From NCBI GenBank assembly GCA_018817125.1, contig JAHIUN010000009.1:1-52868 (forward strand): a DNA stretch of 52,868 nt, given 5' to 3'. This document shows, piece by piece, positions 1 through 52,868 of this stretch. This stretch comes from Patescibacteria group bacterium. Lineage in GTDB: Bacteria > Patescibacteriota > Gracilibacteria > UM-FILTER-43-11. Each line of letters opens with the position of its first letter. Position 1 is the first letter of the stretch. The notes beneath the pieces were generated by a model. It did not search any database and had not been told where the DNA came from. It was given only the letters and a program-made list of their open reading frames with translations. The position numbers and the translations under genes are program-made.

Positions 1-141
1 AAGTTAAAATGATTAAAATTCTAAGCGTGAAGCTGAGAAAACACATTATATTCCCCTTTAAAATAAAAGAAAAACAAAATCGGATTCTTTTTAAGAGCTA
101 GGGTTAGCCCTAAAGGAAAACATGTATTTCATATAACGTTT

Positions 142-153
142 CGGGCTATAAGA
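142..153. repeat. Left inverted end of unit A
   Basis: CGGGCTATAAGA here is the exact reverse complement of 751-762. Just inward, both ends also share a CACAATTA block, but on the left side it is displaced by a palindromic insert of about 50 bp. Confidence 0.6.
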
Positions 154-155
154 AG

Positions 156-201
156 TTGCATGGCGTTATAATTTGCGCGATAGCGCTCCAACGCCGTGCA
201 A
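156..201. repeat. Palindrome downstream of the first lipoprotein gene
   Basis: A 12-bp stem, TTGCATGGCGTT at 156-167 against AACGCCGTGCAA at 190-201 (one mismatch), encloses a second small stem GCGC-GATA-GCGC at 175-186. It lies 3' of the minus-strand lipoprotein gene and could act as a terminator-like hairpin, although there is no U-tract, or as a folded recombination site. A further pair, TATAACG (132-138) and CGTTATA (164-170), overlaps its left side. Apart from these, positions 1-131 hold only a small TAGGG-TTAG-CCCTA hairpin near 100-113 and no gene that I can see. Confidence 0.55.
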
Positions 202-226
202 TTTGGATGAGCGAGCACAATTAGTC

Positions 227-715
227 TTACATCAACCCACCACCTAGAACTTCAAATCCATAACTCTGTATTATCTCAAACATCTTCTCCATCAAATCAT
301 ATCTTTCACAGCCATATTCCTCCTTTTTCTTGTCGCCATCCAAATATTCGAGATTATCGAATTGATGTTCACAATCGATGCTTTCACCATCTCTAAAATA
401 AGGTCCCTGAGTATCACTTGAGTAATATAGAAGGGTCTTATCACTGACTAGGTCTTTAACCATGCCATAATAGTGTCCAGCGGAAGAATTGTTATAGATA
501 TTAAATACTAAGCAAGTATTCAAATCGGTATTGAATGTCGTTTTCATTTGACCTATTTCACTACCGAAATACTTTTCTTGCTTTTTCTCCAATAACTCTT
601 CGCATTTAATAGTTGCCTCGACTAAATCCATTCCTTGTTTTACGTCTGATTTGTTTGAGCAACCGGTTAGTGAAAGTATTACTATTAATATAGGTACTAA
701 TATGATTTTTTTCAT
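227..715 (-). CDS. Small lipoprotein of unknown function
   Basis: A 162-residue protein starting at MKKIILVPILIVILSLTGCS, a classic lipoprotein signal with lipobox LTGC, so it should be diacylated at Cys and tethered to the outside of the membrane. The reading frame is open further up to 784, but that upstream part lies in repeat sequence and lacks a signal, so the ATG at 715 is preferred. The mature part is rich in Asp, Glu and Tyr with a few Cys residues; I recognise no domain. It is the only gene of repeat-bounded unit A and is AT-rich compared with the chromosome to the right, which suggests recent transfer. No Shine-Dalgarno sequence is visible. It could be a cargo or immunity-type protein, but nothing in the sequence proves that. 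Confidence 0.65.
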   Translation of the reverse strand: MKKIILVPILIVILSLTGCSNKSDVKQGMDLVEATIKCEELLEKKQEKYFGSEIGQMKTTFNTDLNTCLVFNIYNNSSAGHYYGMVKDLVSDKTLLYYSSDTQGPYFRDGESIDCEHQFDNLEYLDGDKKKEEYGCERYDLMEKMFEIIQSYGFEVLGGGLM

Positions 716-763
716 GGGTTTGAAGTTTAACTTATAATTGTGCGAGCGAATCTTATAGCCCGT

Positions 764-826
764 GTTGTACGATGTACTGCCCATTTTCCCATCTAAATAT
801 CGTTTTTAGAACATTTTTAACAATTT
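764..826. repeat. Left arm of long split inverted repeat (unit B)
   Basis: Two blocks, 764-787 and 804-826, recur inverted at 2445-2468 and 2388-2410. The outer block matches 22 of 24 bases; the inner block (AGAACATTTTTAACAATTT and flanks) matches 23 of 23. The spacers between blocks differ (16 and 34 bp). The arm ends exactly at the stop codon of the DUF6602-type gene. Confidence 0.8.
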
Positions 827-1585
827 TTATTGCAGCTCATGCAATTTCTTGTCGCTTGGAAACCATAATGCTTTTTCATGTTCAATATACTCTTTGGTAA
901 CAAGATATATTAGATTCGAAACAAAAAATGAGAATGATAGTTTTTTTAGTTCATATAATTTATATTTTGATGGTGTTTCATTCTTATCCAGCCTAATAAA
1001 TAGGTCATCATTTAATGAAACATGATTTACGCAATAAAGATGTACATATATATCTTCTTTTGTAAAATCGCTTATTGACCTGCTTAATGAACTTTTTAAG
1101 CTCGAAGCATTTGCTTTAGTAAAGCCTTCATAAGAGAATATTCCATTAAAGAATGGTTTTGTTGATCCCCTGTTTGCCTTCGCTTGAAAAACGAATTTAC
1201 CCATTTCGTTTGATTTTTTTATAACATTTTCAGGTGTCTGATTTTTTAAATTAGTTTTAACTTCTATTATTCCATTTACTGCTTCTGCACCGATAATGAT
1301 AAAATCACCTTCTGAAAATAATAATGGGTAAGCAGTATCATAAATAATAATGTCTATTTGTTTAGATATTTCATGAGGATCATTCGTACTTTTTCTTTTG
1401 ACCACAAAACCTGTACCTAAAGCAAATTTTTTAGGTAAAAACTTCCTTATAACATTCTTTAATATAGCCTCTTTATATCTTCCTTCCTCTCCCCAATTTG
1501 CTGATCCAATAAGGCTTCTAACCTTATCTTTTATTGCATTTAATTCGTCTGACGTTGATTGGTGAAATTGACTAATATTTTGCAT
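827..1585 (-). CDS. DUF6602-type protein, PD-(D/E)XK nuclease-like fold
   Basis: A 252-residue cytoplasmic protein without signal or membrane segments. The segment from about residue 36 to 112 has the pattern of the DUF6602 family: a helix with KNVIRKFLP, then GTGFVV, then a QIDIIIYD strand and GIIEVKTN. This gives a plausible nuclease-like core of E39, D78, E108 and K110 (D-x(n)-E-x-K). Family members are often found in mobile or defence-associated regions, and their activity is, to my knowledge, uncharacterised. The gene follows the upstream SH3-type lipoprotein with a 6-bp gap, so the two are probably co-transcribed. Both lie between the arms of one inverted repeat, which makes them one module. 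A nuclease role is inferred from the motif only. Confidence 0.65.
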   Translation of the reverse strand: MQNISQFHQSTSDELNAIKDKVRSLIGSANWGEEGRYKEAILKNVIRKFLPKKFALGTGFVVKRKSTNDPHEISKQIDIIIYDTAYPLLFSEGDFIIIGAEAVNGIIEVKTNLKNQTPENVIKKSNEMGKFVFQAKANRGSTKPFFNGIFSYEGFTKANASSLKSSLSRSISDFTKEDIYVHLYCVNHVSLNDDLFIRLDKNETPSKYKLYELKKLSFSFFVSNLIYLVTKEYIEHEKALWFPSDKKLHELQ

Positions 1586-1591
1586 ATTTGT

Positions 1592-2380
1592 TTATAATTT
1601 TTCTAAATCATCATATAAAATCCAACCCGTTTTATTATTGTATTCCAACTCAAGAAAAAGGCCGTCTGAGCTGGCAGCTCCCAGTGTTTTTCCTTCAAAA
1701 ACCTTAAATTCTTCTCCTGCTGGAATTAATTCAATTACATTACAAGATTTCTTGAATGGAACTTTTCTAAAAGCAGTCTCTTTTTTAGTTAGATGAGTGC
1801 CAGCATGGTTTGCGCCTACCACATCTCTCCCCGTTCTATCTACAGAGCCTTCATGACAATTGTGATTGCTAATGCTTCTGAGTTCACCCCAACCATATTC
1901 ACCCTCAAGAATGAATGCGCCATCTACAACAATTGCTTTATGTAATTGGTCTACCCCATACTCTCCACTGCCATCATTAATTCTTTGGGTCTTTATTTCA
2001 CCTTCTTTAAAGTTTTTACCAATATAAATACCATTGTCATCGTAATTGTATAGAACTGATAAAATTCCTAAAATTTTACTATCGTATTCACCAAATTTTA
2101 TTGAATTATTATCACAATCTATATTAATTCTAGCGTCATAATTTAGTGCGTTTTCGGAAATTATAAAAATATAGTCTCCAGTTTTACAATTATTATCAGC
2201 AAAAGAGACTAATCCATTCTTTATTTCACCTACAATATTAATCCCATCATCAATTTCCCCATTGATACTCAATATGGGATTTTTTTCATATTTAAATTGG
2301 AATAAGCTATTAGTTTCTTTTTTTGTAGTAGTGCAACCTGCTAATAATAAAATTGCCATTATTAAAAATATTTTCTTCAT
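1592..2380 (-). CDS. Lipoprotein with C-terminal SH3-like domain
   Basis: A 262-residue protein starting MKKIFLIMAILLLAGCTT, with lipobox LAGC (Cys16), so a surface-tethered lipoprotein. The middle part is beta-rich with many Asn and Asp residues. The last ~50 residues (LIPAGEEFKVFEG through TGWILYDDLEKL) have the look of a bacterial SH3b domain, a wall-binding or protein-binding module. A histidine/glycine-containing stretch around residues 170-195 (HNCHEGS, NHAGTH) may bind metal. It is the first gene of unit B, transcribed away from the recombinase, and an extended -10 promoter lies about 55 bp upstream within the inverted-repeat arm. AT-rich. Function unknown; a surface, toxin-like or receptor role is possible. 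Confidence 0.65.
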   Translation of the reverse strand: MKKIFLIMAILLLAGCTTTKKETNSLFQFKYEKNPILSINGEIDDGINIVGEIKNGLVSFADNNCKTGDYIFIISENALNYDARINIDCDNNSIKFGEYDSKILGILSVLYNYDDNGIYIGKNFKEGEIKTQRINDGSGEYGVDQLHKAIVVDGAFILEGEYGWGELRSISNHNCHEGSVDRTGRDVVGANHAGTHLTKKETAFRKVPFKKSCNVIELIPAGEEFKVFEGKTLGAASSDGLFLELEYNNKTGWILYDDLEKL

Positions 2381-2387
2381 AACTATT

Positions 2388-2468
2388 AAATTGTTAAAAA
2401 TGTTCTAAAAGTACCTTATCCAAAAGTGTGTTAAGTATACCAGAAAAATGGGCAGTATTTCGTACAAC
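2388..2468. repeat. Right arm of long split inverted repeat (unit B)
   Basis: Inverted counterpart of 764-826. It begins 8 bp upstream of the start codon of the SH3-type lipoprotein and contains that gene's probable promoter between its two conserved blocks. If the segment between the arms inverted, this promoter would move with it. Confidence 0.8.
2434..2442 (-). promoter_or_regulatory. Extended -10 promoter for unit B genes
   Basis: On the minus strand this reads TGGTATACT, an extended -10 hexamer (TGn-TATACT), placed about 54 bp upstream of the lipoprotein start. No good -35 is present at 17 bp. Confidence 0.4.
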
Positions 2469-2470
2469 TC

Positions 2471-2566
2471 GTTTCTGTCGGAAGTGTTGTGTCCCTAGCA
2501 TACCAGTTTCTGCATATTGTCGGAACTGTTTGCCGGTTAACAAACACAACATTTATCGACAGAAAG
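2471..2566. repeat. Gene-free inverted repeat beside the recombinase (unit C)
   Basis: TTTCTGTCG-n-TGTTGTGT at 2472-2492 is repeated inverted at 2544-2565, with 51 bp between the arms. It lies about 107 bp upstream of the recombinase start and follows the right arm of unit B by 2 bp. Immediately outside is AAACGTTAGCG (2584-2594), which resembles an integron-type core (GTTRRRY-like). It may be the recombinase's own attachment or control site. Confidence 0.55.
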
Positions 2567-2601
2567 GGAGGTGGGTGGGTATCAAACGTTAGCGAAAAAG
2601 C

Positions 2602-2630
2602 TTGCACTTTTTGTAAAAATAGGTTAAATT
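2602..2630 (+). promoter_or_regulatory. Promoter of the tyrosine recombinase
   Basis: TTGCAC at 2602-2607, a 17-bp spacer and TAAATT at 2625-2630, 43 bp before the ATG. Confidence 0.45.
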
Positions 2631-2672
2631 AACAAGCTCTCTTGAATCAATATTAATTAACGAATATGTAGT

Positions 2673-3491
2673 ATGAATACACAAGATGCCTTAACACGGA
2701 CCAGAAACGAGTTGGTCCTGCGGAATTATAGCCCGAAGACGGTAAAAAGCTATCTGTCATGTCTACGGGAGTATTTGGATTGGGTAAAAATGGATTTTGA
2801 AAGGCCGGATGAGGATATGATCAAGCGTTTTTTGCTGATGAAACAGGAAAGAGGATACGCCCCGCAGACGGTAAACCTCTATCTGAATGCGATTAAGTTT
2901 TATTATTATCAGGTAGTGAGGAATTATTTTAAGCTGGATATTAAATTCGCGAAACGGAGCAAGAAACTGCCGGTGGTTTTAACGAAAGAGGAGATTCTGA
3001 GGATATTGGATTGCATCAGTAACCCGAAGCACCGGTTAATGATGGCGCTGGCGTATAGTTCGGGACTTAGGATAAGCGAGGTGATGAGACTGAAAGCCAA
3101 AGATGTGTTATTGGCGGAGGGGACCCTGCACATCAAAGACGCGAAAGGAAAAAAAGACAGGCTATCAATTTTTTCAGATAAGCTGTTATTGGATTTGGAG
3201 GTCATTGTTTTGAATAAGACACCTAATGATTACTTGTTTGAAAGCGAGCGGGGCGGAAAATTGACCGCAAGGACAGCGGCCAAGATATTCAGAAGTGCAA
3301 AAAAAGAAGCGGGTATCACTAAAGATGCCACGTTCCATAGTTTGCGGCACAGTTTTGCCACGCATTTACTGGAAAACGGGACTGACATACGGTATGTGCA
3401 GTCGTTATTGGGGCATAACAATATCCGTACCACCCAGCTCTATACCCAGGTCACCACGCAGGCGATACGAAAGATAAAAAGTCCGTTTTAA
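2673..3491 (+). CDS. Tyrosine recombinase (XerC/D-like integrase)
   Basis: A 272-residue site-specific recombinase. An N-terminal SAM-like core-binding domain (about residues 3-85, with NYSPKTVKSYLSCL) is followed by the catalytic domain (about 100-270). The active-site set is complete: R133 (GLRISEV), K160 region, H222 and R225 (HSLRHSFATHLL), H248 (LLGHNN) and nucleophile Y257 (TQLYTQV). It forms a 3'-phosphotyrosyl link with DNA and cuts and rejoins two sites. The extra helix typical of integron integrases between motifs II and III is absent, so it is not a classical IntI, although the tail ...KSPF resembles some integron-like enzymes. It is divergent from the repeat-bounded cassettes and converges on guaB with 1 bp between stops. 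Its likely targets are the repeats at 142-2566. Confidence 0.9.
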   Translation: MNTQDALTRTRNELVLRNYSPKTVKSYLSCLREYLDWVKMDFERPDEDMIKRFLLMKQERGYAPQTVNLYLNAIKFYYYQVVRNYFKLDIKFAKRSKKLPVVLTKEEILRILDCISNPKHRLMMALAYSSGLRISEVMRLKAKDVLLAEGTLHIKDAKGKKDRLSIFSDKLLLDLEVIVLNKTPNDYLFESERGGKLTARTAAKIFRSAKKEAGITKDATFHSLRHSFATHLLENGTDIRYVQSLLGHNNIRTTQLYTQVTTQAIRKIKSPF

Positions 3492-3492
3492 T

Positions 3493-4977
3493 TTACTGCC
3501 TCGCTTTATAATTTGGTGCGTCTTTGGTGATCTGGATGTTGTGAGGATGGCTTTCATGCATGCCGGAGGTCGTGATTTCCACAAACCTGGCTTTTTGCTG
3601 GAGAGCAGGAATGTCTTTGCTTCCGCAATAGCCCATGGATGAGCGGAGACCGCCAACGAGCTGGAAGATCTCGTGGGCAACGGGGCCTTTGTACACGATC
3701 TGCCCTTCAATTCCTTCGGGAACGAATTTGGCTTCTTCTTTTACATCGGCTTGTCCGTAACGTTCTTTTCCCCCTGCGCCCATAGCACCCATAGAACCCA
3801 TACCCCGGTAGGCTTTAAACGTTTTTCCCTCGTGGTAAATCAGTTCACCCGGGCTTTCTTTGGTGCCGGCAAACAGGCTTCCGATCATGACCGCGGAGGC
3901 GCCGGCGGCAATGGCTTTAGCCACATCACCGGAATACCGGATACCGCCATCAGCGATGACAGGGATTTTATGCTTTTTGGCTTCTGCAGCACATTCCATC
4001 ACCGCGGATAATTGCGGGACACCGATACCGGTCACTACGCGGGTGGTGCAGATGGAACCGGGGCCGATGCCGATCTTTACCGCGTCCGCGCCGGCTTTAA
4101 CGAGATCGCGCACCGCTTCTTTGGTGGCGATGTTCCCGCCGATCACATCCACTTTTCTATGGTGTTTTTTGATGTATTTGATGGTATCGATCACTCCTTT
4201 GCTGTGGCCATGAGCGGTGTCTACCACCAGTACATCCACACCCGCTTTCACCAGTTTCTCCACCCGCTCTTCCATATCGGCGGCCGGACCGACGGCGCCG
4301 CCGACGCATAGCCGTTTTTCGTTGTCTTTGCAGGCATCAGGGTATTGTTTATTCTTTTCAATGTCCCGGCGGGTGACCAGTGCCCGCAGTTTCATCTCCT
4401 TTTTATTGTTCACGATGATCAGTTTGCTGTGTTTGCTTTCTTCCAGAATGTCATTGGCTTCACTCAGCGTCAGGCCTTCATAAGCCACCAGCAGTTTTTC
4501 CACTTTAGTCATGCGGTCTTTTACCTTGAGCTTACAATGTTTGTGGTAAAAATAATCATTGGCGGTAATTAGCCCCAACAGTTTTCCGTTGGTTTTGCCC
4601 GTGTCGGTTACCGGCACCGCTTTATAACCGTATTTTTCGCGGATGCGGTAGATGTCGTCGATGGTGTCATTAAGTTTGGCGCAGATCGGGTTCTGAATGA
4701 ACCCGTTTTCAAAACGTTTGACCAGATCCACTTCTTCCGCTTGCTGATCCGGGGTCATGTTTTTATGAATGATGCCGATGCCCCCAAAGAGTGCCAGTTC
4801 GATAGCCAGGTCGTGTTCCGTCACGGTGTCCATGGCCGCACTGATCAGTGGGATATTCAGCTTGATGCGTTTTGTCAGATGGGTTTTTACATTCGTTTGA
4901 TTCGGAAGGATTTCCGAATACTGGGGGATCAGCAGGACGTCATCGAAGGTGAGAAAGCGGGGAATATCTTTTGGCAT
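3493..4977 (-). CDS. guaB: IMP dehydrogenase
   Basis: A 494-residue enzyme that oxidises IMP to XMP with NAD+, the committed step of GMP synthesis. The N-terminal barrel motif [12 protein letters not shown] is at residues 10-21; two CBS domains (about 98-205) are inserted in the barrel; the catalytic loop GPGSICTTR has the nucleophile Cys310; [11 protein letters not shown] follows at 341-351; and the mobile flap RGMGSMGAM is at 391-399. Length is normal for bacterial GuaB. The N-terminus [13 protein letters not shown] fits the family start. A strong promoter is visible about 80 bp upstream. It sits alone, converging with the recombinase, and marks the right border of the accessory island. Confidence 0.98.
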
Positions 4978-5056
4978 AGTGGGTGAAATTTATTTATAAA
5001 AAGGAAGTGGTAGCCCCTACGGGAGGGGGTACAACTTGACAAAAGGATTTTCTACT

Positions 5057-5084
5057 ATTTTACTTATTTTTTTGATAAAGTCAA
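5057..5084 (-). promoter_or_regulatory. Promoter of guaB
   Basis: On the minus strand: TTGACT (5079-5084), 16-bp spacer, TAAAAT (5057-5062). The transcript would carry a leader of roughly 70 nt with a small C-rich/G-rich hairpin around 5013-5030. Confidence 0.6.
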
Positions 5085-5110
5085 GTTTTTTTGAAAAAAG
5101 GGAAAAATCG

Positions 5111-5240
5111 AAGGCAGGAGGAAGGTGGCCCCTCTTAAGATAAGAGGGGAGGAAGGGGTGTTATGATTACACACATTTCCTTCTTCATCTAACCCCTCTT
5201 CCTCTCCCCTTGATCCAAGGGGAGCCGCCGTTCTCCTTCC
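5111..5240. repeat. Large imperfect palindrome between guaB and the LAQTG gene
   Basis: Each arm holds its own perfect hairpin: CCCCTCTTA-aga-TAAGAGGGG at 5130-5150 on the left, CTCCCCTTG-atc-CAAGGGGAG on the right. The two arms are also complementary to each other over about 60 bp (GGAAGGTGGCCCC against its complement). The right end abuts the stop codon of the gene at 5241. It belongs to the architecture seen at many other gaps in this window and may double as a terminator. The rest of the 263-bp gap holds the guaB promoter. Confidence 0.75.
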
Positions 5241-5918
5241 CTATTTCTTTCTTCTCATAGCCAATCCGCCTAAAACGGCGGATCCGATCAGGAGTATCAA
5301 AGCAGGCGCGCCGGTCTGGGCTAATTCCAGCGGAGCGGATAGGCTGAATGCGGACGTGGCAGGGGCGGGAGAAGGTGATGCCGGAGGATAGAGTCCCTCA
5401 GGCCCCATGTAAGTACGGTCATTGTACGGGTCATATACAGGCGCTGGCGGATTAGGGGCTGGCGGTTCCGTGACTTCCGGTGCAGGCACGGGCTCCGGTT
5501 CATCGGCTTCCTCCGCTGTCAGCGGAGTCCGCTCGTCATACGTCAGCATTTCTTCTTCCGTTTTAAAATAGCGTACATTGTAGACAATGGTCTCACCTGC
5601 TGTCAGCCATTGAGGATTATCCGATTCTATCCTGCGAAAAGGATAATAGGAGCTTTTTTGGGCTTCCAGAAAATAAGTTCCTTCGGGCTGGCTGAACACT
5701 TCTCCGCTGGCACCGTTTCTCACAATCGTATTCACCTGTGAAATGCCGCGATGAAGATACCAGTTCCCCACCACGGCTTCTCCTTCCCGGTTAAAGATGT
5801 TGATTTCGACCGTTCCCTGATCGTTTTCTTCAGCCGCGAAACTGCCGAAAGGCAAAAGGGCCGTCAAAAAAAGAGCCAGGATGAAACATTTACTTATTCT
5901 ATACGTTGGCAGAGTCAT
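5241..5918 (-). CDS. Secreted protein with LAQTG sortase-like C-terminal anchor
   Basis: A 225-residue exported protein. A signal peptide (hydrophobic residues about 11-28, ending SFAA) precedes a small beta-rich domain (about 32-125, TVEINIFNREGEAVVGNWYL) resembling a carboxypeptidase-regulatory or SpaA-like fold. A proline-rich linker (about 135-190) follows, and then L199-A-Q-T-G203, a hydrophobic helix and RRKK. That tail has the layout of a sortase sorting signal of the LAxTG kind, though it could equally be a plain C-terminal membrane anchor; no sortase is in the window. It is divergent from the macroglobulin gene, sharing the 132-bp gap, so the two may be regulated together. The fold of the N-terminal domain is a guess. 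Confidence 0.7.
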   Translation of the reverse strand: MTLPTYRISKCFILALFLTALLPFGSFAAEENDQGTVEINIFNREGEAVVGNWYLHRGISQVNTIVRNGASGEVFSQPEGTYFLEAQKSSYYPFRRIESDNPQWLTAGETIVYNVRYFKTEEEMLTYDERTPLTAEEADEPEPVPAPEVTEPPAPNPPAPVYDPYNDRTYMGPEGLYPPASPSPAPATSAFSLSAPLELAQTGAPALILLIGSAVLGGLAMRRKK

Positions 5919-6050
5919 GGGTCTGAAAGTTAATAAATAGGAGATGAATTATCGACTTTGTGTCCAATTTTGTCAATTTTTTGCAAAGTCATCGTGTTTT
6001 TTCCTCCTGTTTATGCTACCATATTCTGGCTTTTCTTAACGATTTTTTCA

Positions 6051-9000
6051 ATGAAACGGACATTTAAAAACATCTTAAAATTCTTAGGATCGCCGAAGGG
6101 GCGCATCAGCGCCTTGATCTTTTTAGCACTTTTGTTTTTCGGTTTTATTTATGCTTTTATCCCGTCGCCGTCTATCGATGACGGGTATTTGCCGGATGAA
6201 ATACGGAAGGTCTCTTTCAACGCGCCTCTGACCATCCATTTCAGTCAGCCCATGAACCGTTCCAGTGTGGAAAAGGCCTTTTCGGTCGAGCCGTCCTTTT
6301 CGGGCACGTTTAATTGGAAAGACGGCAAAACATTGGAGTATCAGCCAACCGCTCCGCTTTCCATCGGAGATGACTATCGCGTTACGATCGGCTCCCGCGC
6401 CAAAAGCGCTTATTTAAAAAAACCAGGCGTCACGATCGAACTTCGCTTTATGGTTACCGGGCCGCCGTTTGTGAAATTTATTTCACCTTATTTACCGATC
6501 GTTGAATCGGTTGAGGGTCAGATTGAGGGTCAGATTGAGGGTCAGATCGAAGAGGAGCCGGTGGAGGAAATTATCAGCCCCTTGAGCAAACCGCTTATTA
6601 TTCCGCCTGATCAGATCATTACGGTGATGTTTGACAGGCCCATGCGGGCGCTGACCACGATCGATGAAAGTGCGGCTTCTCAGGATTTTCCGGCGCTTGA
6701 GATCTCACCTCCTATAAAAGGTACGTACCGCTGGGTAGGTACGACCGCGTTTCAGTTTATTCCCGACGCCTGGCCCATGGGCACTACCTATACTCTCACT
6801 TTACCCAAAGGTATTACGGCTTTGGATGGCGGTCAGACGGAACAGGACGTCATCTGGCAGCTTTCCACGGATGCTCCGCGTGTGATAATCAGTGATCCGG
6901 TGGAGGGGAGCGACGTGTTCCCTGTGGATGGGACTATTACGCTTTACTTTAATCAGGAGATGGATCTGGATTTCATCCGTCCGGGGGATAATGTTCTTTT
7001 GTATCCCTCCAATGATCTGGACGCAGATCAGACTCTGCGTGAAGACGGGTTTTTTAACACGGAAGTGGTTTACGGAAAAGATGAAGACGGAAAAATCGAT
7101 AAAACTCAGCTCGTCTTCAATCCTGAATTTTCCTATCGCTTTAATCAGGATTACAAACTGGTCGTAACGGCCGGGCTTTTGGGTGCGACCTCTAAGGCAG
7201 GTGGTGTGTATGGCGGCCGGCCTATGACCGAAGATTTTACTCTGCTTTTTAAAACCTCCGACCGTCCGGGCATTACGGCCTTTGAGCCGGCCCGCGCCGA
7301 GCAAAATTATAAAAAGGATTATGTGGTAATCGATTTTACGTCTCCTATGACCAAGGAGCTGGTGCTTGAGTATGCCTCTCTTTCTCCGGCACCGTCCGAT
7401 GAACCGGCGGTTTATCTTTCCAATCAGGGCCGTCATGCCGAGATCATCTATAACTTTAAACCCAGCGCGTATTACGATTTTGAATTCAAGGCTCCTTTTA
7501 AAGATAAAAACGGCAATGAGTCGGATAAGGGTTTTAAGACTTCTTTTAAAACCGCTCCCCGGGATCCTAATTTAAACCTTTTAACCACGGATCCGTTTGG
7601 GTTTTTTATGGACGGTCTGGACCCTGTCTATCCAATCAAGACCATCAATATCACACAGGTTAATGTCAAAGTGTGTGAGGTGAGTGAACAGGAGTTCTTC
7701 AGTGTCAGTAAAAATTATAATTGGTATAAATACCACTGCCTTAGTCCACTCCGTGCGACGATCGATATCGAAAGTGACCTCAACGAATCTCATTTCTTTA
7801 ATCTGGATCTGAACGAGGTGTTTGACAGGGACTTTGATCAGGGGATCTACTTTTTCGAGATCAGTTCACGCCAGTACATGGATTCAAACGAAGAACCGAG
7901 GCGTTTTTATCAGACCTTTTTCATCAGCGATACCACGCTGACACTTAAGCGGTCAGAAACGGATCTTCTGGTGTGGGCGACCGATTTAAAAACCGCCCAG
8001 CCTGTCAGCAGGATGGAACTTAAAGTCCTTTCCTCTGAAGGTCAGGAGCTTCAGCGCGGGGTGACGGATGGGAATGGTCTTTATAAACTCACGAAAGATT
8101 TTGAGGACAATGTGTATGTGGTCGGCCGGAAAACCCTTGAGGGGGAAGACCGATGGTCTATGGTGGGGCAGTACTGGAGTGATGGCATTCAGCCCTGGCA
8201 ATATCAGGTCAGCGGCCAGTGGGTCGGTTACGGTGAACCCCGTATTTATCTTTATACCGAACGTCCTCTTTATAAGCCCGGTGATGAACTCTTTTTTAAG
8301 GGGGTATACCGTGTGGATCAGGACGCTTCGCTCAGCTTGCCTAAAGACCGGAAAGTCCGCATTGTTCTGGAGGATTCCGAATACAATGAGGTCCAATCCG
8401 AGGAATTATTTATACTTCCCGACGGGTCTTTTAATGGTTCAATCACCCTTAGCGACAAAGCCCGGTTAGGCCGTTATAATTTGTATGCCGAAACGGTCGG
8501 CCATGAATTCGATCAGCGTTTTTATCATTATTTCTTCGTTGAAGAATATAAAAAACCCAAGTTCAAGGTCGAGGTCTTAAGCGCTCAGACGGATTATAAT
8601 TTAGGAGAAAGTATTCCTGCCGACATCCGGGCCTCTTATTACTTCGGCGGCGCGATCCAGGAAGGGGCGGTTCACTGGAGTTTGATGCGCGAACCGTATT
8701 TCTTCGACCGCTATAAAGGAGATGATTATTATTCATTCGGTACCTGGTCGCATTTCCGCTGTTTCTGGTTTTACTGTGAACCCGAAACCGAGATCGTTGC
8801 CGAAGGGGATGAGGTGATGGACAGGCAGGGGAAACTTTCCCTACAACTTCCTACTAATCAGGAGGGGGATCCGGGGCAAAGCTATCTTTATACTCTGAAT
8901 GCGGAAGTAAAAAACAAGGATGGCGAGTTTGTAGCCAACCGCGAGACGTTCATCGTGCATCAGGGTTCCTATTATATAGGTTTGAATTCCAAAAGTTATA

Positions 9001-12000
9001 TCGTTCAGCCTGAAGAGACCTTTGAACTTAAAGTCATTACGGTGTCGCCCGATGCGAAGCCGGTTTCCGGTAAACGGGTCACGCTTGAAATGTATCGTGA
9101 GCAATGGAATACGGTGAAAAAGCAGGGGGTGGACGGCGCGTTTTATGACGAAAGCGTCCGGGAACTTACGCCCGTCGACAAAAAAGACATCACGACTTCA
9201 GATGACCCCATCAAAGTTTTGTTTGAGATCGCTTCGGATATGCCCGCAGGCCGGTATGTGATTCAGGCGAAAGGGTCGGAAGGCAGTCATGAGATCATGT
9301 CTGAAATCAATTTTTATGTTTCCAGCCGATCCTGGGTGAACTGGGGAAATGATAACAACAACCGTATGGAGCTGGTGGCGGATCAGCCTGAGTATTTTGT
9401 CGGCGGTAAGGCCCGCGTACTCATCAAATCTCCGTACGGTACGGAAGACAAGCCCGCCAAGGCGCTTGTTACCTATGAGCGGGGCGGTATTCAGCATTAC
9501 GAAGTCATCGATATCCGTTCCAATACCGACACCATTGAAATCCCCATCACCGACAAAATGGTTCCCAATGTGTATGTCACGGTCATGGTCCTGAAGGATA
9601 TTAGTGAGACCTTTCAGCAATTTCTTGATTATCAGGATCAGTCGCGTCTTCAGAGCCAGAAAGCCACTTTGTCGCTTAAAATCAAAACATTGAATGACGA
9701 GATCGCGATCCTTAAAACATCGGAAGATGAAGCTCAGGCCAATCGCAATAAGATTTTAATCGGTAAAAAAGAAACCGAGCGTACCGCTTTGCAAGCGGAA
9801 CTTGATGACACTGAAAGCACCCTTCAGGCAATTAAGAAAGGGGAAGCCGAACCGATTGATTTTGACCTGACCAAACCTGATTTTAAACTGGGAATCGTGA
9901 ACCTGAACGTGAGCAAGCGGGAACAGCAGATCCTGATCGATCTTGAGCCGAGCCAGCCCAGTTATCAGGTCGGTGAAGAAGTCGAAATCGAGATCCATAC
10001 CTATGATTATCAGAATCGCCCGGTATCGTCGGTGGTGTCACTGGCGGTGGTTGACGCCAGTTTGCTGGCGCTTAAGGCAAATACTAAAGAGAACCCGCTG
10101 GATTATTTTTACGGCGCGCGTGATCTTCAGGTCAGCACTGCCAGCAACCTGACCCTGCACGTAGACCGCATTAATGTGGCGGCGGCCAAGGGCGCCAAGG
10201 GTGGCGGGGGAGGCGGCGCGGAGGAGACGTTTGATAAAGAGCGCGGGGAATTTAAAGACACCGCTTATTTCAATCCCCTTATTCAGACGGATGACGGCGG
10301 ATACGCTAAAGTCACGTTTGATCCGCCCGATAACCTCACGACCTGGGAACTATGGGCGGTGGCCAGCAGCGGAACTGACCGTTTCGGAATGGCTAAAGAG
10401 GATTTTGTGGTGAAAAAACCTGTGGCCATTACGTCGGCTTTACCGCGTTTTGTGATCAGCGGGGATGTATTAACGGTTGGCGCACTGGTTCACAACCAGT
10501 CCGGTCAGCAGGCAGACACAAAAGTAGAATTGATTGCAGAGGGTCTTACCATCAAAGGTCCGTCTAAAAAAAGCATTGCGGTGGCCGATGGCGGTACGGA
10601 ACGGGTCGACTGGCCCGTGACCATTAAGCCGGTTTCTGAAAACACCGTTCTCACACTCCGTTTTGCCAGCAAAGAAGACACGGTGGAGTATCGTTTACCG
10701 ATTTATCCTTTTGCTGTGGCTGAAGTGGTGGCGCTGAATGGCACGACCGACAATCTTCACAGCGAAAAAGTCCTGATTCCGAATAGTGTAGAGCCGTCTA
10801 TGGGGGGCTTAGATGTCCGCGTTGGCGGCAGTTTAGCTACCCGGTTTATCAAGGCATTTGAAACACTCCGTGATTACCCGTATGGCTGCGCGGAGCAGCT
10901 CACCAGTCAGATTCTTCCGCTTCTCGTGGTCACCGTTAAAAACGCGGAGACCGATGCGGATCTTTTCGCATTGATGGGGCTCGACGCGGAAGCGAGTACG
11001 GCGCAGATCGAAGAGGTTCTGCAGAAATTGTCTAAATTTCAGCGTTTTGACGGGGGGTACGGCTTTTGGGAAGGGGCGACCAACAGTTATCCTATGCTCA
11101 CGTCTTATATCCTTTATGCCCAATATCTGGCACGGGAAGCGGGCTTCACGGTAGGTGAAAATAATTTCAATCAGGCTTCCCAGTATTTATGGAAACAGCT
11201 CAATATTTCAAGTGGCCCTTATCAGCTCCGGCCGGATGAACGGGCATTTGTTTTGTGGGTATTGAGTGAGATCGGTCAGGGGGATACCGGTATGGTCTTG
11301 TCGCTGTTTGATGAACGGGAAACGCTTCGCCTGTATTCCCGCGCTCTGATGCTGATGAGTCTGGAGAATTTATACGATGCGGGTCAGCGCAGTGTGGCTC
11401 CTTATAGTGAACGGCTTAAATCCGAACTCGTTAGCCATCAGATTGTGCAGGACCGCACGATTCATTTTGAAGAGGAGGGGAATCATTGGTGGGATCTTAA
11501 TACCGATCGCCGAACCACTTCTATGGTACTCATGGCACTGAACCGCGAAAATACGGATAATCCCATTCTTCCTAATATGGTGAACTACCTGGCACATGCT
11601 TCGAAACAACCTTTCATGAATACTCAGGAAACCGCCTGGATGCTCATGGCCATGCTGGAGTACGCGGATAGTCAGGATGTGCTGACCGCCGACTTTGAAT
11701 TCAGCGCCGAGCTGAATGGCCGGAAGCTTTTAAATGGAGCAATCAATGTCGATAACCTCTCCGAAGTCTTCAGTGCTTATACACCGCTTGAGGATCTGAT
11801 TGTGGGTGATGATGTGAATACCGTTGCCTTTGAAAAAGATGGTGACGGGCAAATGGTGTTTGATATGGAATTTAAATATTATCTGCCGAATGAAATCGTA
11901 CCCCCACAGGAAAGAGGCCTTCATATCGCCCGTCAGTATTATGAATTTGATGAAGGGGGCGGGGTGGCAAAAGCGATGACCTCCGGTAAACTGTACCGCG

Positions 12001-12374
12001 GGGAACTCAATCTCATCGTTCCCGAAGATATGCATTATGTGGTGGTCGAGGAGCGATTGCCGGCAGGAGTCGAAGCTATTAACTTTAATCTGGATACGGC
12101 AGACACCAGCCTTCAGCATCAATTAGAGAATTACAACGAAGCAGGCGACAATTACTGGATCGATAATCCGTTGTGGCATTTTAACCACCGTGAAACCCGT
12201 GATGATCGTGTGCTTCTGTTTGCTGATTATCTGCCTAAAGGCGTGTACACGTATTCCTTTCTGGTCCGTGCAGGGCTTCCCGGCACTTATCACCACCTAC
12301 CGGCGACCGCCTACCAGATGTACTTCCCCGAAGTGTTCGGAAGGACCGGCGGGGAGTGGACTGAAATAAAGTAA
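6051..12374 (+). CDS. Giant alpha-2-macroglobulin-like protein with thioester
   Basis: A 2107-residue protein, longer than usual bacterial alpha-2-macroglobulins (about 1500-1900). The ATG at 6051 is chosen because it gives a normal N-terminus: a basic stretch, then one membrane helix (residues 19-37) without lipobox, so the body is anchored outside the membrane. Ig-like and MG-type domains follow. An unusual coiled-coil insert (about 1190-1267) and a Gly-rich bait-like linker (about 1384-1392) precede the A2M domain (about 1405-1490). The thioester domain has the CAEQ motif at Cys1613-Gln1616, so a covalent protease trap is expected. Residues 155-166 are three tandem EGQI units. Such proteins are thought to protect the envelope from proteases. 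A terminator follows the stop. Confidence 0.93.
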   Translation: MKRTFKNILKFLGSPKGRISALIFLALLFFGFIYAFIPSPSIDDGYLPDEIRKVSFNAPLTIHFSQPMNRSSVEKAFSVEPSFSGTFNWKDGKTLEYQPTAPLSIGDDYRVTIGSRAKSAYLKKPGVTIELRFMVTGPPFVKFISPYLPIVESVEGQIEGQIEGQIEEEPVEEIISPLSKPLIIPPDQIITVMFDRPMRALTTIDESAASQDFPALEISPPIKGTYRWVGTTAFQFIPDAWPMGTTYTLTLPKGITALDGGQTEQDVIWQLSTDAPRVIISDPVEGSDVFPVDGTITLYFNQEMDLDFIRPGDNVLLYPSNDLDADQTLREDGFFNTEVVYGKDEDGKIDKTQLVFNPEFSYRFNQDYKLVVTAGLLGATSKAGGVYGGRPMTEDFTLLFKTSDRPGITAFEPARAEQNYKKDYVVIDFTSPMTKELVLEYASLSPAPSDEPAVYLSNQGRHAEIIYNFKPSAYYDFEFKAPFKDKNGNESDKGFKTSFKTAPRDPNLNLLTTDPFGFFMDGLDPVYPIKTINITQVNVKVCEVSEQEFFSVSKNYNWYKYHCLSPLRATIDIESDLNESHFFNLDLNEVFDRDFDQGIYFFEISSRQYMDSNEEPRRFYQTFFISDTTLTLKRSETDLLVWATDLKTAQPVSRMELKVLSSEGQELQRGVTDGNGLYKLTKDFEDNVYVVGRKTLEGEDRWSMVGQYWSDGIQPWQYQVSGQWVGYGEPRIYLYTERPLYKPGDELFFKGVYRVDQDASLSLPKDRKVRIVLEDSEYNEVQSEELFILPDGSFNGSITLSDKARLGRYNLYAETVGHEFDQRFYHYFFVEEYKKPKFKVEVLSAQTDYNLGESIPADIRASYYFGGAIQEGAVHWSLMREPYFFDRYKGDDYYSFGTWSHFRCFWFYCEPETEIVAEGDEVMDRQGKLSLQLPTNQEGDPGQSYLYTLNAEVKNKDGEFVANRETFIVHQGSYYIGLNSKSYIVQPEETFELKVITVSPDAKPVSGKRVTLEMYREQWNTVKKQGVDGAFYDESVRELTPVDKKDITTSDDPIKVLFEIASDMPAGRYVIQAKGSEGSHEIMSEINFYVSSRSWVNWGNDNNNRMELVADQPEYFVGGKARVLIKSPYGTEDKPAKALVTYERGGIQHYEVIDIRSNTDTIEIPITDKMVPNVYVTVMVLKDISETFQQFLDYQDQSRLQSQKATLSLKIKTLNDEIAILKTSEDEAQANRNKILIGKKETERTALQAELDDTESTLQAIKKGEAEPIDFDLTKPDFKLGIVNLNVSKREQQILIDLEPSQPSYQVGEEVEIEIHTYDYQNRPVSSVVSLAVVDASLLALKANTKENPLDYFYGARDLQVSTASNLTLHVDRINVAAAKGAKGGGGGGAEETFDKERGEFKDTAYFNPLIQTDDGGYAKVTFDPPDNLTTWELWAVASSGTDRFGMAKEDFVVKKPVAITSALPRFVISGDVLTVGALVHNQSGQQADTKVELIAEGLTIKGPSKKSIAVADGGTERVDWPVTIKPVSENTVLTLRFASKEDTVEYRLPIYPFAVAEVVALNGTTDNLHSEKVLIPNSVEPSMGGLDVRVGGSLATRFIKAFETLRDYPYGCAEQLTSQILPLLVVTVKNAETDADLFALMGLDAEASTAQIEEVLQKLSKFQRFDGGYGFWEGATNSYPMLTSYILYAQYLAREAGFTVGENNFNQASQYLWKQLNISSGPYQLRPDERAFVLWVLSEIGQGDTGMVLSLFDERETLRLYSRALMLMSLENLYDAGQRSVAPYSERLKSELVSHQIVQDRTIHFEEEGNHWWDLNTDRRTTSMVLMALNRENTDNPILPNMVNYLAHASKQPFMNTQETAWMLMAMLEYADSQDVLTADFEFSAELNGRKLLNGAINVDNLSEVFSAYTPLEDLIVGDDVNTVAFEKDGDGQMVFDMEFKYYLPNEIVPPQERGLHIARQYYEFDEGGGVAKAMTSGKLYRGELNLIVPEDMHYVVVEERLPAGVEAINFNLDTADTSLQHQLENYNEAGDNYWIDNPLWHFNHRETRDDRVLLFADYLPKGVYTYSFLVRAGLPGTYHHLPATAYQMYFPEVFGRTGGEWTEIK
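6513..6548 (+). repeat. Three 12-bp tandem repeats in the macroglobulin gene
   Basis: GAGGGTCAGATT is repeated three times (the last copy has one change), coding for EGQI x3 followed by an acidic EEEPVEE stretch. The in-frame unit suggests length variation by slippage in a linker between N-terminal domains. Confidence 0.9.
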
Positions 12375-12383
12375 TAAATAGTT

Positions 12384-12415
12384 AAGTCCGGACTCCATCG
12401 GAGTCCGGACTTTGG
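12384..12415 (+). terminator. Terminator after the macroglobulin gene
   Basis: A perfect 13-bp stem (AAGTCCGGACTCC at 12384-12396 with GGAGTCCGGACTT at 12400-12412) and a 3-nt loop, 9 bp after the stop, followed by a short T run. Confidence 0.85.
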
Positions 12416-12427
12416 TAAAAAACAGAT

Positions 12428-12967
12428 TTGCCAAATCCAAAGGCTTCTTATACAATAGAGAACCTTTATTTGGTAATCCATTTATTTATGTCACCATTGC
12501 TTGAAGGTGAGACCTTAGAAGGTTGTACCGCTGAAAATTTTGTCGATTGTACGGGAGAAGAAGTGTCTGAGCTTGCTCAGTTAATTGAGGATGCTGAAGT
12601 GGAAAGAGATATAGATTTTATTCATTTTTCTGCTGGGTCGCTTGATATTGTCGATCTTACCTTATTGGTGTCGTCGGAAACTGGACGTTTATTTTTATTT
12701 AAAGCCAAAAAAGGATCGTCTGAACAACTGCTTGAACAAATACAAGCGATGAGAGATTGGAAAAAATTAGGACTTCACCCTGACCTTTATCATAACGACG
12801 CGCCGGATGATGTGAAGATGATTGAAAAGGCTACCGAATGGTTCCGGGAGCAGTTCATTCATTTTTTCAATACTTATTCCGATTCTCCTAAAAATATTCG
12901 TGTAATTATTGATGACGGTGAACAAGCAGAGATGAATGGGACGATTGATCCGCGCAAACTTGTTTAA
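12428..12967 (+). CDS. Hypothetical acidic cytoplasmic protein
   Basis: A protein of 179 residues from a TTG start, or 159 from the first ATG at 12488. The TTG frame opens right after the macroglobulin terminator, and its N-terminus (SYTIENLYLVIHLFMSPLLE) looks like an ordinary amphipathic helix, so the longer form is kept, but either start is possible. It has no signal peptide or membrane helix. The composition is acidic with alternating helices and strands (DFIHFSAGSLDIVDLTLLVS, FREQFIHFF). I recognise no family. It has a strong bidirectional-looking terminator behind it and reads as a stand-alone gene. Confidence 0.6.
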   Translation: MPNPKASYTIENLYLVIHLFMSPLLEGETLEGCTAENFVDCTGEEVSELAQLIEDAEVERDIDFIHFSAGSLDIVDLTLLVSSETGRLFLFKAKKGSSEQLLEQIQAMRDWKKLGLHPDLYHNDAPDDVKMIEKATEWFREQFIHFFNTYSDSPKNIRVIIDDGEQAEMNGTIDPRKLV

Positions 12968-12974
12968 CCCCCCT

Positions 12975-13019
12975 TAAAAAAGCCCCGTCCGTAGCTTTAG
13001 CGAAGGATGGGGCTTTTTT
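12975..13019 (+). terminator. Intrinsic terminator
   Basis: AAAAAAGCCCC-gtcc pairs with ggat-GGGGCTTTTTT around a loop of about 14 nt. The A/T tails on both sides could make it work in both directions. Confidence 0.85.
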
Positions 13020-13036
13020 GTTATTTTAAAATTCCC

Positions 13037-13065
13037 TTGCCTTACTAATTTCCATAAAGTATAGT
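13037..13065 (+). promoter_or_regulatory. Promoter of the AbrB-like gene
   Basis: TTGCCT at 13037-13042, exactly 17 bp, TATAGT at 13060-13065; the start codon lies 31 bp further. Confidence 0.7.
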
Positions 13066-13096
13066 AATTCACGAAATACAGCTTTTCATACAATAC

Positions 13097-13330
13097 ATGA
13101 TTTCTATACTTAAAGAGTTTGGGCGCGGACAGGTGACATTGCCGAAAAAATGGCGGGAGCGTTTCAATACCAATATCTATATCGCTAAAGACACGTCTCA
13201 GGGGCTTCTCATCGTTCCTCTGGAAGATGATTCCATTAAAGTGGATGAATCCAAATTAAAAGATGAGGCCGGGGCAAAAGGCCATACGGGGATTTTCAGA
13301 AAGAAAACCATCCGTGATCATAAGTCCTAA
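13097..13330 (+). CDS. AbrB/MazE-type (SpoVT-AbrB) DNA-binding protein
   Basis: A 77-residue protein whose first ~45 residues (FGRGQVTLPKKWRERFN, then YIAKDTSQGLLIVPL) match the swapped-hairpin AbrB/MazE fold used by transition-state regulators and by antitoxins. The basic C-terminal tail (GIFRKKTIRDHKS) may contact DNA or a partner toxin. No toxin gene lies next to it: the neighbours are a hypothetical gene and a broken transposase, and it has its own promoter and terminator. It is therefore either a small autonomous repressor or an orphan antitoxin. Confidence 0.8.
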   Translation: MISILKEFGRGQVTLPKKWRERFNTNIYIAKDTSQGLLIVPLEDDSIKVDESKLKDEAGAKGHTGIFRKKTIRDHKS

Positions 13331-13360
13331 TGTTTTACTGAAAAAAACAAAAACAAAAAC

Positions 13361-13393
13361 GACCCTCTGAGGTGCACATCAGAGGGTCTTTTT
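13361..13393 (+). terminator. Terminator after the AbrB-like gene
   Basis: GACCCTCTGA (13361-13370) and TCAGAGGGTC (13379-13388) form a perfect 10-bp stem with an 8-nt loop, followed by TTTTT. Confidence 0.9.
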
Positions 13394-13407
13394 ATCCCCT
13401 GGATTTT

Positions 13408-13834
13408 TTAAATTTCATCCGTTAAATCCCCATATTCAGGATTGGTATAAACGTATGGCCATGCCTTCGGTGGTTTGATTAATATGTAATGATGTTGTTC
13501 GTTTTAAATTATGTATTATTTCCGAATAATTCCATTTGTCATCCGGCATCACCAATAAATGAAAATGATTGTAAACCAAAACCCACCCAAACAACAAAAA
13601 TCCTTTCAACCGTTTACACAACCGTAAATTTTCTCTTCGAGCCTGAGCTTCTTCACCATATTTACAACGCAAAAGTTTTGTGACAATTTTTGATACCTCA
13701 GAGCCGATGGCCATAAACAAATCACAAAAAATCCGTTCGCGGAAAAACGGGACATTCCCCTCCGTTTTACACGAAATAAAATAACACGCATCCTTAAAAT
13801 AAATGCGCTTTTGGCTGTCGCGATGTAATAACAT
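13408..13834 (-). pseudogene. Remnant of a REP-associated tyrosine transposase (Y1/TnpA_REP family)
   Basis: The open frame (13436-13834, 132 codons) begins like a RAYT/TnpA_REP protein and reaches the HUH-type motif YNHFHLLVMPDD (His90, His92) and the helix EIIHNLKRTTSLHI. It then runs off into a short unrelated tail. The +1 frame over the same DNA continues as YILIKPPKAWPYVY to a stop at 13408, which resembles the usual family C-terminus (YI..NPVKAG..P..WPYS). The simplest reading is an internal deletion removing the middle with the catalytic Tyr helix, together with a frameshift. These single-strand transposases move short palindromes, which is notable given the many palindromes in this window. 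Probably inactive. Confidence 0.7.
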
Positions 13835-13872
13835 AACTCTTATTCATTTAAATACAAAAAATTCTTTTGGTG

Positions 13873-13950
13873 TGGGGCGAGTGATGGGGTTCGAACCCAT
13901 GACCTTCCGGACCACAACCGGACGCTCTAACCAACTGAGCTACACCCGCC
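13873..13950 (-). tRNA. tRNA-His (GTG)
   Basis: Full cloverleaf on the minus strand: acceptor GCGGGTG/CACTCGC with the extra G-1 paired to C73, as expected for tRNA-His; D-arm GCTC...GAGC; anticodon loop TTGTGGT with GTG; T-arm ATGGG-TTCGAAC-CCCAT. The CCA end is encoded. Confidence 0.97.
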
Positions 13951-14014
13951 ATAGCTAATTGCTCAAAAAGTCTATAATTAATTGCGCCGAAATGCAAGAT
14001 GTTAGCCTCCTGAC

Positions 14015-14043
14015 TTGCTTTTTAGGGGTAAATTTGGTATAAT
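14015..14043 (+). promoter_or_regulatory. Promoter with extended -10
   Basis: TTGCTT at 14015-14020, 17 bp, TATAAT at 14038-14043 preceded by TTGG. The block TTGGTATAATAAT recurs before the genes at 30566 and 46255. Confidence 0.8.
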
Positions 14044-14063
14044 AATAGGATAATTTGAAACTT

Positions 14064-14768
14064 ATGGAAGCACTTTTAATACAAATCGCCACGAACCTTA
14101 CCAATGCCATCAATTCTAAGATAGAACGGACCATTGAGCTTAGTCCGTATATCCTGGGGGCGCTCGCGGTGTTCCTGTTCGGCTGGATTCTGGCGGAAGT
14201 CGCTTCACGCGCTATTATCGCCCTTGGACATAAGGTTAAAATCGAATGGCTGGCGGAAAAAGTCGGTTTAAAGCATTTTTTGGAGCGCGCTAAAATCAAG
14301 GCCACTTCTTCTAAAGTGATTGCGAAAGCTGTAAAGGGGTATTTGATCTTTGTGTTTTTTATAGAAGCGACTAAAATTGCCAAACTCACTCAGATTTCAG
14401 AATTTTTAACTCGTGTCCTTAACTATATTCCGGATGTCATCATTGCTATCTTTATTATGCTGGTAGGTATCCGTGTGGGTCATCTGCTTCAGAATCTGAT
14501 TGCCACTTCCCTCAGTATCACTAAAACCAAAACGGCTAATATCTTGGGGATGGCTGCTAAATACACTATAATCACGTTTGCGGTACTGGGAGCCCTTTCG
14601 GAACTCGATATCGCGGAAATCCTTATCCAAACCATGTTTATTGGTTTTATTTCCATGCTCACATTGGCCGGCGGTCTTGCTTTTGGTCTGGGCGGTAAAG
14701 ATGTGGTGCACGAACTTTTAGAGGATGTGAAGCGGGTGGAAGTGCGGAAAATCCGGAAAAATAAATAA
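14064..14768 (+). CDS. Small integral membrane protein with MscS-type conserved TM helices
   Basis: A 234-residue protein starting at ATG 14064; a TTG three codons upstream is in frame but less likely. Four hydrophobic segments are visible, about residues 29-50, 93-107, 126-150 and 173-210. The second half (IPDVIIAIFIMLVGIRVGHLLQNL and LTLAGGLAFGLGGKDVVHELLE) matches the conserved TM helix repeats of CmpX/MscS-like membrane proteins, in which a Gly/Ala-rich helix lines the pore. The cytoplasmic beta domain of true MscS is missing, so it is a minimal channel-like protein; a role in osmotic adaptation is possible but unproven. It has its own strong promoter just downstream of tRNA-His in the opposite orientation. 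Confidence 0.75.
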   Translation: MEALLIQIATNLTNAINSKIERTIELSPYILGALAVFLFGWILAEVASRAIIALGHKVKIEWLAEKVGLKHFLERAKIKATSSKVIAKAVKGYLIFVFFIEATKIAKLTQISEFLTRVLNYIPDVIIAIFIMLVGIRVGHLLQNLIATSLSITKTKTANILGMAAKYTIITFAVLGALSELDIAEILIQTMFIGFISMLTLAGGLAFGLGGKDVVHELLEDVKRVEVRKIRKNK

Positions 14769-14795
14769 ACAAATCCTTTTTTGATGACAAAATAT

Positions 14796-14825
14796 TTGAC
14801 GGGATCAGTTTTTTTGTTGTAGAAT
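14796..14825 (+). promoter_or_regulatory. Promoter of the 70-residue protein gene
   Basis: TTGACG at 14796-14801, 18-bp spacer, TAGAAT at 14820-14825; ATG 26 bp further. Confidence 0.65.
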
Positions 14826-14851
14826 TAGTTAGAAATAAAAACAAAATTCCA

Positions 14852-15064
14852 ATGTCTATCGAACCTATTAAACATCTAATACCTTGCGCAGGAGTATGCG
14901 AAGGAGGATTGAGAGAGTTCAGCCAGTCAGAACGGCTGATTTTAGAAACCATTTTTTACGGGAACCGATCTGCTGATCAGCCTTCTGAAGATGCGGAAGT
15001 GATTGATCTCTCTTCTTTCGAGGGAAATATCGATCAGGTCCGTCAGTCAGTTGCCGCCTGTTAA
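14852..15064 (+). CDS. Small protein of unknown function with Cys pairs
   Basis: A 70-residue acidic protein (MSIEPIKHLIPCAGVCEGGL...). Two Cys (12 and 16) sit in a C-A-G-V-C pattern near the N-terminus and a third is the very last residue (VAAC). No signal peptide or membrane helix. It has a recognisable promoter and an ATG in good context, so it is probably real, but it lacks homologues that I know of. The Cys arrangement could serve metal binding or a peptide modification; neither is supported by a neighbour gene. It lies alone between the membrane protein gene and leuS. Confidence 0.55.
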   Translation: MSIEPIKHLIPCAGVCEGGLREFSQSERLILETIFYGNRSADQPSEDAEVIDLSSFEGNIDQVRQSVAAC

Positions 15065-15139
15065 CTCTTTTGCTTTTCATTTTAAGAAGGGCGGAAAGTG
15101 TATTATACTATCCGTTGAGTTTCTAATACCCATGTTTCT

Positions 15140-17557
15140 ATGTACGATCCCTCAAAGATTGAACCCAAGTGGCAGAAATATTGGCTGAAAAATAAGACAT
15201 TTAAGGCTGATGCTGATACGAAAAAGAAAAAGTATTATGTGCTGGACATGTTCCCTTATCCCAGCGGAGCGGGTTTACATGTGGGCCATCCCGAAGGGTA
15301 CACCGCGACGGATATTATCTGCCGTTATAAACGGATGAAAGGGTTTAATGTACTTCATCCCATGGGGTGGGATGCCTTTGGATTACCCGCGGAAAATTAC
15401 GCCATCAAGACCGGCCGCCATCCGCGGGAGGTGACCGAAGAAAACATCGCCACGTTCAAAAAACAGATCCAGTCCATCGGTTTTTCATACGATTGGGACC
15501 GCGAAGTCGACACGACCGATCCGGATTACTATCGCTGGACGCAGTGGATCTTTTTACAGCTTTATAAAAAAGGACTGGCGTATGAATCCGAACTGCCGAT
15601 CAACTGGTGCCCAGGCTGTAAAACCGGTCTGGCGAATGAGGAAGTGGTGGACGGCAAATGCGACCGGTGCGGCACCAAAACCACCAAAAAACTCCTGCGC
15701 CAGTGGGTGCTTAAGATTACGGATTATGCCGACCGTCTGCTGGATGATTTGTCAGATCTGGACTGGCCGGAGCCGATTAAGATCATGCAGGAGAACTGGA
15801 TCGGGAAAAGTTATGGAACTAACGTCAAATTCGAAATCCTAAATTCGAAATCCGAAATTAATGTTTATACAACGCGGGTCGATACCCTTTTTAGTGCCGC
15901 TTATATGGTGCTTGCCCCGGAGCACCCGCTTGTTTATAAAATTACAACTGATGAGCAAAAAGAAGAAGTCGAGAAATACAAAGAATTTGCTTTGATGAAA
16001 AGTGATCTTGAAAGAACTGATTTAGCCAAAGATAAGACAGGTGTATTTACTGGAGCTTACGTTGTTAATCCGATTAATGACAAAAAAATTCCTGTTTGGA
16101 TTGGTGATTTTGTTCTGGCCAGCTATGGCACAGGAGCAGTTTTTGCCGATGCCCACGATGAACGAGATTTTGAATTTGCAAAAAAATATGACATTCCTAT
16201 CACTGTATCCATCCGTCCGGAGGGCGATGAACAGTGGGAGCGTGTTAAAAACTTTGAAGAATGTTTTACCGATGATGGAATTTTAGTTAATTCAGATAAA
16301 TTTGACGGCTTAACGTCCGAAAAAGCTCGTTTCGAAATAACTCGGCATCTCGAAGAAAAACAGCAGGGTGAAGGCGCGGTCAATTACAAATTAAAAGACT
16401 GGGTTTTTTCCCGTCAGCGATATTGGGGCGAGCCTATTCCGATTGTCCATTGTGAGAAGTGCGGAGTGGTTCCTCTGGATGAAAAAGACCTGCCGTTACT
16501 CCTTCCTGATGTCAAAAATTACGAACCCACCGGCACCGGTGAATCGCCGTTGGCCGGCATCGATAAGTGGGTGAATACCAAATGTCCTAAATGCGGCGGG
16601 AAAGCGCGCCGTGAGACCAACACCATGCCTCAATGGGCGGGGAGCTGCTGGTATTATCTGCGTTACCTGAGTCCGAAAAGTGAGAAGGCGTTTGCGGATA
16701 AGGAGGACTTGGATTACTGGATGAATGTGGATCTGTATGTAGGCGGTGCGGAGCACGCGGTGCTCCATTTGCTGTACGCCCGTTTCTGGCATAAGGTGCT
16801 TTTTGATCTTGGATTTGCAAAAGACAAAGAACCATTCCAAAAACTGATGAATCAGGGTCTGATTTTGGGGGAAGATGGTGAAAAGATGAGCAAATCACGG
16901 GGTAATGTGGTGAATCCCGATGACGTGATCCGACAGTACGGCGCTGATACCTTACGTTTGTATGAGATGTTCATGGGGCCGTTTGACGCGGTAAAACCCT
17001 GGAGCACGAAAAACATCGAAGGAAGTTTTCGGTTTTTGCAGAAAGTGTGGCGTTTGGCGGAAGAAGGGGGGCTGACCGACGATAAGCCGGACGATGATTT
17101 GAATCGTCTGGTTCACAAAGCCATTAAAAAAGTCGGGGATGATATTGAGACATTCGGGTTTAATACCGCTATTTCGCAGATGATGATTTTGGCGAACGAA
17201 CTGATGAAGGTGAAAAAAATCCCTAAAGAAGCGATGGAAAAATTAGTGCTGATCTTATCTCCTTTTGCCCCGCATTTATGTGAGGAATTGTGGGAAAAGT
17301 TAGGATACAAAGGCGGCATTGCTTACGAAAAATGGCCGTCATTCGATCCGAAGCTGGTGGTCGATAGCACTTTTGAACTCGTATTCTCCGTGAACGGCAA
17401 GGTCAGGGGTAAAAAAGAGGTACCGATGGATATTTCTGAAGAAGACGCTATTAAAGAAGCGCTGGCCGACTCCGGTGTTAAGCGGAATATTGAAGGAAAG
17501 GAGGTGATTAAAAAGATCTACGTGCCGAAGAAATTGGTAAATATAGTAGCTGTCTGA
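15140..17557 (+). CDS. leuS: Leucyl-tRNA synthetase
   Basis: An 805-residue class I aminoacyl-tRNA synthetase charging tRNA-Leu. The Rossmann signature is HVGH at 47-50 ([16 protein letters not shown]). The CP1 editing domain is present with TTRVDTLF and the [14 protein letters not shown] motif that clears mischarged tRNA. Zinc-type Cys pairs occur near residues 158-178 and in CP2. KMSKS is at 582-586, followed by the anticodon-binding and C-terminal domains (ending NIVAV). Two things are odd: a linker at the start of the editing domain is coded by two tandem copies of a 14-bp word (15827-15854), and codon use turns AT-rich through about 15930-16350. Its TGA stop lies inside the palindrome that follows. 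Confidence 0.98.
15827..15854 (+). repeat. Two tandem 14-bp words inside leuS
   Basis: AAATTCGAAATCCT and AAATTCGAAATCCG follow each other and are continued by AAATT. They code in frame for the linker [11 protein letters not shown] at the entry to the CP1 editing domain. The word matches the one reiterated in the intergenic palindrome at 28571-28700 (ATCCGAAATCCGAA). Confidence 0.85.
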
Positions 17558-17677
17558 ACTGTGATTTATGTGATTAAATGAAGGTCATGATTAATAACAT
17601 GATTTTTATGATTGGTAATAATCTATAAAAATAGGATCATGTTAAATCAATGAATCATAATAATCACAGTTCAGACC
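17553..17677. repeat. Intergenic palindrome between leuS and the PilX-like gene
   Basis: Starts TCTGAACTGTGATT and ends with the complement AATCACAGTTCAGA; the arms consist of TGATT-type words spaced by 8-10 bp (about 55 bp per arm). It fills the whole gap between two convergent genes and supplies the TGA stop of leuS. It could fold into a long hairpin and act as a bidirectional terminator. Confidence 0.85.
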
Positions 17678-17680
17678 TCC

Positions 17681-18859
17681 TTATTCCTGCTGAATGATCG
17701 TAAAGTCAAATAATGGCACGGTGGTTTTTGGTGTAATGGTTGTGGTAAGGGATTGTTTGAAATTCCGGTAATATCCGTCGGATTTGATACGAATAAAGGG
17801 ATAGGGAATCAAATCAGAGCTCGAGTCCACTTTGTATTCAAAGTAGGGGATTTCGATCCGATGCATGCTGCCGCCTGAGAACTGCATATGCTCCATCGGT
17901 GCAACGATAAGGAACTCAAAAAGAAGTTTCGAATGAGTGTCGGCTGAGGCACGGTTAATGAAAGCTTCAATCGTTTCAAATTCTCCATTTTCATTGATCC
18001 CGGAATCGAGTTGATCAAGGGTAATCGTATAATCATTTCCCGGTCCGAATTCCTGCTCGCACAATTCTGATTTTTCATTTCCGCTTCCTGCCGCACCGGA
18101 TTCACTCAGACAGCCACGGATGGGATTCAGACTTTTTTCTGCGCCGTCCGACATCTTCCATAAAATCACCGGGTCTTTTTCACTGTCTTCATTCACTTTG
18201 CCGTCACAGTCACTGTCTTCCGGATTTTCGGGGCAGTTTTCAAGGTCTTCCTGTTCAACAGGTTCATCAGGGTCTTCATTGATGTTTGCCTGACTTCCGT
18301 CGAAATCCTGGTCATTATCGATTTTTAATTTGCCCGAGCTGACGATTCCTTCGGGAACTTTAAACGCCATGCTGAAGGTTCCATTGATGGTTTCGATATC
18401 GGTGTCAGAGAACGGCCCCTGGTTGATGGCGTTGGCGGGGAGATCGGTGCGGTAATTCGTATCATTATAAAGATAGATCATCAGTTTCTGATTTGCGTAA
18501 AAACGGCCGGAGAACGTGGTTTCTCCGCTGCTGATGCTTTCCACTTCCCACTCATTGCACCAAAGGGAAGTTCCGGAGTCACATGAGTCGGCATTTATAA
18601 AATTAATGTTGCGCACCCCTTCATCTCCTAAGGGCGGGGTTTCGTAGCCCGCGAAATGGGGAGTGAGTTCATACAGCGCGTCCTCTAAGCCGGCTTCTGC
18701 GGCCAGATAGGCCCGATTACTCGCTTCAATGCGTGAGGCAGACTGAAGTCCTCGTATAATCAGCTGGCTGACTGCGACAGATGAGACCATCAGCAGGGTA
18801 ACGAGTCCGATGACGAGCGGCATTGAAACCCCTTTGCTGTTCAGAATTTTAATGGGCAT
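17681..18859 (-). CDS. Minor pilin, PilX/GspK-like
   Basis: A 392-residue type IV pilin-like protein. The N-terminus SKG|VSMPLVIGLVTLLMV is a prepilin leader with a hydrophobic helix, followed by RAYLAAEAGLEDALYEL, the conserved stretch after the helix in PilX_N/GspK proteins (AE-AG). Like GspK it has no Glu at +5 of the mature chain, as expected for the subunit at the very tip. The ectodomain holds an Asp/Glu-rich, calcium-binding-looking stretch (DCDGKVNEDSEKDP) and several Cys. It is the last of four co-directional pilin genes in FimT-PilV-PilW-PilX order, 12 bp after the PilW-like gene. Together they should form the priming/tip complex of a type IV or competence pilus; the pilus motor genes are not in this window. 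Confidence 0.8.
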   Translation of the reverse strand: MPIKILNSKGVSMPLVIGLVTLLMVSSVAVSQLIIRGLQSASRIEASNRAYLAAEAGLEDALYELTPHFAGYETPPLGDEGVRNINFINADSCDSGTSLWCNEWEVESISSGETTFSGRFYANQKLMIYLYNDTNYRTDLPANAINQGPFSDTDIETINGTFSMAFKVPEGIVSSGKLKIDNDQDFDGSQANINEDPDEPVEQEDLENCPENPEDSDCDGKVNEDSEKDPVILWKMSDGAEKSLNPIRGCLSESGAAGSGNEKSELCEQEFGPGNDYTITLDQLDSGINENGEFETIEAFINRASADTHSKLLFEFLIVAPMEHMQFSGGSMHRIEIPYFEYKVDSSSDLIPYPFIRIKSDGYYRNFKQSLTTTITPKTTVPLFDFTIIQQE

Positions 18860-18871
18860 TAAAAATAATAA

Positions 18872-21800
18872 TTATGGGCAGGTAAACGAAACGCGAAGGT
18901 CCGACAGCCACGGGTTGAATGTGCCGACCGTATCGACCAGTTTTGCTTTCCAGACAAGACTGTTGTCATTCGTTCCGAAATTAACGTTGAAGCCAATGTC
19001 CGCCGCGGTAAGCCAGTCATTGCCTGAACAATCATTCTTACCGCACCAGTTCAGGCCGCCGTCATTGGAAAGCTGCCATAAAACATTTGTCTGGCCTCCT
19101 GATTCTATCACCTTGTCATCGAAGGTGGCGTTCTGTATCTGAGCGGTGAGCACACGAGGACAGCTGGCCGGATTAAACGGAATAGACTCGCTGATGATCT
19201 CGCCTTCAATGGCGCCCGTGTTCACGTTTAGTGTGTAAGTGCCATTCGCGTAGGTGATGGTATCGTTGTCGTAAGACTGAATATAATTTTGTGAGGAAAG
19301 CTGGTCAAAGAAACTTCGCTGATTCCAGTTGAGGCAATAGTAATCATTTATTCCCACCAGTCCGTTGCAGTTGTCATCACTATTCGAACCGTCGCCTGCC
19401 AGGCTGAGTGTGTCATTGCATACCTCGAGGTTTGTATTGAACGGGAAGCCGGTTACATTACAGCATTCCGGTTCAAAGGTCTCATCGGCCAGGGCGGCAA
19501 TCGGGTCGGCTTTTGTGTCCAGGTGGTCAAAGCGCTGATTGCCTGTGGCCGCGCTGATCCGGCAGTTGTTGTTGATGCCGTCGGTGCATTTGACCTGATT
19601 GTTTTCCAGAACATTGGGATGAATACTGGCGTCGGTATCATCGCAGTCATAAGACGGCCGTTCTTCGAGTGAGAAAAGGGTTGCACTGCATTCAGGAGGA
19701 TTCCCTTTATATAGATTCGCTTCCTGAATACCGAAGCCGTCCGCGTCGGTGTCTACACAGCAGGCCGGGTCGCTGTGGTCCCAGCCGTCGTCTCCAATTG
19801 CTACGGCATAACGGGCGTTCACAAAACTGCAGTTATTGTCGATCGGTTCACCGACTAAGGGTGAGCCGACTCCGTATGTCGCGTCATCGCACACTTCGGC
19901 ATTATCCTCATCAGGTAGTCCGTCCGCGTCATTATCAATACCCGGTTTGATATCGATATTTGTGTCATCGCAGTCGATGATGCCATAAGGATCGTAGGAA
20001 TCCGATTTTTTATCTTCTGATTCACAGGTGTTTACGCCGATGGGTCCCATAAAACTGTCATTGTCATTGTCCGGACAGCAGTCGTTGTCGCTGTTGATTC
20101 CTTGATTGCCGTCATAAGTGCTATCACAGTCGTTATCGACTCCGTCATCACAAATCGTTTCCACGCCTGCTTCATACGGCTTGATGCCTTGGCACAGTCC
20201 GCCGGTATCCGTGCATATTTCATCCAGTTCCGTATCGATATCAAAAGGGGCGTCAAAGTCTTCATAATTTCCAAGGAAGTCATACCACACATAGTCATCG
20301 GGATCCGGCGGGTTTTGAGCCAGTACGCCCATTCCCGCGAAGGCCTGGTCGTGCAGGGTATTACTGCAAAGGGTGGTCGTGCAGTCTAAATCGAATTCAT
20401 CAGCGCCGCCTGAGTAGTCTAACAGATTGTAATCACAATCATTGTCCAGGCCGTCAACGCACAGTACGCCCACTTCATCCCCTTCATCCACCAGCCGGTG
20501 GTGTTCGTCGTCATCAGGATTGGTGGCGCGGTCACACAATCCGCCGATATCAATGCAGACCTCATGCAGTTCGTCGGATTCAGTTTTTCCGATCAGATAA
20601 TTCGGATTGTCATAAAAGCGCGGTCCCAGCGCACCATCGGCTGGGTCTTTAATGCCATTGTTACACATGATCTCGATGCAGTTTTGGTCATATTCATCCG
20701 CGCCCTGCCGTAAGGCGATATTCCATTCCGCCACGGAATTGTTTTCATCCAATCCTTCATAAGTCATATAATCCTCCTGGCCTGCGGTCACGATAGTATC
20801 CCACGTGAGTTCAAAATCATAATTACAGTCATTGTCATAGCCGTCTGAACAATTAGATTCATTCAGGGTCAGCGGGCGGAAATAACACGCCCCGCCCACA
20901 TCGATACACTCCTCCCCCGGGTCCAGATAGCCGTTGTTACACAGATGAACCAGACAGTTTGGGTCCGCTTCATCAATCAGGCCGTCTCCGTCATTGTCTA
21001 CGCCGTCATGACAGCGGCGGTTTTTACATCCATCATTCCCGTCGCAGGAATTCATTTCATTTTTTCCGCCTTCGTAGTAAGTCCTTCCCCCTTCCCCGTC
21101 AAATGGGGATTCATGGTCGAGCCCATCAGTTTCCGGCGGATCGATGGGTACCAGCAGTTCTCCTTCCATCCGAACCGGGGTGATGAGACCGCTGACGATA
21201 TTATCAAATGCCTGTTCCTTATATATTTCTTCACTGCATCCCGGCCATACTCCCTGAACACAAGTCTGCTGAGCTCCCGAGACGATTCCCTGATTTTTTG
21301 GGCAGGGCCTGATGTCACCGTTGATGCATTCCTGCAAATTGCATTCCGTGATGATTTCACTCTGCGTACGGGAAGAGATGGTGGATTCCAGAACAATATC
21401 CGGCGTATTTCCCCTGATCTGACTGGCAATACGCGGGCTGGCGCGGATGATTAATTTTACCGTTACATGAGGCTGGATCTGCACATCAGGATCTGCGTAA
21501 GCTTTTCGCGGGTCATCGCTGGGAGTGATGAAAAATTTCAGATCTACCACGTCTAACGAGGAAGGAGTGATGTCTACATAACTGCTGTTTTCCAGGTTGT
21601 CGGGATCGTCACGAATCACTTCCACTTGTCCTGAACAATCTGGAGCAAGGTCACCGGGAGTTACGAAACTGCAGTCAAAACCGTCATCACATACCCACGT
21701 GTCCACCAGGCCGTCTTTTTCTCCCTCATCCCGTCCGCAGTTGAAGCTGTTTTCTCCGTCCGCCAGATGATCGACTCCATAATCTTTACCCACCAGCTTT

Positions 21801-22300
21801 AAAAGCGCGACTTTGCCGATGGGGTTTCCCAGCTCATCGGTGGTTTCAATTCGTCTTAAATACGTCCGATGGATGCCGGCAGGATCGATAAGATAAAGCT
21901 GTTCCTGAATCGGGCTTTCTATCGGGGCGGCTGTATCCGGATTCCGGACACCAGTGCTTTCATCGTCGTAAGTACCGTATTTTCCATCAGGTCCCGCGGA
22001 ATAAAACTGCCGGCTGTACTGGCAGTAGTTCTGGCCATACGTCTCATTAATGCCGGTGCCGAAAAAGTTAGCGGACTGGTTATAATATTCTTCATAATCC
22101 ACACTGCCGTTCCGGATCTCTTTCACAATCCGCTCCATAACAAAGCGGGCTTCTTCATAAACGGTGTTGGCTGCTTTGATGTTCCGGTAAGAATTGAAGA
22201 AATTGGTGTAGATCCCGGTTGCCGTGGTGATTAAAACTCCCAGAATAAACGTGGAGACGAGAAGTTCGGCGATTGTGAAACCCTTCCGATTGAGGCCTAT
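18872..22300 (-). CDS. Giant PilW/GspJ-like minor pilin with MopE-type Cys/Asp repeats
   Basis: About 1142 residues. The prepilin signature NRKG|FTIAELLVSTFILG (Glu5 present) lies upstream of the first in-frame ATG (22138). No ATG, GTG or TTG exists between it and the upstream stop, so the start is probably the near-cognate ATA at 22300 (giving MGLNRKGFTIAELL); initiation at 22138 would lose the whole pilin helix. The ectodomain has at least five copies of C-x-D-G-x-D-N-D-C and DCDDTDASIHP-type motifs, as in MopE/TSP3-like calcium- or copper-binding proteins, with many paired Cys. It fits the PilW position of the operon and would project a rigid metal-binding adhesin from the pilus tip. Its 5' end has been altered by a palindromic repeat. 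Confidence 0.8.
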   Translation of the reverse strand: MGLNRKGFTIAELLVSTFILGVLITTATGIYTNFFNSYRNIKAANTVYEEARFVMERIVKEIRNGSVDYEEYYNQSANFFGTGINETYGQNYCQYSRQFYSAGPDGKYGTYDDESTGVRNPDTAAPIESPIQEQLYLIDPAGIHRTYLRRIETTDELGNPIGKVALLKLVGKDYGVDHLADGENSFNCGRDEGEKDGLVDTWVCDDGFDCSFVTPGDLAPDCSGQVEVIRDDPDNLENSSYVDITPSSLDVVDLKFFITPSDDPRKAYADPDVQIQPHVTVKLIIRASPRIASQIRGNTPDIVLESTISSRTQSEIITECNLQECINGDIRPCPKNQGIVSGAQQTCVQGVWPGCSEEIYKEQAFDNIVSGLITPVRMEGELLVPIDPPETDGLDHESPFDGEGGRTYYEGGKNEMNSCDGNDGCKNRRCHDGVDNDGDGLIDEADPNCLVHLCNNGYLDPGEECIDVGGACYFRPLTLNESNCSDGYDNDCNYDFELTWDTIVTAGQEDYMTYEGLDENNSVAEWNIALRQGADEYDQNCIEIMCNNGIKDPADGALGPRFYDNPNYLIGKTESDELHEVCIDIGGLCDRATNPDDDEHHRLVDEGDEVGVLCVDGLDNDCDYNLLDYSGGADEFDLDCTTTLCSNTLHDQAFAGMGVLAQNPPDPDDYVWYDFLGNYEDFDAPFDIDTELDEICTDTGGLCQGIKPYEAGVETICDDGVDNDCDSTYDGNQGINSDNDCCPDNDNDSFMGPIGVNTCESEDKKSDSYDPYGIIDCDDTNIDIKPGIDNDADGLPDEDNAEVCDDATYGVGSPLVGEPIDNNCSFVNARYAVAIGDDGWDHSDPACCVDTDADGFGIQEANLYKGNPPECSATLFSLEERPSYDCDDTDASIHPNVLENNQVKCTDGINNNCRISAATGNQRFDHLDTKADPIAALADETFEPECCNVTGFPFNTNLEVCNDTLSLAGDGSNSDDNCNGLVGINDYYCLNWNQRSFFDQLSSQNYIQSYDNDTITYANGTYTLNVNTGAIEGEIISESIPFNPASCPRVLTAQIQNATFDDKVIESGGQTNVLWQLSNDGGLNWCGKNDCSGNDWLTAADIGFNVNFGTNDNSLVWKAKLVDTVGTFNPWLSDLRVSFTCP

Positions 22301-22385
22301 TGAAGACCCATTGAGGACCCGATGGATTGAAAATCCGATCCTCAGTCTATTGGGTCTTCGATTGGGCCCTCTATTGGAATATGCC
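22265..22385. repeat. Palindromic element at the 5' end of the PilW-like gene
   Basis: On the minus strand one arm reads TTCCAATAGAGGGCCCAAT-CGAAGACCCAAT and the other is the approximate complement (GGGTCCTCAATGGGTCTTCA...GGCCTC). The first arm matches the element at 45030-45083 in 29 of 31 positions. It occupies the gap between the PilV-like stop and the PilW-like prepilin signature and includes the place where a start codon should be. Confidence 0.8.
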
Positions 22386-22432
22386 TCTGATATATTGTTA
22401 TTTCGCTGTATTGTCGTGTCGTTAAAAAATAT

Positions 22433-23254
22433 TTAGCCGTTCAGCTGTTCGCGTCCTAAATAATCGGTAATATGGGTCGATAGTTTCACGTTATGTTCCA
22501 TCCGGCTGTCCCGCCATATTACCGTCACCGTGACCCGCATGCGGTTCAGACTGCTGGGGACGGCTGCATTAAATTCCCCCGGAGTGCTGATCAGCCCGCC
22601 TCCGTCAGTAAGATACTGGATTTTAACCGTCCGACGGAAAATGGTTTTCTCCGCCTCTATTCCCAATCCGTCATCCTCCTCAATGTAAATATGATTGTAG
22701 GTATCCGTGTCATTCGTATAATTATGGTCCAGATCCGTGTCGGTGAGCGGGTCGATGTCGACCAGATACAGAGTCGCGAAATCGATCCACGCGATTCCAT
22801 CCCACACATAACTTTTGTTTTCACCCTCATGACGAAAGGTATCGCCTTTGGCATGGGATCCAGGAAAATCGGGACCGCTTGAGTCCATATTCAGAATATC
22901 ATTCAGTCGCCAGCGCTCCGTATCCTGTTTATAAATAATATAGTCTCCTGGCAGGATTAGTTCATTGTCAGCGCCGGTGCAGGGGGTGTTTGGGTCGGAT
23001 TGAGGTTCAAAGTTCCAGCATTGCCGGCGTTTGCTGGCAAATTTGAGCCAGTTCGTGTCCCGGATGTTTCGGACGGCCTCAACGCCTTCACGCGCGATGT
23101 TTACCGCTACGACCCGGTTTTTCGCAATGTGCACATTCCCTAATGACGAGCCGATGATCGCGCTCGAAAACATGACTCCAAAAGACAGGATCGTCATCGC
23201 GATGATGGCTTCTAAAATACTTTCTCCCCCCCTGCTTTTTAAAGAAAGTCTCAT
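22433..23254 (-). CDS. Minor pilin, PilV/GspI-like
   Basis: A 273-residue prepilin. The leader SRGG|ESILEAIIAMTILSFG keeps Glu at +5 and the I-type motif LEAIIAMTIL, typical of PilV/GspI subunits. It is followed by NIAREGVEAVRNIRDTNWL, a conserved region of this family. The globular part is acidic with calcium-loop-like DTDLDHNYTNDTDTY and ends in a beta-rich segment with the pattern of type IV pilus modification proteins (RMRVTVTVIWRD). It starts 5 bp after the FimT-like gene, so translation is probably coupled. Its stop TAA is in the same frame as the following PilW-like reading frame, so readthrough would fuse the two. Confidence 0.85.
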   Translation of the reverse strand: MRLSLKSRGGESILEAIIAMTILSFGVMFSSAIIGSSLGNVHIAKNRVVAVNIAREGVEAVRNIRDTNWLKFASKRRQCWNFEPQSDPNTPCTGADNELILPGDYIIYKQDTERWRLNDILNMDSSGPDFPGSHAKGDTFRHEGENKSYVWDGIAWIDFATLYLVDIDPLTDTDLDHNYTNDTDTYNHIYIEEDDGLGIEAEKTIFRRTVKIQYLTDGGGLISTPGEFNAAVPSSLNRMRVTVTVIWRDSRMEHNVKLSTHITDYLGREQLNG

Positions 23255-23259
23255 AAAAT

Positions 23260-24051
23260 TTACTCGTTACATTCGTCGGCACTGTATTCAAGAGCCGGGA
23301 ATGTTTTGATACGGTTAATGCGGATGAATTGGCATTTTTTAGCCGAATCTTCCGGGGCGGCAGGGTTAAAAAACTTAAGTCCCAATTCTTCCATCGAAGT
23401 TCCGCTTCCTAAAATATTATCACCGATGAACGTGTCGGCCAGGGGCGGGGTGTAGATCACCACCGCTTCTGTGGCAGTCGGCCCTTCGGGTTCTTCTGTG
23501 TCCCATTTCCATTCGTCTTCAAAATAGAATGAATGGAAGTGAAGCAGATTGCCGGGAATTTCAAATGTTTTGATGATTTTATCGTTTCCGTCAAATCGTT
23601 TGGCGCTGTTTTCATTGTCATCGTTCTGATAGTTTTCATAATCCGGTCCAGATCCCAGGTTGGCAAATAAGGTGAAAGTGGAATTGGTATTAGGGTCCGG
23701 TTCGAGTTTTATATATACTCCGTATCCGTCTGCCGGGATCAGATCCTGATTCAGTGCTTCTATACGAACCCCTCTGCTCGTACTGGCAAAATTGCGCGCG
23801 TCAGTCAGTATTCCTGTCATCTGGATGAAAGCTTCATTGAATTCAAAACGATCCCGTTCCTGAAAATAAATCCGTCCCCCGATGCCCATCAGGATGCCGG
23901 CGATGATCGTTACAATGAACATTTCCGCGATCGTAAAACCCTTCTTATCGTGATTATTAAGATGATTAAGACTATAACGACTATTAGGAGAATGTTTTCT
24001 CCATATTCTGCTTATCCCAATAGTCGTAATAATCTTAAAAATCACAATCAT
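23260..24051 (-). CDS. Minor pilin, FimT/GspH-like
   Basis: A 263-residue prepilin. The signature DKKG|FTIAEMFIVTIIAGILMGIG (Glu5 present) is followed by FQERDRFEFNEAFIQMTGILTDARNFASTSRGV, which fits the FimT/GspH pattern of a helix leading to a region that samples surface loops. The leader before the cleavage site is about 38 residues, far longer than the usual 5-10, and it is translated from a palindromic intergenic-type repeat (23945-24056). The ATG at 24051 lies 1 bp after the pgi stop. This is the first gene of the four-pilin set. A shorter start is not available because no other ATG precedes the signature in frame except inside the repeat (MWRK-like). Confidence 0.8.
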   Translation of the reverse strand: MIVIFKIITTIGISRIWRKHSPNSRYSLNHLNNHDKKGFTIAEMFIVTIIAGILMGIGGRIYFQERDRFEFNEAFIQMTGILTDARNFASTSRGVRIEALNQDLIPADGYGVYIKLEPDPNTNSTFTLFANLGSGPDYENYQNDDNENSAKRFDGNDKIIKTFEIPGNLLHFHSFYFEDEWKWDTEEPEGPTATEAVVIYTPPLADTFIGDNILGSGTSMEELGLKFFNPAAPEDSAKKCQFIRINRIKTFPALEYSADECNE

Positions 24052-24056
24052 CTTAA
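23945..24056. repeat. Palindrome translated as the leader of the FimT-like prepilin
   Basis: Minus-strand arm AAGATGATTGTGATTTTTAAG...ACGACTATT pairs with the plus-strand arm TGATTATTAAGATGATTAAG...ACGACTATT; about 40 bp per arm around a loop containing GGATAAGCAGAATATGG. It overlaps the end of pgi and the first ~36 codons of the prepilin gene. Confidence 0.8.
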
Positions 24057-25378
24057 GTTTTTTTAGATAAGAGGCTTTTGGTTATTTTTTTGCTTTCCTC
24101 TACTCCAGGCTGATTGAACGCGTTGACTTTATACATCAATCCCAGAAGCGCGACCTGGATCTCAAAGAGCATCAAGAGCATTCCGATGCTTTCCGCGTCG
24201 ATTTTCGGGATGTCGATCGTTACATTCGGCCGTTTGTTTTTGGTCAGAGATCCGACGGTTCCCTGAAGGGCAGCATCGATTATCTGATTAAGCTTTTTGC
24301 CATTCAGAAAACTAAGATTATCCGGTAGGTGGTTGCCGAGTTTTATCTCATTTTTATATTTTAAAAGGCGCAAAAAGATAAACCATTTATTATTAGGCCC
24401 TTCATTGTAAAGCTGAAGCTGAGAATGCTGGTCGGTTGTTCCAAGCGCGGTGATCGGCGTGGGGCCGACGGTGCTTTTTTTACCGATGCTTTCCGCGAGC
24501 AGCTGCCGATACCAGTCACCGATGCGGAAGAGGCGGTTGGAGTAAGGCATCATGACGGTCATCACTTTCCTTTTTCGTTTGTCGAGTAGGTATTGCAGGC
24601 AGGCCAGGATGAGTGCCGGGTTTTTTTCCGGAGTTGCTTTTTTAACCATTTCCCTCATTTTCTTTGCCCCTCTTAAAAGCGCGTTTGTATCAATCCCTAA
24701 CAGTGTTGCTGGCAGCAGTCCTACTGAAGACAGTACGCTGAACCGCCCTCCGATTTTAGGCGGGATATCGAAGCAGTCAATGCCCTCTTTTTTTCCAAAC
24801 TTCCGAAGGGTATTACCCCCTGTACCTGTTATGAATACAAAATGTTTTTTTAAGTCTTTTACCCCTTTTCCTATCAGCTTCTCCCGGAAAACACTATGAA
24901 GCGCCAGGGGTTCAGTTGTGCCGCCGGATTTGGAGATTACCACAAACAGGCTTTTTACAGGATCGATTACCGATAGCAATTCCGCTACATGATCCGGGTC
25001 GATGTTGTCGACTGCAAAAAATTGCGGCTTGATTTTTGGATTTTGATATTGTCCGATCAACGCTTCTTTGATCGCAATCGTTCCAAGCGCGGAACCGCCA
25101 ATACCCAGCAGTACGATATTTTCCCATTGATGTTTTCCCTGCTTCTTTACCCATTTTTTTATCTTTAGGAGTGCTGCCTGATCATCCGGTAAGTTTAAGA
25201 ACGCGTATCCTTCTTTATTCTTTGAGCGGAAAACGGTTTTGAGTAATCGATCATTCTTTTTGAGTGCACCTAAAAAAGCACGCCTGCTAACACCGTTCAG
25301 TACCCCGACTTTTTCGCTTAAAGCGTTTTGATAATCAACGTAGAGCATATTTTGTTTTGGTGGGATGTTTTTTGCCAC
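24053..25378 (-). CDS. pgi: Glucose-6-phosphate isomerase
   Basis: A 441-residue enzyme interconverting glucose 6-phosphate and fructose 6-phosphate. Visible motifs are LLGIGGSALGTIAIKEAL (sugar-phosphate isomerase fold), VISKSGGTTEPLALHSVF (phosphate-binding SIS loop), GGRFSVLSSVGLLPATLLG and GTTDQHSQLQLYNEGP with the catalytic His region near the C-terminal third. The length matches the short bacterial type (about 440-450). The given start is GTG; an ATG ten codons on (25348) is an alternative. It is followed by the pilin set with 1 bp spacing and preceded by ruvA at 59 bp. Confidence 0.96.
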   Translation of the reverse strand: MAKNIPPKQNMLYVDYQNALSEKVGVLNGVSRRAFLGALKKNDRLLKTVFRSKNKEGYAFLNLPDDQAALLKIKKWVKKQGKHQWENIVLLGIGGSALGTIAIKEALIGQYQNPKIKPQFFAVDNIDPDHVAELLSVIDPVKSLFVVISKSGGTTEPLALHSVFREKLIGKGVKDLKKHFVFITGTGGNTLRKFGKKEGIDCFDIPPKIGGRFSVLSSVGLLPATLLGIDTNALLRGAKKMREMVKKATPEKNPALILACLQYLLDKRKRKVMTVMMPYSNRLFRIGDWYRQLLAESIGKKSTVGPTPITALGTTDQHSQLQLYNEGPNNKWFIFLRLLKYKNEIKLGNHLPDNLSFLNGKKLNQIIDAALQGTVGSLTKNKRPNVTIDIPKIDAESIGMLLMLFEIQVALLGLMYKVNAFNQPGVEESKKITKSLLSKKT

Positions 25379-25437
25379 GATTAATTATACCTTAATTTAT
25401 GGGCGAAACTAAGGGATTTTTTTGCTGATTTTTAAGG

Positions 25438-26004
25438 TCAATTTTGTTTTAAGAAATGTTTGACCACTTCTTCAGTCTTTGTGATGTCGGCCGGCAGGGC
25501 TGAAAGGGCTTTAATCACCTGGAATTTTTCGTATCCAAGTCCGACAAGCGCTTCAACTGCTTCTTCGTTATAGGTCATAGAGATTGCCCCCTTTCCATCT
25601 GCCGCGACAGGGATGACTTTGTTTTTTAACTCTAATGTCAGCCGTTCGGCGGTTTTCTTACCCAGCCCTTTGATTTTAGTAAGCAGTCCGATGTCCCCGT
25701 TCAAAATGGCCTGCTGGGTGATGTGCATCGGGGTGGATAAGATATCCAGCGCCATCTTCGGCCCTATTCCTGAAACGCTGATCAGCTGTTCAAAAAACGC
25801 CAATTCTTCTTTTCTGGGGAAACCATACAGTGAAATGTCATCTTCCCGCACGGAGGTATGTATATAGAGCTGGATTTTCTGGTCTGTTTTCGCGTCGGCG
25901 ATTGTTTCAGTGGTCGTGAAGACTTTGTAGCCGACCGATTGAGCCAAAACAAGCAGTGTTTTTTCATTTTTATCGATGATGAGGCCGTTCAGGTAACCAA
26001 TCAT
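25438..26004 (-). CDS. ruvA: Holliday junction branch migration protein RuvA
   Basis: A 188-residue subunit that binds four-way junctions as a tetramer and loads RuvB. The N-terminal OB fold (MIGYLNGLIIDKNEKTLLV) is followed by two helix-hairpin-helix motifs (SVSGIGPKMALDILS and IKGLGKKTAERLTLELKNKV), then a flexible linker and the C-terminal three-helix domain III (EEAVEALVGLGYEKFQVIKAL) that contacts RuvB. Length is typical. RuvB is encoded 19 kb away in this window; RuvC is not seen. It heads the ruvA-pgi-pilin series of minus-strand genes. Confidence 0.97.
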   Translation of the reverse strand: MIGYLNGLIIDKNEKTLLVLAQSVGYKVFTTTETIADAKTDQKIQLYIHTSVREDDISLYGFPRKEELAFFEQLISVSGIGPKMALDILSTPMHITQQAILNGDIGLLTKIKGLGKKTAERLTLELKNKVIPVAADGKGAISMTYNEEAVEALVGLGYEKFQVIKALSALPADITKTEEVVKHFLKQN

Positions 26005-26049
26005 GAGGGTTTGATTAAGTGGTTATTATTGTAACCTTAAAAGTGCGAT

Positions 26050-26126
26050 AACAGCAATAGTTTAGAGCTCGAGCAATAGCATGTAGCTTAAACTATTGCC
26101 ATTGCTCTTTTCTCTTGCCATTGCCG
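26050..26126. repeat. AACAGCAATAG-family palindromic element, copy 1
   Basis: Begins AACAGCAATAGTTTAGAGC and is built of CAATAG/CTATTG words. Its reverse complement matches the element at 40422-40501 along nearly the full ~77 bp. It lies between the divergent ruvA and M23 genes, just upstream of the M23 promoter. Confidence 0.85.
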
Positions 26127-26136
26127 GTATTTAGGG

Positions 26137-26165
26137 TGGCTTTTTGTCTCTAGAAATGGTATAAT
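26137..26165 (+). promoter_or_regulatory. Promoter of the M23 peptidase gene
   Basis: TGGCTT at 26137-26142, 17 bp, TATAAT at 26160-26165 in the context ATGGTATAATA (extended -10); ATG 22 bp further. Confidence 0.7.
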
Positions 26166-26187
26166 ATAGTGATCTATTTGAATTCTG

Positions 26188-27894
26188 ATGAAAGTTTCTT
26201 TCTTCCAAAAACACCGGAAAGTCGCCAGCCTGCTGATACTTTTAAATTTTATATTTGTCAGCAGTGCTTTCGGGCAGATGATTCCGGCTGAGATCGTTTC
26301 TGAAGATGAGGCGGAGATTTTTCCGTTTTCCCAGCTGGATTTTGAAGAAACCGACGCGTTCTCAGATAATGCTGATGAGCGTACTGTGGATTACAGTGAG
26401 GATTTATATGAGATCACTGAGGAGGGAGTTTATGATTCGGAGGGTTATTTTTTAGACCCTGTGTCGATTGAGGAAGTGAGTCTTCCGGAAGAGGCGGTGA
26501 CTGACGCTCAGGACGCCTTTGAGGCGTATAAAGAAAGCATTATGCTGAATTGGGGTGGCAAACGGGCATTTACTGAAAGCCGTCTGGAAGGTATTCGTTC
26601 AAATATAGAGTCAGAAAAGAATCGTTTTACTCAGCTTGAAAAAGAAATCGGCGAACTAGAAGAAAAACTCGAACCGCTTCATCAGAAGATCGAAAGCCTG
26701 AAAGACCAGGTCAATCTCCTTAATCATCAGCTGGTCGAGACTAAAAACAAGATCACCAATGCGGAGATACAGATCGCCGATAAAGAAATCCTTCTTCGTG
26801 ATCTGATGTGGGATTTAAAGCAAAGTGAAACAGAGCTTAATATTCAACGGAATATTGTTCTTCAATACGTTCTTTTGGTGTATCAGGAGGAAGAGAAGTT
26901 TTTTGATTATTATGATGAAAGCTCCAGCACGTTGAAATTACTCCTGGCAGACAACAGTCTCAGTGAAAATCTTTTAGGAAAAGAATATCTGGAGGTTTTG
27001 GAAGAGGCAGGGCGGGAGGTTTTTTACGAATTGCATGACAAAAAAGTGGAACTGGAAGAAAAACGTGACAAGGTAAATGAAGAACGTGAAAAGCTGAATG
27101 AACTGTATCTTTCCCTTTCTCAGGAAGAGCAGATGCTCGAAGAAGGTCGTCAGACCAAAAAAGATCTGCTGGAAGAAACAATGGGTGAAGAAGCGCTTTA
27201 CCAGCAATTGCTTGAGGAGTCCATTCAGCAGCAGCTTGAATCCGCGATCGCGATTCAGAATATGCAGGATAATATTCAGTTTATTGAAGAAAAACTGGAT
27301 CTGCTGGATGAATCGTTGGAAAAGGTCCAATCGTTAGACTCTGATTCAGAGTCCGTTGAATCACTGGAAGCGTTTCAGCAGGAAATCGTTGACGATTCAG
27401 TTACTGATGAAGATAGCGATGAGGTGGAGCGTGAGTATGCCTTTTTATGGCCTGTTCCTCCTGTGGCAGTCACTGCCTATTTTCATGACCCTACTTATCC
27501 TACAAAATGGGGTGTACATCAGGCGGTCGACCTGCGTGCGAAGCAATACACCGAGATTCGTGCGCCTGCCAACGGGTATGTGTTCCAGACGAAAGACAAC
27601 GGCATGGGATACAGTTATATTATTCTTGCGCATAAAAACAAATTCGTCACCGTTTACGGCCATGTTTCCGAAATTCGCGCCAAAGCCGGAACGGTCGTAA
27701 AAGAAGGCGATGTCATCGGTTTAAGCGGCGGCACTCCCGGTACGAAAGGGGCTGGCTGGCAGACCACCGGACCGCATCTGCATTTTGAAGTATGGCATGA
27801 AGGTGTTCAGGTGGACCCGCTCGACTTTTTACCCGTCTTTGAACTGCCGATCGAATACATTCCGGACCGGTTTTTCGATGCTTTCTCGCTTTAA
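26188..27894 (+). CDS. EnvC-like murein hydrolase / M23 (LytM) peptidase with coiled coil
   Basis: A 568-residue exported protein. A signal peptide (hydrophobic 13-27, SAFG|Q) is followed by an acidic region, then a long coiled coil (about 125-410, heptads such as EKEIGELEEKLEPLHQKIES), then an M23 domain (about 425-555). The zinc-binding pattern is complete: H444-x3-D448 (GVHQAVDLRA) and H530-L-H532 (GPHLHFEVW). This is the EnvC/NlpD-type layout, in which the coiled coil docks to a division or export complex and the LytM domain cuts peptide crosslinks or activates amidases. With the metal ligands intact it may itself be active. It has its own promoter and its stop overlaps the convergent rsmI stop by 4 bp. 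Confidence 0.9.
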   Translation: MKVSFFQKHRKVASLLILLNFIFVSSAFGQMIPAEIVSEDEAEIFPFSQLDFEETDAFSDNADERTVDYSEDLYEITEEGVYDSEGYFLDPVSIEEVSLPEEAVTDAQDAFEAYKESIMLNWGGKRAFTESRLEGIRSNIESEKNRFTQLEKEIGELEEKLEPLHQKIESLKDQVNLLNHQLVETKNKITNAEIQIADKEILLRDLMWDLKQSETELNIQRNIVLQYVLLVYQEEEKFFDYYDESSSTLKLLLADNSLSENLLGKEYLEVLEEAGREVFYELHDKKVELEEKRDKVNEEREKLNELYLSLSQEEQMLEEGRQTKKDLLEETMGEEALYQQLLEESIQQQLESAIAIQNMQDNIQFIEEKLDLLDESLEKVQSLDSDSESVESLEAFQQEIVDDSVTDEDSDEVEREYAFLWPVPPVAVTAYFHDPTYPTKWGVHQAVDLRAKQYTEIRAPANGYVFQTKDNGMGYSYIILAHKNKFVTVYGHVSEIRAKAGTVVKEGDVIGLSGGTPGTKGAGWQTTGPHLHFEVWHEGVQVDPLDFLPVFELPIEYIPDRFFDAFSL

Positions 27895-28556
27895 CCGACC
27901 ATAATCACATATTCCCCCTTTGGTTTTCCGGCGGGTAGTTTTTTGCCGATGTCTGAAACGGTTCCGCGAAAAAAGGTTTCGTGGATTTTCGTCAGTTCTT
28001 TGGCGACCACGATCTTTGTTTCCGGTTTTAAAAAGTCTTTGAGCTGAGCCAGCGTTTTCAGCAGGCGGTGAGGGGATTCGTAAAACACGACCGTGTGTTC
28101 TGAGCCGGCTATTTTTTTAAATACAGTCTGCCTTCCTTTTTTAACCGGCAGAAAGCCCAGATAAAGAAATTTGTCTGTCGGAAGTCCTGATGCGCACAGG
28201 GCGGTGATGACGGCGCTGGCGCCCGGAACCGGAATGATCTCAATATTATTTTCCAGGGCTGCCTGAATGAGTACATAGCCCGGATCGGAAATGCCCGGTG
28301 TCCCGGCGTCCGAAATCAAGGCCACATCATCTCCGTTTTTCAGGTAGGCCAGTACTTTATCCACTTTCATTTGCCCGCTGTGGCTGTGAAATGAAAGGAG
28401 CGGTTTTTTAATGCCGTAGTGATCCAGAAGGATTTTGGAGTGCCGTGTGTCTTCACAGGCGATCAGATTCACGGTTTCCAAAACTTCCTTGGCACGGAAT
28501 GTCAGATCGGCCAGATTACCGATGGGGGTAGCGATGATGTACAAATTTCCTTTCAT
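27891..28556 (-). CDS. rsmI: 16S rRNA (cytidine1402-2'-O)-methyltransferase
   Basis: A 221-residue SAM-dependent enzyme of the tetrapyrrole methylase fold that 2'-O-methylates C1402 in the decoding centre. Motifs in order: LYIIATPIGNLADLTFRA (N-terminal glycine loop), CEDTRHSKILL, LISDAGTPGISDPGYVL (SAM site), PVPGASAVITALCASGLP, FYESPHRLLKTL and AKELTKIHE. The C-terminal HTH extension of longer homologues is missing, as in other compact forms. The upstream gap is entirely filled by a palindromic element. It converges with the M23 gene with overlapping stop codons. Confidence 0.96.
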   Translation of the reverse strand: MKGNLYIIATPIGNLADLTFRAKEVLETVNLIACEDTRHSKILLDHYGIKKPLLSFHSHSGQMKVDKVLAYLKNGDDVALISDAGTPGISDPGYVLIQAALENNIEIIPVPGASAVITALCASGLPTDKFLYLGFLPVKKGRQTVFKKIAGSEHTVVFYESPHRLLKTLAQLKDFLKPETKIVVAKELTKIHETFFRGTVSDIGKKLPAGKPKGEYVIMVG

Positions 28557-28570
28557 GGATTATTTTTTTA

Positions 28571-28700
28571 AGATCCGAAATCCGAATGTCGAAGCCCGAA
28601 ACAATATTGAATGTTTAAAATCAGAATTTATAAGACATTTAGAACATTTAATATTTGGATTTTAAATTTGTTTCGTGTTTCGGATTTTGATATTCGAACT
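28571..28700. repeat. Palindrome built of CCGAAAT words
   Basis: The left arm (AGATCCGAAATCCGAATGTCG...) pairs with the right arm (...TTTCGTGTTTCGGATTTTGA), about 60 bp per arm. It fills the gap between rsmI and the HIT gene and abuts the HIT stop codon directly. The word is shared with the tandem copies inside leuS. Confidence 0.85.
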
Positions 28701-29024
28701 TTATCCGTTTGATATCAGATGCAGGTGGATATGGAAGATGATCTGGCCGGCGGATCTTCCGACATTAAAGAGTAATTGATAGCCGTCCAGATTCTTTTCT
28801 TTCGCAATATTCCGTGCCGCCAGCACCATTTTGCCCACCAGCTCTTCATCCGCCTCGTCTTCTTTCAGGTCTTTGATCGTATCGATGTGCTTTCTGGGCA
28901 CGATCAGGATATGGGTTTTGGCTTTTGGACTGATGTCGTTGAAGGCGATAAGGTCATCATCTTCATACACGATCTCTGACGGGATCTCTTTTTTGAGAAT
29001 TTTACAGAAAATACAATCATCCAT
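28701..29024 (-). CDS. HIT family nucleotide hydrolase/transferase
   Basis: A 107-residue histidine-triad protein. CIFCKILKKEIPSEIVYED at the start and KTHILIVPRKHI in the middle are family hallmarks, and the triad is H98-I-H100-L-H102, His100 being the expected nucleophile. Such proteins hydrolyse AMP-lysine-like or dinucleoside substrates; the true substrate here is unknown. C4 and C7 could be half of a zinc site. The C-terminus is a few residues shorter than usual. It follows the DsbA-like gene by 15 bp, so the two may be co-transcribed. Confidence 0.93.
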   Translation of the reverse strand: MDDCIFCKILKKEIPSEIVYEDDDLIAFNDISPKAKTHILIVPRKHIDTIKDLKEDEADEELVGKMVLAARNIAKEKNLDGYQLLFNVGRSAGQIIFHIHLHLISNG

Positions 29025-29039
29025 ATTCGAAAACTTAGT

Positions 29040-29747
29040 TTATAAATTTGTTATGGGGAGATTCAGATCTTCCAATTCCTCTTTCAGGTCCGTCTTTATT
29101 TCTTCCGCTTTAACCACCGGTTCCCCCTCTCCAAGGAACTCATTGATCACTTTTGTTATGTTTTCAAAAGGCTGATGGCCGATCAGTTTGTATTCGTTGA
29201 TCAGCAGGGTCGGTTTGATCACTACATTGCTTAAAGAGGCGTATTCGATATCTTCCTGAACGGATTTTTCGTGAACTTTTATCTCTATACAATCCTCAAG
29301 AGCTTCGGTGTTCAGTTCAATTTCTTTTCCGAACCCGATAAGCGATTTTAGACTGAGATCTTCTTTGTTTTCATGGATTTTCTCATACATTTCCCAAAAA
29401 TGACCCTGATCCGCCGCACATTTTAAGGCGAGCGCGGATTCGTAAAGCGATTGGTTGTTGATATCCGGTACGAAATAAAGGCGCAGGTCGATCTTGCCCG
29501 TTTCCTGCACCAGCGCTTTGATTTTTGGCAAAGTATTTTTCGCGAAATCCGTGCAATCCGCGCACATCAGGTCATCAAAAACTTCGATCCGGACTTTATC
29601 GGGAAGGACAGGGCCTTCCTGGCGGAATGTATAGGTAAAATCCGGTGGAATCGGGTTTTCCACGACCACAATGGGTTGCCCCATTTGCCCCATAAACACC
29701 AAAAAGGCCAAAACAATGCTGATGAAGGTGGAGGAAAATAATTTCAT
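29040..29747 (-). CDS. Exported DsbA-like thioredoxin-fold protein
   Basis: A 235-residue protein with an N-terminal membrane/signal segment (about 5-22) and a Thioredoxin_4/DsbA fold (about 50-220). The active site is C62-A-D-C65 (FDDLMCADCTDFAKN), followed by LRLYFVPDIN, an alpha-helical insert with Cys residues (KCAADQGHFWEMYEKI), and KPTLLINEYKLIGHQPFENI with the cis-Pro (Lys-Pro-Thr). It probably oxidises or isomerises disulfides of exported proteins; the Cys-rich pilins, including the MopE-like one, are plausible clients. It lies 4 bp downstream of the IspE-like gene and 15 bp upstream of the HIT gene. Confidence 0.9.
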   Translation of the reverse strand: MKLFSSTFISIVLAFLVFMGQMGQPIVVVENPIPPDFTYTFRQEGPVLPDKVRIEVFDDLMCADCTDFAKNTLPKIKALVQETGKIDLRLYFVPDINNQSLYESALALKCAADQGHFWEMYEKIHENKEDLSLKSLIGFGKEIELNTEALEDCIEIKVHEKSVQEDIEYASLSNVVIKPTLLINEYKLIGHQPFENITKVINEFLGEGEPVVKAEEIKTDLKEELEDLNLPITNL

Positions 29748-29751
29748 GACC

Positions 29752-30441
29752 TTAATGTATCAATTCGACCCCTTTATTACAAGAGCTCCCCGCCCAGATG
29801 AAGTCGGTTTTTTTGTTTATTATTTTTTTAAACGGTTTTATGTCTATTGCGCCTTTAAACCATCCGAAGACCATCGGACCTCCTCCATTTAATCCGCTTT
29901 TTTCGGCCCCGTGTTCTTTCAGGATTTTAATGATTGCTTTAAGGTCCGGAAAATAAGACAGGGGATTATGCTTTTTGCTCCATCCGGCATTGATGACGAT
30001 GTGTTTTGGGCGGATGAGCAGAATATTTCTTGGGTCAGGATTTGGTTTTAACAGAGCTGTCAGAAGGCGGGGGATTTTAGGGTCGATCAATCGGGCGATT
30101 TTCAGAAGTTCTTTCTCAGGTAAATTAAATTTCCATAATTGATTGAGGGCGATCAGCGTTCCGGCCGCGTTGCTTAGCTGAGAATGAAGGCCACTGAAGG
30201 TCGGGGTATTCTTTTCGATGCGGATCTTAACACCGAATTTAGTCGGTTTTCGTTTCTGAAGAGCCACCGCGATCCGGTAAACAGGGTTTTTGTCGTTGGT
30301 CGGGATCTTATAGCCACTTTTTTTAAGAATATGGATCTTTCGTTCGCTGATTGCTTCAAGCGTCAGCGTGTCGTATAAATTTATGGGGATGATTTTGGTT
30401 CCATCCGTGACGAATGCAGGTGTTTTAATGGTCATTTTCAT
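29752..30441 (-). CDS. Degenerate IspE-like GHMP-fold protein (probable pseudoenzyme)
   Basis: A 229-residue protein recognisably related to 4-diphosphocytidyl-methylerythritol kinase: NLYDTLTLE (21-29), IPTNDKNPVYRIAVAL (46-61), IRIEKNTP (73-80), NAAGTLIALNQLW and NGGGPMVFGWF align with IspE. However, the N-terminal PAKINL-type segment with the catalytic Lys is replaced (KTPAFVTDGTKII); the ATP loop GLGGGSSDAA reads FSGLHSQLSNAAG; and the GADVPF motif carrying the catalytic Asp reads DPKIP. It is also shorter than the usual ~280. I infer loss of kinase activity, with the fold kept for another role. It heads a tight set with the DsbA-like and HIT genes. Confidence 0.75.
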   Translation of the reverse strand: MKMTIKTPAFVTDGTKIIPINLYDTLTLEAISERKIHILKKSGYKIPTNDKNPVYRIAVALQKRKPTKFGVKIRIEKNTPTFSGLHSQLSNAAGTLIALNQLWKFNLPEKELLKIARLIDPKIPRLLTALLKPNPDPRNILLIRPKHIVINAGWSKKHNPLSYFPDLKAIIKILKEHGAEKSGLNGGGPMVFGWFKGAIDIKPFKKIINKKTDFIWAGSSCNKGVELIH

Positions 30442-30513
30442 GAGCCGATTATAAACGAAAGTGATTAGACGGGAAAGTGAGCGGTGTGATACAATATTTA
30501 AAACAGTGTTTTA

Positions 30514-30542
30514 TTGCCATTTTTGTTTAAAATTGGTATAAT
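30514..30542 (+). promoter_or_regulatory. Promoter with TTGGTATAATAAT
   Basis: TTGCCA at 30514-30519, 17 bp, TATAAT at 30537-30542 preceded by TTGG; ATG 23 bp further. Confidence 0.8.
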
Positions 30543-30565
30543 AATAAGATTGGTAATCACATTTC

Positions 30566-31132
30566 ATGGCTAATCCAAACCAAAAAAAAGAATCCGCACC
30601 TAAAAAACCATCCGCCCACCAGTCGGTGGAGTCGTTTATTGATAAAAAAAAGGCGGAAAAGCAGGCTGAAGCAGGTGAGGCGGTTTCCGAAAAAATGGCT
30701 GATACTCAGGGGGAGGTGGCCGAGGTGATCGGCGGAGTGGATAAGCCGAAAGAAAAAGTGTCTAAAAAAGCCGGCGAAAAAGGGGAGGGGAAAATGCCGG
30801 CCGGCAAAGCGGCCTCCGATGATGATCAGGCCGCTCAGGCGATCAGCGCGGATTTAAAGGATTATAAGTTCCCATCCGAGGAAATGATGGTTAAAAAAAT
30901 CCGTACCGCCATTCAGGCTCAGATCAAACTCGAATGGAAACGGGCGAAAAAGTTTCAGGGGAGTCTGGATAGCGGGGGAGCCGATGGGTACAACAAATCC
31001 ATCTCCCGGATTCGAAGCCTTAAACAGGCGCTTTCTGCACTTTTCATGTCCGCGGCTGGGTTTCTGAAGAATTTATACGTGAAATATTTCACGCCGGACG
31101 GGAAGCGGAGAGATCTGGAGGGGGCGGAGTAG
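30566..31132 (+). CDS. Charged hypothetical protein
   Basis: A 188-residue protein. The first ~95 residues are a low-complexity Lys/Glu/Ala region without order-promoting residues. The last ~90 (FPSEEMMVKKIRTAIQAQIKLEWKRAKKFQ... LKQALSALFMSAAGFLKNLYVKYF) are helical, with an amphipathic or weakly hydrophobic C-terminal helix that could touch a membrane. No known domain. It has one of the strongest promoters of the window and converges with the giant membrane protein gene with a 3-bp gap, and it shares a lineage-type composition with the genes at 39985 and 46255. Function unknown. Confidence 0.7.
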   Translation: MANPNQKKESAPKKPSAHQSVESFIDKKKAEKQAEAGEAVSEKMADTQGEVAEVIGGVDKPKEKVSKKAGEKGEGKMPAGKAASDDDQAAQAISADLKDYKFPSEEMMVKKIRTAIQAQIKLEWKRAKKFQGSLDSGGADGYNKSISRIRSLKQALSALFMSAAGFLKNLYVKYFTPDGKRRDLEGAE

Positions 31133-31135
31133 GGA

Positions 31136-34100
31136 TTATGCTGTTGTATAATGATATTCATTTGCATACCATTCATTCAGCGTGTCAACAATATCTTGTC
31201 TGTTTATCCCAATACGTTCCATAAAATCCAGCCACCCTCCCCTCAAGTCTCCATCAATGAAAGTCGTGTCAAATGGGGTGCCGGCTTTGTCAAAATCGAT
31301 ATCTTTACCATCGATCTCAAAGGGCCGTATTTCTCCCCCTTCCCATTTATTTTCGGTAACTATTTTTTTCGTATAATTCAGCAGATTCCCCATAGCGACC
31401 GCCTGGTCAAATGATAGGCCATCGGCATAGTTTTCAATCTGCCACCTATCGCCTGACCGGGTTATTTTGGTTTTTTGATCAGTATCCAGGCGTGCCAGTT
31501 CGATTGTGTTTTGATCGATTACATGGTAATCCAGCTGGCTCCAATTCGCCTCTTTTTTAATCCGGCCGATTTCATTACCATATTCCAATTCATAATTTTC
31601 TGTTCCTTTCGGTTCATTTGATTCAAATGACTGCGGGGCTACAAATCCTATTTTTGCCCCTTCTTTAGTATAAAGATCCACCCCCTCATTGTAGCCCCCC
31701 TGAAGGATTTCTGCCATGGCCCTGACCTGATGTCCGAAGTTAAAAGTGTATTCCGATGACACAAACCATGATTCATGACGGCTTTCCAGGATGTTGTTCG
31801 GGTTTTGAACTAACTCATTTACCATTTTACTCACCGTCTTATAATTTAATTCTGTGCCCATGTCTTCATCAACTTCATCGCCGGCCTCCTGCACATGCCA
31901 TTCTGAACCATCCCAGTAAATTCCCTGATAATTAGCCCTATCTTCACTGAAGAATATTTTAAGGTCTTCTTCCCTCTGAAGTCCCGAATAACCAAAATAT
32001 TCGGCTAGCCTGTAAAGCGCACGGACCCCTGGTTTTCTGTCAAAATGCTGTTCAGCAAATTCCTGATGGCGTGATGCGTTTTTAACACTAAAATCTTCCA
32101 AGCAGCTTAATAATTCTTCCGGGTTCATAGGCGGCTCCGCAAATTGCTGGTTTTTCAGGATGGCTATATTGAAGATCACTTTTCTCTGAGTGGTCAAGTA
32201 GACTCGGATCAGGCTCATATTACCTTTGATTTTCCCTATTGTTTCCTGATCCATTTCCCATTTTCCGCCTTCCCATTCTTTCAAAATCCTGCCCGCCTGA
32301 ATATACAGGCGCATTAGATAAGAAGTTTCCATGGCTTCCAGATTTTTTTTCAGCTGAGGCGTTTTTTCAATCGGCAGCATGATCTGTTTTTGATATTCTG
32401 CAATAACATCCTGCGGGGAAAAATAGCGGTCGACCTGCGGTGTTCCTTCCCGTACATCATAACGGTCTTCCATCAGATTATAAGCACCGATCCTGAATTC
32501 TTTTACCCCTTCTCGTTTAAGCTCGTCCCGTTTCTGCATGATCTTGTTGAATGTTTCCGCCTCTACGATGAAACGTTGGGCTGCCTGGTAGTTCTGCAAC
32601 TGGCTCATCCGCCCTTCCTGGAAATAATATTCATGGTATTTGGTGAAATTTTTAGCTATCAATTCGTCAATTTCATGTCTGGATTTTTGTTCCCCTAAAG
32701 CTTTTAAAACGTCCAAATTTTCATTTTGTGCCGCAATGAGCGCCTGAAATATTTTATGCATATTTTTCTTTTTTGCCTCCAGGCTTTCATCGACTGTTTC
32801 AATGCCAAGAAGAGTGATGTAGGCATCTCCTACGGAAACGTGCCCGTGAGTGGTGAACCATTCGTGTATGAGCTGATCATAGGGGCAGCTTTGCGCCCAT
32901 TCTCCTGTAGTGGCAGTTTCTTCTTTCATGGTCTTGAACACTTTGTCGCCAATATAAACCGCTGTAGCCAAAGGCGCCCAGACACGTCCTGTCCATTTGG
33001 TCAGCCACGGCCCTCCTTTGCTGAACAGGGAGACGACGAATGCGGTATCCACCGCGCCGTTTACTCCCCACATTGCCGCGTTGGCCGCTTCAATGCCGGC
33101 CCGGCCTTCAATGTCTGTGGTGAATGCTTCGTAAGCACTGCTCCCTGCTTCCCAGAAGCTGTAACCCGCTCCTGCTACAGCGCCCGCACGACCCAGCCAT
33201 TTTCCTCCCCATTTTACCTTACCCCATATTTTCCCAAGCCGGCTTATTTGCCCTGTCTCCTCCGTTGCTTTTATAGCGGTCATCAGGGCTTCTTCAGAAG
33301 CTTTTTCGCTTTGTTCCAGCTGTTTTGCTAACTGGGCGGCTTCTTTGCTTCCTTCTTCAACTCCCTCCAGAGCCTTTTTGGTAGTCTGAAGGGATTCAAG
33401 TTCATTGCTTAAATTTTTAAGCCGTCTTTCTGCTTCCTCTGTTTTGTCCAGAATTTGTCTGGCTTCTGAAATTCCTTTATTGGTTTTTTGGGCCTGTTCC
33501 AGATTCCTTTGAGCCTCCTGAACGGTTTTTTCGACTTTTGCGAGGTCAGCTTTGGCAGCTTTTAATGAGTCATCGGCGTGGCTGATGATTGATGCGGTTT
33601 CGCGGGTGGCTGCATTTTCCTCTGCCACCATTTCAATAACCGCTTTAATATCATTGGTATTGCGTGCGTTGATGATTAGCTCTGTTATTTCAGGATCGAT
33701 TTGTAATCCTTTTTTCGCAAACAAGGCTACGATTTTACTTGCATTTTTTTCTTTGGCTAATCCTTCGATAGCGGCTTCGGAAAATCCGGTTCCGCGCCAG
33801 CCTGCTTTTGTACTCCGCAAATTTCGTGTCATGCGCCCGAGTGCCGTTTGATAACTGCTGGCCAGCTCTTTAATATTTTTTTCATTTTTCCCAAAATTTC
33901 GGAAATATTCTGCTAGTTCAGTAAAAGGTTTTGCCTTTCCTTTTGCAGATGCTTTTTCCATTCTTTTAAAGATCCCCTCATTCATTTCCAGAAATTGATT
34001 TAAAGCAGCGCGATGGTTTTTATTGGTCGCGTCGAAAAGGACATCCAGGTCATTAATGTGATTATAAACAAACTGCGCCCGCCGGCTTTTACTGCTCATG

Positions 34101-36688
34101 AGGATTTTTTTCAGCAGACGGTATTCGATACTTCCTTTTTCCCCAGCATTTTTAATATAGTCGATTAATTTAGTGTACCGTGAGGCTACATCCGGATACA
34201 TATCCAGAATGTATTTTTCATTCCGGCTGAAGGATTTCCATACCTCTGCCCGTTTTACAATAACATCTGCCAAATCAGGATCCATTTTCTCCAGTTTTGC
34301 TAAAATGTGGTGGTCATTGATGAGTCCGCGATTACGGGTCAGGGCGTTTAAAACAGTCTCATTCCCATCCATTAGCCTAAGGATCGCCCCGTTTTGGTAT
34401 TGTTCCATTTTCAGCATCTTGGCAATGGGATGGGCTTTATCCGAAAGGATGATTCCCAACCGGAAATTTTTTTCTTTAGTTAAAATATCCAGTGTCTCTT
34501 TGTCTAATTTTAAGGTTTCGCCCAGTCCATTCATTTTTTCTGCCCATCTGGCTTGGCCGATCAATTTTAATTTTCCTACTGCGTCCTGTTCAGATACTAA
34601 TTTAAGAATTGAGTCGATTTCATCCTTCATCCTTACATAGCGTTCTTTGCGCTGATTAAAGATCATCATCTTTCCTTTTTTGCTACGGGCGAGCTTGGTC
34701 ATTTGCGCTATATGGGTGTCCAACGCGTCTTTATAAGTGACCAGTCGTCTTACCAGGCGTTCGTTGATTTTTACCTCTCCTGCCAGCATTTTTTCCGTTA
34801 ATGTCCGCATGCCGAACCATTTACTGCCCGCCCGGCTAAGACTCAGGTCTTCCAGTATAAATCGTTGTTCATCCATAATTGCCTGAACATTCTGAATCGG
34901 CCCCACTCCTTTTGTTATTTTTCCGTAAAGACCTTTCCCTGTTAGCGCCCACACGACTCGACCCGGTAAAAAAAGTCCTTTTTTCGCTCCGCTTAGTGTT
35001 CCTCCTATCCCGCCTCTCAATAGTGAATAGTTCACCATACCGGTTTTCATAAAAGTCCGGATAGGACCCATAACAGTTCCAATCGGTGCACCAATTGCAG
35101 CTGTATAAGCGCCACAATACAAATAGCCCCCTAAAACGCTAGAATATTTGTCGACCTCTTCAGCCGCACTTGTTATAGCATTATAGACTATTTTTGATTC
35201 CCATCTTAAAATAGGATATCCATTTTTTAGAATATAAACGCCACCATTCCATAATTTGCTGGCCGTGAATGTAATTCCGGCAATGACCATATGAGCAATC
35301 CATTCACCTAAGAATTTTGTGTCCTCTAATTTTTTAGGATTATTTTCTGCTTCTTCGGCCATTTGCAAGACTTTGTCAGTATGCTCATTAACTTCATTAG
35401 TTTTAGCCACGGCTTCTTTGTCAATATAGCGATCCGGATTATTTTCGACTTTTTCCATCACTTCAAGGATGGTCAGTTCTTTAAAATCGTCTTTGTTTTT
35501 TAATAAATTGCTGTCTAGAAATTCGGCTAATTCTATACCGCCATAATTGATACCTAATGCACTAAAAGCTTTTTTGGTGCGTTTAGTTCTTCCAAGTGCA
35601 AGTCTGCCTCCTTCAAAAAGGAATTTGCTTAAACTTGGAGCATGTTTGATATAATCTTCATATTTTTCATGTCCGATGATTGCAAACAGTGCCGGCTTCA
35701 CATCCAGATCCTTATTCAGGCTTTTAATCGTTTCTGAATGATTCTCACACACTATTTTTTCTTCAGGAGTTATTTCCCTGCCCATATGTCTTTCAGCCAT
35801 GGCCCAGGCCAATCCCACCTCCTTACTCCTTTTAGTGAAATCGATTCCTTTTTTACCCCCTTCTATCACTTTTCCGGGCACATTTTTTAGTTTTTTGCTT
35901 AATTCTTCAATTTTTTTATACAATTTTTTACGCTCTTCAGGATCCGATGTTTTTTTCAGTTTATCTATCCAGCCTTTTATTTTTTCTTTTTCATCTGTAA
36001 AGCCCAGTATATCCGCCAACCAGTCCTTTCCCTTAAAAGCCCCAAAGGCGCTTAGCCCCAGCATAGCCAGAACATTGCCGGTGGAGAAAAATTTACCCAC
36101 TTTTGCCTTTGCCTTTTTAACCCCTTTCCCGGCTATCCAGCTGAGCAGTTTTATTCCCAGAAAAATCCCACCCGCGATAGCCGCATAGGTTAAAAGGGTT
36201 TCAGGTTTTTCTTTGATTTTTTCCAAAACAGTTTTTTCATCCCATTGTCGTTTTTCTTCGACGTCTTTAATCATTTCAGGCCATACCATTTCCAGTTCAC
36301 GGGCGAGGGGGCTGGCTGAGTTCCGTTTGATCTCACTCAGTTTGGTCAGGGCGATGGATTCTGACGATGAAATAGGAATATGACTTTTTTTAGCAAGCTC
36401 AGGCAGGTTACCTCCGGAGATTTTGGCAAGTTCCAATTTGGGGTATTTTTTAGCGATTTTTCCGAGAACACTCATCAATTCAGCCTGCATAAAGGTCAGT
36501 CCATCCACATCTTCGGGCATTGGCTTCATCACATCCACGTTCGCCATGGCTGTGGTGTGGGACAGATTTATATCGATTTTCGGCATTTGATCTACTGCTT
36601 TTTGCAGAGTGTCAATACCGCTTTCGATTTTACCGGTAGGTATTTCTGAAGATTCAGATTGCCTTTGCGAAAATGGGTTTCCAGTCAT
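31136..36688 (-). CDS. Giant membrane protein of unknown function
   Basis: An 1850-residue protein. The ATG at 36688 is preferred: it lies 4 bp after the stop of the upstream small gene, whereas the longer frame would need a TTG inside that gene. Hydrophobic segments occur at about residues 166-186, 199-219, 470-490, 525-550 and around 1195-1260 (Gly/Ala-rich). Between them are long charged helical stretches with a coiled coil (about 1055-1150, KADLAKVEKTVQEAQRNLEQ). The C-terminal ~500 residues are soluble and mixed alpha/beta. No enzyme motif is recognisable. With the 87-residue gene upstream it forms a two-gene unit. It might be a large envelope or cell-cell interaction protein; that is speculation. 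Confidence 0.75.
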   Translation of the reverse strand: MTGNPFSQRQSESSEIPTGKIESGIDTLQKAVDQMPKIDINLSHTTAMANVDVMKPMPEDVDGLTFMQAELMSVLGKIAKKYPKLELAKISGGNLPELAKKSHIPISSSESIALTKLSEIKRNSASPLARELEMVWPEMIKDVEEKRQWDEKTVLEKIKEKPETLLTYAAIAGGIFLGIKLLSWIAGKGVKKAKAKVGKFFSTGNVLAMLGLSAFGAFKGKDWLADILGFTDEKEKIKGWIDKLKKTSDPEERKKLYKKIEELSKKLKNVPGKVIEGGKKGIDFTKRSKEVGLAWAMAERHMGREITPEEKIVCENHSETIKSLNKDLDVKPALFAIIGHEKYEDYIKHAPSLSKFLFEGGRLALGRTKRTKKAFSALGINYGGIELAEFLDSNLLKNKDDFKELTILEVMEKVENNPDRYIDKEAVAKTNEVNEHTDKVLQMAEEAENNPKKLEDTKFLGEWIAHMVIAGITFTASKLWNGGVYILKNGYPILRWESKIVYNAITSAAEEVDKYSSVLGGYLYCGAYTAAIGAPIGTVMGPIRTFMKTGMVNYSLLRGGIGGTLSGAKKGLFLPGRVVWALTGKGLYGKITKGVGPIQNVQAIMDEQRFILEDLSLSRAGSKWFGMRTLTEKMLAGEVKINERLVRRLVTYKDALDTHIAQMTKLARSKKGKMMIFNQRKERYVRMKDEIDSILKLVSEQDAVGKLKLIGQARWAEKMNGLGETLKLDKETLDILTKEKNFRLGIILSDKAHPIAKMLKMEQYQNGAILRLMDGNETVLNALTRNRGLINDHHILAKLEKMDPDLADVIVKRAEVWKSFSRNEKYILDMYPDVASRYTKLIDYIKNAGEKGSIEYRLLKKILMSSKSRRAQFVYNHINDLDVLFDATNKNHRAALNQFLEMNEGIFKRMEKASAKGKAKPFTELAEYFRNFGKNEKNIKELASSYQTALGRMTRNLRSTKAGWRGTGFSEAAIEGLAKEKNASKIVALFAKKGLQIDPEITELIINARNTNDIKAVIEMVAEENAATRETASIISHADDSLKAAKADLAKVEKTVQEAQRNLEQAQKTNKGISEARQILDKTEEAERRLKNLSNELESLQTTKKALEGVEEGSKEAAQLAKQLEQSEKASEEALMTAIKATEETGQISRLGKIWGKVKWGGKWLGRAGAVAGAGYSFWEAGSSAYEAFTTDIEGRAGIEAANAAMWGVNGAVDTAFVVSLFSKGGPWLTKWTGRVWAPLATAVYIGDKVFKTMKEETATTGEWAQSCPYDQLIHEWFTTHGHVSVGDAYITLLGIETVDESLEAKKKNMHKIFQALIAAQNENLDVLKALGEQKSRHEIDELIAKNFTKYHEYYFQEGRMSQLQNYQAAQRFIVEAETFNKIMQKRDELKREGVKEFRIGAYNLMEDRYDVREGTPQVDRYFSPQDVIAEYQKQIMLPIEKTPQLKKNLEAMETSYLMRLYIQAGRILKEWEGGKWEMDQETIGKIKGNMSLIRVYLTTQRKVIFNIAILKNQQFAEPPMNPEELLSCLEDFSVKNASRHQEFAEQHFDRKPGVRALYRLAEYFGYSGLQREEDLKIFFSEDRANYQGIYWDGSEWHVQEAGDEVDEDMGTELNYKTVSKMVNELVQNPNNILESRHESWFVSSEYTFNFGHQVRAMAEILQGGYNEGVDLYTKEGAKIGFVAPQSFESNEPKGTENYELEYGNEIGRIKKEANWSQLDYHVIDQNTIELARLDTDQKTKITRSGDRWQIENYADGLSFDQAVAMGNLLNYTKKIVTENKWEGGEIRPFEIDGKDIDFDKAGTPFDTTFIDGDLRGGWLDFMERIGINRQDIVDTLNEWYANEYHYTTA

Positions 36689-36692
36689 TTTT

Positions 36693-36956
36693 TTATTGAT
36701 TGGGTTGTTTCTTATTTTTTTCAATCTGTTGTTTAGACCTGAGACGACTTAAATCCTGATTGATAATGAGCCGTTCCGCCTCTTCCAGCTGCCGGTTGGT
36801 CAAGAGGTAGCCAAGGGTGGTCCAGTTCTGTTTTTCATCATCATTTAAAAAGAAGGCACGCTTCACAGCTTTTTTAAAACGCTCTAGCCATGTTTGACGT
36901 TTTTTGTCGTATTCAATTACACCCGGATTGATAAATTGGCTTGGATTGATGTTCAT
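36693..36956 (-). CDS. Small basic hypothetical protein upstream of the giant gene
   Basis: An 87-residue, mostly helical, charged protein (RQTWLERFKKAVKRAFFLNDDEKQNW) without signal or membrane helix. The N-terminal part carries an amphipathic basic helix (residues 21-36) that could bind membrane or nucleic acid, and the tail is Lys/Gln-rich. Its stop lies 4 bp before the start of the 1850-residue protein, so the two are almost certainly co-translated and may work together. No known family. Confidence 0.65.
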   Translation of the reverse strand: MNINPSQFINPGVIEYDKKRQTWLERFKKAVKRAFFLNDDEKQNWTTLGYLLTNRQLEEAERLIINQDLSRLRSKQQIEKNKKQPNQ

Positions 36957-37013
36957 GGTTTTTGTTTATTTAATCTATATATTATAGCATTTTTAGAGAA
37001 AAAAATCCACCCT

Positions 37014-37087
37014 AAATAGTGGGTAGGTTGTAGTGAATAGTAAGTAGCCAAAGACTACAAACTACAACCTACTCACTATTCACTATT
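37014..37087. repeat. Palindrome built of AATAGTG/GTAG words
   Basis: The left arm AATAGTGGGTAGGTTGTAGTGAATAGTAAGTAG pairs with CTACAAACTACAACCTACTCACTATTCACTATT. It sits in the gap downstream of valS and upstream of the 87-residue gene on the same strand. Confidence 0.9.
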
Positions 37088-37094
37088 GTGTTGC

Positions 37095-39782
37095 TTAGAA
37101 CTGTGCCAATTGTTCCTTTAGTTTTTCCACTTTTTCCTCCGCCTCTTCCAGTTTCTTTTTCTCACCTTCCACCACGGCGTCGGGGGCATTTTCTACGAAT
37201 TTCTTGTTTCCGAGTTTCGCTTTCAGGCCTTTCAGGTAGCCTTCCAGATTTTTGATCTCTTTTTCCAGCCGTTCCTTTTCCTTATCCGTGTCTACTAATC
37301 CCTCCAGCGGAATAAAAAGTTCCATGCCGTGCACCACGTCGGCGGCGGCTTTGTCAGGTTTTTCGCCGGTTTCCTGTAGTGTCAGCTCGCTCACGCGGGC
37401 GAGGCGCAGAATATCTTCCTCATTCCGTTTCAGTTCATTGGTTTTAGCGTGGGCGTAAATGATCACGGGGATCTTCCGGGCGGGTTCGATCTTGTTTTCC
37501 GCTCTTAAGTAGCGGATTTTAGTGACCACGTCGATGAGGCGGGTGATGGGAACATGGTTGTATTTTTCATTTTGCGGGACTGGGTAAGGTTCATGGATCA
37601 GCATCCCTTTGGCTCCCGGCAAATGGCTCCATATTTCTTCCGTTACAAAGGGGATGAACGGGTGCAGGAGGATGAGGATGTTTTTGAGCACGTGGTAAAG
37701 CACAGCGGTGTTCTGTTTGTCGCCTTTGGAAAGTTCCAGATACCAGTCGCAGAAATCATTCCACAAAAAGTCGTACAAAACCTGACCCGCTTCGCTTATT
37801 TTATAGTCTGTTAAAGCTGAATCCGCCGCTTTTATCGTTTTATTCAGTTTGCCTATGATCCATTCATCCGCGTCGGTCAGATTTTCAGTGTCAATCGCCG
37901 GTTCCTCACTGATTCCTTTTTCCTCAAAAATTCCCAGCACAAAACGACTGGCGTTCCACAGTTTGTTGGTGAAGTTGCGGTAACCTTTGATCTTTTCTTC
38001 GTACAAACGCATGTCGTTGCCGGGAGTGTTCCCGATAACCATGCTCATCCGAAGGGCGTCCGTGCCGTATTTATCGATCATATCGAGCGGGTCGATGCAG
38101 GTGGCGGGATCGGATTTGCTCATCTTTTTACCTTCTCTCGTCCGAATCAGCCCATGCAGATACACCGTTTCAAACGGAATCTGGCCGGTGGCGTAGGTGG
38201 TCATCAGAATCATGCGGGCGATCCAGAAAAACAGAATGTCATAACCCGTTTCCAACATCTGGGTGGGGTGGAATTTTTGGAAATCTGCGCTCCCTTCAAA
38301 CAGGTCATCAAGCGACAGAGTATTGTCTTCGGTGATAGCAGGGTCGATGAGCGTGCTCCATGTCCATAATCCGGAGGAGAACCACGTGTCTAAGGTGTCT
38401 TCATCCTGTTTCCAGCCATCACCTTCCGGCGCATCAAGGCCCACAAATACCTCATCGCCGTTGTACCACACCGGAATGCGGTGCCCCCACCAGATCTGGC
38501 GGGAGATGCACCAGTCCTGTAAGTTGTCGATCCAGTGAAAGTAAGTCTTCTCGAACCGGTCTGGTATGATGGTGATCTTTTTGGCGCGCACGACTTCCTG
38601 CATCACTTCTTTCAGGCTCATCAGCTGTCCATTCCAGCTCACGGTTTTTTTATTCACATCGATAAACCATTGCAGTTTCGGCAAGGGCTCAATGGGCTGT
38701 TTAGAGCGGTAGGAGATGGAAAGCTGCTGAGGGTAGGATTCTTCTGATTTCATCCGTTTTTCTTTTTTCAGCCATTCTACAAATTGTTCCCGGCAATCCT
38801 GAACCGTCATTCCCACATACCCTTTTATATGGCCCGTGATGGTGCCGTCTTCGTCAATGACCTGAATCGGGTCAGCTTTGATCTCTGCTTTATGCCGCTG
38901 CCATAATTCGTAGTCGGTTTTGCTGTGAAACGGAGTCACTCCGACCACGCCGGTTCCGAATTCCATGTCGACGGTATGGTCTGCGATGACCGTTACATTA
39001 ATCATTTGTCCGCCCGCCCATTTTACGTCGAAATCCTTCCCGATCAGATGCTGGTAACGCTTGTCATCCGGATGAACGGCGAGGGCGGTGTCTCCGAGTT
39101 TCGTTTCGGGACGGCTTGTGGCCACATATAAAGGTTTATCGCCCGTTTGTTTCGCGCTCAGATATTCAAAAGTGTAAAGCGTTCCTTCTTTTTCTTCATA
39201 TTCCACTTCATCGTCCGAGATGGTGGTCTGAAGGGCCACATCCCAGTTCACGACGCGCTCGGCCCGGTAAATGAGCCCGTCTTCGTACATCTTTTTAAAC
39301 ACTTCGTTCACACAGCGGTGTAAAGATTGATCCATGGTGTACCGTTCGCGGCTCCAGTCGCAACTAGCCCCCATTTTTCTTATTTGTGAACGGATAGTGT
39401 CCTGGCTTTTTTCAACATACTGGGCGATCCGCTCAATCAGTTTTTCACGCCCTAAGCTTCGTGGGTTTTTAATTCCTTCTGTTTCCTTCAGGTTTTTGAT
39501 TACTACACTTTCGGTAGCGATGGCGGCGTGGTCGGTGCCCGGCAGCCACAAGGCTTCATAGCCTTTCATCCGCCGGTGCCGGATCATAATATCTTCCAGC
39601 GCCAGCATCACCGAATGCCCGAGATGAAGAACTCCCGTGGCGTTAGGTGGCGGCATGGATATCGTGAAGGGCGGTTTGTCAGAATTAGCATCTGCTTTAA
39701 AAGCGCCGGTGTCTTCCCAGGTTTTGTAGATCTTATCTTCGTATTTTTTGGCTTCGTAGGCTGGCGGTAACATGTTATTCAT
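37095..39782 (-). CDS. valS: Valyl-tRNA synthetase
   Basis: An 895-residue class I synthetase charging tRNA-Val. The signature HLGH is at 53-56 (PPPNATGVLHLGHSV). The CP1 editing domain has TSRPETKLGDTALAVHPDD and GTGVVGVTPFHSKTDYEL. A WCISRQIWWGHRIPVWY block precedes KKMSKSDPATCIDP in the catalytic half; then come the anticodon-binding domain and a C-terminal coiled-coil arm (KERLEKEIKNLEGYLKGLKAKLG ...) that grips the tRNA elbow. Length is typical. Both flanks carry reiterated-word palindromes. Confidence 0.98.
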   Translation of the reverse strand: MNNMLPPAYEAKKYEDKIYKTWEDTGAFKADANSDKPPFTISMPPPNATGVLHLGHSVMLALEDIMIRHRRMKGYEALWLPGTDHAAIATESVVIKNLKETEGIKNPRSLGREKLIERIAQYVEKSQDTIRSQIRKMGASCDWSRERYTMDQSLHRCVNEVFKKMYEDGLIYRAERVVNWDVALQTTISDDEVEYEEKEGTLYTFEYLSAKQTGDKPLYVATSRPETKLGDTALAVHPDDKRYQHLIGKDFDVKWAGGQMINVTVIADHTVDMEFGTGVVGVTPFHSKTDYELWQRHKAEIKADPIQVIDEDGTITGHIKGYVGMTVQDCREQFVEWLKKEKRMKSEESYPQQLSISYRSKQPIEPLPKLQWFIDVNKKTVSWNGQLMSLKEVMQEVVRAKKITIIPDRFEKTYFHWIDNLQDWCISRQIWWGHRIPVWYNGDEVFVGLDAPEGDGWKQDEDTLDTWFSSGLWTWSTLIDPAITEDNTLSLDDLFEGSADFQKFHPTQMLETGYDILFFWIARMILMTTYATGQIPFETVYLHGLIRTREGKKMSKSDPATCIDPLDMIDKYGTDALRMSMVIGNTPGNDMRLYEEKIKGYRNFTNKLWNASRFVLGIFEEKGISEEPAIDTENLTDADEWIIGKLNKTIKAADSALTDYKISEAGQVLYDFLWNDFCDWYLELSKGDKQNTAVLYHVLKNILILLHPFIPFVTEEIWSHLPGAKGMLIHEPYPVPQNEKYNHVPITRLIDVVTKIRYLRAENKIEPARKIPVIIYAHAKTNELKRNEEDILRLARVSELTLQETGEKPDKAAADVVHGMELFIPLEGLVDTDKEKERLEKEIKNLEGYLKGLKAKLGNKKFVENAPDAVVEGEKKKLEEAEEKVEKLKEQLAQF

Positions 39783-39895
39783 TTAAATAATCTTCAGTTT
39801 TCCCCTGAGCTTGATTCAGGGTTCATTTGCAGCCCAAATCTTAACACAATAGCCACTTATAGGTAAAAAGATATTTTTACAAGTCGAAACTATTT

Positions 39896-39976
39896 AATAA
39901 TCATAAGTCTTAAGTCCTAAGTCGTAAGCTGAAGAAACAGAGGCTTAAAACTTAAGACTTATGACTTAGGGCTGAC
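39896..39976. repeat. Palindrome built of TAAGTC words
   Basis: TCATAAGTCTTAAGTCCTAAG on the left pairs with AAAACTTAAGACTTATGACTT on the right around a GAAACAGAG-containing loop, about 35 bp per arm. The rest of the 202-bp gap (39783-39895) holds no recognisable gene. Confidence 0.9.
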
Positions 39977-39984
39977 AAGTTTGA

Positions 39985-40365
39985 TTACATGCTGGATATT
40001 TCTTCCAAAAGCCTGGCTTCACGCTCACGCTCTTCCTGTTCAAACCTTGTTTCTTCTTCCACACGCGTCCGTTTTTTTTCTTTGTATTTGGATGCGTCGA
40101 ATTCCAGCTTGCCCTTGTCCGTTCCTTCTTCCGTTTTTTCTTCAACTGTTTTATTGACCTCATCCATCTGTTCTTTTTCGTTTTTCAGAATATCGCCCAG
40201 ATTGCCGAGCTGTTCTTCTGTCATGATCGGCAGAACATCCAACCAATACTGGCGTTCTTCGTCGTTCATGGACTGACTTCCGATGATCATTTCGGTCAGT
40301 TCCGGGAATTTCTCACGGGTTTCATCGGGGATGGTCAGTGTGGTGGTTTTCGGATCGGATACCAT
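39985..40365 (-). CDS. Charged coiled-coil hypothetical protein
   Basis: A 126-residue acidic protein. An N-terminal helical part (TIPDETREKFPELTEMIIGSQSMNDEERQYWLDVLPIMTEEQLGNLGDIL) is followed by a long highly charged helix (KNEKEQMDEVNKTVEEKTEE... EEETRFEQEEREREARLLEE). No signal or membrane segment and no known family. Its N-terminal helices resemble a small helical domain with conserved-looking W/L spacing. It is flanked on both sides by palindromic elements. Confidence 0.65.
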   Translation of the reverse strand: MVSDPKTTTLTIPDETREKFPELTEMIIGSQSMNDEERQYWLDVLPIMTEEQLGNLGDILKNEKEQMDEVNKTVEEKTEEGTDKGKLEFDASKYKEKKRTRVEEETRFEQEEREREARLLEEISSM

Positions 40366-40421
40366 AAAGTTCAGATTATCTATTTATTATAACATTTTTA
40401 CCTTTAAAAAGCCAGGTGAAT

Positions 40422-40501
40422 AACAGCAATAGCAAGAGAAAAGAGTCTATAGCAATAGTTTAAACTATATTCTATTGCTCGGGCTCTAAACTATTGCTGT
40501 T
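40422..40501. repeat. AACAGCAATAG-family palindromic element, copy 2
   Basis: Reads AACAGCAATAGCAAGAGAAA at the left and CTCTAAACTATTGCTGTT at the right. It is the inverted-orientation homologue of 26050-26126, from which it differs by a handful of substitutions and short gaps, and is itself an imperfect palindrome. It ends 2 bp before the PrsW stop codon. Confidence 0.9.
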
Positions 40502-40503
40502 AT

Positions 40504-41349
40504 TTACACCACCTTCAATATCTTCGTATTCAGCTTCTTCGTAAACAGATATGAGATATACAAAAATCCTCCAATAATCCCCGGCACTGCCATAAACGTC
40601 AGATTCTTACCGAATAATTCCAGACTCGTGGTCATATTAAAAATGATGTGAAGAAAGGTGGCCAGGATTATTCCTTCTAGCACCAGTACCTTTTTTTCAT
40701 GTCCGCCGCGTCGTGAAGGACGGGCTTTTAAAATATTCTGACGGATGATATGGAGGCTTAATATTTCGCGATTGATGAAGTCTTTGAGTTCGAAAGTCAG
40801 CAAATGTTTTTTAGAAAAGGGAGTGATCTGTTTCGAGAAGTAGGCGTACGCCCAGATGAGGCCGGCTAAGCCGGAAAAAAGCGTGTGGGCCAGCATTGTT
40901 CCCAGGTTTCGGAAGGCGACCACGTAAACGAAGTTTTCTCCATACAGATTGCTCGAAAGAAAACTGCTCAGGTAAAAAAGGTTTTCCATAAAAGCAAAAC
41001 CCAAAGCGGCTGTGACGGCGTAAACCACTCCGTCGATCAGCTGATTGAACTCCATCCGATGGCGGCTGACCACAAAAATGGCGGCGGACAGTTTTGCCAT
41101 TTCTTCCATAAGAGCAAAAACAATCGTACCCGACAGTCCGCTTAAAAATAAAGGACTTAGGTTGAGCCAGATTATTACATAGCGGAGAAAAATGAATGGA
41201 ATGACCATGGCGATCCCGACTAAAAATGTCTGGGCGATTGCTTTTTTTGGTTCAGGGTCTTTGGCGTCTTTTCTGTAATACAAAACAAGCCAGCCCATCG
41301 CCGGAATAAAGGCGAAGAAGAAGGCGATGGCTAGATTACTTATGTTCAT
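40504..41349 (-). CDS. PrsW-type intramembrane metalloprotease
   Basis: A 281-residue protein with about eight hydrophobic segments. The glutamic-type/CAAX-like signature is complete: E82-E83-x2-K86 in TM (ALMEEMAKLSAA), F120-M-E122-N123 (GFAFMENLFYL), H155 (TMLAHTLFSGLAG) and a later H in TFLHIIFNM. PrsW cleaves anti-sigma factors within the membrane in Bacillus, and related enzymes cleave other small membrane proteins; the substrate here is unknown. It lies 3' of greA, rpoD and dnaG on the same strand, but a palindrome separates it from greA. Confidence 0.9.
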   Translation of the reverse strand: MNISNLAIAFFFAFIPAMGWLVLYYRKDAKDPEPKKAIAQTFLVGIAMVIPFIFLRYVIIWLNLSPLFLSGLSGTIVFALMEEMAKLSAAIFVVSRHRMEFNQLIDGVVYAVTAALGFAFMENLFYLSSFLSSNLYGENFVYVVAFRNLGTMLAHTLFSGLAGLIWAYAYFSKQITPFSKKHLLTFELKDFINREILSLHIIRQNILKARPSRRGGHEKKVLVLEGIILATFLHIIFNMTTSLELFGKNLTFMAVPGIIGGFLYISYLFTKKLNTKILKVV

Positions 41350-41351
41350 AA

Positions 41352-41422
41352 CGAATAGTGGCTCGTATTGTGGCTCGTATTGTAGTTCACTATTCGAGCC
41401 ACCATTCGGTCCACAATACGGA
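41352..41422. repeat. Palindrome built of TCGTATTGTGG / CGAATAGTGG words
   Basis: GAATAGTGGCTCGTATTGTGGC recurs inverted (GCCACCATTCGGTCCACAATACG), with two tandem GGCTCGTATTGT words on the left. It fills the 74-bp gap between the greA stop and the PrsW start. Confidence 0.85.
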
Positions 41423-41423
41423 A

Positions 41424-41912
41424 TTATTTGACCTTAAGCACTTTATATTCGTACACACCGGCCGGCACTTTGACCTTGATCACATCGTTTTTCATTTTGC
41501 CCAGCAGCGCAGAGCCGATAGGGGATTCGTTGGAGATTTTGGATTCAGTTGGATCCGCTTCAGTAGAGCCGACAATAGTGTAAGTCTCCGGATCATCTTT
41601 TTCGGTCAGGTTCTGAACGGTTACTGCGGTGCCGATCTGTACGGTAGCATCTGTGCTCTTTTTTCCTTCTGTGATGATTTCGGCATTGGTAATCATTTTT
41701 TCCAGCTCAATGACTCGACCCTCAATAATAGCCTGTTCGTTTTTCGCCTCTTCATATTCGGAGTTTTCCGAAAGATCCCCATAAGAAATAGCTTCCTTTA
41801 GGCGTTCGGCTACTTCTTTGCGACGGACGCTTTTAAAGTGGTCCAGTTCATCTTTTAGTTTGGTCAGACCTTCTTTGGTTATCAATACTTGTTCGTCTTT
41901 GTTGCTAGGCAT
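41424..41912 (-). CDS. greA: Transcription elongation factor GreA
   Basis: A 162-residue factor that enters the RNA polymerase secondary channel and stimulates cleavage of backtracked RNA. The N-terminal antiparallel coiled coil (LTKEGLTKLKDELDHFKSVRRKEVAERLKEA) carries the tip acidic residues in GDLSENSEYEEAKNEQA. The C-terminal FKBP-like domain follows, with VQNLTEKDDPETYTIVGSTEADP and SPIGSALLGKMKNDVIKVKVP. Length and both domains are standard. It lies just downstream of rpoD. Confidence 0.98.
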   Translation of the reverse strand: MPSNKDEQVLITKEGLTKLKDELDHFKSVRRKEVAERLKEAISYGDLSENSEYEEAKNEQAIIEGRVIELEKMITNAEIITEGKKSTDATVQIGTAVTVQNLTEKDDPETYTIVGSTEADPTESKISNESPIGSALLGKMKNDVIKVKVPAGVYEYKVLKVK

Positions 41913-41915
41913 GTC

Positions 41916-41978
41916 GATTAGATTAAAGATTAAAGATTTAAGATTGTAGATCTGAAATCAGAAATCTGAGGTCAGAAA
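41916..41978. repeat. Reiterated GATTAAA and GAAATCTGA words between rpoD and greA
   Basis: GATTAGATTAAAGATTAAAG is followed by TCTGAAATCAGAAATCTGAGGTCAG: two different short words, each repeated three times in tandem. Unlike the other gaps, the arms are mainly direct repeats, with only local inverted pairing (TCTGAAATCAGA). Confidence 0.75.
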
Positions 41979-41984
41979 TAATAT

Positions 41985-43241
41985 TTATTTATCCTTTATT
42001 TTAATGCTGGTAGGATGGTCACGCAGTTTCTGAAGGATCTTGGCTTCAATCTGGCGGATCCGTTCGCGTGTGACTCCGAATTCCCGTCCCACCTCTTCAA
42101 GAGTATGGCCGATGCCGTCATCCAAGCCGAATCGCATGCGAATGATTTTTTGTTCACGTGGGGAGAGGTATTGGAGCATGGCATGGATATTCTCTTTGAT
42201 GATTTTCCGGTTGGTAGAGTCTGCCGGAGAGATGGCTTCGTCGTCTTCAATAAAGTCTCCCAGCTTACTGTCTTCTTCAGCTCCCACGGGTGCTTCCAGC
42301 GAGATGATATCCTGCGAGATTTTTAAGATGTGACGAACCTTTTTAATATCCATCTGCATTTCAGATGCCAGTTCGTCCACGGTGGGTTCACGACCCAACT
42401 CTTGTAATAGCTGACGTTGGGTATGGGTGAGCTTATTGATGGTTTCTACCATGTGCACCGGAATACGGATCGTTCGGGCCTGGTCAGCAATAGCACGGGT
42501 GATCGCCTGACGTATCCACCAGGTGGCGTAGGTGGAAAATTTAAAACCGCGGTCGGGGTCAAACTTTTCTACCGCGCGGAATAGTCCAATATTTCCCTCC
42601 TGGATTAAATCTAAGAAAGAAAGGCCGCGTCCGATATATTTTTTTGCAATAGAAACCACCAGCCTGAGATTCGCTTCGGCTAGTTTTTGTTTGGCGACCG
42701 GGTCACCTTTGGCGATGCGTTTGGCCAACCGGATTTCTTCGTCAGCTGTCAGCAGATCTACGCGTCCGATTTCGCTTAAATACATCCGTACCGAGTCATT
42801 GGCGATTTCTTTCAGGTTTGCTTGTTTTTTAATCGCTTTTTGTTCGGCCTCTTCGTCTTTTTCATCATCTTCATCCTCTTTGATAGGTTTTTTTTGGTCA
42901 TCTTCTTCAAATTCGTCGATTTCTGTCAAAAGGTCGTCCAGCTCTTCCTCATCAAAGTCTGCGATCGCCCCTTCACTCTTTTCTTTTTTAGCCTTCTCCC
43001 CCCAGATGATATTGTCTTTCACGTCGATGACTTCGATGCCCAGATCCAGAAAAAGAGTGTAGATCTCGTCTAGCAGGATGACATTCTCTTCGATTTCCGG
43101 CATGGCCTTTAAAAGCTCCTGGTGAGTGACAAATTTCTGCTCGCGCCCTTTTTGAATCAGGTGCCGGATCGCCTCAGGGTATTTCGCGAGCGTTTTGTCA
43201 TCGGGCTGCGCGATAAACTTATTTTGGATTTTTTTGGCCAT
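41985..43241 (-). CDS. rpoD: Primary sigma factor (sigma-70)
   Basis: A 418-residue housekeeping sigma factor. A short region 1.1-like N-terminus is followed by an acidic spacer (about 100-140), region 1.2 ([21 protein letters not shown]), region 2 with [28 protein letters not shown] and [15 protein letters not shown] (-10 recognition and melting), region 3 with [16 protein letters not shown], and region 4 with [34 protein letters not shown] (-35 recognition). This full set marks the vegetative factor. dnaG lies 48 bp upstream, a version of the classical macromolecular synthesis order dnaG-rpoD. Confidence 0.98.
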
Positions 43242-43289
43242 AAGGGGCGCAAATTAAAAAATTAAATAAAGCTTCAGCCAGGTTTTTTG

Positions 43290-45029
43290 TTAGATTCGCT
43301 GTTCCAATTTGGCAATTTCCATTAATCGGTTGAGAAGCAGTTTTGCATCCTGTTTATCTGCAGAGGCGTTTAATTTCACCTGACAATCCCTTTTAGTCGC
43401 TTCAATGTTTTTCCGGTTGATCTGACAGATGAGTTTTCCAGCCTCTTTTTCAATCAGACTCCTGGGAAAGTCGGGATATTTTTCGTCGATAAGAAGATTG
43501 TATATGCTGATATTTTCCCGCTCCTCCTCTGTCAGTTCGGAGAGAACATGTTCTATGTCTATCAGGCTTCCAAGAGTGTACCCTTTTTTAAGAAGGTTGT
43601 AAAACCTTTCTGTATTGGTATCAAACGGTATATTATTGATCAAATTTTCATCCACGATTTTATATATTTCAGGGTAAGTAAAAATAAAACCCAATAAAAA
43701 TTCTTCACGACTGAAAATTCGCTCAATTGGTTTCGTTTCATCGTTCGCTTTTGGACTGTGATAGGTTTCTATTTTCGTGTTTTTCAGGTCGTTCCAAAGG
43801 AAGCGCACATCCGTTTTTAGCTCAATAGCCAGGCGATTAAGGTAAATGCCCTGCTCCACTTCACGTTTATACATCCTGATCAGCGGAAGTAAAAAATCCA
43901 TGATCTGCCGTTTTCCTTCCATGGTCTGTTTGCTGAATCGGGCGAAGGTATAATCGAAATAAAAATCCATTACACTGATTGGGTTTTTGAGAGCGTTTTT
44001 CCAGGCTTCAGGGTTTTTCTGGATGCATTCGTCCGGGTCTTTTCCCTCAGGAATACGGATGATCTGTATGTTCACATCTGCCATTTGGGCCAGCTCGATT
44101 CCGCGGAATGTCGCGTCCATTCCCGCACTATCCTGATCGAAAGCGAAGGCGATGTTTTGAGTGTAGCGTTTAATGAGTTTGAGCTGCTGGGGAGTCAAAG
44201 CCGTTCCGCAGGTAGCGACGGTGTTTTCGTTGCCTGCCTGATGGGCGGCAATCACATCCATATACCCTTCTACAAAGATCGCCAGGTCTTCTTTTTTAAC
44301 CTTGTCCTTTCCCCAATTCAGACCATAAAGCACCAAACTTTTGTTATAGGCTGGAGATTCAGGAGAATTCAGGTATTTCGGCTCTCCGTCACCCATAATC
44401 CGTCCGCTGAATCCCACGGGATTGTCCTGATGGTCGAAAATAGGGAAGATCAGGCGGTTCCGAAAGCGGTCGTAACTGTTTTTGTCTGCAATGGAACGCT
44501 GACTGACCACGGCCGCATCGATTAGCTCTCGGGGTTCAAATCCCTTTTGCAGTAGATAATTTTTAAGCTGGTCAAAAGAATCCGGTGCGAAGCCCAGTTG
44601 GAATTTTTTAACAGCCTCCTCGGTTAACCCTCGTTTCAGGAAATATTCTTTTTTAGCAGGACTCTGTTCCAGTTGCTCCTGAAAAAACCTAACGGACCAT
44701 TGGTTGATCTCGATGGACTTAAGACGTTTATTGTTCAGTTCAGGAAGTTTTTGAGGAAGGGTGACATTGGTTTTTTGCGCCAGGATCTTGACGGCCTCAG
44801 TAAAATCAACATTTTCAATCAGCTGGATAAATTTGAAAATGTCTCCGCCCTGATGACAGCCGAAGCAGTAGGCGATGCCCTTTTCCGGACTCACCATAAA
44901 GCTAGGCGTTTTTTCGCCATGAAACGGGCATAAACCTCTTAAATTCCGGCCGGCTTTTTTCAGCTGAACATAACTGCCGACCAGTTCCTCAATGCCGATG
45001 CGTGCCCTGATTTCTTCAAGATGATCCAT
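43290..45029 (-). CDS. dnaG: DNA primase
   Basis: A 579-residue enzyme that makes RNA primers. The N-terminal zinc finger has C34, H37, C55, C58 (GLCPFHGEKTPSF, YCFGCHQGGD). The toprim catalytic core follows with the acidic motifs LAIFVEGYMDVIAAHQAGN and AFDQDSAGMDA. The C-terminal helicase-binding region is shorter and divergent. The start ATG abuts the palindromic element at 45030. The gene lies between ruvB and rpoD on the same strand. Confidence 0.97.
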   Translation of the reverse strand: MDHLEEIRARIGIEELVGSYVQLKKAGRNLRGLCPFHGEKTPSFMVSPEKGIAYCFGCHQGGDIFKFIQLIENVDFTEAVKILAQKTNVTLPQKLPELNNKRLKSIEINQWSVRFFQEQLEQSPAKKEYFLKRGLTEEAVKKFQLGFAPDSFDQLKNYLLQKGFEPRELIDAAVVSQRSIADKNSYDRFRNRLIFPIFDHQDNPVGFSGRIMGDGEPKYLNSPESPAYNKSLVLYGLNWGKDKVKKEDLAIFVEGYMDVIAAHQAGNENTVATCGTALTPQQLKLIKRYTQNIAFAFDQDSAGMDATFRGIELAQMADVNIQIIRIPEGKDPDECIQKNPEAWKNALKNPISVMDFYFDYTFARFSKQTMEGKRQIMDFLLPLIRMYKREVEQGIYLNRLAIELKTDVRFLWNDLKNTKIETYHSPKANDETKPIERIFSREEFLLGFIFTYPEIYKIVDENLINNIPFDTNTERFYNLLKKGYTLGSLIDIEHVLSELTEEERENISIYNLLIDEKYPDFPRSLIEKEAGKLICQINRKNIEATKRDCQVKLNASADKQDAKLLLNRLMEIAKLEQRI

Positions 45030-45083
45030 AATTCCAATAGAGGACCCAATTGAAGACCCAATGGGGGGTCAAATTGAGGATGA
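45030..45083. repeat. CCAATTGAAGACCC-family element, copy 2
   Basis: TTCCAATAGAGGACCCAAT-TGAAGACCCAAT followed by GGGGGGTC-AAATTGAGGAT. The first 31 bp match the element at the PilW-like gene (22265-22385) with two differences. It is the whole gap between the dnaG start and the ruvB stop, in the same orientation relative to the flanking genes as copy 1. Confidence 0.85.
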
Positions 45084-46118
45084 TTAATAAAACAGATTTT
45101 TTTGGTTTTTATTTTCGATGTATTCGATCTTCAGATGAGCGTAGGCGTTTTCGGTAACGACCCGTCCGCGACTAGTCCTATCCAAAAAACCGACTTGCAT
45201 CAGGTACGGTTCGTACAGATCTTCGATAGTCTCGGTTTCTTCGGCGGTGGCCGCGGCAATGGTATTCAGTCCTACCGGTCCGCCATTGAATTTCTCGATG
45301 ATGGTCAGCAGGATCTTCCGATCGGTGCGGTCGAGGCCGATCACGTCCACGCCGATGGTTTTCAGACTGCTTTTGGCCAGTTCTGTTTCGATTTTTTTCT
45401 TGTCGGCCACCTCTGCGAAATCGCGTACCCGTTTAAGCAGACGATTGGCAATACGGGGGGTGCGCCGGGAACAACGGGCGATTTCCCGGATGGCACCCGG
45501 TTCGATTTCGATGTTCAGGATGGCACTGGAGCGCTTAAGGATGCTTTCGATTTCTGATTCTGTGTAAAAATCCAGTTTATAGATATGGCCGAAGCGGTCC
45601 CGGAGCGGGGAGGATAGCGAACCGGCTTTGGTGGTGGCACCGATCAGGGTGAATTTGGGCAGTTGGATGCGCATGGAGCGTGTGGCCGGCCCTTTTCCTA
45701 TAATAATATCCAGCGCGTAATCTTCCATAGCGCTGTACAAAATCTCCTCCACCTGGGTTTTGATGCGGTGGATCTCGTCGATAAACAGGATATCGTTTTC
45801 TTCAAGATTGCTTAAAATAGAGGCCAGATCACCCTGTTTCTCAATCGCCGGTCCGGAAGTGGTTTTGATATTCGCTCCCATTTCATGAGCCACAATGTTG
45901 GCCAGCGTGGTTTTGCCCAGACCCGGAGGTCCATACAGGAGAATATGTTCAATCGGCTCCTTGCGTTTTTGCGCTGCCTGCATGGCAATTTCCAGCGTTT
46001 TTTTAATATCCATCTGCCCGACGTATTCACTGAGGACTTTTGGGCGCAGAGTCAGGTCGAACTGCTGACTGTCATCGTCCACTTCCTTGGTGGTGATTTG
46101 GTTTTCTCTTTCGATCAT
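45084..46118 (-). CDS. ruvB: Holliday junction branch migration ATPase RuvB
   Basis: A 344-residue AAA+ motor that drives branch migration with RuvA. The ATG at 46118 (MIERENQ) is chosen over an upstream frame extension that adds a hydrophobic, non-conserved 15 residues. Walker A is GPPGLGKT at 63-70, Walker B is [10 protein letters not shown], sensor 1 is [20 protein letters not shown] with the arginine finger region, and the C-terminal winged helix ends with [14 protein letters not shown], which contacts DNA. Upstream, promoter sequence for the divergent gene at 46255 is visible. Confidence 0.98.
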
Positions 46119-46192
46119 GGCTCTGAAGTCGCAAATGATTATCAGGACAAATAAGTATAGCAATTATAGTGAGTAAAGGCGATCAATGCAAT

Positions 46193-46221
46193 TTGCTTTT
46201 TTAGTGAAATTTTGGTATAAT
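46193..46221 (+). promoter_or_regulatory. Promoter with TTGGTATAATAAT
   Basis: TTGCTT at 46193-46198, 17 bp, TATAAT at 46216-46221 in TTTTGGTATAATAATTAG; ATG 33 bp further. Nearly the same block as at 14015 and 30514. Confidence 0.8.
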
Positions 46222-46254
46222 AATTAGATTAATTGAACTTATTGAACTAAAAAA

Positions 46255-48027
46255 ATGTTGTTATTTTCCTTCGAACATCCTCAGCCCGAAAATCTGTTTT
46301 ATGGCAAGCGGTTTGTTTTTAAGGATAGGGAGGGGGCTAGTTTATTGCAAGTGAAACATTATGGCGAAAAGATTCCCGGGGCTGAGAAAACCGATGAGCC
46401 GGAGGAAAAAACATTCAAAGGACAGAAAGATTCAGCAGAAGCTTCTGAGGTACCAAAAGAGACTCTTGATAAAAGACCTATTGAAAAATCTGAAAAGGAT
46501 CGTACGAGGCGTATTGAACAAGTGAAACAGGAAGCAAGAAAGGGCAGGGAGACTATTCACAGGCGCCTGGAGCGTTTGGGTGTTTTTAAAAATAAGGCAG
46601 AACGTTTGAAATATGTTGGCAAAGTCCGTGACGCTATTGAGAAACTTAAACCCGACCAATGGTATAAATTTGTAAAAGAGCATCAAATTTATAATGGTGA
46701 TTACCGCCAATGGAATAAGGATTTTTGTGAACTGTTGGGTGGCTCTAAATTATCTCCCGCGGTCCAGCGTAAATATGTGGCCGGCCTGCAGGCGTTTTTA
46801 ACCGGTCGTTTTGCCGAAGCCGCCTCTCCTGTCAAATTTGAATTAAAAGAGGGTAAGCGGATCAACCGTTTTACTTATGTAGACGGCATGCTGGGCGGAT
46901 ACACCGTTAGTGTTTTGGGCGCTTATTTGACCTCTGACCTTTATAATAAGAAAAAGTCTGAATGGAAACGGCTTTATGCGACTTTGAATCCTGAATTCAC
47001 CGCCAAACAAAAAGGGCGCCAGAAAACATTTGATAAAGCTATTTTGCATCTTAAGAGTCAGTTGGTTGCCAAGACGCCTTTGCCTCAAGAATTGACAGGA
47101 GAAAATAAAGATCAAAAGGAAGAGAAAAATTCTCAAAAGCCACCGCAAGAAGAAAAGCGGTCTGAAGAGAGTGCAGTGGAAGAAAAAGAGCAGGAGAAAA
47201 AATTGGAGACGAGCGTTGAAGCGGTTATGAAAAATGTCAATCGTTATGCCAAAAGGGAAGTCCAGCAGGAATTGGATGAATTAAGAAATGAAAATATAGT
47301 CGATTTAAGGGCTATCCACAAAGAAGGGCGTGATCCGGATGCTTTTGGCATACTTACTAATAATAGTTTCGATGACAAAGAATGGTCATGGCCTTATTGG
47401 GCCTATAAAGAATATGAAAACGCTTATGAAGCCTGGGAAGAAAATCAAGATGACCCAGAAACAATCAAGCAAAAAGATAAGGCTTGGTATATATTAAAAG
47501 TATCGGTTGAAGGTGACGCTAAGGCCGGCAAAGAAAGTTATTATCAATTGATTCAGGATCGGTTTAAAGAACTCAGGAAGGAAAAAAAGGAAGAATTAAA
47601 AAAATTATATAAAAAGTATACGTATTTGATCAAACCGGGTGATAGTAATCATGCGCTTTCAAAAGAACTTCCAACAGCCCGCAAGCTTAACAGGGAAATG
47701 AAAAATCTTTTTGGAGAAGATATGCCCTCGGAAGAAATTAAAAATTGGGGAGAATTAATGAAAAGCTTAAAGGATCCTCAATTAGCCGACAGCCTTAAGT
47801 ATCGTATTAGTATGGATGAGGAGACGGTCGTTAAAGAAGTGAATAAGATGATCCGCCTGAATAACAGGAATATCCTGAGGACACATTTGGCAGCTATGGC
47901 TGTAAGATTCAGAGGAGAGCTAGGAAAGGAATTGAAAAGTTTTAAAGATGGATATGAAACCTGGAAAACAGAGTTGTTTATACAAAAGGAAGAGGAGGGT
48001 CCACAAGAAGGAAAGTTAGTATCTTAA
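46255..48027 (+). CDS. Large charged hypothetical protein
   Basis: A 590-residue hydrophilic protein with no signal peptide or membrane helix. After a short ordered start (LLFSFEHPQPENLFYGKRFVF) there is a Lys/Glu-rich linker. A helical domain follows (about 85-190, with LGVFKNKAERLKYVGKVRDAIEKLKPDQWYKFVKEH), then a second segment (about 195-280, FELKEGKRINRFTYVDGMLGGYTVSVLGAYL), another charged linker (about 280-320) and a helical C-terminal half (about 325-580). I recognise no family. The composition resembles the charged proteins at 30566 and 39985, and all three share promoter style. It may be a lineage-specific structural or DNA-associated protein; unproven. Confidence 0.7.
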   Translation: MLLFSFEHPQPENLFYGKRFVFKDREGASLLQVKHYGEKIPGAEKTDEPEEKTFKGQKDSAEASEVPKETLDKRPIEKSEKDRTRRIEQVKQEARKGRETIHRRLERLGVFKNKAERLKYVGKVRDAIEKLKPDQWYKFVKEHQIYNGDYRQWNKDFCELLGGSKLSPAVQRKYVAGLQAFLTGRFAEAASPVKFELKEGKRINRFTYVDGMLGGYTVSVLGAYLTSDLYNKKKSEWKRLYATLNPEFTAKQKGRQKTFDKAILHLKSQLVAKTPLPQELTGENKDQKEEKNSQKPPQEEKRSEESAVEEKEQEKKLETSVEAVMKNVNRYAKREVQQELDELRNENIVDLRAIHKEGRDPDAFGILTNNSFDDKEWSWPYWAYKEYENAYEAWEENQDDPETIKQKDKAWYILKVSVEGDAKAGKESYYQLIQDRFKELRKEKKEELKKLYKKYTYLIKPGDSNHALSKELPTARKLNREMKNLFGEDMPSEEIKNWGELMKSLKDPQLADSLKYRISMDEETVVKEVNKMIRLNNRNILRTHLAAMAVRFRGELGKELKSFKDGYETWKTELFIQKEEEGPQEGKLVS

Positions 48028-48257
48028 TTATTTAATTGATTGTGAAAGGTCGTTAATACTTTTTATAATTCTTGCATTTTTTCGTCTTGCCCTTCACAAT
48101 CTCCATGAGGTCATTAACTGTTTTGGTTCAATAGGGAAACGCTTGAATCACTTGAAAAGTTTTCCACTTTGTTTCACACTTTTTTATGTGATCCATCCTC
48201 ATTTTGTGGCGGTCTTACGACCTTACTTCATTCGGACCGCGTTTCTCGCTGCTTCCT
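48028..48257. other. 230-bp non-coding gap before tRNA-Arg
   Basis: No gene is visible. GATTGTGAA (48038-48046) pairs with TTCACAATC (48093-48101), and the following AGGTCGTTAA / AGGTCATTAA form a direct repeat, so a hairpin with repeated shoulders is possible. A second stem, GCGGTC/GACCGC, lies at about 48211-48240 just upstream of the tRNA. A tRNA promoter must be in this region, but no clear hexamers stand out. Confidence 0.4.
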
Positions 48258-48333
48258 GCCCCAGTAGCTCAGTGGATAGAGCAACAGCCTTCTAAGCTGG
48301 AGGTCGCAAGTTCAATTCTTGCCTGGGGTACCA
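48258..48333 (+). tRNA. tRNA-Arg (TCT)
   Basis: Acceptor GCCCCAG with CTGGGGT, D-arm GCTC...GAGC, anticodon loop CTTCTAA (TCT), T-arm GCAAG-TTCAATT-CTTGC, and encoded CCA. The first acceptor pair is G-T and the outer anticodon-stem pair is mismatched. Confidence 0.96.
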
Positions 48334-48423
48334 TTTTTTAGGTTGCATTTCAGACTTGTGCAAGGTAAGGTTAATCTCCTTTGGATCAGGGCTTAAAAAA
48401 ACCTTGATTTAGGAGGATAGCAT

Positions 48424-48537
48424 ATGTTATATATATCCAGGTTTTTTAAAAAAAATAGCCAACATGTCTTCCATCCGAGTTCGAAATCTGCGAAAAAACT
48501 ACGGGAATACCGAGGCGCTGAAAGGGATATCATTTGA
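48424..48537 (+). CDS. Possible 37-residue leader ORF overlapping the ABC ATPase start
   Basis: An ATG at 48424 stands 8 bp after a strong AGGAGG, the clearest Shine-Dalgarno sequence I see in the window. Its frame runs 37 codons (MLYISRFFKKNSQHVF...) and ends inside the GldA-like gene, out of frame with it. Just upstream, a stem (TCTCCTTTGGATCAGG with CCTTGATTTAGGAGG) can sequester the Shine-Dalgarno sequence. It could be a translated leader that controls or couples the ABC operon, or an accident of sequence. The peptide is basic and resembles nothing known. Confidence 0.3.
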   Translation: MLYISRFFKKNSQHVFHPSSKSAKKLREYRGAERDII

Positions 48538-49417
48538 TGTCGATAAAGGTGAAATTGTCGGTTTTTTAGGGCCAAACGGAGCCGGTAAAACGACGACGAT
48601 GAAGATCCTGACCTGCTACATGGCCGCGGATAATGGCGAGGCGCATGTGTCTGGTCACGATTGTTTTACGGATGATATCGCTGTGCGCCGAAAGATCGGT
48701 TATTTATCCGAAAACAACCCTTTATACAGCGATATGACGGTGGTGGAGTATTTAAGGTATATGGCAGAACTTCACGATACTCCTGCCGATAAAATAAATG
48801 AGCGTATCACCGAGGTGACCGTAGACTGCTCTTTAAACACTAAATTCGGCAGTTCCATCAGCACCCTTTCCAAAGGCTATCGTCAGCGGGTCGGTTTGGC
48901 TGCCGCGCTTATCCATGATCCTGAAATCCTGATTTTAGATGAGCCTACGGTGGGGTTGGATCCGAACCAGATTGTTGAAATAAGAAACCTTATCAAAAAA
49001 CTTTCCAAAGAAAAAACCGTTATTCTCTGCAGTCATATTCTGGCGGAAGTGGAACTGACCTGCAGTCGCATCATCATCATCAGCGATGGCAGGATCGTGG
49101 CGTCCGGCACGCCTGCTGAACTCAGAGGGCTTGTTGAAGGTCATGTGAATTTAAAACTGATTATTCGGGGGGATAAAGAAGCGATAAAGAAGGCCCTCAA
49201 AAAAATACACGGTGTTAAAAAGGTGGATGTTTACAATGTGTCTGAAAAAGGGGCTTTTGGTTATGATCTTGTTACGGCTAAAAACCGGGATCTGCGGGAA
49301 AGGGTGACGAAAGTTATTTTTGATAATGAGTTTCAGCTTCTCGAAATTCACAAAGAGACCATCAGCCTTGAAGAGATCTTTAACGAAGTGACCAAGGGAT
49401 TAAAAACCACAACTTGA
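48464..49417 (+). CDS. ABC transporter ATPase, GldA-like
   Basis: A 317-residue ABC ATPase: Walker A GPNGAGKT at 36-43 (Lys42), Q-loop region near residue 84, signature LSKGYRQR at 135-142, Walker B ILILDEP at 155-161 (Glu160), H-loop in VILCSHILAEVE. The C-terminal ~95 residues form the extra domain typical of GldA/CcmA-type exporters with ABC-2 permeases. It is followed after 3 bp by the permease and then GldG-like and DUF4340 genes, the set known from gliding-motility-type and related export systems. The ATPase should energise the complex at the inner membrane. The cargo is unknown. Confidence 0.93.
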   Translation: MSSIRVRNLRKNYGNTEALKGISFDVDKGEIVGFLGPNGAGKTTTMKILTCYMAADNGEAHVSGHDCFTDDIAVRRKIGYLSENNPLYSDMTVVEYLRYMAELHDTPADKINERITEVTVDCSLNTKFGSSISTLSKGYRQRVGLAAALIHDPEILILDEPTVGLDPNQIVEIRNLIKKLSKEKTVILCSHILAEVELTCSRIIIISDGRIVASGTPAELRGLVEGHVNLKLIIRGDKEAIKKALKKIHGVKKVDVYNVSEKGAFGYDLVTAKNRDLRERVTKVIFDNEFQLLEIHKETISLEEIFNEVTKGLKTTT

Positions 49418-49420
49418 TTT

Positions 49421-50143
49421 ATGAACTTTAAGCACGTCAATACCATCATGGTTAAAGAGCTTCGCGGGTATTTCAATTCCCCGCTGGCTTATATCTTTAT
49501 TACCGTTTTTTTAACCCTTTCTTCCTGGCTGTTCTTTCGTGGGTTTTTTGTAGACAATGTGGCCAGCATGCGTCCGTTTTTCACTTTTCTTCCCTGGATA
49601 TTCCTATTTCTGATTCCCGCTATGACTATGCGCCTGTGGGCGGAAGAGCAGAAAACCGGCACACTGGAAACCCTCCTCACCGCTCCTGTGGATGAGTGGG
49701 AGGCGGTTCTTGGAAAATTCCTGGCCAGCTTCGCTTTTTTGATTATTACCCTGCTTTTATCACTGATTCTCCCGGTTATCCTGTTTTTTATCGGCAAACC
49801 GGACTGGGGTATGATTGTTGGCGGGTATTTTGGAGCGATCTTTTTAGGGGGTGCGTATTTGGCAATCGGTTTGTGGATCTCCAGCCTTACTCAAAATCAG
49901 ATCACTGCCTTTATTTTATCGGTGCTTATTATCTTTATCCTCTTTATTATCGGTGAGCCGGTTGTGCTTCATACTACTCCTCCTTTTCTGCTTTCTGTTT
50001 TTAAATATGTGGGGCTCGGAGCGCATTTTCAAAGCATTCTCAGGGGAGTGATTGACAGCCGTGATCTGATTTATTATTTATCTTTTATCGGTTTTTTTCT
50101 TTATTTAAATGTAACCAGTTTAAACAGCCGGAAGTGGCATTAA
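49421..50143 (+). CDS. ABC-2 type permease, GldF-like
   Basis: A 240-residue membrane protein with six hydrophobic segments (about 23-45, 55-70, 100-127, 132-155, 162-185, 215-233). The N-terminal NTIMVKELRGYFNSPLAYIFI and the cytoplasmic RLWAEEQKTGTLETLLTAPVDEWEAVLGKF are characteristic of the ABC-2 family coupling region and match GldF-like proteins. It forms the channel partner of the ATPase encoded 3 bp upstream. Confidence 0.92.
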   Translation: MNFKHVNTIMVKELRGYFNSPLAYIFITVFLTLSSWLFFRGFFVDNVASMRPFFTFLPWIFLFLIPAMTMRLWAEEQKTGTLETLLTAPVDEWEAVLGKFLASFAFLIITLLLSLILPVILFFIGKPDWGMIVGGYFGAIFLGGAYLAIGLWISSLTQNQITAFILSVLIIFILFIIGEPVVLHTTPPFLLSVFKYVGLGAHFQSILRGVIDSRDLIYYLSFIGFFLYLNVTSLNSRKWH

Positions 50144-50145
50144 TA

Positions 50146-50175
50146 TCAATTTTCAATTTGAAATTTTTAATTTTC
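50146..50175. repeat. Reiterated CAATTTT words before the GldG-like gene
   Basis: TATCAATTTTCAATTTGAAATTTTTAATTTTCAATG: three CAATTT-type words with one inverted copy (AAATTG/CAATTT overlap). A short member of the reiterated-word class seen in other gaps, ending at the start codon. Confidence 0.6.
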
Positions 50176-50176
50176 A

Positions 50177-51754
50177 ATGAATTTCTTAAATAGATTTAAA
50201 TACGCCCGGGATTCCTACTTCATCACGATCCTTATCGTGGCGATTGTTCTGATGGTGAATTTTATCGCGACCCGTCATTTTGTGCGGATTGATTTAACGA
50301 AAAATCAGTTTTATGCCGTTTCTGATGCCAGTAAGACGATTATGCGGGAGCTTGAGGATATTGTAACCGTTAAAGTCTTTTTCTCCGAAAAACTTCCTCC
50401 GAATCTATTCGCTGTCCGCCAGTATGTGAATGATATTCTCGGTGAGCTGGAATCTTATTCGAGAGGCAGTCTGCTGGTTGATTTTTTAAACCCCGAAGAT
50501 CCTAATGTAAGGGCAGAGGCTCTTGAACTGGGTATTCCGGAAGTGCAGATGAACATTGTGGAAAAGGATAAGCTTGAAGTGAAAAACGGATTTTTGGGTG
50601 TGGCGGTGACTTATGGGGACCGTACGGAGATCCTTCCTGTGATTCAGAATGTTTTAAATGTTGAATATGATCTGGTATCGGCTATCAAAAAGGTCACCAC
50701 TCAGAACACTCCTAAAATTGCCTTTTTAACCGGTCATGATGAACCCGAGCTCACCCAGCGTGCAGGGGTGGGCCAGATGAGAGATACCTACGCGCTTTTC
50801 AAACAGGCTTTGGATCGTAATTATGAGGTGACTCCGGTCAATCTTCAGGAGGGTGATTTACTTTCCGATCAGGACACATTGCTTATTGCCGGCTCTAAGG
50901 ACACCTTTTCCGATGAAGAAAAGTACGCTATTGACCAGTTCTTACTGTCTGGCAGGAATGTCATCCTGTTTTTGGATTCGATTGATGTAAAACCTGATTT
51001 GCAGGCGGAGGCGGTTGATTTGAACCTGTCGGCCATGCTGGAACATTATGGCGTGGGTATTGAGGAACAATTTGTTCTGGACCAGTCTAATGAGCGCGCG
51101 TCTTTCAGTCAGGGTTTTATGAATTTTATTGTTCCTTACCCTTTTTGGGTCAAGGCGGCTCATCAGTATTTTGATTCAGAAAACCCCATTGTCGCGGCCA
51201 TGGATTTTATGGTGTTTCCATGGACCAGTCCATTGAATGTGTTTGATAGGGAGGGGGTTACGGCCACCATACTGGTTTACACAACCCCCAATGCCTGGCT
51301 TCAGCCTGGGCCACTCTTCAATCTTGATCCTGGTTCTTTACAGATCTCCAGTGAACAGTATCAGTATCCTTTAGCGGTTTTACTGGAAGGGGAATTCACC
51401 AGTTTTTATGACGGAGATGAAAATTGGATCGATTCATCCGAAGAGCATTATGAAAAGTCTGCTGATACCGGCCGGTTGCTTCTGGTGGGTAATTCCCGTT
51501 TTATCAATGATCATTTTGTTAATCTGTATGGTCAGAACATGCTGTTTGCGCTGAATGCTGTGGACTTTTTAACACTGGACGATTCCCTGATTAAAATCCG
51601 CTCTAAATCATCTTTCGACTTTCCTTTAAAAGAATTGTCTGCGCGTGATCGGCAAATTGTGAAATTCGCTGGCGTATGGCTTATGCCGATTGCTATAGTC
51701 CTTTTTGGTATCATTCGTTTTGTGATTCGCCGCCGTAAACCCTTTTCCCTCTAA
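50177..51754 (+). CDS. GldG-like auxiliary protein of the ABC system
   Basis: A 525-residue protein with an N-terminal membrane helix (about 15-33), a large extracytoplasmic domain and a C-terminal helix with a basic tail (about 498-525, IRFVIRRRK). The ectodomain begins with DLTKNQFYAVSDASKTIMRELEDIVTVKVFFSEKLPP, the typical opening of ABC_transp_aux/GldG proteins, and contains KIAFLTGHDEPEL and DTLLIAGSKDTFSDEEKYAIDQFLLSGRNVILFLD, a Rossmann-like GATase-type half. It lies between the permease and the DUF4340 protein and probably forms one envelope complex with them. Confidence 0.9.
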   Translation: MNFLNRFKYARDSYFITILIVAIVLMVNFIATRHFVRIDLTKNQFYAVSDASKTIMRELEDIVTVKVFFSEKLPPNLFAVRQYVNDILGELESYSRGSLLVDFLNPEDPNVRAEALELGIPEVQMNIVEKDKLEVKNGFLGVAVTYGDRTEILPVIQNVLNVEYDLVSAIKKVTTQNTPKIAFLTGHDEPELTQRAGVGQMRDTYALFKQALDRNYEVTPVNLQEGDLLSDQDTLLIAGSKDTFSDEEKYAIDQFLLSGRNVILFLDSIDVKPDLQAEAVDLNLSAMLEHYGVGIEEQFVLDQSNERASFSQGFMNFIVPYPFWVKAAHQYFDSENPIVAAMDFMVFPWTSPLNVFDREGVTATILVYTTPNAWLQPGPLFNLDPGSLQISSEQYQYPLAVLLEGEFTSFYDGDENWIDSSEEHYEKSADTGRLLLVGNSRFINDHFVNLYGQNMLFALNAVDFLTLDDSLIKIRSKSSFDFPLKELSARDRQIVKFAGVWLMPIAIVLFGIIRFVIRRRKPFSL

Positions 51755-51768
51755 ACCTTATTATTCTT

Positions 51769-52740
51769 ATGACTGAAAAATTTGAAAAATCATTCGATTA
51801 TTTAAAAAAGATGAGCACGTTAAAAAAAGTGCTGATTGTATTTGTTACCCTGCTTATTTTTATTATTGTAGTGGAACAGCCGGGCCGGGATACAAAAAAA
51901 CGGCAAAGTGAAAAGTTTTTTATCCCCAAACTGATTATTGAAGAGATCACTAAAGTGCAGGTAGATCATTCCATTCAGGAAAAGCAGGTTGTGCTGGAGA
52001 AGAAAGAGGGAGCTTGGCGAGTGGTCAATGGTCATTCATCTCCTGCGGATGAGGAGAAGGTAGGAGATTTTTTAAAAGCCATGTACAGCCTTAAGGAAGG
52101 TTCACTGGTCTCTAATAATCCTGATCGTACGGCTATTTTTTCCGTGGATGAGAAAAACGGTGTGCATGTTCAGATCTGGAATCATAAAGCGCGCGCGATT
52201 GCTGATTTTTATGCAGGAGAAACGATTCCTGACGGCCAGTATTTAAGAAGGGCGGATAAAGATGAAGTCTTCCAGACCATCCCAAGCTTAACCCGTTTTC
52301 TGGCTGACTCACTGGATAGCTGGAAGGATAAGACACTTCTCAGTGTGGAGGAGACGGATATTCGGCGCGTGGCCCTTCAAACTCCTGAAGAGGAAATGGT
52401 TCTGGAAAAGAAAGAGGGGGTATGGCGCATGATCCAACCTGAAGATTACGAGGCGGATAGTCTGGCTGTTCGTACGTTGTTTGATCAGTTTAAAAAATTC
52501 CGTGCTAGTGCATTTGCCGAAAGTACAGAGGCCAGCCAGATCGACTTTTCTGATCCTGATTATAAAATATCAGTCCGCATGAACGATGAGTCTTTACAAT
52601 TAGTCTTGTTTAAGAGAGCCGAAGAAGGAGATGCTTATTTCGCTAAAAACGGAGACAAAGATATGGTTTATACCGCTGATCAGCTCTTAATTGATAGTGT
52701 GTTCGGACTGAAGTTTAAAGCAGAGAGCCCCGCCCAATAA
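51769..52740 (+). CDS. DUF4340 domain protein of the Gld-type system
   Basis: A 323-residue protein with one N-terminal membrane helix (about 18-36) and a repetitive ectodomain. Two similar halves share the pattern VVLEKKEGAWRVVNG (residues about 70-84) and MVLEKKEGVWRMIQPEDYEAD (about 210-230), as in DUF4340 proteins, each half followed by a segment with LFDQF/FLKAM and KISVRMND. It ends the operon; DUF4340 genes often accompany GldG-type genes. The role is probably structural in the envelope complex, but the function of the family is not known. Confidence 0.88.
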   Translation: MTEKFEKSFDYLKKMSTLKKVLIVFVTLLIFIIVVEQPGRDTKKRQSEKFFIPKLIIEEITKVQVDHSIQEKQVVLEKKEGAWRVVNGHSSPADEEKVGDFLKAMYSLKEGSLVSNNPDRTAIFSVDEKNGVHVQIWNHKARAIADFYAGETIPDGQYLRRADKDEVFQTIPSLTRFLADSLDSWKDKTLLSVEETDIRRVALQTPEEEMVLEKKEGVWRMIQPEDYEADSLAVRTLFDQFKKFRASAFAESTEASQIDFSDPDYKISVRMNDESLQLVLFKRAEEGDAYFAKNGDKDMVYTADQLLIDSVFGLKFKAESPAQ

Positions 52741-52821
52741 CCACTTTACCGGATCATCAGGATCTTATTTTTAGCGGCAGCGGCAAAGGCCGCGACTTAC
52801 TTTTGTGCTGACTTCATGCTT

Positions 52822-52868
52822 CTATGCGCTGATGAGCTGTCTTACCCATGCTTCTTCATTTTTTTGGC
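52822..52868 (-). CDS. Possible 3' end of a convergent gene
   Basis: On the minus strand, a frame from the window edge reads KNEEAWVRQLISA and then stops (TAG). It converges with the DUF4340 gene. Too short to identify; the 81 bp between them hold only a small GCGGC-n-GCCGC-type stem that may be a terminator. Confidence 0.25.
   Translation of the reverse strand, partial: QKNEEAWVRQLISA

Follow-up and report, generated by a model that had tools for sequence, protein, structure and literature searches.

The PilW-like type IV prepilin gene described below carries no ATG, GTG or TTG codon between the stop codon of its upstream neighbour and its prepilin motif, and it may well be translated from a near-cognate AUA codon lying 5′ of a palindromic repeat, which would give the pilin a long, cleaved leader made in part of repeats; this reading is built on the comparison of sequences. 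The host is a tiny uncultured Peregrinibacteria species, with Candidatus Peregrinibacteria as the closest named relatives. Its genome assembly is fragmented (1.03 Mb, 17 contigs, 88.7% complete), and the window, by which we mean the whole stretch of 52868 nucleotides analysed, is contig 15.

A prepilin frame without a standard start codon

The features of the locus are as follows.

18872–22432, minus strand: PilW-like type IV prepilin, an open frame without a standard start before the motif (N_methyl Pfam, dN/dS)
22265–22285, minus strand: prepilin motif K-G/FTIAE, expected cleavage after the Gly at 22282–22280
22286–22377, minus strand: 92-nt member of a dispersed palindromic repeat, in frame within the leader
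22393–22424, minus strand: roughly heptameric repeat (TAACGACACGACAATACAGCGAAATAACAATA)
22433–22435, minus strand: TAA stop of the pilV-like gene, whose frame is shared with the PilW-like gene
22433–23254, minus strand: PilV-like minor pilin, ATG start (TIGR02523 PilV, E 7.3e-05, under the cut-off)
23260–24051, minus strand: GspG/GspH-like prepilin, ATG start, leader lengthened by repeats
17681–18859, minus strand: PilX-like protein, the adjoining downstream gene (PilX_N at E 0.5 only)

Between the upstream stop and the stop that ends it, the pilin frame spans 1186 codons (22432–18872). On the minus strand the sequence reads, in order, TAA (22435–22433) and then 50 sense codons up to the Gly within K-GFTIAELLVSTFILG. 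The motif itself, G/FTIAELLVSTFILG, therefore stands fifty codons past the upstream TAA, and ATG, GTG or TTG occurs at none of those codons, which on the minus-strand sequence bears out the original prediction, as does the finding that the upstream pilV-like gene lies in the pilin frame. The earliest in-frame standard start, the ATG at 22138–22136, is inside the mature protein, so that a start there would lose the transmembrane segment. Four in-frame ATA codons are found in the leader, at 22432–22430, 22411–22409, 22393–22391 and 22300–22298; the last had been pointed out before and is indeed present, and the other three had been left out.

The frame has the signature of a type IV prepilin, a cleavage and methylation motif, K-G/FTIAELLVSTFILGVLITTATGIY, followed by a hydrophobic segment. 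The N_methyl family of Pfam matches the N-terminal part at 8.3e-06, and the whole protein scores 21.1 bits against a cut-off of 21.2 bits. Searches of Pfam at E values up to 5 and of NCBIfam at E values up to 1 brought up no PilW family model, and the label ‘PilW-like’ reflects position and motif only. The gene resembles the PilV-PilW-PilX minor pilins in its GFTIAEL prepilin motif, its transmembrane start and the order of PilV-like and PilX-like genes around it, but differs from them in its length of 1186 codons, in an acidic disulfide-repeat tail, in the missing match to a PilW model and in the 50-codon leader region without a standard start.

Conservation of the gene and the probable site of the ancestral start

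In the sister species (G004, locus L013), the pilin gene is found at the same place and encodes a protein that is 84% identical. Over 1136 codons the comparison gives a dN/dS of 0.073 (dN 0.087, dS 1.19), similar to the value of 0.094 for the pilV-like gene, and when the amino-acid changes were polarized with three outgroups, 44 fell on this branch and 43 on that of the sister species. Purifying selection on the pilin gene is strong, and the gene is not decaying; one that had been silenced long ago would look different. The palindrome, too, is shared in position with the sister species, which in addition has a TTG as the second codon past the upstream stop. The earlier suggestion that insertion of the repeat silenced the gene is not supported, in view of this shared insertion beside a usable TTG and of the dN/dS value. 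The corresponding codon here is the following.

22427–22429, minus strand: TTT codon; TTG in G004 (good context, score 3.74 under the model described below), ATG in the relative G013 (TAA ATT ATG)

In eight of about fourteen relatives the gene begins no more than a few bases from the upstream stop, and by comparison among these genomes the ancestral pilin start was probably at or near 22429–22427, just after the upstream stop. All four leader ATAs are kept in the sister species, though it also has the TTG. In relatives further removed the gene begins with ATG or TTG, or has a different leader and no start, and G005 and G011 also have no standard start in the PilW-like gene. Among the relatives, we did not find the same near-cognate codon as the sole conserved start.

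The true start could still be a TTG at 22429–22427, as in the sister species, the TTT being a miscalled base or a variant carried by a minority strain. The TTG with its good context in G004, the ATG of G013, the fragmented assembly and the position of the site within a run of six T all favour such an error or variant, and the difference from the sister species falls exactly at the expected TTG codon, which this explanation would account for equally well. However, two neighbouring codons differ (TTG CTT there, TTT TTT here), as ordinary divergence at a mean identity of 80.6% predicts, and no error or variant is required, since G005 and G011 likewise have start-less PilW-like genes. We therefore consider a miscalled or variant codon, the main alternative to our reading, somewhat unlikely. 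Decidedly unlikely, in our judgement, is a very recent loss of the start that has left the pilin silent or on the way to a pseudogene: the TTG of the sister species is TTT here and a strong replacement is absent, but the frame is stop-free over 1186 codons, and its low dN/dS and balanced changes (44 versus 43) speak against decay, with the proviso that too recent a loss leaves no marks. In addition, four start-less prepilin genes in each of G005 and G011 are too many to be recent losses by chance.

Candidate start codons

Candidate starts were ranked with a start-context model derived from starts shared between the two species, one set of starts serving for both training and scoring. In this model real starts have a median score of 4.2 and internal ATGs of −5.0. 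The four ATA codons score as follows.

22409–22411, minus strand: ATA, best-scoring candidate (score 1.86, higher than 96% of internal ATGs; ΔG −0.3; 43-codon leader)
22391–22393, minus strand: ATA, second candidate (score 0.92 here and 3.77 in G004; 37-codon leader)
22430–22432, minus strand: ATA right after the upstream stop, a possible termination–reinitiation site (score −7.9)
22298–22300, minus strand: ATA proposed earlier (score −7.0, within a hairpin)

The scores of the first two resemble those of real starts but do not stand out among them, corresponding to their 28th and 21st percentiles. Both lie 5′ of the palindrome and are the top-ranked candidates predicted by context and folding, so that from either of them the palindrome would be translated within the leader. 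The ATA at 22432–22430 was attractive, since relatives start near that stop, yet its context is poor and we rejected it. We also discarded the AGAGG at 22388–22384 as an SD (Shine–Dalgarno) signal for the pilin, as this genome hardly uses SD motifs.

In the reading that we favour, short dispersed repeats of two kinds would have remodelled the leader, with the standard start codon gone as a result. Initiation would then take place at the AUA at 22411–22409, or else at that at 22393–22391, independently of an SD motif and on unstructured, A-rich RNA, perhaps with the assistance of ribosomes terminating on the adjoining pilV-like gene. We infer that expression from such a codon would be low, which would fit a minor pilin, that the ribosome would translate across the in-frame palindrome and that prepilin peptidase would cut off the leader of 37–43 residues. 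Repeats would be tolerated in this leader because it is removed from the mature pilin.

Apparent near-cognate starts elsewhere in the genus

Upstream of 472 starts shared between the two species, G is down to 5–15%, A is enriched and there are hardly any SD motifs, so that starts are apparently chosen by open, A-rich sequence. We screened 616 non-overlapping orthologous gene pairs of this genome and the sister species for start-less genes and inspected the results. The automatic screen flagged 18 genes here and 15 in the sister species, mostly extended-frame or shadow-frame artefacts. After inspection, 5 of the 616 pairs remained in which one genome or both truly had no standard start, and two of the five are prepilin genes: the list comprises infC, the gene at C2:37074, the present pilin gene, a prepilin gene of the sister species (G004 C49:1126–3147) and the gene at C11:53814.

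Near-cognate initiation at infC is a textbook case in bacteria. The infC gene (C2:28275–28817; L045:8275–8817, minus strand) has no ATG, GTG or TTG in either species, and in both an ATA, evidently the start, stands five codons ahead of the IF3_N domain, with context scores of 4.7 and 6.6. A short conserved frame, MVELNQTPSFLTLILPL followed by a stop codon, ends overlapping this ATA (ATAA). The recovery of infC serves as a positive control of the screen, because it is a known near-cognate gene and S. aureus infC uses AUA. AUA starts have been described in S. aureus at infC, ccpN and, in one lineage, citZ (PMC13009471), and reporter fusions of cvfC1 (AUU), ccpN (AUA) and citZ (AUA) gave approx. 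10% of the expression from AUG in poor medium (PMC13009471); the S. aureus AUA and AUU starts depend on extended SD motifs, of which there are none here. The gene at C2:37074–38540 starts with ATG here, and its ortholog in the sister species (C41:73481–74950) has ATA at the same codon, with a dN/dS of 0.10. The product looks secreted, and there is no other standard start near that of the sister-species ortholog. To judge from these orthologs, the genus appears to use an AUA start in at least two genes besides the pilin. The gene at C11:53814–54551 (L163), with a possible ATC start, was not accepted as support, as it has an SD motif and a dS of 0.28 and looks foreign; it is a lipoprotein-like gene with a strong SD motif six bases ahead of the ATC and no standard start.

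The pilin resembles the known near-cognate genes (infC with AUU or AUA, E. coli pcnB with AUU, S. aureus ccpN with AUA and cvfC1 with AUU) in being a conserved functional gene without AUG, GUG or UUG; infC itself has AUA here too, and low, IF3-sensitive expression would be expected of the pilin. It differs from them in having no SD motif and several in-frame candidate ATAs in place of one established, conserved codon, in encoding a surface pilin, in the UUG of the sister species and in being known here from sequence. If confirmed, this would be a lineage without Shine–Dalgarno initiation that uses AUA beyond infC.

Repeats in the leader

The repeat had been described as a dispersed palindrome occupying the whole region. 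The dispersal holds, with about 11 sites across the 1.03 Mb genome, but the palindrome is confined to 22377–22286, and 22424–22393 is the roughly heptameric repeat; it matches, at 26 of 32 positions, the repeat that follows the gene preceding a second start-poor prepilin (contig C2). A folding energy of −45.6 kcal/mol (z = −3.7) was obtained for the palindrome, and none of 200 shuffled sequences folded as well; the copies show only weak covariation, at 2 of 26 pairs (term +0.5), and an Rfam search gave no family over threshold, only a chance miRNA match. As eight of the 11 copies have no counterpart at the same site in the sister species, the family moves or turns over fast. Besides lying in frame in the pilin gene, the palindrome overlaps long frames at C2:13017, C5:70598 and C3:10341, so that it is tolerated in frame in protein genes, as the Rickettsia palindromic elements are. 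The window holds other dispersed inverted repeats, at 26048–26102 and 40449–40503 (91% complementary) and at 26128–26173 and 36973–37018 (87% complementary).

The pilin copy is identical with that of the sister species at 95 of 97 nt, against a mean of 80.6% over 755 kb aligned, a similarity that just 38 segments reach across the alignment as a whole. The leader has a dS of 0.15 versus 1.19 in the gene; 5′ of the palindrome it shows three silent and six replacement codon differences, and thus no apparent constraint at the protein level. A function of the palindrome cannot be argued from its conservation, as another shared copy (C13:57092), apparently untranslated and located before an ATG, is also well kept (110 of 121), which makes the conservation not specific to the pilin gene.

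Near-cognate initiation as such, part of the original prediction, has gained from infC, from the ortholog of C2:37074 and from the selection on the gene. The particular codon proposed, the ATA at 22300–22298 within the palindrome, has fared less well. A start there would give a short leader, (M)GLNRKG, of a length ordinary for the family, with a hairpin controlling access, and the palindrome is nearly unchanged from the sister species even at silent sites. In addition, a mini-frame, ATG GGT CTT CAA TAG, overlaps the codon (ATAG) and is kept in both species, recalling the ATAA of infC. However, this ATA falls in the worst context class (−7.0 here, −9.0 in the sister species), below 98% of real starts, and lies in stable structure (ΔG −13.5 over 65 nt here, −16.3 in the sister species), whereas real starts sit in open RNA; both it and the mini-frame ATG are near the family consensus of the palindrome and hence not special to the pilin. 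We regard this start as very doubtful, and we found no evidence for the switch that had been proposed. Readthrough of the upstream TAA, or other recoding to a PilV–PilW fusion, is highly improbable: the two genes share a frame here and in G004, G003, G013, G007 and G009, but the upstream stop is in another frame in seven relatives (G001, G005, G006, G008, G012, G014 and G016), about half, and processing of a prepilin signal would not be expected where it lies internally in a fusion.

The palindrome in the leader has a partial parallel in Rickettsia, where palindromes are inserted in frame in protein genes (PMC10969869). Like those elements, the present repeat is a dispersed palindrome of approx. 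100 nt that is both intergenic and in frame within protein genes; it differs in its insertion into a leader that is presumably cut off, beside heptamer-like repeats and where the start codon is missing. In-frame palindromes and near-cognate starts are each known in kind; to find the two together in the leader of a prepilin, in a lineage that initiates independently of SD motifs, is a new variation on them.

Prepilin leaders across the family

In the fetched stretches of 18 genomes of the family we collected 143 distinct prepilin N-termini, of which 118 have an ATG, 15 only GTG or TTG, and 10 none of these. The start-less prepilins are clustered, with four each in G005 and G011, and many of their leaders are made of short repeats. 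The proportion of 10/143 is an excess over the approx. 5/1200 among other genes of the two fully read genomes (Fisher p 3e-7), a comparison of rates obtained by different methods in which start-less prepilins are the easier to recognize. The eight clustered genes are found in L016 and L099 (G011) and in L095, L096 and L129 (G005), and several share the leader ...LKSKIANLKSKIKGGFT, made up of an AAATCTA-like repeat. An out-of-frame ATG in G011 (MVQTKNKKQKK...) raised the idea of a programmed frameshift, which was rejected, as a stop intervenes.

Tentatively, we suggest that repeats may repeatedly overwrite prepilin leaders and their starts, and that an SD-independent ribosome may initiate on the AUA, AUU or AUC that the repeats supply. 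If this were true, prepilin leaders would serve as a repeat reservoir and would naturally give rise to non-AUG genes. Gene finders that need ATG, GTG or TTG would trim the signal and transmembrane segment from the present pilin and others like it, and the pili of these uncultured bacteria are consequently mis-annotated. If confirmed, the removable leader would be a tolerant site where mobile repeats become protein with the mature product unharmed.

Growth of the leader through repeats is also seen in prepilin genes that have an ATG start. In the GspG/GspH-like prepilin at 23260–24051 the leader has 37 codons, whereas that of the sister species has 14 or fewer; the start of the gene (23940–24051 region) lies within another inverted repeat (23957–24056). 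The prepilin at C11:40348 (L103) has a leader of 42 codons here versus five (MKNKK) in the sister species, through an in-frame expansion directly after the start. A second PilW-like gene has, in this genome (C2:54327–56369, L046), only a poorly placed ATG inside the upstream gene and, in the sister species (C49:1126–3147, L106), no standard start; its leader contains the same heptamer-like repeat as that of the pilin gene, including an ATA.

Follow-up and report, generated by a model that had tools for sequence, protein, structure and literature searches.

The intervening sequence (IVS) in the 23S rRNA of Coxiella is a selfish element of 428 nt that carries an S23p ORF, to which no function has been assigned. 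The element has inverted repeats, is excised by RNase III and carries tandem heptamers before the ORF, and a mobile origin has been proposed (PMC4990558). The 23S rRNA-intervening-sequence protein (S23p, PF05635/TIGR02436; here called IVP) is a four-helix bundle. We know of no role for S23p/IVP proteins, and to our knowledge most descriptions of their elements come from 23S rRNA. The PF05635 family is similar to Avd of diversity-generating retroelements (PMC10053308). The Rickettsia palindromic elements (RPEs; Ogata et al., 2000) are described in PMC10969869 as palindromes of about 100–150 bp that are read in frame inside genes. The short tandemly repeated repetitive sequences (STRRs) of cyanobacteria, repeats of 7 bp with no known function, fold into hairpins in intergenic positions (PMC2670836).

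The DNA analyzed here (the window, 52,868 nucleotides) is contig C15 of G000, a MAG of 1.03 Mb that is 88.7% complete. The closest relatives with a name are MAGs of Ca. Peregrinibacteria. Its minus strand carries a phosphoglucose isomerase (PGI) gene (24053–25378; PF00342, E 3e-42) and four prepilin genes in the order FimT-PilV-PilW-PilX, where the subunit names were assigned by position and motif. Prepilin leaders are removed by a peptidase, and their lengths vary between pilin classes.

A palindrome within the predicted leader of fimT

The FimT-like prepilin gene (23260–24051, minus strand) encodes 263 aa. N_methyl profile matches of the protein are below the cut-off (E 0.016), yet it has both the G↓FxxxE cleavage motif and the hydrophobic helix (KKG↓FTIAEMFIVTIIAGILMGIGG), and the prediction that it is a prepilin can be considered safe because of the FTIAE motif, the operon and the syntenic orthologues. 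The leader has 38 codons from the ATG at 24051 down to 23938 and reads MIVIFKIITTIGISRIWRKHSPNSRYSLNHLNNHDKKG, followed by FTIAEMFIV. The sequence-only reading had already attributed a 38-residue leader to a palindrome, which agrees with our results except that it ended the leader at 23945. It also called the leader several times longer than normal, and the median nearest-start leader among 34 related prepilins sampled is indeed 10 residues. Ordinary leaders are likewise seen within the operon for the PilV-like gene (MRLSLKSRGG; 22433–23254, minus strand) and, by eye, for the PilX-like gene (MPIKILNSKG; 17681–18859, minus strand). After the PilX-like gene lies an intergenic palindrome of another family (17552–17676; CTGAACTGTGATT), and similar ones are found at C7:48761 and C7:114671.

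The palindrome (23947–24056, no strand) is ≈110 bp long, consists of 9-bp units and has no IVP ORF of its own. It lies between PGI and fimT, not in 23S rRNA, and was recognized by its inverted repeat, its fold and its dispersed matches. The ungapped arms 23952–23992 and 24012–24052 are 78% complementary, and the arms 23947–23975 and 24020–24048 are 86% complementary. Folded as RNA it reaches −43 kcal/mol compared with −22.5 ± 3.2 kcal/mol for shuffled sequences (z −6.4), and none of 200 shuffles equaled it. Both the start codon and almost the entire leader come from the palindrome, and the frame crosses both arms and the loop into KKG↓FTIAEMF. The ATG sits within the outermost repeat unit, 1 nt past the TAA of PGI, and this stop codon is also part of the palindrome. 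A GTG two codons in is the only other canonical start ahead of the cleavage site.

A DNA search with a prepilin-borne copy as query gave 13 matches in G000, at ∼12 places, and we refer to this repeat as family A. Inspected by eye, the copies consist of position-specific degenerate 9-bp units, with TTARGAYTA on the outside and TTACGACTATTAGGA adjoining the loop. Terminal inverted repeats, the lack of an ORF and multiple dispersed copies are the MITE criteria seen for the fimT palindrome. Family A is patchily distributed, being present in G000, G004, G007 and G012 with one match in G002, and no match was found in G001, a genome of the same genus. It is part of a larger population: ∼100 strong hairpins were found in 443 kb of G000 (605 kb were sampled for G001). 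The majority sit at junctions between genes or next to them, and many are members of other families, whose units measure 7 to 12 bp.

G001 represents a sister species with the same operon. The mature FimT, PilV and PilW are 85–86% identical between the two genomes, with dN about 0.09 and dS about 1.0–1.2. The FimT leader of G001 has only 15 residues (MKIKNLKLKILRSNG), no palindrome is present there, and the end of PGI differs. At other junctions, most G000 palindromes are either missing in G001 or swapped for a different one. Because the element is absent at fimT of G001 and most others are absent or replaced there, we regard the fimT palindrome as specific to the G000 side and such palindromic elements as fast in their turnover. 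The earlier proposal that a palindrome of the intergenic class altered the 5′ end of fimT with the frame kept open fits these observations, as well as the dispersed family and a paralog with a clean empty site (see below). A long leader peptide conserved among relatives would have pointed to selection for the peptide itself, whereas the fimT leaders of the relatives vary in both length and sequence.

Palindromes in the leaders of other prepilins

A prepilin on contig C11 of G000 has a 43-residue leader that is mostly a family-A palindrome. Its ortholog in G001 begins with ATG AAA AAT AAA AAA GGA directly before the TTT of the cleavage site (leader MKNKKG). The flanks match on both sides, and the two genes differ by 37 codons (111 nt) in frame, with the ancestral ATG kept in the G000 copy. 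No clear target-site duplication was seen when this empty site was compared between G000 and G001.

Family-A arrays encode the leaders of nine of ∼40 prepilins sampled in four genomes. These include G007 (contig C1) and the prepilins of G004 contig C97, and family-A right arms run into prepilins in G012 and on contig C2 of G000. The reading frame is the same every time (PNSR, SLN, SPN). Among 34 sampled prepilins with a canonical start, nine have their nearest start at least 20 codons before the cleavage site; family-A arrays make up eight of these nine long leaders but no short one. Compared with roughly 27 of ∼4,500 other genes, the nine of ∼40 prepilins are a strong excess (p about 1e-11, or 7e-6 with clustered cases merged). 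This test used an estimated gene total, a DNA query taken from a prepilin-borne copy and places chosen in part from previous hits, and prepilins of the same operon do not count as independent cases. A pilin operon in G004 (L278; G004:C97:1–7000) has four prepilins whose leaders are translated 9-bp arrays such as PNSPNSPNSPNSPN.

The sequence-only reading had counted fimT as the second altered prepilin of its operon. The PilW-like gene supports this count, although the implied contrast between an open frame in fimT and a broken one in the other gene does not hold, as the PilW-like frame is also open and what it lacks is a canonical start codon. This open frame extends back to the PilV stop (18872–22432, minus strand), and from that stop to KG↓FTIAELL (22283–22432) there is no ATG, GTG or TTG in G000; the frame is shared with pilV. 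In G001 the gene has only a TTG, 50 codons upstream of the cleavage site. A non-AUG start, either an ATA directly after the PilV stop or an ATA/ATC nearer the site, is possible and would be the simplest reading. Further prepilins in G007 and G012 (L016, L020, L271, L274, L275) also lack a canonical start ahead of the cleavage site, and in some of them other short-unit repeats (TCTAAAA, TTTTCAA) stand at the 5′ end.

The 5′ end of the PilW-like gene carries a palindrome of a second family, family B (22283–22385, no strand; units of about 11 bp), which is conserved in the sister species and ends at the cleavage site in both genomes. The last 36 leader codons are 96% identical between G000 and G001 (104/108 nt), and 34 of the 36 third positions are identical compared with 60% for the whole gene (p 3e-6). 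Despite saturation at synonymous sites, the palindrome is 96–97% identical between the two species, and the constraint on it, judged from these substitutions, is one that acts on DNA or RNA and not only on the peptide.

IVP genes and a proposed origin of the palindromes

In G012:C13 and G004:C97 the family-A arms are found about 370 bp apart and enclose an ORF that matches PF05635/TIGR02436 (E about 1e-30 to 1e-34). The same arrangement, with an IVP ORF between family-A arms, is seen at G000:C2:58341. In each of these genera a single open frame spans the IVP ORF, the right arm and a prepilin, and it follows a GspE-kind ATPase gene (L212 1315–2373 in G000:C2, L162 766–1806 in G012:C13 and L163 585–1643 in G004:C97). 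No canonical start lies between the right arm and the cleavage site in any of the three, and the IVP domain may act as a 125-residue prepilin leader.

Inverted arrays are a general feature of IVP genes, of which G000 has 16. Flanking inverted arrays (score ≥15) were found for 92% of 48 IVP loci from this bacterial family (44 of them distinct) compared with 6% of 365 control genes (p 2e-26). Across the phylum the corresponding values are 86% of 29 IVP loci and 2% of controls (p 8e-14), and eight of nine plasmid IVP loci of cyanobacteria and Riemerella have arms. The arms are short-unit arrays, and each element has a unit of its own. IVP genes follow the direction of both codirectional neighbors in 47 cases and oppose both in three (p 4e-11). 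On cyanobacterial plasmids, array-armed IVP genes also lie tightly between CRISPR genes in the same orientation (L253 and L256; cas10/cmr3 and cas6/cas4).

The hairpins of G000 can be matched to these arms. Of 106 hairpins, 43 match the flanks of 14 G000 IVP genes above a threshold that about one would be expected to reach by chance; these 43 include one arm that belongs to an IVP gene itself. The fimT palindrome pairs best with the flanks of G000:C2:58341 (score 24; the 99% level of the null is 17), and the pilW palindrome pairs with those of the IVP gene C12:22546. Elsewhere in the window, short-unit palindromes at 26021–26130, 40401–40510 and 41364–41420 match the flanks of the IVP genes C10:29118 and C1:47998. 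A 547-bp IVP element occupies the C10:47281 junction in G000, and G001 has only joined, shortened arms there. We found no report of non-rRNA IVP genes with short-unit inverted arms or miniatures in an open-access library, which was the scope of the search.

In our reading the short palindromes are miniature IVP elements, because they match IVP arms and because only joined arms are left at C10:47281 in the sister. The opposite direction would be that the arrays are target sites and that IVP genes entered pre-existing palindromes rather than drove their spread. The single comparison at C10:47281 does not prove direction. The left arm is also shorter in the sister, which fits a deletion better than an insertion, and each IVP gene has its own unit family and across the phylum nearly every IVP gene has arms, so that we consider the target-site explanation rather unlikely.

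For fimT, the comparisons above make it likely that the palindrome is an ORF-less miniature of an IVP-type element which replaced the start codon and short leader of the gene and is read as its leader. The full-length element would consist of two inverted arrays of a short degenerate unit flanking an IVP gene (PF05635). A family-A miniature, presumably spread by the IVP element, would have reached the PGI-fimT junction in the G000 lineage and replaced the old stop codon, the start codon and the short leader. Since the 9-bp unit is three codons long and can stay open, the right arm could be read straight into KKG↓FTIAE in the PNSR-SLN frame. The ATG of the outermost unit would then serve as the start, probably by termination-reinitiation from PGI (TAA-G-ATG), with cleavage presumably after KKG. 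As prepilin leaders are cut off and would need little beyond the residues of the cleavage site, an in-frame insertion may do little harm, which might explain why such fusions recur in prepilins. The change at fimT is a replacement and not a simple insertion, which counts against this explanation, and no target-site duplication was recognized for the elements.

The strong fold of the palindrome and its position between two codirectional genes could also indicate a regulatory RNA hairpin between cistrons (a terminator, attenuator, RNase III site or stabilizer) that is translated by chance, and rRNA IVS hairpins are known targets of RNase III (PMC4990558). This is unlikely, given that the palindrome is not conserved in the sister species, that its copies occur in all gene orientations and that no Rfam match was found. 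Across 59 hairpins between codirectional genes the sense strand was weaker by 1.3 kcal/mol (p 0.036). A role as RNA regulator was rejected for want of a sense-strand stability bias and of an Rfam match, and a simple terminator was rejected by the gene orientations.

It is just as improbable that the insertion killed fimT and left a recent pseudogene without a working start. No clear Shine-Dalgarno sequence precedes the ATG at 24051, and the only other start is the GTG mentioned above. The open frame might also be luck, as a family-A core is open in a given frame in about 12% of cases compared with 6% for shuffles. Against this, the mature frame is intact (dN 0.10, dS 1.06 relative to G001, values that do not tell when the insertion happened), the same kind of open fusion is seen in nine prepilins from four genomes, and the C11 case retains the ancestral ATG. 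That the palindrome is a REP/REPIN-type element mobilized by a RAYT (Y1) transposase is very unlikely, since the three Y1_Tnp-like matches in G000 (one of them an interrupted gene in the window) are offset by the family-A copies in G004 (90% complete) without any Y1_Tnp match, by arms that match IVP flanks instead, and by a different palindrome (AAGTCCGGACTCC…) about 1 kb from the Y1 gene.

RAYT was judged an unlikely partner, as a match is not found in every genome with family A. The interrupted Y1_Tnp (RAYT-like) gene and, about 1 kb away, the genome-recurrent palindrome AAGTCCGGACTCC..GGAGTCCGGACTT (13430–13624 and 12384–12412 of the window) are perhaps a separate REP/RAYT pair.

Implications and comparison with known systems

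If IVP genes are paired both with family-specific inverted arrays and with miniatures from the same genome, S23p/IVP proteins would gain a testable role and many unexplained bacterial palindromes a common origin. Prepilin leaders would be an entry place for in-frame elements because the mature protein no longer contains the leader. The chances seem even for a broader view, in which a large class of elements is built around IVP genes, ends in inverted short-unit arrays and spreads between genes that are transcribed together. On this view, the ORF-less miniatures would account for a large part of the intergenic palindromes in Patescibacteria and perhaps for the cyanobacterial STRRs. The strand bias of the IVP genes, together with their homology to the retrohoming factor Avd, would point to a mode of spread linked to RNA.

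Avd shares a homologous four-helix bundle with IVP, although scores of the Avd model are far below the cut-off, and unlike the retroelements neither G000 nor G001 has a PF00078 reverse transcriptase match. The STRRs resemble the IVP arms in that they are 7-bp arrays occurring as intergenic hairpins (PMC2670836), and IVP genes on plasmids of the Nostoc group have heptamer arrays on their flanks. A search of 100 kb from one Nostoc plasmid with four heptamers found no STRR-type miniatures, and a link between IVP arrays and STRRs is only suggested.

The RPEs, as far as their description goes, resemble the fimT palindrome in mode alone, as palindromes read in frame. They enter many kinds of genes and lie within the protein, whereas the known fusions here are in prepilin leaders that are cut off, and the account of RPEs cited above describes no link to IVP. 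REP/REPIN elements and their RAYT are similar in that miniature palindromes have a single-gene partner in the same genome, but the partner found here is IVP and not a Y1 transposase. The 23S rRNA IVS with an S23p/IVP ORF, known from Coxiella and Leptospira, shares PF05635, a total length of about 430 bp and more, inverted-repeat ends and, in Coxiella, short tandem repeats before the ORF (GACAGAT heptamers; PMC4990558). The IVP elements examined here differ in their position between protein-coding genes, in the family-specific arrays at either side and in the ORF-less miniatures that accompany them in the same genome.
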